From assembly GCA_017539565.1 (NCBI GenBank), contig JAFYCS010000046.1, positions 1 to 35,661 on the forward strand: a stretch of DNA of 35,661 nt, written 5' to 3'. Both the position numbers and the translations under genes were made by a program. The DNA comes from Lachnospiraceae bacterium (lineage in GTDB: Bacteria > Bacillota > Clostridia > Lachnospirales > Lachnospiraceae). Position 1 is the first letter of the stretch, and the number at the start of each line of letters is the position of its first letter. A model generated the notes under the pieces. The model saw nothing but the letters and a program-made list of their open reading frames with translations, ran no database searches and had not been told where the DNA came from. Of this stretch, positions 1-35,661 are shown piece after piece.

Positions 1-476
1 ACCTTAACGATGAAATCGAAATCGTTGGTATTAAGGAAGAGACAAGAAAGTCAGTTGTAACCGGTATCGAGATGTTCAGAAAGCAGCTTGACGAGGCTAT
101 GGCTGGTGATAACATCGGTGCACTGCTTCGTGGTGTTAACCGTACCGATATCGAGCGTGGACAGGTTCTTTCCAAACCCGGCAGTGTTAAGTGCCACAAG
201 AAATTCACTGCACAGGTTTACGTACTGACCAAAGATGAAGGTGGACGTCATACTCCTTTCTTCAACAACTATCGTCCTCAGTTCTACTTCCGTACAACCG
301 ATATCACAGGCGTTTGCAACCTGCCTGAGGGTACCGAGATGTGCATGCCCGGCGATAACGTAGAGATGACCATCGAGCTCATCCACCCCATCGCTATGGA
401 GCAGGGTCTTACATTCGCTATCCGCGAAGGTGGCCATACCGTAGGTTCAGGACGTGTTGCTACCATCATCGAGTAA
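1..476 (+). CDS. tuf: Elongation factor Tu, C-terminal part (5' end outside window)
   Basis: EF-Tu carries aminoacyl-tRNA to the ribosome as a GTP complex. Only about the last 158 residues are present; the reading frame is open from base 3 and starts before the window. The visible part covers domains 2 and 3, with the typical EF-Tu stretches [38 protein letters not shown] and a C-terminus ending [10 protein letters not shown]. Codon use is strongly biased (ATC, GGT, CGT), as in a highly expressed gene. A strong intrinsic terminator follows 46 bases after the stop. The GTPase domain cannot be inspected. Identity is very secure; whether this is the only tuf copy cannot be told. Confidence 0.98.
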
Positions 477-522
477 TCGATAAACAAGCAATGATCTAAG
501 CGCCTGATAAGGCGAACATTAA

Positions 523-556
523 AGGGACTGCAAGAATACTTGCGGTCCCTTTTTTA
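523..556 (+). terminator. Intrinsic terminator after tuf
   Basis: A 12-base-pair stem (AGGGACTGCAAG paired with CTTGCGGTCCCT, one G-U pair) closes a 4-base AATA loop and is followed directly by six T. It would end the EF-Tu transcript and separate it from the chemoreceptor gene. Confidence 0.95.
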
Positions 557-632
557 TCTCTGCACTATGGTAAGCAGCAGGTAACATTCTGTAAAAAGTG
601 CATAATAAATCTGCCAAATATACGTGTAAAAC

Positions 633-661
633 TTGACGCTTTCAACAATAAAAAGTAAAAT
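633..661 (+). promoter_or_regulatory. Sigma-A-type promoter for the chemoreceptor gene
   Basis: TTGACG at 633-638, a 17-base spacer and TAAAAT at 656-661 fit a housekeeping promoter. Transcription would start near 668, which excludes the upstream TTG at 633 as a start codon. No flagellar-sigma (TAAA...CCGATAA) pattern is visible. Confidence 0.75.
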
Positions 662-701
662 AGTAACAGTATTCAGACTACACGCATCGAAAGGAGTCGA
701 T

Positions 702-2219
702 ATGGCAGAATTTAATAGGAATGAAGACGAGAAAAGATTAACGGAACTGGCGGCTATGTCGGAGACGGCGGTAGCAAACAGGCTGGCAGTTATCACGCTT
801 ACGGTGATCTGCAGTATCATTTCACTGGCATATGTGCTTGAAGTGGTAAAGGGCGCCAGGACTTTAGGCTATGTTGCACTTACTGTAGTGCTGGCAATGC
901 TGCCTGTGATCATATGCTGGGTATTATATAACGGTGATAAAAAGAGTGAGACAATAAAGTATGTCGTGGCTGTGGGATACAGCATACTTTTTGCTTTTGT
1001 GCTGTTCACGGCACAGAACGACCTGGTATTCACCTACATCATTCCGATGCTGATAATCATCACTCTGTATAATAATAAGTCACTTACGAGCTGCATGGGT
1101 GTGGCTGCCAGTATCATGATAGTGATCGCGGCTGCCATCAATCTGATGAATGCAGAGGATGCAAAAGCCATTACCGCTACAGTAGAGATACAGATACTGC
1201 TTTCGATATTGATAGTAGCATATCTTATAGTGGTTTCGAGTGGTAATGCGCGTTTTGGGGAAATACGTATGGCAAGACTTTCTCTTGAGCAGCACAAAGC
1301 ACAGGAGATGACAACACGTATACTGGATGTATCCGGAAACATGACTGTAACAGTGGAGAAGGTTGCCGTACATATGGAGGAACTTAGGGAGTCGGTAGAA
1401 AGGACCGTGGCCTCCATGCAGGAGGTAAGCAGCGGCACGTCAGAGTCAGCACAGGCTGTACAGAGACAGCTTCTTAAGACCGAAGAGATACAGAAGCATG
1501 TATCGGATGTTGAAGATGCTGCAAAGGTTATAAATGATAATGTACATACAACCGACGCGGCTGTAGCGGACGGACGTGAACGCATTAAGGAAATGAACAC
1601 CTATACCGCGCAGGTAGATAAGGCAGGTAAGGAAGTGGCAGCCGTACTTGAAGTATTCAAGGAAACCACTTCCAAGATGAATACCATCACCGATCTGATC
1701 ACAAACGTTGCTTCGGAAACATCACTGCTGGCGTTGAATGCATCCATAGAGGCAGCCAGGGCAGGTGATGCGGGCAGGGGCTTCGCGGTAGTTGCAAGCG
1801 AGATATCAGGTCTGGCAAAACAGACTACAGAAGCTACAGAGAACATCGTTAAGATGATAGAGAATATCACGGGCCAGGTGGACACCATGGTGGGCACCAT
1901 CGACAGACTGATAAGCACGGGTGCGGAAGAGAGCCGCTGTGCAGAGGAGACGGCCAAGAGCTTTAATACTATAGCTGAGAACGTGGCAGTAATTAATACA
2001 CACTCCGGACAGCTTGGTAAGGTGGTAGCGGATCTGGCCAAGGCAAACAAGGAGATAGTCGACAGCATACAGACTATCTCTGCTATTACGGAAGAAGTTA
2101 CCGCACACGCTTCCGAGACCATGAGCGTCAGCGAACAGAACAGCTCGATAGTGGCAGATATAAACAGTATGGTGGATGATCTGAGCGCCGATGCAAAGAA
2201 GCTTAAAGCTGAAGGATAA
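702..2219 (+). CDS. Methyl-accepting chemotaxis protein with a multi-span membrane N-terminus
   Basis: This is a chemoreceptor that would signal to a CheA/CheW array. The 505-residue protein starts at ATG 702, where AAGGAG sits 5 bases upstream. Residues about 27-180 hold some six hydrophobic helices with short loops, so there is no large external ligand-binding domain and no clear HAMP domain. Residues about 190-505 form the long coiled-coil signalling domain. The highly conserved hairpin tip lies at 338-372 ([20 protein letters not shown] at 341-360, then FAVVASEI). The C-terminus ends KKLKAEG and lacks a CheR/CheB-tethering pentapeptide. It probably senses a membrane or cytoplasmic cue; the ligand is unknown. 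No che or flagellar genes are nearby. Confidence 0.92.
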
Positions 2220-2243
2220 TAGATCTTTATAACAGAGGTTTTT

Positions 2244-2990
2244 ATGGATAAAACACGTGAGATACTGATGCAGCTTAAGAGCGGGGATATCAGCATTGAA
2301 GCGGCAGAAAGCTATTTTAAGCGTGCACCTTTTGAAGAGATGGATTATGCCAAGCTGGATCTGCACCGTGGTGTGCGCAGCGGTTTCCCTGAAGTCATAT
2401 TCTGTCAGGGAAAGGCTGATGAGCATCTTTTAAGATTATATGAAAAGCTGGTGGAAGCAGACGGCTGCGCCCTGGGAACGAGGGCCAGTGAACATCAGTA
2501 TGAGCTGATAAAGTCTGCGATAGAAGATGTGCAGTATGATCCCATATCGCGTATATTAAAAGTTGCACGCGTGCAGAAAGAAAAGGCCGGCCGCATAGCA
2601 GTATGCTGCGCCGGTACTGCTGATGTGCCCGTTGCGGAAGAGGCGGCACAGACAGCGGAATACTTCGGGACTAATGTTGAACGCGTATATGACGTGGGTG
2701 TGAGCGGGCTGCACAGGCTGTTATCCAAAGTTGAACTTTTACAGAGCGTTAATTGTGTGATCGCCATAGCGGGAATGGAAGGGGCACTGGCTTCTGTTAT
2801 AGGCGGGCTGGTATCGGTACCTGTAATCGCAGTACCTACATCGGTAGGCTACGGTGCCAGCTTTGGCGGACTGTCGGCACTTCTTACCATGATCAATTCC
2901 TGCGCTAACGGCATAGCGGTCGTAAACATCGATAACGGCTACGGCGCAGGCTACATGGCTACGCAGATAAACAGGCTTGCCGTATCATAG
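2244..2990 (+). CDS. larB: LarB-like nickel-pincer cofactor biosynthesis protein
   Basis: LarB carboxylates and hydrolyses nicotinic acid adenine dinucleotide, the first step towards the nickel-pincer nucleotide used by lactate racemase and related enzymes. The 248-residue protein matches the family in layout: a variable N-terminal part with the conserved LDLHRGVRSGFPEVIFCQGK segment (residues about 39-58), then a PurE-like C-terminal domain with CCAGTADVPVAEEAAQTAEY, GVSGLHRLLS, AIAGMEGALASVIGGL and PTSVGYGASFGGLSALLTM. It lies 24 bases after the chemoreceptor gene behind an AGAGG ribosome site. No larA, larC or larE lies in the window, so the partner enzymes must be elsewhere or absent. Family assignment is secure; in vivo role is inferred. 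Confidence 0.9.
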   Translation: MDKTREILMQLKSGDISIEAAESYFKRAPFEEMDYAKLDLHRGVRSGFPEVIFCQGKADEHLLRLYEKLVEADGCALGTRASEHQYELIKSAIEDVQYDPISRILKVARVQKEKAGRIAVCCAGTADVPVAEEAAQTAEYFGTNVERVYDVGVSGLHRLLSKVELLQSVNCVIAIAGMEGALASVIGGLVSVPVIAVPTSVGYGASFGGLSALLTMINSCANGIAVVNIDNGYGAGYMATQINRLAVS

Positions 2991-2999
2991 GAAAACAAT

Positions 3000-3224
3000 A
3001 TGGGAATCTTTACAAAGAAAAAGATCAGTAAACGCCTGGAATACAATAAGGAAAAGGAGCGGCCCGTCGTGCGCTGCAGCATCTGCAACGGTGAGCGGGT
3101 GGCAGGCTTTATGGAGTACGGAACGAAGAATTTCCGGGAAGTGGCGTTTATCAGGGATAACACGGAGCTTGAGGATTTTAAGGAAAGCTGCGGTGTGGAA
3201 GGCGAGATCGAGAAGGTATATTAA
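3000..3224 (+). CDS. Small conserved-looking protein with a CxxC motif
   Basis: This 74-residue protein starts 9 bases after the larB stop, so it is probably co-transcribed. The N-terminus is very basic (MGIFTKKKISKRLEYNKEKE). CSIC at residues 26-29 followed by NGERVAGF could be a half zinc knuckle or redox pair; a third cysteine is at 64. The second half is acidic and ends EIEKVY. No signal peptide or membrane segment is seen. Short proteins of this type occur in other Lachnospiraceae under unreliable enzyme names, but at this size no dehydrogenase activity is plausible. A longer overlapping frame on the same strand lacks such features and was not chosen. Function unknown. Confidence 0.7.
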   Translation: MGIFTKKKISKRLEYNKEKERPVVRCSICNGERVAGFMEYGTKNFREVAFIRDNTELEDFKESCGVEGEIEKVY

Positions 3225-3251
3225 GGTTTATTAAAGTTAATGTCTATGTAC

Positions 3252-3298
3252 TTAATCATGTTTTTATGATAAAATATGATAGCGCAGTTTATGCGCTG
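3252..3298 (+). promoter_or_regulatory. Probable promoter plus small leader hairpin before the GH5 gene
   Basis: TATGAT at 3275-3280 (with an overlapping TATGAT at 3265-3270) is a plausible -10. TTAATC at 3252-3257 is a poor -35 at 17-base spacing. Directly downstream AGCGCA (3281-3286) and TGCGCT (3292-3297) form a 6-base-pair inverted repeat at the predicted transcript start. It could be an operator or a 5'-stabilising hairpin. Confidence 0.45.
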
Positions 3299-3323
3299 CT
3301 GAATAAAAACGGAGGTATCTTTA

Positions 3324-4352
3324 ATGAAGCAGTTTAAGGGTTATATGCACGGTGTCAATCTTGGGGGATGGCTTTCACAGTGCGTGCATACAAAAGAGCA
3401 TTACGACAGTTTTATAAATGAACTTGATATCCGCAAGATAAAGAGCTGGGGCATGGATCACGTCCGTGTGCCCGTAGACTATGATCTGGTTGAAGATGAA
3501 AACGGCAATTACAAGGAAGAGGGTTTCGGCTACCTTGACAAGGTTATAGACTGGTGTGAGAAGAGCGGGCTCAATATGATCCTGGATCTTCACAAGACCT
3601 TTGGTTTCTCTTTTGATGAGGGCGAAAATGAGAGCGGTTTCTTTGATAACGAAGATTATCAGGAACGCTTCTACCGCCTGTGGGAAGAGTTTGCCCACCG
3701 TTACGGGACCTTTAAGGAGCGCCTGGCATTTGAACTCTTAAACGAGGTGACTGCAAAGGAATTCATGCCGGCCTGGAACAGGATCGCACGTACCTGCATA
3801 GAACGCATAAGAAAGATCTGCCCGGAGATAAAGATACTGGTAGGCGGATATTACAATAACAGCATTGAGGGCTTAAAGGGACTGGAAGATCCCTATGATG
3901 ATAATATAGTATATAATTTCCATTGCTATGAGCCCCTTATCTATACACATCAGGGCGCACCCTGGATATCCAGTATGGATACTTCCTTCAGGATGAGCGT
4001 GGGCTGCACCTACGGAGAATATGCAAAGTTCTCTTCCGAGCAGCTTAAGGGCTTTACCGTGGACCTGTCTTCCTATCAGCAGGATAAGCCCCTTGGTGTT
4101 GAATACTTCGAGAAGCTTATGGATGAAGCTGTACGTATAGCAGATGAGAAGAATGTGGCTCTTTACTGCGGCGAGTTCGGTGTTATAGACCGCGCGGCTC
4201 CCGAAGATGCACTTAAATGGTTTGAACTTATCTGCAGCTGCTTTGATAAACATTCGATAGGCAGGGCTGCATGGAGCTATAAGAAGATGGACTTCGGAAT
4301 TTCCGACGAGCGTATGGACGGAGTGCGTGATGAGCTTTTAAAGCTTTTATGA
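3324..4352 (+). CDS. GH5 endo-beta-glucanase (CelC-like), intracellular
   Basis: This glycoside hydrolase family 5 enzyme would cleave beta-1,4-glucans or oligosaccharides with retention. The 342-residue protein is one (beta/alpha)8 domain resembling Clostridium thermocellum CelC throughout: GVNLGGWLSQ (10-19), DHVRVPVDYD (45-54), LDLHKTFGFS (88-97), acid/base Glu141 in LLNEV, YNFHCYEPLIYTHQ (197-210), nucleophile Glu284 in CGEFGV and WSYKKMDFGI near the end. No signal peptide, carbohydrate-binding module or dockerin is present, so it should act in the cytoplasm on imported oligomers, as CelC is also leaderless. GGAGG lies 8 bases before the ATG. A GGDEF/EAL gene follows after 27 bases. The exact substrate is uncertain. 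Confidence 0.93.
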   Translation: MKQFKGYMHGVNLGGWLSQCVHTKEHYDSFINELDIRKIKSWGMDHVRVPVDYDLVEDENGNYKEEGFGYLDKVIDWCEKSGLNMILDLHKTFGFSFDEGENESGFFDNEDYQERFYRLWEEFAHRYGTFKERLAFELLNEVTAKEFMPAWNRIARTCIERIRKICPEIKILVGGYYNNSIEGLKGLEDPYDDNIVYNFHCYEPLIYTHQGAPWISSMDTSFRMSVGCTYGEYAKFSSEQLKGFTVDLSSYQQDKPLGVEYFEKLMDEAVRIADEKNVALYCGEFGVIDRAAPEDALKWFELICSCFDKHSIGRAAWSYKKMDFGISDERMDGVRDELLKLL

Positions 4353-4379
4353 GAAGCGCAGACACCTGGAGTATTTTAA

Positions 4380-7058
4380 ATGGATGACCAGTTTCAAAAG
4401 GATTTGAAAAACGATATAGATGAAGCCGAGCAAAACGACCGTTTGAAGAATGAAGGGTATGACCCCCTGACCGGGCTGCCCTCCATGAACATGTTTTTCG
4501 AGCTGGCTTATCAGCGCAGGGACAGGCTTATAAAGGAAGGTAAAGAACCTGCTCTTGTTTTCTTTGACTGCAACGGGATGAAGGACTTCAACATGAAGTA
4601 CGGATTCGCCGAAGGTGATAAGCTCATCATCGAGATGTCAAAGATAATCATTGCACATTTCGGCAAAATGTCCAGCAGCCGTTTCGGCGGTGACCGTTTC
4701 GCTGTGGTCACAAATGAAGGCGGGCTTGAGGAAGAGCTTAAGGCCATATTTGAAGAATGCAGACATATGAACGGAGGCAGGACACTTCCGGTACGTGTGG
4801 GAATATATCCTCACCGTATAGAGGATGTCAGCTCCGGTGTTGCCTGCGACAGAGCCAAGATAGCCTGTGATATCAACAGGGACAGTGCTGTTTCCTGCTA
4901 TGAGTATTTCAGCGAAGATCTGCTCAAGGAATCCGAGAAGCGCAGATATATCATAGATAATTTTGAAAAGGCTATGGAAGAGGGCTGGATACAGGCGTAT
5001 TTTCAGCCTATTGTCCGCAGCACAAACGGCCGGGTAAGCGATGAGGAGGCTCTGGCACGCTGGATCGATCCGGTAAGGGGCTTCATGTCTCCGGCGGATT
5101 TTATACCTGTTTTGGAAGAGACAAGGCTTATCTATAAGCTTGATCTTTATATTGCAAAGAAGATAATCGAAAAGAAAAAGATCCAGGAAAAAGCGGGCAT
5201 ATACGTTGTGCCCTGTTCCGTCAATATATCCAGATCGGATTTTGAAGCCTGCGATATAGTAGAAGAGATCAGAAAGCTTTGTGATGATACAAAGATGGAT
5301 CCTGCTATCCTCACCATAGAGATAACGGAGAGCGTTCTGACGTCTGATTTTGATTATATGAAAAAGCAGGTGGAGCGTTTCCAGGCTCTTGGCTTTAAGG
5401 TATGGATGGATGATTACGGCAGCGGCTATTCATCCCCCATCACGCTGCAGAAGATCCGTTTTGACACCATCAAGCTGGATATGGGCTTCCTGGAGCATTT
5501 TAATGAAGGCGATGACAGTAAGATAATCTTAAGCTCCCTGCTCAAGATGGCAGCGGGCCTGGGTGTTGACACTGTAGTGGAAGGTGTTGAGACTGAAGCA
5601 GAGGCGGAGTTTCTTAAAGAAGTGGGTTGTACCAAGCTGCAGGGGTATCATTACTGTAAGCCGATACCTTTAAACGAGGTGCTGGGACGTTATGAATCGG
5701 GAACCCAGATAGGTTTTGAGAATCCCGATGAGACAGGATATTATTCGGCAATAGGAAAAGTCAATCTCTATGAGCTCACCCTCTCTGCAGACGGTACGGG
5801 GCTTAAGGATTATTTTGATACCATGCCCATGGCTATAGTGGAGCTGGGGAAAAATATGGTTTCTATAGTACGCTGCAACAGGTCTTTCAACCGGTTCTTT
5901 GAGGAAAACATCTCCGCGCAAACAAAGACCAGAATGGCAGGAACCGGTGGTATAGATGATGCATTCTTTGATGAGATGAGACAATGCGCCGAGACCGGAA
6001 AGCAGCGGATACTGGATATGCACTTAAAGAAGGACAGGAAGGTAAATCTGCTGATCCGTCGTATAGCGGTAAACCCTGTGAGCGGTGCCGGATCCGTAGT
6101 TGTTGTGATACTGGGTATATCAGAGGATGTCCTGGCGGAAGAAATGGAAAGGCTGAATGCTGAACGTACCATCTATTCGCGCCTGGCGGCACTTTCCGGT
6201 AATTATCTGGTATTCTATACTGTGGATCCCGACACGGGAAGCTATATGATATATAATATCACCAATGAGTTTGCAAAACTGGGATCTGCCAATATAGGGA
6301 AAGATATATTTAAAGATGCCATAAAGGAAGCGAAGAGAGTCATCTATAAAGAGGATCTGGATATGTTCACAAGATCCTTTACCAAGGCCAAGGTAATGAA
6401 GCAGATCGAAAAGAACGGTCTCTATTCCCTGACCTACCGTTTGAACATCAACGATGAGATAAAATATGTCTGCTTAAGGGCGGCAATAGTGCATGAGAAC
6501 GGAAGACCGCTTTTGATAGTAGGTATCAATGATATAGATGAGCGTATCAAGCATGACCAGGAGCAGGCCCTCAGGCTTTCGGCGGCCCGCAGCAAGGTGC
6601 ATCTTGATGAGCTTACGGGTGTTAAGAACAAGCATGCATATATCGATGTTGAGAATGAGATAAACAAACTCATAGAGGAGGGGAATGTAACACCCTTCGC
6701 ATTGGTTATGCTCGATCTTATCGGTCTGCGCACCGTAAATGATGCTATGGGACACAGGGCGGGCGATGATTACCTGAAGCAGGGCTGCAAGATCATCTGC
6801 GATATCTTTAAACACAGTCCCGTATACAGAGTGGGCGGTGACGAATTCGTTGTAATAGCAACAGGCAGGGATTATGACCAGATAGAAGTGCTTATGGATT
6901 CCCTGATGAAGCGCAACAGAGCCAACAAAGCCAAGGGCGGAGTGGTGGTGGCCGGAGGCATGGCACGTTACAGCGAAGATGTGAGTGTGGAAGCTCTTTT
7001 CAAACGTGCTGACAGGGCTATGTATGAGAATAAGGATGAGCTGAGTCAGTTAGACTGA
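4380..7058 (+). CDS. Cytoplasmic c-di-GMP protein: degenerate GGDEF-EAL-PAS-GGDEF
   Basis: This 892-residue protein has no membrane segment. Domain order: a GGDEF domain about 25-180 with the altered motif GGDRF (103-107), hence probably not a cyclase; an EAL phosphodiesterase domain about 190-435; a PAS-like region about 470-730; and a C-terminal GGDEF about 740-890 with an intact GGDEF at 819-823. The EAL residues look complete: EAL 223-225, VNIS 281-284, TIEITES 312-318, MDDYGSGYSS 343-352, IKLD 364-367, VVEGVET 399-405 and LQGYHYCKP 420-428. No RxxD inhibition site precedes either GGDEF motif. It can therefore probably both hydrolyse and make c-di-GMP, with the first GGDEF as regulator. 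GGAG sits 8 bases before the ATG, and it is likely co-transcribed with the GH5 gene. Confidence 0.9.
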   Translation: MDDQFQKDLKNDIDEAEQNDRLKNEGYDPLTGLPSMNMFFELAYQRRDRLIKEGKEPALVFFDCNGMKDFNMKYGFAEGDKLIIEMSKIIIAHFGKMSSSRFGGDRFAVVTNEGGLEEELKAIFEECRHMNGGRTLPVRVGIYPHRIEDVSSGVACDRAKIACDINRDSAVSCYEYFSEDLLKESEKRRYIIDNFEKAMEEGWIQAYFQPIVRSTNGRVSDEEALARWIDPVRGFMSPADFIPVLEETRLIYKLDLYIAKKIIEKKKIQEKAGIYVVPCSVNISRSDFEACDIVEEIRKLCDDTKMDPAILTIEITESVLTSDFDYMKKQVERFQALGFKVWMDDYGSGYSSPITLQKIRFDTIKLDMGFLEHFNEGDDSKIILSSLLKMAAGLGVDTVVEGVETEAEAEFLKEVGCTKLQGYHYCKPIPLNEVLGRYESGTQIGFENPDETGYYSAIGKVNLYELTLSADGTGLKDYFDTMPMAIVELGKNMVSIVRCNRSFNRFFEENISAQTKTRMAGTGGIDDAFFDEMRQCAETGKQRILDMHLKKDRKVNLLIRRIAVNPVSGAGSVVVVILGISEDVLAEEMERLNAERTIYSRLAALSGNYLVFYTVDPDTGSYMIYNITNEFAKLGSANIGKDIFKDAIKEAKRVIYKEDLDMFTRSFTKAKVMKQIEKNGLYSLTYRLNINDEIKYVCLRAAIVHENGRPLLIVGINDIDERIKHDQEQALRLSAARSKVHLDELTGVKNKHAYIDVENEINKLIEEGNVTPFALVMLDLIGLRTVNDAMGHRAGDDYLKQGCKIICDIFKHSPVYRVGGDEFVVIATGRDYDQIEVLMDSLMKRNRANKAKGGVVVAGGMARYSEDVSVEALFKRADRAMYENKDELSQLD

Positions 7059-7078
7059 GCTGTGTGTGTATTTAAGGG

Positions 7079-7150
7079 GCAGGAGTTTTGTATTAGCCGC
7101 TACATTTATAAAAATGTGACGGCTTGTACAAATTTCCTGCTTTTATTTAT
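7079..7150 (+). terminator. Long imperfect stem-loop with T-rich tail
   Basis: Bases 7079-7140 form two 29-base arms around the loop ATAA: 23 Watson-Crick pairs, 3 G-U pairs and 3 isolated mismatches (outer GCAGGA/TCCTGC, middle AGCCG/CGGCT, inner ACATTT/AAATGT). TTTTATTTAT follows. It sits 21 bases after the stop of the GGDEF-EAL gene and probably terminates that transcript. The stem is much longer than a typical terminator, so a small dispersed intergenic repeat is an alternative. Confidence 0.75.
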
Positions 7151-7190
7151 ATATTCTCGGGTTAAAGTGCATAAAAATAGGGTGAATATC

Positions 7191-7220
7191 TTGCATTGAA
7201 TGTGGTATTATTAGTATGTT
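7191..7220 (+). promoter_or_regulatory. Possible promoter of the esterase-GH3-sensor operon
   Basis: TTGCAT at 7191-7196 and TATGTT at 7215-7220 are separated by 18 bases. The match is moderate, and nearby AT-rich sequence offers other -10 choices (TATTAT at 7206-7211). The 7059-7277 gap otherwise holds only the long stem-loop; no clear operator or cre site was recognised. Confidence 0.4.
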
Positions 7221-7277
7221 GCGTATTTTGTGACAAATAATGTTGTTAATAACTATACATCAAGGAGGTTACAGGAA

Positions 7278-8627
7278 ATGAAAAGAACTGCAGTTACAGA
7301 ATCCGGTACTGTAAAAGGTTTGCAGGGCAGTGATGCTCGCATCACCGTATACAAGGGTATTCCCTTTGCAGCTCCCCCTGTAGGTGAGAACCGCTGGAGA
7401 GCACCCAAGCCCGTAGAGCCCTGGGAAGGAGAGAGAGAGGCATATACCTTCGGCCCTATCCCCGTACAGGATACTCCGGGACTTGGTGATGATCTGTATT
7501 GCCGTGAGTGGCACGTGGATTGTGACCTGCCCATGAGCGAGGATTGTCTGTATCTTAATATCTGGACACCTGCCAAGAGTCCCGATGAAAAACTGCCTGT
7601 TCTTATATGGTATTTCGGCGGCGGTTTTCAGTGGGGATATACGGCAGAGATGGAATTCGACGGAGAGCGTATAGCGTCCAGAGGCATAGTTGTCGTAGGC
7701 ATATCATACCGTCTGGGTGCTATCGGTTTCATGGCTCATCCCGAACTTACAAAGGAGGAGGGTGTTTCCGGTAACTACGGTTTCCTGGATCAGAAGGCCG
7801 GCCTTGAATGGGTTGTGAGAAACATCGCGGCATTCGGCGGTGATCCCGACCGCATCACCATTTCCGGACAGTCAGCAGGCGGCTGCAGCGTTATGAACCA
7901 GCTTACCTGTGAAGAGAATTTCGATAAGATCAAAGGTGCCGTTATCATGAGCGGTATCATCCGTTTCCCTCAGGCTGAAAGAGATAAAGACCTGTTCTGT
8001 CCCCAGGAGCTTGATAAGGCAGAGAAGAAGGGTGAAGATTTCCTGGCATATCTGGGTGTTTCCAACATAGAAGAAGCAAGAAAGCTCGATGCAATATTTA
8101 TCAGGGATAAGTATGCAAAATACCGTGACGATCACCAGACCATGTTCGTGGGTATCAAGGACGGACGTTTCTGCGTCGGCGATCCCGTAGAGCGTATCAT
8201 AAACGGTGACTGCGCTCCCTGCCCGATCATCACAGGTAACACCAAGGATGAGTTTGTATTCGGCGGAAACAATATGGTGAAGCGTTCCGTAATAGAGACC
8301 CTTGATGCAGCGATGGATAAGGATCCCGACAGGAAGTTCTATTATTACAGCTTTGGTCCCGACATCCCCGGTGATGATAATCCGGGCTGCTTCCATTCCT
8401 GCGATCTGTGGTTCTGGTTCGAGACCCTGCTTAAGTGCCGCAGGGCATATCAGGGCAGACATTTCGATCTGGCAAGACAGATGTGCAACTATATCTCATC
8501 ATTCGTAAAGACCGGCGATCCTAACTGCAATGACAACGACGGCAGTGCACAGACTACCTGGAAGCTTTATACAAAGGCCGGTCATGAAGGCGTTAACTTT
8601 ACAGGCGAAGGGACGGTAGAGATCTGA
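7278..8627 (+). CDS. Type-B carboxylesterase (alpha/beta hydrolase), intracellular
   Basis: This serine esterase of the carboxylesterase type-B (PnbA/COG2272) family has 449 residues. Visible hallmarks are YKGIPFAAPPVGENRW (25-40), SEDCLYLNIWTP (87-98), the oxyanion-hole glycines FGGGF (113-117), nucleophile Ser199 in GQSAGG, an acidic pair Asp324/Glu325 in NTKDE, and His373 in CFHSCD. ATG 7278 is chosen because AAGGAGG lies 9 bases upstream; the in-frame GTG 48 bases earlier has no such site. No signal peptide. The GH3 start codon follows the stop directly. Next to a GH3 enzyme it may remove acetyl, feruloyl or other esters from hemicellulose fragments, but the substrate cannot be read from sequence. 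Confidence 0.9.
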   Translation: MKRTAVTESGTVKGLQGSDARITVYKGIPFAAPPVGENRWRAPKPVEPWEGEREAYTFGPIPVQDTPGLGDDLYCREWHVDCDLPMSEDCLYLNIWTPAKSPDEKLPVLIWYFGGGFQWGYTAEMEFDGERIASRGIVVVGISYRLGAIGFMAHPELTKEEGVSGNYGFLDQKAGLEWVVRNIAAFGGDPDRITISGQSAGGCSVMNQLTCEENFDKIKGAVIMSGIIRFPQAERDKDLFCPQELDKAEKKGEDFLAYLGVSNIEEARKLDAIFIRDKYAKYRDDHQTMFVGIKDGRFCVGDPVERIINGDCAPCPIITGNTKDEFVFGGNNMVKRSVIETLDAAMDKDPDRKFYYYSFGPDIPGDDNPGCFHSCDLWFWFETLLKCRRAYQGRHFDLARQMCNYISSFVKTGDPNCNDNDGSAQTTWKLYTKAGHEGVNFTGEGTVEI

Positions 8628-10751
8628 ATGGATTTTAAGGAACAGGCAAAAGAACTGGTTTCAAAGATGACGGTGGCTGAAGCCATCTCACAGCTTTTGT
8701 TTGACGCACCGGCTATAGAGCGCCTGGGCATACCTGCTTATAATTACTGGAACGAAGGCCTGCACGGCACTGCAAGGACCGGTACGGCAACGGTATTTCC
8801 CCAGGCCATAGGCCTGGCGGCGATGTTTGACGATGAGGGCCTGGAGAAGATAGCGGATGTGATAGCTACCGAGACCAGAGCCAAATATAACGAAGCAAGA
8901 GCGCGGGGTGACCGCGGCATATATAAGGGCATCACCCTCTGGTCACCCAACATAAATCTTTTCCGTGACCAGCGCTGGGGACGCGGACAGGAGACTTACG
9001 GAGAGGATCCGTATCTGACGTCACGTCTGGGTGTGGCATTCATAAAAGGCCTGCAGGGTAAAGGAAAGTATTTAAAGACCGCAGCCTGTGCAAAGCATTT
9101 TGCAGTACATTCCGGACCTGAATCACTGCGTCATTCCTTTGATGCAAAGGCAGACGCAAAGGATATGGAAGAGACCTATCTGCCCGCATTCAAGGCAGTC
9201 GTTAAGGAAGCGAAAGTAGAGAGCGTTATGGGCGCTTACAACCGTACCAACGGTGAGCCCTGCTGCGCCAGCACGGAGCTTTTGCAGAAGAAGCTCCGGG
9301 AAGAATGGGGCTTTGACGGACATGTGGTTTCCGACTTCCTGGCACTTATGGATATACATGAGAACCATCACGTGACACAGAATGCAGTGGAGACCGCAAC
9401 CCTGGCACTTAAGAAGGGATGCGATCTGAATGCGGGCTATACTTATCCCGCCCTTTACCAGGCTTATGCCGAGGGCAGGGTCACGGAGGAAGAGATACGT
9501 GATGCAGCCGTACGTGTATTTACTACACGTATGCGTCTTGGCATGTTTGCGGATGACTGCGAATATGACAGTCTGGGGCAGATGGATGTAGATACTGAAG
9601 AGAGCAGGAAGCTTTCCTATGAGGCATCCTGCAAAGCGGCAGTATTGCTTAAGAACGACGGTATCCTTCCGCTTGACGCATCAAAGATAAAGACGGTGGG
9701 CGTTATAGGACCTGCCGCAACTTCAATAGAAGTATTAAACGGTAACTACTGCGGCACATCATCCGAATATGTGAACAACCTGGATGGTATACGTGCGGCA
9801 GCAGGCAGCGGTGTACGCGTGCTTTATTCGGAAGGCTGTCATCTTTTCAAAGATAACGTTCAGCCTCTGGCTAAGGCCGATGACCGTATAAGCGAGGCGC
9901 TTTCGGTAGCGGAGCATTCCGACGTGGTCATACTCTGTCTGGGACTGGATGCCACCATAGAAGGTGAGCAGGGCGATACCGGAAACGCATTTGCGGCAGG
10001 TGATAAGGAAAGCCTGTATCTGCCGGAAAGCCAGTTAAGACTCTTTGAAGCGGTCAAAGCCACAAAGACGCCGGTGATACTTGCATTAAATACCGGCAGT
10101 GCAATGGATGTATCAAAGCTCGAAGACAGATGCACGGCCATACTTCAGTGCTGGTACAGCGGAGCCTTCGGCGGGAAAGCCCTGGGAGATATCATCTTCG
10201 GAAAGGCTGCCCCCGGCGGAAGACTGCCCGTTACCTTCAGCTACGAAGGCACGCTGCCTGACTTCACCGACTATTCCATGAAGGGCAGGACTTACCGTTA
10301 CGATAAGCATGAAGCGCTGTATCCCTTCGGTTACGGGCTTTCGTATGCCGATTGCGAATACGTATCCTTCACGGCAGATAAAGAAAAAGCGGTGGTGGAG
10401 ATAAAGAACAACTCTGCTTTTGATACGGAGGAAGTAGTGCAGATCTATGTATCAAACCGGGCAGAGGAAAAAGTATCTAACGGTGAAAACAAAGAATTCG
10501 CCGGTGCTTTTGATAAAGATGATCAGCCTGTATGCTCACTCTGTGCTTTTAAGCGCGTAAAGATAAAGGCGAATGAATCCGTAAAGGCGGAGATAGCCCT
10601 TGATGCTTCTGCCTTTGAAAGTGTGCTTGATGACGGCAGGAGAGTCGTGCTTAAAGGCAGCTATATGCTTTATGCAGGAGGACAGCAGCCCGGTAAGAGG
10701 AGTGAAATGCTTACGGGCAGAAAATGCCTTGAACAGGAGGTAGTGTTTTAA
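8628..10751 (+). CDS. GH3 glycosidase, beta-xylosidase-like, intracellular
   Basis: This retaining exo-glycosidase of family 3 has 707 residues in the usual order: (beta/alpha)8 domain about 1-310, alpha/beta sandwich about 330-570, fibronectin-like domain about 610-700. The N-terminal segments YNYWNEGLHG (38-47), ATVFPQAIGLAA (54-65), LWSPNINLFRDQRWGRGQET (104-123) and KHFAVHSGPE (156-165) resemble the bacterial/plant beta-xylosidase branch more than plain beta-glucosidases. The nucleophile is Asp236 in VVSDF; Glu445 or Glu447 in TIEGEQGD is the probable acid/base. No signal peptide. The ATG abuts the esterase stop, implying translational coupling. Likely role: trimming imported xylo-oligosaccharides. 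A beta-glucosidase or arabinofuranosidase activity is possible. Confidence 0.92.
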   Translation: MDFKEQAKELVSKMTVAEAISQLLFDAPAIERLGIPAYNYWNEGLHGTARTGTATVFPQAIGLAAMFDDEGLEKIADVIATETRAKYNEARARGDRGIYKGITLWSPNINLFRDQRWGRGQETYGEDPYLTSRLGVAFIKGLQGKGKYLKTAACAKHFAVHSGPESLRHSFDAKADAKDMEETYLPAFKAVVKEAKVESVMGAYNRTNGEPCCASTELLQKKLREEWGFDGHVVSDFLALMDIHENHHVTQNAVETATLALKKGCDLNAGYTYPALYQAYAEGRVTEEEIRDAAVRVFTTRMRLGMFADDCEYDSLGQMDVDTEESRKLSYEASCKAAVLLKNDGILPLDASKIKTVGVIGPAATSIEVLNGNYCGTSSEYVNNLDGIRAAAGSGVRVLYSEGCHLFKDNVQPLAKADDRISEALSVAEHSDVVILCLGLDATIEGEQGDTGNAFAAGDKESLYLPESQLRLFEAVKATKTPVILALNTGSAMDVSKLEDRCTAILQCWYSGAFGGKALGDIIFGKAAPGGRLPVTFSYEGTLPDFTDYSMKGRTYRYDKHEALYPFGYGLSYADCEYVSFTADKEKAVVEIKNNSAFDTEEVVQIYVSNRAEEKVSNGENKEFAGAFDKDDQPVCSLCAFKRVKIKANESVKAEIALDASAFESVLDDGRRVVLKGSYMLYAGGQQPGKRSEMLTGRKCLEQEVVF

Positions 10752-10754
10752 GGC

Positions 10755-12506
10755 ATGATCAGGTATCTGAACAGACTCAAACTGGGACAGAAGATGCACC
10801 TGCTGTTTTTCGTGTGCGTGCTGATCCCCATGATATTGACCGACAGCTTCATAATCTACAATGTTCAGGAAGCCAATATGATCAACATGAGGGTCGATAC
10901 CGAAAAGACGGCATATACCACCCAGTACTGTCTGAACAATTTTCTGGAGTACCCTATAAACGTTGCCAATAACATTTACCGAAGCAGCGTGCTGGAAAAT
11001 TTCTTTAACGAGATCTATCCGACCAGTGCCGATTATTATACGGCGTTTTACCGGCTGCACCGTGACCAGATCTTTGATGACAACTTAGGTATCAGCGGAT
11101 CCCGCGTTTATATCTATGCCGACAATAAGACCATCATAAACGGCAGCGGCTATTACCGTATGGACCGGGCAAAGGAAAACGAATGGTATCCGGCATTTGA
11201 GGACAGTGAGAAGACCAGCACGCTGTATTTCTATTACGGCAGAAACAATATGGGCAGCGGCAGCTACAAACGCAAGCTGACCCTTATTATGAAAATGGAT
11301 ATGCCCAGCTTTTCGGGCTGTGAAAAGCTGCTGGCCATAGACCTGGATTATTCAGCCATGGCCAAAGAGCTTATTGATCTGGACCTGAATTCGGATATCT
11401 ATATCTGTGATGATGAGAAGATACTTCTTTCCAACAGGCCGGATTACCGTGTACAGGATAATTACGTTCCCTTTGAACTTAAGAGCAGGAATGTATATAT
11501 ATATCCCATAACACTGTATGACAGGGAGTACAGGCTCTATGTCATACCCAAGCAGCAGAGTACCTGGCAGTATATAAGCGGCCGCAGCGGACTGCTCATG
11601 CTCTTCGTGCTGGTCAACCTGATACTGCCCCTGCTCATGATGAGGCTTTTGGGAACTTCGATAACTTCCCGTATACTTTCACTTGAGCGCTCTTTTGAGA
11701 GTGTTGAGGATGATGAATTAAAGACCATAGAAAAGGTCGAAGGAAATGATGAGATAACGGGGCTCATAAAGAGTTACAACCGTATGGTGGAGCGTATGAA
11801 CGAGCTGATGCATACGGTATATAAGGACAGGCTGCAGCAGCAGGAAAATGATATAGCAAGGCAGAATGCCGAGCTTTTAGCGCTGCACAGCCAGATAAAT
11901 CCGCACTTTCTTTTTAACGCGCTGGAGAGCATACGTATGCACAGCCTTATAAAGAAAGAGACAGAGACTGCGGAGATGGTGGGAAAATTAGCGGTGATGG
12001 AGCGCAGCTACGTAAGCTGGGGCGAAGACCTGATACCCGTTCACAGGGAGATGGATTTCGTTAAGGCTTATCTGCTGCTTCAGAAATACCGTTTCGGGGA
12101 CAGGCTCAATTATGAGCTTGATATAGATGAAGACTGTAATGAGATAGAGATACCCAAGCTGACTATAGTTACATTTGTTGAGAATGCCTGCCTCCACGGA
12201 GTGGAGAGAAAGGCTGCCAACGGCTGGATATTCGTAAGGGCATATAAGAAAGACGGCAGCCTTAAGCTTGAGATAGAGGATACCGGCGAAGGCGTGAACG
12301 AGGAGATGCAGAACGCCATCAATAAACAGCTGGCGGAAGTGAGCCTGGAGAAGATGAAGGGCAGGAAGCATGTGGGCATGATGAATGCATGTATGCGTCT
12401 TAAGCTGCTTACCAAGGGGCGTGCGACTTACTGTATCGAGAGTGAGGAGGGAGTCGGTACGGTTATGCATATTACAATTCCCATAGATAACGGAGGAAAC
12501 GGATGA
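10755..12506 (+). CDS. YesM-type sensor histidine kinase
   Basis: This membrane sensor kinase of the LytS/YesM class is usually paired with an AraC-type regulator for carbohydrate control. It has 583 residues. A transmembrane helix at about 17-36, an extracellular sensor domain about 37-275 (Cache-like by arrangement), a second helix about 278-298 and a HAMP-like segment about 299-352 precede the kinase. The phospho-acceptor is His384 in INPHFLFNAL. The nucleotide-binding part shows FVENACLHGVE and DTGEGV. It starts 3 bases after the GH3 stop; the nearest good ribosome site (AGGAGG, 10735-10740) is 14 bases away, so coupling probably helps. Its ATGA stop overlaps the regulator start. Predicted signal: a sugar, perhaps via the binding protein encoded at the operon end. 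Confidence 0.93.
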   Translation: MIRYLNRLKLGQKMHLLFFVCVLIPMILTDSFIIYNVQEANMINMRVDTEKTAYTTQYCLNNFLEYPINVANNIYRSSVLENFFNEIYPTSADYYTAFYRLHRDQIFDDNLGISGSRVYIYADNKTIINGSGYYRMDRAKENEWYPAFEDSEKTSTLYFYYGRNNMGSGSYKRKLTLIMKMDMPSFSGCEKLLAIDLDYSAMAKELIDLDLNSDIYICDDEKILLSNRPDYRVQDNYVPFELKSRNVYIYPITLYDREYRLYVIPKQQSTWQYISGRSGLLMLFVLVNLILPLLMMRLLGTSITSRILSLERSFESVEDDELKTIEKVEGNDEITGLIKSYNRMVERMNELMHTVYKDRLQQQENDIARQNAELLALHSQINPHFLFNALESIRMHSLIKKETETAEMVGKLAVMERSYVSWGEDLIPVHREMDFVKAYLLLQKYRFGDRLNYELDIDEDCNEIEIPKLTIVTFVENACLHGVERKAANGWIFVRAYKKDGSLKLEIEDTGEGVNEEMQNAINKQLAEVSLEKMKGRKHVGMMNACMRLKLLTKGRATYCIESEEGVGTVMHITIPIDNGGNG

Positions 12507-13639
12507 AGGTTTTATTTGTAGATGACGAGCCCATTATTACACAGGGATTGAGGGTCCTGATCGACTGGGAAGAGGAAGGCTTTCAGATAGCGGGCAGTGT
12601 CCAGAACGGAAACGAGGCCCTTAAGTTTCTGAAAAGGGAGAGCGTGGATCTGGTGCTTACCGATATACGCATGCCTGAGTGTTCGGGACTTGAGCTTCTG
12701 GAAAAGGTAAAAGAGCAGAAGATATCCGAAGCGTATTTTATAATCATGAGCGGCTTTGATGAGTTCAGTTATGCGCAGCAGGCCTTAAGAGCGGGCTGCC
12801 TTGATTATATCTTAAAACCGGTGGATGCGGACGAGCTCTTAAAGATCGTGCGCAAGGTACGTTCGCTTGATGAAGCCCGCAGGGAAGATGAAGAGCGCCG
12901 TAACAGGATGGAGCACGCTTATCTTGACAGGAACATGATAACCCGTCTGATAGGTACCTACGACAACGGTAATTCCGCAAAGAGCGTGATAATCTGCAAG
13001 GACAATCTGGACGGCCTTACCGCAGCGATAGAAGAGAACTCACCTGAAAAGATCGAGAAGTTTGTCTATGCCTTCTACCGTGAGACAAAGGAAAAAGGAC
13101 TCTCCGAAGAAGAGGTGAACTTTAACATAAGTTATCTGCTCTTCCAGCTGATACATATTGCGTCGGAGCAGGATGATGAAGTAAACCATGAAGAGATAAT
13201 GCGCTTTATAGGTGAGAGCTCTTTTGAAGAGAGCATCATAAAGGGCAGCGCTTATATGTGCCGCTTCTGTATGGAATATGCGGAGTATGTATCCCAGCTG
13301 CGTAAGAGTGCGGCCAGGGGTATACTTCAGGATGTGGAGCGTGAGATAAAAGCGCACTATGCGGAGAATATAAGCCTGCGTGAGCTGAGCCAGAAGTTTT
13401 ATCTTAACAGCGCGTACTTAGGACAGATCTTTAAAAAGAAATACGGCCAGTCCTTTAAGGATTACCTGACGGATTACCGCATAAAGGAAGCGGCCAGGAT
13501 GCTGGCCCGCACGGACCTTAAGATAATCCGTATAGCAGAGGATGTGGGCTATAAGGACAGTGATTATTTCGTACAGAAGTTTATTGAACGTATGGGCTGT
13601 ACGCCGTCCAAGTACAGGCGTGATCATCGCGAGGAATAA
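12503..13639 (+). CDS. YesN-type response regulator with AraC DNA-binding domain
   Basis: This is the cognate regulator of the preceding kinase. The 378-residue protein has a receiver at about 1-120 with Asp9/Asp8, phospho-acceptor Asp54 in LTDIRMP and Lys in ILKPVD, a helical linker about 130-270, and two helix-turn-helix units of the AraC class at about 275-375 (ISLRELSQKFYLNSAYLGQI, then IIRIAEDVGYKDSDYFVQKF and a PSKYR ending). The start overlaps the kinase stop by 4 bases (ATGA), and the solute-binding gene begins directly after its stop. It most likely activates this operon and related sugar-use genes; no binding site could be identified with confidence. Confidence 0.95.
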   Translation: MKVLFVDDEPIITQGLRVLIDWEEEGFQIAGSVQNGNEALKFLKRESVDLVLTDIRMPECSGLELLEKVKEQKISEAYFIIMSGFDEFSYAQQALRAGCLDYILKPVDADELLKIVRKVRSLDEARREDEERRNRMEHAYLDRNMITRLIGTYDNGNSAKSVIICKDNLDGLTAAIEENSPEKIEKFVYAFYRETKEKGLSEEEVNFNISYLLFQLIHIASEQDDEVNHEEIMRFIGESSFEESIIKGSAYMCRFCMEYAEYVSQLRKSAARGILQDVEREIKAHYAENISLRELSQKFYLNSAYLGQIFKKKYGQSFKDYLTDYRIKEAARMLARTDLKIIRIAEDVGYKDSDYFVQKFIERMGCTPSKYRRDHREE

Positions 13640-15343
13640 ATGACCGGGAAAAAAGACCGTATCAACAGCATACTGTTCAGGCTGCTGTGTGCAGCCGCCT
13701 GTGTTATCGTCATGACGGGGCTGGGAAGCTGCACCGGCGTGGGACGTAACAAAGATCAGGGACATCCGGATCAGGATATCCTTGAGCTTAAGATGTTCAT
13801 TGCCATGAGCGGCACGGAGATAAATGACGACAACGAGGTTCAGCAGCTCATTGCGGAGAAGACCGGTGTTATCGTCAGGGAAAAATGGCTCCCCTCCGGA
13901 CAGACTGCGGATGAGGCAGTGGGCTCTATCATTGCGGACGGGGTATACCCTGACCTTATCGACGGCAGTGATGCTATGGTGCAGCTGTATAATGCGGGAC
14001 TCCTGGTGGCATGGGATGACTATCTGGATGATTATCCCAATTTAAAAAACTATTACACCGAGGAAGAGTGGAACACCTTCCGTCAGGAAGACGGGCATAT
14101 CTACTGGTGCAATGTTTTCCAGAATACCAAAAATGCCATGACTACCACCATGCATAATGATGAGGCTTTCTGGATACAGGCCCGCGTGCTTGCATGGGCA
14201 GGTTATCCCAGGATAGAGACTCTGGATGAATACTTTGACCTGATCGAGCGCTATGTTGCAGCCAATCCTTTAACGCCAGACGGTATGAAGATCATCCCTT
14301 ATACCTGCCTTTGTGAAGACTGGAAGTATTACTGCCTGGAGAATGCTCCTCAGTTCCTGGACGGATACCCCAATGACGGTACCGTTATAGTGGATAAGAG
14401 TGATCCTTTCTATCCGAAGATCGTGGATTATAATACCACGCCCACGGCCAAGCGTTATTTCCAGAAGCTCAATGAGGAATACCGGAAAGGCATAATCGAC
14501 GAGGAATTTGCCACCCAGAATTATGAGGAATACATAGCCAAGCTTTCAAAGGGCAACGTGCTGGCCATGTGTGACCAGTACTGGAACTTTGCGGAGATCA
14601 CGGATATATTCAAGCAGAACGGCAGGGATGAGCAGGGCTGTAATTATGTGCCGCTGGGGCTTACCATAGAAAAGGGCATGGTGCAGCGCTGGCATACATA
14701 CGGAGATACGCTGAACAGCTCTTCGGGAGTGGGCATCACCATCACCAATCCCGATATAGAAAAGACTTTTGAATTCCTGAATTCCCTGCTGGACCAGGAT
14801 ATACACAACCTGCGTTTCTGGGGCGTGGCAGGCAAGGATTATGCGATAGATACGGACAGACATTATTACAGGACGGAAGAGATGCGCGTGCGCTGCGCCG
14901 ATCCCGCATACCGTGCATCACATCTGTGCATGTATAAGTATCTGCCCCAGTACGGCGGTACAAGTGACGACGGCATAAACGCCAATATACCGGAGGAGCA
15001 GGCTTCGGAGTTCTGGGACAGTCTGGCCCAGCCGCTGAAAGACTGCTTTGATGCGTACGGCGTCAGGTCATATCCCGGGATGATAGGCTCGGTGGTGGAG
15101 GAGAATGCGATATGGTTCCCCATGTATTCCTATTCCAACAATATGACCGGGGCGACGGAGGGCGGTGCGGCCTGGAACAAGATGACACAGGTAAAGCACG
15201 AATGGTTGCCGAAGCTGGTCATGAGCACTGATTTTGAGAGCGACTGGAACGAATACATGAATGCCTACCGTGAGTGCAGTCCGGAGGACTTTTTAAACGA
15301 GATGCAGGCAGAGCTCAACAGGAGAGTACGCAGGCAAAAATGA
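13640..15343 (+). CDS. Large lipoprotein extracellular solute-binding protein
   Basis: This 567-residue surface lipoprotein resembles the sugar-type ABC solute-binding proteins (LipO-like size class). The first 30 residues are a basic stretch, a hydrophobic core and the lipobox GLGSC, with Cys31 as the lipidated residue. The mature part has the expected pattern of a two-lobed binding protein, including DGVYPDLIDGSDAMVQLYNA and many surface Trp/Tyr residues suited to carbohydrate stacking. The ATG follows the regulator stop with no gap. No ABC permease or ATPase gene is in the window, so it either serves a transporter encoded elsewhere or presents ligand to the adjacent YesM kinase. Ligand unknown; an oligosaccharide is likely from context. 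Confidence 0.87.
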   Translation: MTGKKDRINSILFRLLCAAACVIVMTGLGSCTGVGRNKDQGHPDQDILELKMFIAMSGTEINDDNEVQQLIAEKTGVIVREKWLPSGQTADEAVGSIIADGVYPDLIDGSDAMVQLYNAGLLVAWDDYLDDYPNLKNYYTEEEWNTFRQEDGHIYWCNVFQNTKNAMTTTMHNDEAFWIQARVLAWAGYPRIETLDEYFDLIERYVAANPLTPDGMKIIPYTCLCEDWKYYCLENAPQFLDGYPNDGTVIVDKSDPFYPKIVDYNTTPTAKRYFQKLNEEYRKGIIDEEFATQNYEEYIAKLSKGNVLAMCDQYWNFAEITDIFKQNGRDEQGCNYVPLGLTIEKGMVQRWHTYGDTLNSSSGVGITITNPDIEKTFEFLNSLLDQDIHNLRFWGVAGKDYAIDTDRHYYRTEEMRVRCADPAYRASHLCMYKYLPQYGGTSDDGINANIPEEQASEFWDSLAQPLKDCFDAYGVRSYPGMIGSVVEENAIWFPMYSYSNNMTGATEGGAAWNKMTQVKHEWLPKLVMSTDFESDWNEYMNAYRECSPEDFLNEMQAELNRRVRRQK

Positions 15344-15378
15344 GTATTTTAACATGTACTATATGATAAAAATGCCTG

Positions 15379-15407
15379 TTTACAATCGGGCGGCTTTGTC
15401 ATAAAAT
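15379..15407 (+). promoter_or_regulatory. Sigma-A-type promoter for the isomerase gene
   Basis: TTTACA at 15379-15384, exactly 17 bases, then TAAAAT at 15402-15407. AAAGGAAGG at 15436-15444 gives a strong ribosome site. No terminator is visible between the binding-protein stop and this promoter, so read-through from the operon is also possible. Confidence 0.8.
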
Positions 15408-15451
15408 ATAGTTATTCTTGACCACATTTTTATGAAAGGAAGGTATTTTCA

Positions 15452-16942
15452 ATGCAAAACATCCCTAAGGTAAAACTTGGTATCGTGGCGGTAAGCCGCG
15501 ACTGCTTCCCGGAATCACTTTCCGTGGACCGCAGAAAGGCACTTGTTGCCGCTTATCAGAAGAAGTATGATGCAGCTGACATCTATGAGTGTCCTATCTG
15601 TATCGTAGAGAGCGAGATCCACATGGTTCAGGCTCTTGAGGATATCAAGAAGGCAGGCTGCAACGCTCTTTGCGTATATCTTGGAAACTTCGGTCCCGAG
15701 ATCTCAGAGACCCTGCTTGCTAAGCACTTTGACGGACCCAAGATGTTCGTAGCAGCTGCTGAGGAGACTCAGGATTCACTTATGGACGGCCGTGGAGATG
15801 CATATTGCGGTCTGCTGAACGCAAGCTACAATCTGCGCCTGCGTAATGTAAAGGCATATATCCCCGAGAATCCCGTAGGCGATGCAGACGATCTGGCTGA
15901 TGAGCTTAACGCTTTCCTGCCTATCGCACGTACCCTCATCGCTCTGGCTGATCTCAAGATAATAAGCTTCGGTCCCAGACCTATGAACTTCCTGGCTTGT
16001 AATGCTCCCATCAAGCAGCTTTACAACCTGGGCGTTGAGATCGAAGAGAATTCAGAGCTGGATCTGTTCGAAAGCTTCAACAAGCATGCAGGTGATGCAC
16101 GTATCCCCGAAGTTGTTGCTGATATGGAGAAGGAGCTGGGTGCCGGCAACAAGAAGAGCGAAGTTCTTCCTAAGCTTGCACAGTATGAGCTTACCCTTCT
16201 TGACTGGATCGAAGCTCACAAGGGCTATCGTAAATATGTTGCTATCGCAGGCAAGTGCTGGCCCGCATTCCAGACACAGTTCGGATTCGTTCCCTGCTAT
16301 GTCAACAGCCGTCTGACCGGCCGCGGTATCCCCGTAAGCTGCGAAGTTGATATCTACGGCTGCCTGTCCGAGTTCATCGGTACCTGTGTATCCGACGATA
16401 TCGTTACCCTGCTCGACATCAACAACTCCGTTCCCAAGGATATGTATGAAGAGAGCATCAAGGGCAAGTTCGATTACGATTACAAGCTTACCGATACTTT
16501 CATGGGCTTCCATTGCGGAAATACCTGCTCCAAGAAGATGGCATCCTGCGAGATGCGTTATCAGAAGATCATGGCACGTGCACTGCCCATCGAGGTTACC
16601 AACGGAACCCTCGAAGGCGATATCGCACCCGGCGACATCACCTTCTTCCGTCTGCAGAGCACCTCTGACGGACTTATCCGTGCTTACATGGCAGAAGGCG
16701 AGATCCTTCCCGTTGCTACCCGTTCCTTCGGTGGTATCGGCGTATTCGCTATCAAGGAGATGGGACGTTTCTACCGTCACGTACTGGTAGAGAAGAACTA
16801 TCCTCATCACGGTGCGGTTGCATTCGGACATCACGGCAAGGCTCTGTTCGAGGTATTCAAATACCTGGGCGTTCCTTACGAGGATATCAACTACAACCAG
16901 CCCGCATCACTGCCTTATCCTTCAGAAAATCCTTTCAGATAA
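15452..16942 (+). CDS. L-fucose/L-arabinose isomerase-family protein
   Basis: This 496-residue protein belongs to the FucI/AraA fold family, whose members interconvert aldoses and ketoses with a divalent metal. By position and context Glu298 in SCEVDIYG and Asp322 in TLLDINN are probable metal ligands, and the HHG/GHHG cluster near 452-462 holds candidate histidines. The substrate (fucose, arabinose, xylose or another sugar) is not determined by these features. It is preceded by a strong promoter and ribosome site and followed by a strong terminator, so it is a separate transcription unit. Codon choice is markedly biased (mostly ATC for Ile, CGT/CGC for Arg, almost no AGG) compared with flanking genes, resembling EF-Tu and ribosomal genes. 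High expression is inferred. Confidence 0.87.
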   Translation: MQNIPKVKLGIVAVSRDCFPESLSVDRRKALVAAYQKKYDAADIYECPICIVESEIHMVQALEDIKKAGCNALCVYLGNFGPEISETLLAKHFDGPKMFVAAAEETQDSLMDGRGDAYCGLLNASYNLRLRNVKAYIPENPVGDADDLADELNAFLPIARTLIALADLKIISFGPRPMNFLACNAPIKQLYNLGVEIEENSELDLFESFNKHAGDARIPEVVADMEKELGAGNKKSEVLPKLAQYELTLLDWIEAHKGYRKYVAIAGKCWPAFQTQFGFVPCYVNSRLTGRGIPVSCEVDIYGCLSEFIGTCVSDDIVTLLDINNSVPKDMYEESIKGKFDYDYKLTDTFMGFHCGNTCSKKMASCEMRYQKIMARALPIEVTNGTLEGDIAPGDITFFRLQSTSDGLIRAYMAEGEILPVATRSFGGIGVFAIKEMGRFYRHVLVEKNYPHHGAVAFGHHGKALFEVFKYLGVPYEDINYNQPASLPYPSENPFR

Positions 16943-16956
16943 GATAAAGGCATGGG

Positions 16957-16989
16957 GCCCGCGTCAGAAAGACGCGGGCTCTTTTTTTT
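16957..16989 (+). terminator. Intrinsic terminator after the isomerase gene
   Basis: A perfect 9-base-pair GC-rich stem (GCCCGCGTC with GACGCGGGC) around loop AGAAA, followed by TC and eight T. Confidence 0.97.
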
Positions 16990-16990
16990 G

Positions 16991-17020
16991 TTGAAAGAAT
17001 GGGGGATTTAATGCTATAAT
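16991..17020 (+). promoter_or_regulatory. Sigma-A-type promoter of the signalling cassette
   Basis: TTGAAA at 16991-16996, an 18-base spacer and a perfect TATAAT at 17015-17020, immediately after the isomerase terminator. It is the only convincing promoter seen ahead of the co-oriented signalling genes up to about 26800. Confidence 0.85.
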
Positions 17021-17048
17021 ATAACATTAGGGAAGGTGGGTTACATTT

Positions 17049-18917
17049 ATGGCGGAAAACAGTAAAACGGTGGTTATGTGTACATCAAGGATCTTTGATC
17101 TGCAGAACCACGCATTTATCAAGAAACTGAATGAATCGCTTCATGCGGCCGGTATCAGGCTTCTGGTTTATGCGCTCAATACTGATATTTACTGGGAAGA
17201 AGACTCGGATATGACTGAGGCCTTTATCTTTGACCTGATCCCCATGTGGAAGGTGGACGCACTTCTCTTCATGGATGAAAAGGTTAAAAGTCATACCGTG
17301 GCAGAGCGTGTTATCGCCAGAGCAAAGCATTTCAATATTCCCGTGCTGGTGGCTGACGGTGAATACGATGGCTGCGTAAGCGTGCGTTTTGATTTTAAAA
17401 ACGGATTCGAACGTCTGGTACGTCACATCATAGAAGATCATCATGTTAAAAATCCCCATTTTATGGCCGGGATAAGGAACAACCCTTTTTCCGACGAGAG
17501 GATAGAGATATTTAAGAGGGTCATAGCCGAAAACGGTATAGAATATACCGATGATATGTTAAGCTATGGCGAATTCTGGGCTATCCCTGCCAGAAAAGCC
17601 ATGAATGAGGCTCTGGATAAAGGGATAAGACCTGATGCCGTGATCTGTGCAAATGACTTTATGGCTATAAATGTCATATCGGTGCTTAAGGAACGCGGCT
17701 TTAATGTGCCGGAAGATGTGCTGGTATCGGGCTTTGACGGGATAGATGAAGCCAGGATATGTGAACCGGATATAACAACCTGTGACTGCAATACCGTTGT
17801 GCTCGCAGCTCAGACTTCGGAGCTACTTATAAAGATGTTAGCCGGCGAAGAGACAGAGGACAGGTATTATGTTCTGCCGGAGCTGATAACCGGCAGGTCC
17901 TGCGGCTGCAATAATGCCGGCATAGAAGGAGTCAGGCTTCTTAATATCGTAAATGACCAGTCCTATCGTTATCAGGACGATATGAACGAGTTCTATGAGA
18001 TGACCATGCGTATGCAGATGAGCAAGACTCCTGATGAGATGGCATCCCAGATATACGGAAACAAATTAAGCGAGATGTTCTGCCTGGTCAATACCCAGTG
18101 CTTTGAACGCAGTGTAGACTATTTCAAGCGGGAACTGGATATGGAGAATATGCCTCCCATGTGTCTTTTATATGACTCAAAGGATCCCGGCGGGATCAGG
18201 GGTGTAGAGGGAGATGACATCATGGCAGTGGTCGAAGACAGGATGGGAACGGGATATCCGCTGATCTTTAACCTGCTGCATTATCTGAAAAAGCCCATGG
18301 GCTATGTATGTTTCTGCTTTGAATGCTATGATATATCCGAATATGCCAAGACTTCTTCCATAAGCAATTACTTAAGCCTTGGACTGGGCGGTTTTGTCAA
18401 CATGCGTTATCAGCAGTATCTGTTTGAAAAGCTTGAAGATACTTACAAGTACGATCATCTTACCGGCCTGTACAACAGGCAGGGATTTACCCATGCACTG
18501 GAAAAACTGAAAGAGAAACGTGCTGATGAGAAGCCGCCCATGGTAGTTATAATGGCGGATCTGGATGGTCTTAAATATATAAATGACTTCTTCGGACACG
18601 AAGACGGTGACAATGCGATAGCAGTCTGCGCAAAGGCGCTTAAGGACTCATGTCCTCCGGAAGCGCTGTGCCTGCGCTTCGGTGGTGATGAGATGCTGGC
18701 CTTCATCTGCGGTGAATGCGATCCCGTGGCCATCGTTAATTCCATAGCAGATAAGCTTGACGCATACAATGCATCATCGGGACGCGATTATACCGTAAGC
18801 GCCAGCTGCGGTGCGTATACTACCGTGCTCGATCATGACAGCGATATGGAAGATATGGTGCGCAGGGCTGACGAAGATATGTACAGGAATAAGAAAGCAA
18901 AGAAAAGACGTAACTGA
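17049..18917 (+). CDS. Sugar-binding (LacI/XylR-type) domain fused to GGDEF; predicted diguanylate cyclase
   Basis: This 622-residue cytoplasmic protein lacks signal peptide and membrane helices. Residues about 6-285 form a periplasmic-binding-protein-like type 1 domain as in LacI-family regulators (RPDAVICANDFMAINVISVL at 194-213, EDVLVSGFDGIDEARICEPD at 222-241, LITGRSCGC at 279-287), but no DNA-binding helix-turn-helix precedes it. A middle region (about 300-455) of unknown fold follows, then a GGDEF domain about 465-620 with DHLTGLYNRQGF, ADLDGLKYINDFFGH and the motif GGDEM (545-549). The last position is Met instead of Phe, and no RxxD inhibition site is present. Prediction: sugar or related ligand modulates c-di-GMP synthesis. 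It is first in the cassette, behind its promoter. Confidence 0.9.
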   Translation: MAENSKTVVMCTSRIFDLQNHAFIKKLNESLHAAGIRLLVYALNTDIYWEEDSDMTEAFIFDLIPMWKVDALLFMDEKVKSHTVAERVIARAKHFNIPVLVADGEYDGCVSVRFDFKNGFERLVRHIIEDHHVKNPHFMAGIRNNPFSDERIEIFKRVIAENGIEYTDDMLSYGEFWAIPARKAMNEALDKGIRPDAVICANDFMAINVISVLKERGFNVPEDVLVSGFDGIDEARICEPDITTCDCNTVVLAAQTSELLIKMLAGEETEDRYYVLPELITGRSCGCNNAGIEGVRLLNIVNDQSYRYQDDMNEFYEMTMRMQMSKTPDEMASQIYGNKLSEMFCLVNTQCFERSVDYFKRELDMENMPPMCLLYDSKDPGGIRGVEGDDIMAVVEDRMGTGYPLIFNLLHYLKKPMGYVCFCFECYDISEYAKTSSISNYLSLGLGGFVNMRYQQYLFEKLEDTYKYDHLTGLYNRQGFTHALEKLKEKRADEKPPMVVIMADLDGLKYINDFFGHEDGDNAIAVCAKALKDSCPPEALCLRFGGDEMLAFICGECDPVAIVNSIADKLDAYNASSGRDYTVSASCGAYTTVLDHDSDMEDMVRRADEDMYRNKKAKKRRN

Positions 18918-18932
18918 TGAAAGGAATAATGT

Positions 18933-20270
18933 ATGAAGCATATCCTAATTATTGATGATGACAAGATAAATATTGATTGTGCCAGGATGAGCTTGAGCAG
19001 ACAGTATAAGATAACCGGTACGATCTCGGGAAGGCAGGCGCTTCAGTATCTTGCCGGCAATATTCCGGATCTTATACTGCTGGATCTTAATATGCCGTTT
19101 ATGGACGGTTATGATGTAATGAAGAGTATAAAGGCGGATCCGCGTATCGCCGATATCCCCGTTGTATTCTTAAGTGCGGAGAAGGATGCGGTGACCGAAG
19201 GCCGCTGCCTGGAGCTGGGAGCGGTGGATTTTATACCCAAGCCTTTTGTGCCCAGTGTACTCTTAAGCCGTCTTGAAAAAATATTCCGCGGACTTGATCA
19301 GAGGCAGGAGCTTAAGAAGGAGCTGGACCAGATAAAGGACAAGTCACAGAGGGATGCTCTGACAGGCCTGTGGAACAGGGCTTATGTAGCGAAAAATGTC
19401 GAACAGCGTATAGCGAACGGCGGCAGCGGCGCACTGTTCATGCTGGATATGGATAACTTCAAGGCCATCAACGACAATTACGGACATGATGCGGGTGACA
19501 ATACTCTTAAGATGTTTGCGGACACTTTAAGAACCTACAGTAAAGACGGGGATATCCCCGCGCGTGTGGGTGGCGATGAGTTCGTAGCCTGGATCGACGG
19601 ATATGTTGATAAGGAGACACTGAGCCGCAGGGCCGGGGCTATCATCCAGGACCTGTGTAAGAAGCTTGAGGACTGCCGTTTTGAGACCAATTCATCGGTA
19701 TCCCTGGGTATAGCGATACTGCCTGCCGACGGGGACAACTTCACAGACCTGTATAATGCTGCAGATAAAGCGCTGTACTATGTTAAGCAGAACGGAAAAA
19801 ATTCCTACCACTTCTACAGTGATGAGATAAAGCAGGATGATAATGCAGGCGCAGCGGCCAGCATAGAATATATACATGAGGCCATGAGACGTGCCGACGG
19901 AAAGAAGGGTGCGTACATGCTTGACTATCATGGCTTTACTTACATCTATAATTTCTTATGCCGTTTATCGGCAAGAAACGAGTTTGTATCGCGGATGCTG
20001 CTCATAACCCTTACCCCCGAAGAGGGATATGTCCTTGAAGATGCCGAGATGAACCGGGTTGCCGACGTGCTGGACCAGGCACTGATATCAAGCCTGCGGC
20101 GTGGCGACGTGGCTGCCAACTATACCTCGAGACAGGTACTGGTACTGCTGCCCGGTACAGGTGAAGCGGAAACCCTTATGATAGCGGAACGTATCCGCCT
20201 TGAATATGAGAGCAGGCTTCCGGGCTGCGGGATCAAACTTCATATAAGCATGCATACGGACATTGAATAA
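18933..20270 (+). CDS. Response regulator: REC-GGDEF plus degenerate GGDEF-like C-terminus
   Basis: This 445-residue protein opens with a receiver (about 1-120; acidic DDD at 8-10, phospho-acceptor Asp51 in LLDLNMP, Lys in IPKPF). A GGDEF domain follows (about 138-297) with DALTGLWNRA, LDMDNFKAINDNYGH and a complete GGDEF at 213-217, so phosphorylation-controlled diguanylate cyclase activity is likely. Its inhibition-site arginine is replaced by Lys (K204xxD207). Residues about 310-445 look like a second, degraded GGDEF fold: TSRQV replaces the signature (398-402), yet R389xxD392 sits exactly at inhibition-site spacing, suggesting a c-di-GMP-binding regulatory domain. It starts 15 bases after the previous stop behind AAAGGAA. 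Confidence 0.92.
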   Translation: MKHILIIDDDKINIDCARMSLSRQYKITGTISGRQALQYLAGNIPDLILLDLNMPFMDGYDVMKSIKADPRIADIPVVFLSAEKDAVTEGRCLELGAVDFIPKPFVPSVLLSRLEKIFRGLDQRQELKKELDQIKDKSQRDALTGLWNRAYVAKNVEQRIANGGSGALFMLDMDNFKAINDNYGHDAGDNTLKMFADTLRTYSKDGDIPARVGGDEFVAWIDGYVDKETLSRRAGAIIQDLCKKLEDCRFETNSSVSLGIAILPADGDNFTDLYNAADKALYYVKQNGKNSYHFYSDEIKQDDNAGAAASIEYIHEAMRRADGKKGAYMLDYHGFTYIYNFLCRLSARNEFVSRMLLITLTPEEGYVLEDAEMNRVADVLDQALISSLRRGDVAANYTSRQVLVLLPGTGEAETLMIAERIRLEYESRLPGCGIKLHISMHTDIE

Positions 20271-20289
20271 GGGTGGTGAAGGAACAGGA

Positions 20290-21330
20290 ATGAGAGTTAA
20301 ACATTCTGCATGGATACTGATAGTAGATGATGATGTACAGAATCTTAAGGTGGCCAGCCGTATCCTGGATGAATACGGTGTCAGGGTCAGCTGTCTTACC
20401 AACGGCAGCGATGCGATAAAGTTTCTGATGTTCAATAAGCCCGACCTGGTATTGCTGGATGTGCATATGCCGGAGATGGATGGTTTTGATACTATGCAGG
20501 CAATGAAGGAAAGGCCGGAGATGGCGGATATCCCGGTGATCTTCCTTACTGCGGATGAAGACGGAGAGACTGAGACCCGCGGCTTCAGGGCCGGGGCAAG
20601 GGATTTCATCCGTAAGCCTTTCAATGCGGATGTGCTTACGCTCCGTACCTGGCACGCCATAGAGCTGGACCGTCTCCAGGAAAACCTGGCACAGGAAGTG
20701 GAGACTGCTTATCATGACCTGATGGATGAGAAGCGGAGGGGCGAGCGCCTTATCATGCAGCTGGTACGTACCATGTCCGGTGCCATAGATGCAAAGGACA
20801 GTTATACCAACGGTCATTCCAACAGGGTAGCGGAATATGCAAAGATGATAGCTAAGAGAGCCGGCTATGATGAGAGCTTTCAGGAAAAGATATTTATGAT
20901 GGGGATGCTGCACGATATAGGAAAGATAGGTGTGCGTGACGACATCCTTACCAAGCCGGGAAAACTTACCGAGGCCGAATATAAGAGGATACAGGAACAT
21001 CCGACCATAGGTGCGGGTATACTTAAGAATATAACGGAATATCCCGAGCTGGCTAACGGTGCACACTGGCATCATGAGCGTTATGACGGCAAGGGTTATC
21101 CCGACGGATTAAAGGGTGAGGAGATACCCGCTGAAGCGCGTATCATTGCCGTGGCGGATGCTTATGATGCAATGAGCTCCACCAGGAGTTACCGTGCAAA
21201 CCTGACACAGGCGGAAGTTCGCCGACGTGTGGAAGAAGCCTCCGGGACACAGTTCGATCCGCGTTTTGCGCAGATAATGCTCACATTGATAGACGAGGAT
21301 ACGGAATATAATATGAGGGAAACTGACTGA
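20290..21330 (+). CDS. Response regulator REC-HD-GYP, predicted c-di-GMP phosphodiesterase
   Basis: This 346-residue protein joins a receiver (about 6-125; DDD at 13-15, phospho-acceptor Asp57 in LLDVHMP, Lys109-Pro110) to an HD-GYP domain (about 155-340). The metal and signature residues look complete: HSNRVAEYA (176-184), HDIGKIG (208-214), EHP (236-238), HHERYDGKGYPDG (261-273) and ADAYDAM near 297. It should hydrolyse c-di-GMP under phosphorylation control and so opposes the two cyclases upstream. ATG 20290 with AAGGAA 5 bases upstream is preferred; the TTG at 20263 overlaps the previous gene and gives a longer, less typical N-terminus. Same operon as its neighbours. Confidence 0.95.
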   Translation: MRVKHSAWILIVDDDVQNLKVASRILDEYGVRVSCLTNGSDAIKFLMFNKPDLVLLDVHMPEMDGFDTMQAMKERPEMADIPVIFLTADEDGETETRGFRAGARDFIRKPFNADVLTLRTWHAIELDRLQENLAQEVETAYHDLMDEKRRGERLIMQLVRTMSGAIDAKDSYTNGHSNRVAEYAKMIAKRAGYDESFQEKIFMMGMLHDIGKIGVRDDILTKPGKLTEAEYKRIQEHPTIGAGILKNITEYPELANGAHWHHERYDGKGYPDGLKGEEIPAEARIIAVADAYDAMSSTRSYRANLTQAEVRRRVEEASGTQFDPRFAQIMLTLIDEDTEYNMRETD

Positions 21331-21347
21331 AAGGTCAGGGGGATTAA

Positions 21348-24125
21348 ATGGATATTAACAGTGTAGAATATAAGATCAATGAGAAGGGGATGATATTTCA
21401 TCTCGTGATCATTATGGTATACAGCTTCATGGCACTGGTGCTCAGTGCGGAAACAGTGCTCATGGGCTGGGAGCTGTGGACGATACCCGCGCTCATCACT
21501 TCAGTGATAGCAGTATGGTGGGTGTATGTTAAGCAGGCACTGACTGCCAAGGCCAGGCTCTATATCTATCTTATCATGATGCTGATCGCGCTTTTCTATT
21601 ATGGCATTCATGCCACTTCGTTATTTGATGTACCGCTTTTCCTTTTAATGGCGATGATGCTCTTTGTTCTGGTGGATGAGAATTTCATCATCTACTTTTT
21701 CTATGTGGATTACGTGCTGATAATAGGCTGGCACATACTGGTAACAAAAGCTATCAGCACCGAAGCGTTTACCGCCCTTGAATGGTCAAGGCTGGTAATG
21801 AACTTTGCGGTGATAGTGATAGCGGGGCTGGTGTTCCGTTATACCATACACAGCAGGAAACGTGACCGCCAGAACTATCTGGAAGTCATAGGCATAATGG
21901 AGGAGACCAACAAAAGAAGCGAAGATTTCCTCACCAATGTTTCCCATGAGCTGCGTACTCCCATAAATGCGGTTACGGGTATGACCGCCGTAATGCAGGA
22001 GGAAGAGGAGGATGAAAACAAGCGCAGGAATCTAAGCTCCGTACAGCGTGCGGGCAGAAGGCTCTCCGACCAGATAGGCGATATACTGGATTATACGGAG
22101 ATAGATACGGGCAGGCTTCAGATAAGCCGCTCCAATTATATGATAAGCTCGCTTGTTTACGATCTGGCGGCAGAGCTCGACTTTATGTGGCATGACAGCC
22201 CCTGTGAGCTGGTCATGAACATTGATCCCGGACTTCCGGCGGGGCTCATCGGTGATCCCGCAAAGATCTCAAAGATAATCAGACATCTGGCAGACAATGC
22301 ACTCAAGTTCACAAAAGAAGGCGGCGTATATGTAAAAGTATACGGCATGAAGCGTGATTACGGTATCAATCTGTGCATACAGGTCAAGGATACCGGTATA
22401 GGTATCAGCCGGCAGCAGCTGGAACATCTTACGGATAATTTCTATCAGGCAGATGCCGGCAGGGCAAGGCGTGTGGGCGGTATAGGCCTGGGTCTGGCCG
22501 TGGTTCAGGGACTTGTGATGAACATGGACGGATTCATGCATATAGAATCCGAAGAAGGCGTAGGTACTACGGTGCACGTCAGTATACCCCAGGGTATCAG
22601 CGATCCCGAACCCTGTATGAGTATCGATCATGCGGATGAGCTCTGTGTAGGATGCTTCCTCTATCCCGACAGATATACCGTACCCACAGTCCGTGATTAT
22701 TACAACGAGATGATAAGGGCGCTGGGGGACGGCCTGAATGTCAAAGTGCATTATTGTATCAGTGTGGAAGAATTACGTAAGGTAATGTCCCGGTACAAGC
22801 TGACCCATCTGTTTGTTGGACGTCCTGAATTTGAGGAGTGCCGCAACTTCCTTGCAGGTTATGACAAGTCCCTGCTGGTAGCAGTCAGCGCAGGCAGGGA
22901 AGACGAGCCGGTGGGAGATAAGAGTGTCAAGCTGTTAAAGAAGCCCGTCACGGTATTCTCCATACTGCAGATACTTAATGAACGAGATATCTTTAAGACC
23001 AAAGAAGAATCAAAACCTTACCTGCCCGGTATCCGTGCCCTCGTTGTGGATGATGACGGCATGAACCTTATCGTGGCCAGAGGTATCCTTGGCATGTACG
23101 GCATGAGTGTTGATACCGCAGGCGGCGGTGCGGAAGCTATAGATATGTGCGGGAATAATGAATACGATATCATATTCATGGACCATATGATGCCCGAGAT
23201 GGACGGTATCGAAGCTGCGCAGAAGATCAGGCAGATACTCAGGTCCGAATACCGCACAAAGATAGTGGCACTTACGGCAAACGCAGTGAGCGGCGCAAGG
23301 GAGATGTTCTTAAGCGAAGGCTTTGATGAATTCCTGGCCAAGCCCATAGAGCCGCTGATACTTGAGAGGATATTAAGAAAGCTGCTGCCGGTAACTGCCT
23401 TTGCACAGCGCCCGGGAGAGGAACCGGATAAGACTGAAGCAGCGGAGAAGAAGATGAGTGATGTATATGAGATAAAGACCGGGATAGGAAAGCCGGAGAA
23501 ACCTAAGGAAGAGGTAAAGGAAAAGAGCATAGCCGATAAGCTTAAGGATGCAGGCTTTGATACGGAGCAGGCCCTTGTATACTGCGGTAACGATGAGAGC
23601 TTTTACACCGATATGCTCAGGACCTTTGTTTCCGAAGCACCCGATAAGAAATCCAATCTGCAGAAATTCTATGATGCCGATGATATTGAGAATTACAGGA
23701 TAGCCGTCCATGCATTAAAGAGCGGTTCGCGTACCATAGGCGCCATGCAGCTTTCCGAGCAGGCCAGGGCCCTGGAAGAAGCCTCAAAGAACGGTGATAC
23801 GGATTATATCAAGAGCAATCATGATCTTTTAAATGTTACCTTTGACGGGACCACGGAGCTCATCGCTTCGGTGCTTCCTAATGTGCAGGTTAAGGCATCG
23901 TCTTCGGGAGAGACGGCAGAGGGCGACTGGGACCAGCTCATAGCTGAACTTAAGGAGGCCATAGACGGATTTGATTCCGATGCTGCATCTGAGATAATGG
24001 AGAAGGCCGGCAGCATGATGCATAACGGTACTGCCTGCAGTGATATACTGAATAAGGTCTTTTCGGCGCTGCGCGACTATGATTTCATAGCTGCAGGTGA
24101 AGCGCTTGAAGAGATCGGGGGTTGA
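21348..24125 (+). CDS. Membrane hybrid histidine kinase: kinase-pseudoREC-REC-HPt
   Basis: This 925-residue protein has about six N-terminal membrane helices (residues 15-165) with short loops, then a HisKA domain with phospho-acceptor His200 in SHELRTP and a HATPase domain (ADNALKFT 315-322, DTGIGI 348-353, GGIGLGLA 377-384). Residues about 430-548 resemble a receiver that has lost its acceptor Asp but keeps a Lys-Pro near 532. A normal receiver follows (563-682; DDD 568-570, Asp612 in FMDHMMP), then a Lys/Glu-rich linker and an HPt domain (about 730-820) with His788 in HALKSGS. All phosphorelay parts are therefore in one chain. It starts 17 bases after the HD-GYP gene; that regulator or the REC-GGDEF are plausible targets. 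Confidence 0.93.
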   Translation: MDINSVEYKINEKGMIFHLVIIMVYSFMALVLSAETVLMGWELWTIPALITSVIAVWWVYVKQALTAKARLYIYLIMMLIALFYYGIHATSLFDVPLFLLMAMMLFVLVDENFIIYFFYVDYVLIIGWHILVTKAISTEAFTALEWSRLVMNFAVIVIAGLVFRYTIHSRKRDRQNYLEVIGIMEETNKRSEDFLTNVSHELRTPINAVTGMTAVMQEEEEDENKRRNLSSVQRAGRRLSDQIGDILDYTEIDTGRLQISRSNYMISSLVYDLAAELDFMWHDSPCELVMNIDPGLPAGLIGDPAKISKIIRHLADNALKFTKEGGVYVKVYGMKRDYGINLCIQVKDTGIGISRQQLEHLTDNFYQADAGRARRVGGIGLGLAVVQGLVMNMDGFMHIESEEGVGTTVHVSIPQGISDPEPCMSIDHADELCVGCFLYPDRYTVPTVRDYYNEMIRALGDGLNVKVHYCISVEELRKVMSRYKLTHLFVGRPEFEECRNFLAGYDKSLLVAVSAGREDEPVGDKSVKLLKKPVTVFSILQILNERDIFKTKEESKPYLPGIRALVVDDDGMNLIVARGILGMYGMSVDTAGGGAEAIDMCGNNEYDIIFMDHMMPEMDGIEAAQKIRQILRSEYRTKIVALTANAVSGAREMFLSEGFDEFLAKPIEPLILERILRKLLPVTAFAQRPGEEPDKTEAAEKKMSDVYEIKTGIGKPEKPKEEVKEKSIADKLKDAGFDTEQALVYCGNDESFYTDMLRTFVSEAPDKKSNLQKFYDADDIENYRIAVHALKSGSRTIGAMQLSEQARALEEASKNGDTDYIKSNHDLLNVTFDGTTELIASVLPNVQVKASSSGETAEGDWDQLIAELKEAIDGFDSDAASEIMEKAGSMMHNGTACSDILNKVFSALRDYDFIAAGEALEEIGG

Positions 24126-24128
24126 TCT

Positions 24129-26804
24129 ATGAATTTATTCAAGAGACTGATATTACGGGTAAAAAATCCGGAAGTGCCTCTGCATGACCGCATGTTCCTG
24201 CTCGTCAGTATAATAACGACCATCTCGATATTCGTCGTCTTTATCGGGGATATAGTTTTAGGTGAGGATGAAAGGGAGATAATGACCCTGGGTGCTACGC
24301 TGGTAGTTGCACCCCTGATCACCGCTTTAGCCATGCGGTACAAACGTATCAATGTGGGAGCGGTACTGCAGGTACTGTGCATAATATTTGCCATAATGCC
24401 CGTCACCTTTTTCTACGGCGGGGGCTTATACGGCGGATCCCTGATCTGGTTTCCATATTGTTATCTGTTCATAGGACTGGTGCTTTCAGGGGCAGTGCGC
24501 ATCGTGATGATACTGCTGCTGACGGCGGTAGGTATCGCCGAATTTGCATTGGCATATTTCATGCCTGATCTTATTGCAGTTAAGCACGGTGAAGAGATGT
24601 TCTACCTGGATGTGTGCCTTTCTGTATTGGTAGTTGGCCTTATGACCTTTATCCTGGTAAGCTTCCTTACAAAGCTTTATGTTGCGGAGAATGACAGGGC
24701 CAAGGCGCAGGCGGCCAAGGTAGAGGAGATGAACAGGGCACAGAGCCGTTTCTTCTCCAATATGAGTCATGAGATACGTACCCCCATCAATACCATTATC
24801 GGACTTGATGAGATGATACTCCGTGAGAATATCTCGGAAGAAGTGGTGGAGGATGCAAAGAACATCCAGTCTTCAGGCAGGATGCTTTTGTCCCTCATCA
24901 ATGATATCCTTGATATGTCAAAGATCGAATCCGGCAAGATGGAGATAGTTCCCGTATCTTATGATGTGGGCGGCATGCTCTCCGAGATAGTCAATATGAT
25001 ATGGTCGAGGGCACAGGAAAAGGGACTTGAGTTCTCCGTGGATGTGGATCCGGAGATGCCTTCACAGTTATTTGCCGATGAGGTCAGGATCAAACAGATA
25101 CTGATCAACCTGCTGAACAACGCAGTCAAGTACACTAAAGAGGGTACGGTATCTTTGTCCATCAGTGCCAGAAAGCTGGGGACCAACAAGGTTTCTGTGA
25201 CCTATACGGTAGAGGATACCGGCATGGGTATCAGGAAAGAGAGCATCCCCCATCTCTTTGATGCCTTCAAGAGAGTGGACACTGTGAATAACCGTTATAT
25301 CGAAGGAACGGGACTGGGACTGTCCATAGTAAAACAACTCGTAGACCTGATGGGTGGTGATATAGCAGTAAACAGTATCTACACCAAAGGATCGACCTTC
25401 ATGGTAACTCTGGAACAGGAGATAGTTGATGAGAAAGCCATAGGGCATCTGAATCCGGAAACCTGGCGCATCTTAAGTTCCAGGGAGCATTACCATCAGA
25501 GCTTTGAAGCACCCGGTGCAAAGGTGCTTATAGTTGATGACAATAATTCAAACCTTATGGTGGCGGAAAAACTCCTGCGTGCCACCAGGATACAGGTATT
25601 CAAGGCATTGAGCGGGGCGGATGCATTAAAGCAGACTCTTAAGGAGCACTTTGATGCGATACTCATGGATCACCTTATGCCGGAAATGGACGGCATTGTA
25701 TGTATGCACGCCATAAGGGAGCAGGCCGGCGGGCTGTGCCGTAATACTCCCATAGTAGTGCTTACTGCCAATGCGGGCAGCACAAACCAGACGATGTATC
25801 AGAAGGAAGGCTTTGACGGTTATCTGGTCAAACCCGTAAGCGGCACGCTTCTGGAAGCGGCACTGTTAAAAGTCCTGCCCAGGGATTTGGTGCATCTTAA
25901 CAATATGTCGGAGGAAGAGTTCGAGAAAAACAGTGTGCTGCGACATACCCGCCATAAGATGCCGCTGATGATAACTACAGACAGCGTATCCGATCTGCCT
26001 GCGGAGCTTATCAAGAGACTGCATATAAAGGTCCTTCCTTATCATGTGCATACCCATAAGGGAAGCTTTTTAGACGGTATAGAGGCGGAGACCGATGCAG
26101 TCCTTAACTACATGGTCAAGGATGATTCGGAGGCAAGGAGCGAATGTCCTTCCGTAGCCGAATATGAAAGCTTCTTTGCGCAGTGCCTGTCACAGGCCCA
26201 GTACATACTGCATATCTCTATGGGAAAGAAATCTTCCGACGGCTATAAGAATGCCTGTGAAGCGGCTGTATCGTTCTATAATGTCACGGTATTTGATTCG
26301 GGACACTTATCCAGCGGTATGGGCCTTATGGCATTGGCAGCCAGGGAAATGTCGGAATCTGTCCAGGGTATCAGCGATGAACTGATAAGCTCCCTTGAAG
26401 CGCACAAGCAGCATGTGGAGACAAGCTTTATCGTGGACAGCACGGAGTATCTTAAGAGGGGCGGGAAGATATCCGAGACCCTTAACAAGTTCTGTACCGT
26501 GTTCATGCTGCACCCCGTATTCATAATGAAGGACAGCAGGTTAAAGACGGGAAATATTTTCTTCGGTACCAGGGATGCGGTGCGCAGGGGTTATATACAC
26601 TGGGCGCTCAGGCATACCATGGATATAGATGATTCGGTTCTCTTTGTCACATATGTTGGCATGAAGGAAGGGGAACTTAAGATGATAGAGGAAGAGGTAA
26701 ACAGTATATTCAGGTTCAAAAAGATATGGTTCCAGAAGGCTTCACCGGCGGTGGGCATCAACTGCGGTCCCGGAACTTTCGGCCTGATCTTCTCCAGGAA
26801 GTAA
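24129..26804 (+). CDS. Membrane hybrid histidine kinase-REC fused to a DegV (fatty-acid-binding) domain
   Basis: This 891-residue protein carries about six membrane helices (24-182), HisKA with His214 in SHEIRTP, HATPase with INLLNNAVKYT (326-336), DTGMGI (363-368) and GTGLGLSI (393-400), and a receiver (464-585; DD at 470-471, Asp514 in LMDHLMP). After a short linker, residues about 612-891 form a complete DegV/FakB-like domain: TTDSVSDLP (616-624), YHVHTHKGSFLDGIE, CPSVAEYESF, HISMGKKSSDGYKNA, VFDSGHLSSGMG, EYLKRGGKIS and GINCGPGTFGL at the C-terminus. FakB/DegV proteins bind fatty acids; the usual SxLSGTY stretch is altered here. The reading frame is continuous, with no frameshift or convincing internal start. 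It begins 3 bases after the previous stop. A lipid-responsive kinase is inferred. Confidence 0.93.
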   Translation: MNLFKRLILRVKNPEVPLHDRMFLLVSIITTISIFVVFIGDIVLGEDEREIMTLGATLVVAPLITALAMRYKRINVGAVLQVLCIIFAIMPVTFFYGGGLYGGSLIWFPYCYLFIGLVLSGAVRIVMILLLTAVGIAEFALAYFMPDLIAVKHGEEMFYLDVCLSVLVVGLMTFILVSFLTKLYVAENDRAKAQAAKVEEMNRAQSRFFSNMSHEIRTPINTIIGLDEMILRENISEEVVEDAKNIQSSGRMLLSLINDILDMSKIESGKMEIVPVSYDVGGMLSEIVNMIWSRAQEKGLEFSVDVDPEMPSQLFADEVRIKQILINLLNNAVKYTKEGTVSLSISARKLGTNKVSVTYTVEDTGMGIRKESIPHLFDAFKRVDTVNNRYIEGTGLGLSIVKQLVDLMGGDIAVNSIYTKGSTFMVTLEQEIVDEKAIGHLNPETWRILSSREHYHQSFEAPGAKVLIVDDNNSNLMVAEKLLRATRIQVFKALSGADALKQTLKEHFDAILMDHLMPEMDGIVCMHAIREQAGGLCRNTPIVVLTANAGSTNQTMYQKEGFDGYLVKPVSGTLLEAALLKVLPRDLVHLNNMSEEEFEKNSVLRHTRHKMPLMITTDSVSDLPAELIKRLHIKVLPYHVHTHKGSFLDGIEAETDAVLNYMVKDDSEARSECPSVAEYESFFAQCLSQAQYILHISMGKKSSDGYKNACEAAVSFYNVTVFDSGHLSSGMGLMALAAREMSESVQGISDELISSLEAHKQHVETSFIVDSTEYLKRGGKISETLNKFCTVFMLHPVFIMKDSRLKTGNIFFGTRDAVRRGYIHWALRHTMDIDDSVLFVTYVGMKEGELKMIEEEVNSIFRFKKIWFQKASPAVGINCGPGTFGLIFSRK

Positions 26805-26831
26805 ACTGTCTGTCTCGGGAAGGGATTTGCA

Positions 26832-27371
26832 ATGAGTTACATTACCACAATTACGGGCAAGCACTTTGACCCTATGGAGCCGGAACGTGCTCTGATAGAT
26901 ATTTACGATATCGCACACTCCCTTGCACACGTGTGCAGGGCAAACGGACATGTGAAGTTCTTTTATTCGGTGGCACAGCATTCCATCGCCTGCGCCCTTG
27001 AAGCTATAGCGCGGGGCTATGACAGGGACATCGTCCTGGGGTGTCTGCTGCATGACGGAAGTGAAGCATATATGTCCGATGTCATCAGGCCTCTTAAGAG
27101 CGCCATGAGCTTCTACCTTAAAGCAGAAGACAAAATGCAGAACATGATCTGGGAGAGGTTCATCGGACACGTCCCGGATGAGGAGGAGCGCGAAAAGATC
27201 TTTACGATCGATGACCTGATGCTTTCTGCGGAGTTTAAGCAGCTGATGGCTGAAGAACTGAACGATGAGTATAAAAAGCTTAAAAGGCAGGTTGTATGTG
27301 AGTACAGGCCACAGGCTGAAGTGAGGGATGAGTTTATAAGTCTCTTTGAGAAGGTGAGTGCAGGTAACTGA
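26832..27371 (+). CDS. HD-domain metal-dependent phosphohydrolase
   Basis: This 179-residue single-domain HD hydrolase resembles the YfbR/COG1896 type (5'-nucleotidase or nucleotide hydrolase). The metal-binding pattern is visible: H40 region, His50 in SVAQHS, His74-Asp75 in LLHDGSEAYMSDVIRPLK, and Asp83. No GYP motif is present, so it is not a c-di-GMP phosphodiesterase of the HD-GYP class. It starts 27 bases after the DegV-fusion gene with a good GGGAAGGG site and could be the last gene of that operon. The substrate is unknown; nucleotides are most likely from family knowledge. Confidence 0.85.
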   Translation: MSYITTITGKHFDPMEPERALIDIYDIAHSLAHVCRANGHVKFFYSVAQHSIACALEAIARGYDRDIVLGCLLHDGSEAYMSDVIRPLKSAMSFYLKAEDKMQNMIWERFIGHVPDEEEREKIFTIDDLMLSAEFKQLMAEELNDEYKKLKRQVVCEYRPQAEVRDEFISLFEKVSAGN

Positions 27372-27399
27372 TAAACTGCATGACCGGTTAAAAACAAGG

Positions 27400-27428
27400 T
27401 TTATAGTTTCAGGATTCTGTGATATAAT
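27400..27428 (+). promoter_or_regulatory. Promoter placed for a leaderless transcript
   Basis: TTTATA at 27400-27405, a 17-base spacer and a perfect TATAAT at 27423-27428. The ATG at 27436 lies 7 bases after the -10, where transcription is expected to start, and no ribosome site precedes it. Confidence 0.6.
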
Positions 27429-27435
27429 TTTCGTT

Positions 27436-28308
27436 ATGGCTGATAAGACCGAACTGGCAATGTTTTGCCACAAGATGCATAGTGCGCTGCATGCAGGCTT
27501 TGATGTTGAAAAAGCCTTTGTTGTCATGCAGGATGAAAAAGGATCACTGTATCCTGCCATAAAAAATACCCATAAAGGGATAGTCAGCGGCCTGAGCTTA
27601 AGCGAGGCTATGCGTGCAGATGAGAGCTTATATACTTCGGAGCTGGTGGATGCGGTATTTGTAACCGAGCAGACGGGACATATCGAAATGGCCTTCGACA
27701 GGATGGCAAAACGCTTTGACCAGCAGCTGGATACTATCAGGAAGATAAAGCGTGCGGCCACTTATCCTGTGATAGTGGTGATCGTATTTATCTGCGCGCT
27801 TCTGGCCGTAGCATCCGTATATAAATTTATGCCGGTGGCCATAATGATATCTGCGGCCATAGTCGGTTTCATAGCGGCGCTCATACTGGTACCCCAGGGA
27901 GTGAAAGGCATGAGCCGTTCTGACGCCTTTATCGGAAACGTGGTGATAAAGCTTCCCGTCATAGGCAAGATGGTACAGAAGGCAGAGCTTGCGGATTTTG
28001 CATCTAATATGGCCATATTTTATTCCTGCGGCTGCGAGGTGGCAAAGGGGCTTGAGTACAGTGCCCGTTCCCTTCGTAATGCGGCTTTGAAAGAGAAGGT
28101 TTATAAAGCAGCCAATATCGTAAAAAAGGGTGTGCCCTTATCGGATGCCATATCGGGATTTGATATATTTCCTCCCGATATCGTTAATGCATTAAGGAGC
28201 GGCGAGGCATCGGGATCGGTGGATGATATGCTCCTTACCATAGAAAAGTATTACAGAGCGGAGGTGCAGGGGAGATCGGATATAATATTTGCCGTTTTCC
28301 GAAGCTGA
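27436..28308 (+). CDS. Lone GspF/PilC-type (T2SSF) membrane protein, C-terminally short
   Basis: This 290-residue protein has two type II secretion system F domains: about 5-100 (ELAMFCHKMHSALHAGFDVE and TEQTGHIEMAFDRMA) and about 180-285 (ADFASNMAIFYSCGCEVAKG, SGEASGSVDDML). A pair of membrane helices lies between them (about 112-160). GspF proteins form the inner-membrane platform for pilin or pseudopilin assembly and are usually near 400 residues, with a final helix after the second domain. Here the chain stops just after that domain (IIFAVFRS), so the helix is missing. No ATPase, pilin or prepilin peptidase genes are nearby. ATG 27436 fits the domain start and a leaderless promoter; an in-frame GTG at 27358 would add 26 residues overlapping the HD gene. 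Confidence 0.75.
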   Translation: MADKTELAMFCHKMHSALHAGFDVEKAFVVMQDEKGSLYPAIKNTHKGIVSGLSLSEAMRADESLYTSELVDAVFVTEQTGHIEMAFDRMAKRFDQQLDTIRKIKRAATYPVIVVIVFICALLAVASVYKFMPVAIMISAAIVGFIAALILVPQGVKGMSRSDAFIGNVVIKLPVIGKMVQKAELADFASNMAIFYSCGCEVAKGLEYSARSLRNAALKEKVYKAANIVKKGVPLSDAISGFDIFPPDIVNALRSGEASGSVDDMLLTIEKYYRAEVQGRSDIIFAVFRS

Positions 28309-28309
28309 T

Positions 28310-29911
28310 ATGAAGGAAAGAAAGATACTTAAGAATAAGTTTTATCTGTATCTGACGGAATTTTTTGCGGGGATGAGTGTGATGGCAGTGGAGCTGGGTG
28401 CCAGCCGTCTTCTTGCCCCGTATTTTTCGTCCTCACAGATAGTATGGACCATAATTATAGGCACCATAATGATAGCAATGGCACTGGGAAATCTGTACGG
28501 AGGAAGGAGTGCGGATAAGGATCCCGATCCGGATAAGCTCTACGGCAGGATCATCATTGCAGCCATATGGATCGCTGCCATACCGGTGCTGGGGAAATAT
28601 CTGATCACGGGTATCGCCGTTGCACTGATATTTTCCATCAACAGCAATTTCCTTATAATAGCGGCCTTTGCGGCCTGTATGGTGGTGTTTGTATTCCCTC
28701 TGTTCTTACTGGGAACGGTCACGCCTTCACTGGTCAAGTATACCGTGGAAAGCACTGATGAGAGCGGAAGGGTAGTGGGAAGGCTCAATGCGGCCAATAC
28801 CATAGGCTCCATTATAGGTACTTTTGTACCGACCTTTATTTCGATCCCCGCGGTAGGTACTGCGGTGACCTTCCTGATCTTCGCAGGCATACTGCTGGCG
28901 CTGGCATTCATCTATTTCATCTCGGAGAAGCTGTTTGTAAAGAAGATGCCTGTGGCGGCGGTGCTGTTCATCTTGTGCTGCATCTTCGGCCATAACGGAA
29001 GCTTTGCCTTCTGGCAGGATGATCTGAGTTATGAAGGAGAATCTGTCTATAATTACCTGCAGGTGTCGGAGAACGACAGGCAGGTGATCCTTTCTACGAA
29101 CGTGCTCTTCGGTGTGCAGAGCGTATACCGCAAGCAGAAAGAACTGACCGGCATGTATTATGATTATGCCATGGCAGCACCTTTTATGGCGGGAGTCAAG
29201 GAAAAGGATAAGCTGGATACCCTGATACTGGGCATGGGTACCGGGACCTTCGCCACCCAGTGCAGCAGGTATTTTGATAACATGAACATTACCGGAGTGG
29301 AGATAGACCAGAGCATAACCGATCTGGCACGTAAATATTTCGAGCTTTCTTACGATATACCAGTGGTGACCTACGACGGACGGGCTTATCTTAATGCCGA
29401 CGACAGGAAATACGATGTGATAATGGTGGATGCCTATCAGGATATAACCATTCCCTTCCAGATGAGCTCTGTGGAATTCTTCAGCCTGGTAAAAGAGCAC
29501 CTGAATGAGAACGGAGTGATGGTGGTAAACATGAACATGCGCAGCAACGAGAAAGGCGATATAACGGAATATCTTTCCGACACCATTGCGTCTGTTTTTG
29601 ATAATGTCTATACCGTGGACGTGGCCGGCAGCACCAACAGGGAACTGTATGCTTTTTCCGATGCAGCCTGTATGGAGCGTTTTGAAGAAGAGCGCGAAGC
29701 AGAGGAGGCTGCCGATCTTTATGCCATGATGAACCGCGTGGGTAAGGAGCTGGAGCCCTATTCCGGCGGCAGTCTCATCATGACGGATGATAAAGCTCCT
29801 GTTGAGCTTCTTGGTATGAAAGTCATAGATTCGCTGATCGGCGAAGAAGCATCTTTCTATAAAGAAATATATAAAGAGCAGGGCCTTAAGGGACTCCTCG
29901 AATGGCTGTGA
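28310..29911 (+). CDS. Membrane protein fused to spermidine-synthase-like methyltransferase-fold domain
   Basis: This 533-residue protein belongs to the 'fused MFS/spermidine synthase' group. Residues about 10-232 contain seven or eight hydrophobic helices (AVELGASRLLAPYF, GRLNAANTIGSIIGTFVPTF). Residues about 240-500 are SpeE-like: ESVYNYLQV (244-252), the nucleotide-binding LILGMGTGTFATQ (305-317), VEIDQS (330-335) and MVDAYQD. The DSTDP motif of genuine spermidine synthases is not recognisable, so aminopropyl transfer is uncertain. The ATG is 1 base after the GspF-type stop and has no clear ribosome site, so coupling is likely; an in-frame TTG at 28289 is a weaker alternative. The substrate is unknown. 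Confidence 0.85.
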   Translation: MKERKILKNKFYLYLTEFFAGMSVMAVELGASRLLAPYFSSSQIVWTIIIGTIMIAMALGNLYGGRSADKDPDPDKLYGRIIIAAIWIAAIPVLGKYLITGIAVALIFSINSNFLIIAAFAACMVVFVFPLFLLGTVTPSLVKYTVESTDESGRVVGRLNAANTIGSIIGTFVPTFISIPAVGTAVTFLIFAGILLALAFIYFISEKLFVKKMPVAAVLFILCCIFGHNGSFAFWQDDLSYEGESVYNYLQVSENDRQVILSTNVLFGVQSVYRKQKELTGMYYDYAMAAPFMAGVKEKDKLDTLILGMGTGTFATQCSRYFDNMNITGVEIDQSITDLARKYFELSYDIPVVTYDGRAYLNADDRKYDVIMVDAYQDITIPFQMSSVEFFSLVKEHLNENGVMVVNMNMRSNEKGDITEYLSDTIASVFDNVYTVDVAGSTNRELYAFSDAACMERFEEEREAEEAADLYAMMNRVGKELEPYSGGSLIMTDDKAPVELLGMKVIDSLIGEEASFYKEIYKEQGLKGLLEWL

Positions 29912-29924
29912 TAAAGACGATAAT

Positions 29925-29953
29925 TTGCGTTATTATGTAAAGTAATGTATAAT
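29925..29953 (+). promoter_or_regulatory. Promoter placed for a leaderless transcript
   Basis: TTGCGT at 29925-29930, a 17-base spacer and a perfect TATAAT at 29948-29953. The ATG at 29961 lies 7 bases after the -10, matching the arrangement at 27400-27438. No ribosome site is present in the short gap. Confidence 0.65.
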
Positions 29954-29960
29954 ACGGCTC

Positions 29961-30854
29961 ATGTGGACAGCAGATAATTGGAAAGAATACAGTTTGTTAG
30001 ATACGGGAGACGGAGAGAAGCTGGAGCGCTGGGGACGCTTTATCCTTGTGCGCCCGGATCCGCAGGTGATCTGGCCCAGTGACCATAAGCATCCCGGGTG
30101 GAAGAAGAAGAACGCTCATTATCACCGCAGTACAAAAGGCGGCGGGGAATGGGAGTTTATCGACCTGCCGGAAGAGTGGAGCATAAGCTACCGGCTTCCG
30201 GATGAGAATATCCCGGCTCTTAAGTTTAACCTTAAACCCTTTGCGTTCAAGCATACCGGACTTTTCCCTGAGCAGGCAGCCAACTGGGACTGGATGAGTG
30301 AGAAGGTCAGCGCGGCTGTTAAGGAAGGCCGTCAGATAAAAGCCTTAAACCTTTTTGCGTATACCGGCGGGGCAACATGCGCACTTGCAGCAAGTGGCGC
30401 CCATGCGACCCATGTGGATGCGGCTAAAGGAATGGTGGGTTGGGCAAAGGAGAATGCCGCCGCTTCGGGGATACCTTCGGAGCGTACACGCTGGCTGGTG
30501 GATGACTGCCTTAAGTTCGTTGAACGTGAAGCCAGACGCGGCAACCGCTATGATGCGATACTGATGGATCCGCCTTCATACGGCAGGGGGCCTGGCGGTG
30601 AAGTCTGGAAGCTGGAAGAATGTGTATATAAGCTTATCTGTGAAGCGGCAGCGCTTCTTTCCGATAAGCCGCTCTTCTTCCTTATCAATTCTTATACTAC
30701 CGGACTGCAGCCTGCAGTACTCAAGTACATGCTGAAAAAGGCCATATGCGAAGAGCGGGGCGGCAGCGTGGAAGCCGATGAGCTGGGGCTTAAGCTGGAA
30801 GGAAGCGATTATGTGCTCCCCTGCGGTGCAACGGGCCGCTGGGTGGCAGGTTAA
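29961..30854 (+). CDS. Class I SAM-dependent (rRNA-type) methyltransferase
   Basis: This 297-residue methyltransferase is related to the COG1092/RlmI group that modifies cytosine in 23S rRNA. Residues about 1-115 form a basic, Trp-rich N-terminal part (HPGWKKKNAHYHRSTKGG). The SAM-binding motif I is NLFAYTGGATCALAASGA (130-147), followed by HVDAAKGMVGWAKENA (151-166), VDDCLKFVEREARRG (180-194) and the motif IV sequence LMDPPSYGRGPGG (201-213). No catalytic Cys beside the DPPS motif is evident, so target and base are uncertain. It probably uses a leaderless start. Confidence 0.88.
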   Translation: MWTADNWKEYSLLDTGDGEKLERWGRFILVRPDPQVIWPSDHKHPGWKKKNAHYHRSTKGGGEWEFIDLPEEWSISYRLPDENIPALKFNLKPFAFKHTGLFPEQAANWDWMSEKVSAAVKEGRQIKALNLFAYTGGATCALAASGAHATHVDAAKGMVGWAKENAAASGIPSERTRWLVDDCLKFVEREARRGNRYDAILMDPPSYGRGPGGEVWKLEECVYKLICEAAALLSDKPLFFLINSYTTGLQPAVLKYMLKKAICEERGGSVEADELGLKLEGSDYVLPCGATGRWVAG

Positions 30855-30885
30855 TATTTATAGGATCAGGGCCGATATATATAGT

Positions 30886-31407
30886 ATGACAGTAGCTGAA
30901 TTATCCTCAACTTTATACCGCCAGGCAGGTGTTGATGCAGCGGCGTTACGCCGTCTTAACAGCACCAGGCGTACGGACGGCCCTGCTGCGCTGGGAGAAG
31001 ATCACGGCGAAGGGCCTAAATTCAGTGATGTCTTAGCAGAGCTTGCGGCAAAGCACATGCCTGCGGCTGCGGAGGTCTCTACGGACAGCGAAACCGCGGC
31101 AGCACTCAGCGAAAAGCAGATCAGCGCGGTTTTAAAGAATGCACTGAGCTCCGATACCATATCCTCCGATCTGGTCAATGCTTTTACGGATAATCCGGAC
31201 CTGCTGGACAGGGTATTTGCGATATCCTCTGAAGATGATGACGATAACGGGGATCTTGGGGGACTGCTTAAGGATGACGATACAAACGCTTCTTTAAATA
31301 AGATGCTTACGGATATAACCACCGCTCAGGAATATCTGAGCTCCTCCTCCGGCCGGGAACTGATGGTGGCCATGGCACAGAGATCGCTCTCCGGGCTGGT
31401 AGAGTAA
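30886..31407 (+). CDS. Acidic hypothetical protein
   Basis: This 173-residue protein is not recognised. ATG 30886 is used because upstream in-frame codons offer no ATG, GTG or TTG outside the preceding methyltransferase gene. The only Shine-Dalgarno-like sequence (AGGATCAGGG) is 15 or more bases away, and a weak -10 (GATATA or TATATA, 30874-30881) lies just before it. The sequence is Ala/Ser/Asp-rich, predicted mostly helical and soluble: a basic N-terminal helix (ELSSTLYRQAGVDAAALRRL), a middle part with LAELAAKHMPAAAEV, an acidic run (SEDDDDNGDLGG at about 125) and a C-terminus RELMVAMAQRSLSGLVE. No Cys, no signal peptide. It is followed by a terminator. Confidence 0.65.
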   Translation: MTVAELSSTLYRQAGVDAAALRRLNSTRRTDGPAALGEDHGEGPKFSDVLAELAAKHMPAAAEVSTDSETAAALSEKQISAVLKNALSSDTISSDLVNAFTDNPDLLDRVFAISSEDDDDNGDLGGLLKDDDTNASLNKMLTDITTAQEYLSSSSGRELMVAMAQRSLSGLVE

Positions 31408-31434
31408 ATACGGCGATATATACAGGGAATTATT

Positions 31435-31461
31435 AAAGCAGAGACCGGCCTCTGCTTTTTT
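31435..31461 (+). terminator. Intrinsic terminator after the hypothetical gene
   Basis: GCAGAG (31438-31443) pairs with CTCTGC (31450-31455), extended by AAA/TTT, around loop ACCGGC and followed by six T. It closes the 26.8-31.4 kb gene group. Confidence 0.92.
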
Positions 31462-31478
31462 GATGCCTTTCCCGGTTC

Positions 31479-31507
31479 TTGAAAAAGTGGGTTTTTTATG
31501 CTAAACT
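31479..31507 (+). promoter_or_regulatory. Sigma-A-type promoter for the sodium symporter gene
   Basis: TTGAAA at 31479-31484, 17 bases, TAAACT at 31502-31507. A ribosome site AAGGAG at 31539-31544 precedes the ATG by 9 bases. Confidence 0.7.
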
Positions 31508-31553
31508 TGGCACGGGTTTTTTATTTCTATAAATAAAAAAGGAGTGGAAAAAG

Positions 31554-33071
31554 ATGAATGTTTGGCTATTGATCGCTTTTATTCTCTATCTAGTATTAAT
31601 GGTAGGTATAGGAGCACTCTACAGCAAGAAGAACAGTAATTCGGAAGATTACTTTCTGGGGGGCAGATCCCTTGGCGGTTTTGTGGCGGCTCTTTCGGCA
31701 CAGGCTTCCGATATGAGCGGCTGGCTGCTCATGGGACTTCCCGGTGCCATTTTCTTATCGGGTATTTCCGGTGACGGCTGGGTGGCTATAGGTCTTCTGG
31801 TGGGAACCATTCTCAACTGGCTCATAGTTGCTTCACCGCTTCGGCGCTATACCATTTTGGCAGGTAATTCCGTGACACTGCCCATGTTCTTTGAACACCG
31901 TTACGGCGACAAGAAAAAGATACTGATGACCATCTCATCCGTGATCATCGCATTCTTCTTCATTGTATACACCGCATCCGCATTTGCGGCAGGCGGTAAG
32001 CTCTTCAGCTCCGTATTCGGGATCAATTACACCATGGCGCTGACCATAGGTGCGGTGGTCATCCTGGCTTACACCTTCATGGGCGGTTTCAAGGCCGTAT
32101 GTACCACGGACTTCATTCAAGGCACCCTTATGATCGTAGCACTCCTGGCAGTGCCCATCGCTGCATTGGCGATAATGAACTCCCAGGGCCTTGACTTTAC
32201 AAAGGGTCTGACCGACAACGGTGTTGAAGATGTTGCGGCTTACACCGGGCTGTTCACCGGAACAACGGCGACCAGCATCATCTCCGGATTTGCATGGGGT
32301 CTCGGATATTTCGGTATGCCTCACATACTGGTCCGTTTCATGGCGGTCAAGGATGAGAAGGAGATGGGCAAATCCAAGGTGGTCGCTATCAGCTGGGTTA
32401 CCCTTTCGCTGGTCTTTGCATGTGTCATCGGTGTTGTGGGCCGTGCGTTTATGAATTACGACGAGATAATGGAAGCAGGGCAGGAGCGTATATTTATAGA
32501 AATGATCAAGCGCGTTTTCGTGACCGAGATCCCCGCTTCACTGGTAGCAGGTATCTTCCTCTGCGGTATCCTGGCAGCTATCATGAGTACCGCCGATTCG
32601 CAGCTTCTGGTAAGTGCCTCCGCCATAGCGGAGGATATCTACAAGGGCGTTATTAAGAAGGATGCGGATGATAAGAAGGTGCTGGGCTTAAGCCGTGTGG
32701 CCATCATTGTGATAGCGATAGTGGCATACGTTATAGCACTCGATCCCAATTCGTCCGTTATGACATTGGTGTCCGATGCCTGGGCAGGACTAGGCGCAGC
32801 TTTCGGTCCCCTGGTACTGATGAGCCTCTTCTGGAAGAGGACCAATCTGCAGGGAGCCATTGCCGGCCTGGTGAGCGGTGCGGTCACAGTCATTCTCTGG
32901 GACTACATTCCTCTGGCAGGCGGTGCGACCTTAGGTTCTGCCACCGGATTATATTCGCTGGCACTGGGCTTCCCCGTAAGCCTTATATGTATAGTAATAG
33001 TAAGTCTTGCAACCAAGGCTCCCGATAAGGAGATCACGGACACCTTCGACAGGGTGTACAAAAAGGCTTAA
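31554..33071 (+). CDS. putP: Sodium/proline symporter (SSS family)
   Basis: This 505-residue membrane protein of the sodium:solute symporter family imports proline with Na+. About 13 hydrophobic helices are visible. Family marks include SEDYFLGGRSLGGFVAALSA (30-49), ASDMSGWLLMGLPGA, the signature GLGYFGMPHILVRFMAVKD and the helix with IMSTADSQLLVSASAIAEDI carrying the Ser/Asp residues typical of the Na+ site. The length matches PutP. It has its own promoter and terminator, so it is a monocistronic unit. Proline is the likeliest substrate; another amino or organic acid cannot be excluded. Confidence 0.93.
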   Translation: MNVWLLIAFILYLVLMVGIGALYSKKNSNSEDYFLGGRSLGGFVAALSAQASDMSGWLLMGLPGAIFLSGISGDGWVAIGLLVGTILNWLIVASPLRRYTILAGNSVTLPMFFEHRYGDKKKILMTISSVIIAFFFIVYTASAFAAGGKLFSSVFGINYTMALTIGAVVILAYTFMGGFKAVCTTDFIQGTLMIVALLAVPIAALAIMNSQGLDFTKGLTDNGVEDVAAYTGLFTGTTATSIISGFAWGLGYFGMPHILVRFMAVKDEKEMGKSKVVAISWVTLSLVFACVIGVVGRAFMNYDEIMEAGQERIFIEMIKRVFVTEIPASLVAGIFLCGILAAIMSTADSQLLVSASAIAEDIYKGVIKKDADDKKVLGLSRVAIIVIAIVAYVIALDPNSSVMTLVSDAWAGLGAAFGPLVLMSLFWKRTNLQGAIAGLVSGAVTVILWDYIPLAGGATLGSATGLYSLALGFPVSLICIVIVSLATKAPDKEITDTFDRVYKKA

Positions 33072-33087
33072 AATATAGAAGAAAACG

Positions 33088-33119
33088 GGACCCGGCCGGT
33101 AAAAGCCGGGTCCTTTTTT
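33088..33119 (+). terminator. Intrinsic terminator after putP
   Basis: A perfect 9-base-pair stem (GGACCCGGC with GCCGGGTCC) around loop CGGTAAAA, followed by six T. Confidence 0.97.
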
Positions 33120-33159
33120 ACGGGGAGAAAAAGAATTGAAAAAAATTTGCAAAAAAAGC

Positions 33160-33188
33160 TTGCATTATTTTTGTTAACCGTGTATAAT
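33160..33188 (+). promoter_or_regulatory. Sigma-A-type promoter of the S10 ribosomal operon
   Basis: TTGCAT at 33160-33165, a 17-base spacer and a perfect TATAAT at 33183-33188, with a strongly A/T-rich upstream stretch (33140-33158) that could act as an UP element. The transcript should start near 33195. Confidence 0.88.
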
Positions 33189-33194
33189 TTCCCC

Positions 33195-33458
33195 TTGCTG
33201 TGACATGATAGCTGTGAAGCGGAGGTTGCCGCCTGACCGAATACATAAGGCACGGCGGGTTATTTCGCGGAGCGAATGTCAATCATCATGACGACAAGTC
33301 ACTGTACTTATAACAGTCTGCCTTGGGCAGAAACGACGTGTAGTGTATGGTATGCAGCTCTGAAATGAGCTTTTACTAAAGAGAGAAAATGACACACACG
33401 GGAGAGTGTACAGTCGCCGCTTGTAAGAAACTAATTACATAGAGAGGAGACTTTTTTT
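33195..33458 (+). promoter_or_regulatory. Long structured 5' leader of the S10 operon
   Basis: About 264 bases without a gene separate the promoter from rpsJ. Visible elements are a GCGG/CCGC hairpin near 33219-33233, a 6-base-pair stem TCTGCC/GGCAGA (33317-33331), a 5-base-pair stem AGCTC/GAGCT followed by TTTT (33356-33374) resembling a weak attenuator, and an ACAC/GTGT pairing near 33393-33410. The S10 operon of E. coli is controlled by L4 through its leader; a similar or distinct protein-binding leader is plausible here but not shown. The ribosome site GAGAGGAG lies at 33442-33449. Confidence 0.6.
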
Positions 33459-33773
33459 ATGGCAACAGGACAGAAGATGCGAGTTATTCTTAAGGCTTAT
33501 GACCACCAGCTGGTGGATGCATCCGCAAAGAAGATCGTTGATACCGCTAAGAAGAGCGGTGCAGTGGTAAGCGGGCCGGTACCCCTTCCTACCAAGAAGG
33601 AAGTTGTGACCATCCTGCGTGCGGTACATAAGTACAAGGACAGCCGTGAGCAGTTCGAGCAGCGCACACATAAGCGTCTGATCGACATCCACAATGCAAG
33701 CCCTAAGATCGTTGAGGCTATGCAGAAGACGGATCTGCCTGCAGGTGTCTACGTAGACGTAAAGATGAAGTAA
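33459..33773 (+). CDS. rpsJ: Ribosomal protein S10
   Basis: Component of the small subunit head and, as NusE, of antitermination complexes. The 104-residue length and the sequence ([46 protein letters not shown]) are typical. It is the first gene of the S10 operon, as expected. Codon use is that of a highly expressed gene. Confidence 0.99.
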
Positions 33774-33787
33774 ATTATTAAAAACCT

Positions 33788-33830
33788 CTACTAACTTTAT
33801 GTACGCGTAATGTGCGTACCGCTTTAGTAG
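33788..33830 (+). promoter_or_regulatory. Bipartite hairpin between rpsJ and rplC
   Basis: Outer arms CTACTAA (33788-33794) and TTAGTAG (33824-33830) enclose an inner perfect stem GTACGC (33801-33806) / GCGTAC (33814-33819). No T-run follows, so it is not a standard terminator; RNA processing, stability or protein binding are possible roles. Confidence 0.6.
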
Positions 33831-33849
33831 AAACAAAGGAGGGAATGAA

Positions 33850-34533
33850 ATGAAGAAAGCAATACTGGCAACAAAGATCGGTATGACACAGATCTTTAAG
33901 GAAGACGGAAGTCTTATCCCTGTTACGGTCCTGGAAGCAGGCCCCTGTGTGGTCACCCAGGTCAAGACAGTGGAGAATGACGGTTACTCTGCAGTTCAGG
34001 TAGGCTTCGGCGAGAAGAAGGAGCGTATCGTGAACAAGGATAAGGCCGGCAGCAAGGAGATAGTTCACCGCCACGGTGCTAACAAGGCTGCTCAGGGTCA
34101 CTTCAAGAAAGCAGGAGTTTCCGCTAAGAGATATTTAAGAGAGTTCCGTTTCGAGAACGCAGAGGAATACAGCCTGGCTCAGGAGATCAAGGCTGACATC
34201 TTCGCAAACGGTGATAAGGTAGATGCAACCGCTATTACCAAGGGTAAGGGATTCCAGGGCGCCATCAAGCGTCACGGACAGTCCAGAGGACCCATGGCTC
34301 ACGGTTCCAAGTATCACCGCCACGCAGGATCAAACGGTGCCTGCTCCTCACCTTCCAAGGTGTTCAAGGGCAAGAGAATGGCCGGACACATGGGCAGCGT
34401 TCAGGTGACGGTTAAGAATCTGGAAGTAGTACGCGTGGACGCAGAAAAGAACCTGCTGCTGGTCAAGGGTGCAGTGCCCGGAGCTAAGAAAGCTCTGATC
34501 ACCATCAAAGAGACCACCAAGGCAGAGGCTTAA
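33850..34533 (+). CDS. rplC: Ribosomal protein L3
   Basis: Large-subunit assembly protein, 227 residues including a short C-terminal extension ([10 protein letters not shown]). Conserved segments: [15 protein letters not shown] at the N-terminus, the central [12 protein letters not shown] and [16 protein letters not shown] loop that approaches the peptidyl-transferase centre, and [22 protein letters not shown] precedes the ATG. It lies 76 bases after rpsJ. Confidence 0.99.
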
Positions 34534-34554
34534 GTGGAAGGAGGAAGTTAAAAG

Positions 34555-35175
34555 ATGGCTACAGTATCTGTTGTAAATATGGAAGGCAAGGAAGTTGGTA
34601 CCATCGAGCTTAACGATGCAGTGTTCGGAGTAGAGATCAACGAGCATCTGGTACATCTGGCAGTGGTACAGCAGCTTGCTAATTTAAGACAGGGCACACA
34701 GAAAGCTAAGACCCGTTCGGAGGTTTCCGGCGGCGGCAGAAAGCCCTGGAGACAGAAGGGCACGGGACATGCACGTCAGGGTTCCATCCGTGCTCCCCAG
34801 TGGAAAGGCGGCGGAATCGTATTCGCTCCCGTTCCGAGAGATTACTCCTTCAAGCTTAACAAGAAGGAAAAGAGAGCAGCTCTTAAGAGCGCGCTTACCA
34901 GCAAGGTACAGGACAACAAGCTTATCGTTGTTGACGAGCTTAAGCTGGATGAAGTAAAGACAAAGAAGTTTGCCGAGGTGCTCGGAAACATCAAAGCCGT
35001 TAAGGCTCTGGTGGTAACAGAGGAGAAGAACGACAATGTGATCCTCTCCGCACGTAACATCCCCGGGACCAAGACAGCGGTTGCAGACAATATGAACGTA
35101 TATGACGTTATGAATGCAGGCACCGTGGTTCTTACCAAGGCAGCAGTAGCCAACATCGAGGAGGTGTACGCATAA
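34555..35175 (+). CDS. rplD: Ribosomal protein L4
   Basis: Large-subunit protein lining the exit tunnel, 206 residues; in E. coli it also represses the S10 operon. The tunnel loop is visible as [20 protein letters not shown] (about 59-78) followed by [19 protein letters not shown] precedes the ATG. Its stop overlaps the rplW start by one base (TAATG), indicating coupling. Confidence 0.99.
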
Positions 35176-35474
35176 TGGCAAGCTTATTATATTATGATGT
35201 GATCCTTAAGCCCATGGTCACAGAGAAGAGCATGGAGGGTATGGGCGAGAAGAAATACACCTTCCTTGTACATCCCGAAGCAAACAAGACACAGATCAAG
35301 GATGCTGTTGAGAAAATGTTCGACGGCGTTAAGGTGGCAAAGGTGAACACCCAGAACAAAGATGGTAAGTCACGCCGCCGCGGCCTTGTTACCGGTAAGA
35401 CAGCTGCAACAAAGAAAGCTATCGTACAGCTTACCGAGGACAGCAAGGACATCGAGATCTTTGCAGGACTGTAA
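35175..35474 (+). CDS. rplW: Ribosomal protein L23
   Basis: Large-subunit protein at the tunnel exit, docking trigger factor and SRP. 99 residues with [31 protein letters not shown] and the basic loop [20 protein letters not shown]. The start overlaps the rplD stop. Confidence 0.99.
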
Positions 35475-35534
35475 GAAACAGCCCTCATGTATACACAGAG
35501 AAGTGTGCGAATAAACTGGTAAAGGAGAAGAGAA

Positions 35535-35661
35535 ATGGGTATTAAAAAGTATAATCCCTATACACCGTCAAGAAGAAACATGACCGGTTCTGATTTCTCA
35601 GAGATCACTAAGAAATCACCCGAGAAATCACTTCTTGCGAAGAAGGACAAGACAGCCGGCC
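35535..35661 (+). CDS. rplB: Ribosomal protein L2, N-terminal fragment (3' end outside window)
   Basis: The first 42 codons are present: [20 protein letters not shown] at the start, then [12 protein letters not shown], typical of bacterial L2. AAAGGAG lies 7 bases upstream of the ATG. Gene order rpsJ-rplC-rplD-rplW-rplB is the standard S10 order. Confidence 0.98.

Follow-up and report, generated by a model that had tools for sequence, protein, structure and literature searches.

The window, i.e. the whole analysed stretch of 35,661 nucleotides, encodes a hybrid histidine kinase with a receiver and a C-terminal DegV domain (P2), which is immediately preceded by a second hybrid kinase (P1). The best reading of these genes is a two-kinase phosphorelay containing a DegV-derived module for sensing or docking. 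Specifically, we propose, with a probability of about 0.6, that P2 is one half of a phosphorelay with P1, that its DegV domain is a cytoplasmic ligand-binding module, and that the output of the relay is c-di-GMP turnover. DegV seems to serve as an integral sensor of the relay and to contribute to the control of this internal messenger. The features of the window used below are:

24129..26804, + strand: P2, hybrid histidine kinase–receiver–DegV protein of 891 aa (open reading frame and Pfam)
24192..24668, + strand: membrane part of P2 with six predicted helices; the 19-residue peaks begin at residues 22, 51, 76, 113, 133 and 162 (hydropathy)
24738..24935, + strand: HisKA domain of P2 with His214 (Pfam; His kept in 95 of 95 copies)
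25077..25418, + strand: HATPase_c domain of P2 (Pfam; N- and G-box residues kept in 94–95 of 95 copies)
25524..25862, + strand: receiver of P2 with Asp514 (Pfam; Asp kept in 95 of 95 copies)
25968..26798, + strand: DegV domain of P2, relay class (Pfam; residue comparison with FakB1; AlphaFold2 pLDDT 94)
21348..24125, + strand: P1, partner hybrid kinase of 925 aa, membrane part–HisKA–HATPase–pseudo-receiver–receiver–Hpt (Pfam; pseudo-receiver read from the sequence)
23610..23795, + strand: Hpt of P1, residues 755–816, with His788 (Pfam; P1 and P2 of the window have no other Hpt match)
20263..21330, + strand: receiver–HD-GYP protein, predicted c-di-GMP phosphodiesterase and probable output (Pfam)
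18933..20270, + strand: receiver–GGDEF protein, predicted diguanylate cyclase and possible second output (Pfam)

Architecture and spread of P2

The reading frame of P2 runs unbroken from the ATG at 24129 to the stop at 26804, and contains Pfam matches to HisKA (residues 204–269), HATPase_c (317–430), Response_reg (466–578) and DegV (614–890). The DegV match (PF02645) has an E value of 2.1e-39 and a score of 136 bits, against a curated cut-off of 27, and covers profile positions 3–279 of 280; the NCBIfam model TIGR00762 gives 155 bits against a cut-off of 99.7. The core residues of a hybrid histidine kinase, namely the HisKA His, the N and G boxes of the HATPase, and the receiver Asp and Lys, are complete in the window and kept in 94–95 of the 95 distinct copies of at least 760 aa, window included, that were compared. 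A first-pass annotation of the sequence had described one uninterrupted chain with six membrane helices, His214, Asp514 and a full-length DegV domain at the C-terminus, and each of these features was found again. The search across genomes for this domain architecture that it had proposed as a check recovered the same fusion widely, mainly in Lachnospiraceae.

P2 is not an assembly artefact, because full-length homologues with 81, 75 and 73% identity occur in three other genomes, and because receiver sequence is in frame with DegV in all 80 loci kept from a scan of public genomes, some of which end at contig edges or hold an incomplete kinase part. A sequencing or frame artefact was also ruled out by the architecture common to the 95 distinct copies. 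P2 shares its HisKA–HATPase–REC core with the unorthodox hybrid kinases BarA, TorS and ArcB. The NCBIfam equivalogs provided no useful identity for P2; the best partial matches, TorS and BarA, were well under their curated cut-offs (TorS far short, at 325 of 676 bits). To our knowledge, kinases of the BarA, TorS and ArcB types contain no DegV domain, and we know of few histidine kinases whose intracellular sensor comes from a metabolic carrier.

The genome of the window has seven DegV matches, three of which are in long frames (892, 776 and 1133 aa) and four stand alone, and a FakA-like gene of 566 aa on contig C48. A match to the middle domain of FakA was also seen in a frame of just 87 aa (G000:C2:42267-42500, L048). 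In the genus sample, 21 of 35 genomes, including that of the window, contain a match with an E value of 1e-200 or better, which reaches into DegV, and the others match by the kinase part. Frames of at least 650 aa holding this DegV occur in at least 26 of the 392 genomes of the order sample, in two family groups among the matches listed. In the family sample, at least 77 of 397 genomes have a match to the class at an E value of 1e-65 or better, and at least 67 of 397 have frames of at least 700 aa with the class DegV (94 of 108 rows among the matches listed). The order and family counts, in which long frames were counted by length, are lower bounds, because at most six candidates per genome were scored. 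Of the 14 family-sample rows with frames shorter than 700 aa, eight were examined; the other six are G949, G1090, G1096:C184, G908, G951 and G386, the last of which was covered separately as L079. The open-reading-frame filter showed no class DegV in the 580-aa frame of G494. The phylum sample contained frames of at least 700 aa at an E value of 1e-50 in three of 398 genomes, all from the family group of the window. The number of family genomes with long frames rules out a rare fusion confined to one genome.

The best 80 of 536 relatives from the scan of named genomes belong mainly to Lachnospiraceae metagenome-assembled genomes (MAGs), with some isolates (P6A3, Acetatifactor muris DSM 23669 and D16-50) and a few MAGs under other labels. 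Five MAG contigs labelled Treponema or Spirochaetaceae (L123, L143, L149, L156 and L157) carry P2 of the Lachnospiraceae type, which is nested within the Lachnospiraceae forms in the trees. These copies reflect either lateral transfer or binning error, and their occurrence in five separate MAGs favours the former. A search of titles and abstract openings in the literature found no kinase–DegV fusion; the DegV passages of PMC3146951 concern DegV adjoining hemolysin III genes.

The P1 partner, the single Hpt and the gene neighbourhood

The P1 gene of the window stops 3 nt ahead of the start of P2. The catalytic His, Asp, Asn and Gly residues of P1 are kept in 68–69 of 69 P1 rows, and the Hpt His in all 61 of these rows that have the Hpt module. 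The pseudo-receiver of P1 has no Pfam match, and the position of its Asp is occupied by Gly in the window and in 48 of 69 rows, and by Asp in one of 69. The membrane parts of P1 and P2 were considered as homologous duplicates, which was rejected (hhalign probability 2.8). P1 is located immediately 5′ of P2 on the same strand in 85 of the 92 distinct fused genes whose 5′ end is intact and whose upstream sequence is at least 1 kb long. Among the remaining seven, P1 overlaps slightly beyond the limit in three, a P1-like frame is 625 nt away in one, and three have none. The P1 and P2 genes overlap by 4 or 1 nt in 59 of the 85 pairs. Among the stand-alone DegV genes, 43 have 1 kb or more of upstream sequence, and none of them shows a kinase, receiver or Hpt signal there; this control would detect 84 of the 85 P1 genes within the flank used, although the kinase core alone was detectable for only 21 of 85 with a flank of about 1.5 kb.

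Each examined pair has one Hpt. It is on P1 in 66 of the 85 pairs, where P2 ends at DegV, and on a P2 tail of at least 200 residues in 18 pairs, where P1 lacks it; in the one exception, L019, the Hpt module is in a separate downstream open reading frame. The P2 tails are homologous to the Hpt module of P1 (hhalign 99.95%, E 8e-38), and Pfam matched Hpt in four of the five long P2 forms scanned, the fifth being L024. The long forms make up a single clade (100/98) in a careful tree of 90 chosen rows, which comprise 59 of the 126 distinct fused, 8 rearranged and 23 stand-alone DegV domains. Therefore, the relocation of Hpt was one event, kept since, rather than 18 independent ones. A single Hpt that moved once between the two genes provides natural evidence that the pair acts as one relay. 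Two further arrangements were seen: Hpt as its own gene upstream of P1 in L203, and P1 split over two frames in L201.

The relay-class DegV domains constitute a single clade, separate from ordinary DegV proteins, in the careful tree (100/99). A quick tree of 176 rows placed the 126 fused domains and two unfused class members (L069 and L074) in one clade with a support of 100. The class also includes eight rearranged forms, all of which have a residue other than Arg at FakB1 position 205 and Asn at position 270. In five genomes (L198, L207, L208, L209 and L210), a free DegV protein of 283–302 aa is encoded directly behind a P1 that bears Hpt, and in two loci (L199 and L211) a DegV–Hpt protein follows a P1 without Hpt. 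In L205, also behind a P1 without Hpt, DegV is the N-terminal domain of a DegV–dCache–HisKA–HATPase–receiver chain, whose cut end partly matches the Hpt module. In the careful tree, the free form branches as sister to the remaining 62 class rows (support of these rows 98/94); the free group itself has values of 95/59, with weak SH-aLRT support, and the quick tree placed one free row at a polytomy close to the root of the class. Because the free form behind P1 is sister to the fused forms, the tie of DegV to the P1 relay most likely predates the fusion that gave rise to P2. Among other unusual loci, L206:4184-6863 encodes a histidine kinase–receiver (631 aa) and a DegV protein (285 aa) in overlapping frames, which points to a frame shift or to a P2 gene that is broken or wrongly assembled, and L212:4751-10140 contains tandem P2 genes flanked by Hpt-bearing hybrid kinases, with His at position 270 in one copy.

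The REC-GGDEF, REC-HD-GYP, P1 and P2 genes follow one another in this order on one strand of the window. Enzymes of c-di-GMP metabolism are encoded no more than three genes away in 48 of 69 loci (HD-GYP in 34, GGDEF in 19 and EAL in 15), and HD-GYP occupies gene −2 in 34 of the 67 loci that have a gene there. No such enzyme was found within three genes in 21 of 69 loci, partly because loci were cut. Some chance adjacency is expected, because the genome of the window has 56 GGDEF and 18 HD_5 matches in 3.37 Mb, and one of the 43 stand-alone DegV genes, L004 of the same genome, also has an HD-GYP protein upstream. It is this neighbourhood that points to c-di-GMP turnover as the probable output. 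The first-pass annotation had mentioned neither P1 nor the single Hpt of the pair, nor the frequent c-di-GMP enzymes nearby.

Other neighbours were also noted. In 16 of 69 loci (e.g. L102, L105, L106 and L110), gene +1 after P2 encodes a member of one protein cluster, about 274 aa long; the single member scanned proved to be a family-3 extracellular solute-binding protein, which may give the P1/P2 system another sensor, outside the cell. Positions 17049–18917 of the window encode a 622-aa protein with a LacI-type sugar-binding domain and a GGDEF domain (Pfam), and a 179-aa frame right after P2 (26832–27371) has no Pfam match at 1e-3.

Fold and FakB residues of the DegV domain

The DegV part of P2 was predicted by AlphaFold2, with 72 related domains, as a confident single domain of mixed strands and helices (pLDDT 94, pTM 0.91). 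Its sequence-nearest solved structures are 1pzx (E 2.2e-21), 4x9x (E 4.7e-17) and 2dt8, all of them DegV/FakB. We take 4x9x (MW1315) to be FakB2 and 5uto to be FakB1 of S. aureus. The residue numbers used for FakB2 matched 4x9x in the same check as the numbers of FakB1. The numbering and roles of FakB1 residues come from passages of PMC8892158, and each stated residue was checked onto its letter in 5uto. According to these passages, a Thr62–Ser95–His270 network holds the carboxylate of the fatty acid in FakB1, Arg173 is needed for fatty acid kinase catalysis, and Arg205 is the key FakB residue for binding FakA (PMC8892158).

In P2 of the window, FakB1 positions 62, 95, 173, 205 and 270 correspond to Ser671, Ser703, Lys780, Phe812 and Asn878. 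Thus, the Arg that binds FakA is replaced by Phe, and the carboxylate network keeps Ser95, with Thr changed to Ser and His to Asn. The functional columns were compared between 126 distinct fused DegV domains and 48 distinct stand-alone ones, the latter being high-scoring DegV genes of the same phylum that were partly picked by score. Arg205 is present in one of 126 fused domains, compared with 44 of 48 stand-alone ones, and the position, through which FakB docks on both FakA and the membrane, is hydrophobic (M, I, F, L, V, A or W) in 120 of the fused copies. Ile or Val replaces Lys203 in 95 of 126, and the position of Trp180, which inserts into the membrane in FakB, is polar or charged in 90 of 126. 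Arg173 is Arg in 75 of 126 fused domains, though in just two of the 27 long forms, versus 47 of 48 stand-alone ones. Position 270 is His in 44 of 48 stand-alone domains and Asn in 118 of 126 fused ones, a count biased by one scan pattern for the 80 loci that contains this Asn; the Asn is also present in 48 of the 56 fused copies from outside that pattern. Two of the four stand-alone controls without His270, L069 and L074, are the unfused relay-class members. Position 62 is Ser in 111 and Thr in five of the 126 fused domains, and Ser95 is retained in 105. The tallies at positions 205, 203, 180, 270, 62 and 95 therefore indicate that features for docking to FakA and the membrane have been lost and that the carboxylate site is partly left.

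The first-pass annotation had noted that SMGKKSSDGY replaces the usual DegV motif and that ligand choice may differ. The change is real and the ligand site is probably altered, but Ser703, the equivalent of Ser95 in FakB1 and Ser93 in FakB2, is retained; the changes of Arg205 to Phe812, Arg173 to Lys780 and His270 to Asn878 had escaped notice. A role of DegV as a phospho-acceptor through a conserved His was set aside, though not fully: a 33-row alignment that includes long forms has no invariant His, and in 72 short-form domains His695 of the window is invariant and His795 nearly so.

Mechanism and related systems

Based on these comparisons, a mechanism can be proposed. P1 and P2 are membrane hybrid kinases encoded back to back, and we infer that they form a complex. 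The kinase His would hand its phosphate to the receiver Asp, which would pass it on to the one Hpt that the pair shares, carried by P1 in the window. Receiver proteins, for instance the REC-HD-GYP protein encoded upstream, would accept the phosphate from this Hpt, and c-di-GMP turnover would change as a result. The DegV domain, drawn from the FakB-type fatty-acid-binding fold, would be the cytoplasmic ligand module, with the signal presumably running from the bound ligand to the activity of P1 and P2. DegV may directly sense a fatty acid or another lipid, lipids being one candidate class of ligand. The old docking face for FakA and the membrane, now hydrophobic, probably packs on the kinases.

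The same hydrophobic face could instead belong to a structural adaptor that binds no ligand and joins P1 to P2, or P2 to its Hpt. The replacement of Lys203 and Arg205 in the former FakA docking surface is consistent with such a role, as are the several positions in which DegV is found beside P1 and the Hpt that the pair has in common. However, a pure scaffold would not need the retained Ser95 and the hydroxyl at position 62, and the frequency of Asn270 outside the Asn-containing pattern shows that the exchange of His is fixed and not drifting. We regard the adaptor as a serious but doubtful alternative. A related arrangement, in which the membrane parts of P1 and P2 are the main sensors and DegV is merely a scaffold, could also exist.

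If DegV were the output, the relay would end by switching a lipid-binding protein, and the HD-GYP and GGDEF genes would be bystanders. The domain does follow the receiver in the fused P2 copies, which is the usual place of output or Hpt domains. This explanation is improbable, since five genomes encode free DegV behind P1 without a receiver, one copy has DegV N-terminal to the kinase, and Hpt is kept in the 85 examined pairs, once as a separate open reading frame, which implies phosphotransfer to other receivers. Least probable is the second option of the first-pass annotation, in which the domain is a genuine fatty-acid carrier of FakA and receiver phosphorylation switches its loading. The domain is a DegV related in sequence to FakB, and the genome contains a FakA-like gene. 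However, Arg205 is missing in 125 of 126 fused copies, position 173 is not Arg in 51, His270 is mostly Asn, and the Trp180 position is mostly polar or charged. Free forms lack the receiver that would control them, and the four stand-alone DegV genes of the genome are left for that task. The loss of FakB residues is not clear-cut, because Arg173 is still present in most fused copies, but the sequence makes the DegV domain of P2 unlikely to be a substrate carrier of FakA. What stands from the first-pass annotation is a genuine DegV domain, with a probably altered ligand site, in a phosphorelay kinase.

The ligand-sensing relay that we prefer can be compared with known systems. Like FakB/DegV proteins (PF02645; 5uto, 4x9x and 1pzx), the P2 class has a near-full DegV profile and keeps Ser95 and a hydroxyl at position 62. 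It differs from them in being fused to, or encoded behind, hybrid kinases, in forming a separate clade, and in the altered residues at Arg205, Lys203, His270 and the Trp180 position. A second likeness is to the RpfC/RpfG pair of Xanthomonas DSF signalling, in which RpfG is a REC-HD-GYP protein. P1 and the protein encoded at 20263–21330 share the layout of membrane helices, kinase, REC and Hpt beside an HD-GYP regulator, the first four of which are given for RpfC in passages of PMC5391125. In contrast to RpfC/RpfG, the window has a second kinase with DegV and an extra pseudo-receiver on P1, and is from another phylum. The passages also locate the DSF site in a 22-residue N-terminal segment of RpfC and not in a DegV domain (PMC5391125). 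The likeness concerns the layout and perhaps the type of signal, and is not proof of descent. We speculate, tentatively, that a DegV/FakB-fold class widespread in Lachnospiraceae has left fatty-acid metabolism and is now the intracellular receptor for a lipid or lipid-like ligand in a paired-kinase c-di-GMP relay, a Gram-positive counterpart of RpfC/RpfG that arose independently from a lipid carrier.

Little is known of the signals to which the many hybrid kinases in gut and rumen Lachnospiraceae respond. The FakB literature points to residues worth testing in the DegV domain of P2, and the natural free-standing DegV forms may be easier to purify than P2. The comparisons suggest that a bacterial signalling relay of Lachnospiraceae has recruited a fold whose normal task is to carry fatty acids, and that the fold has lost its old docking surface there.
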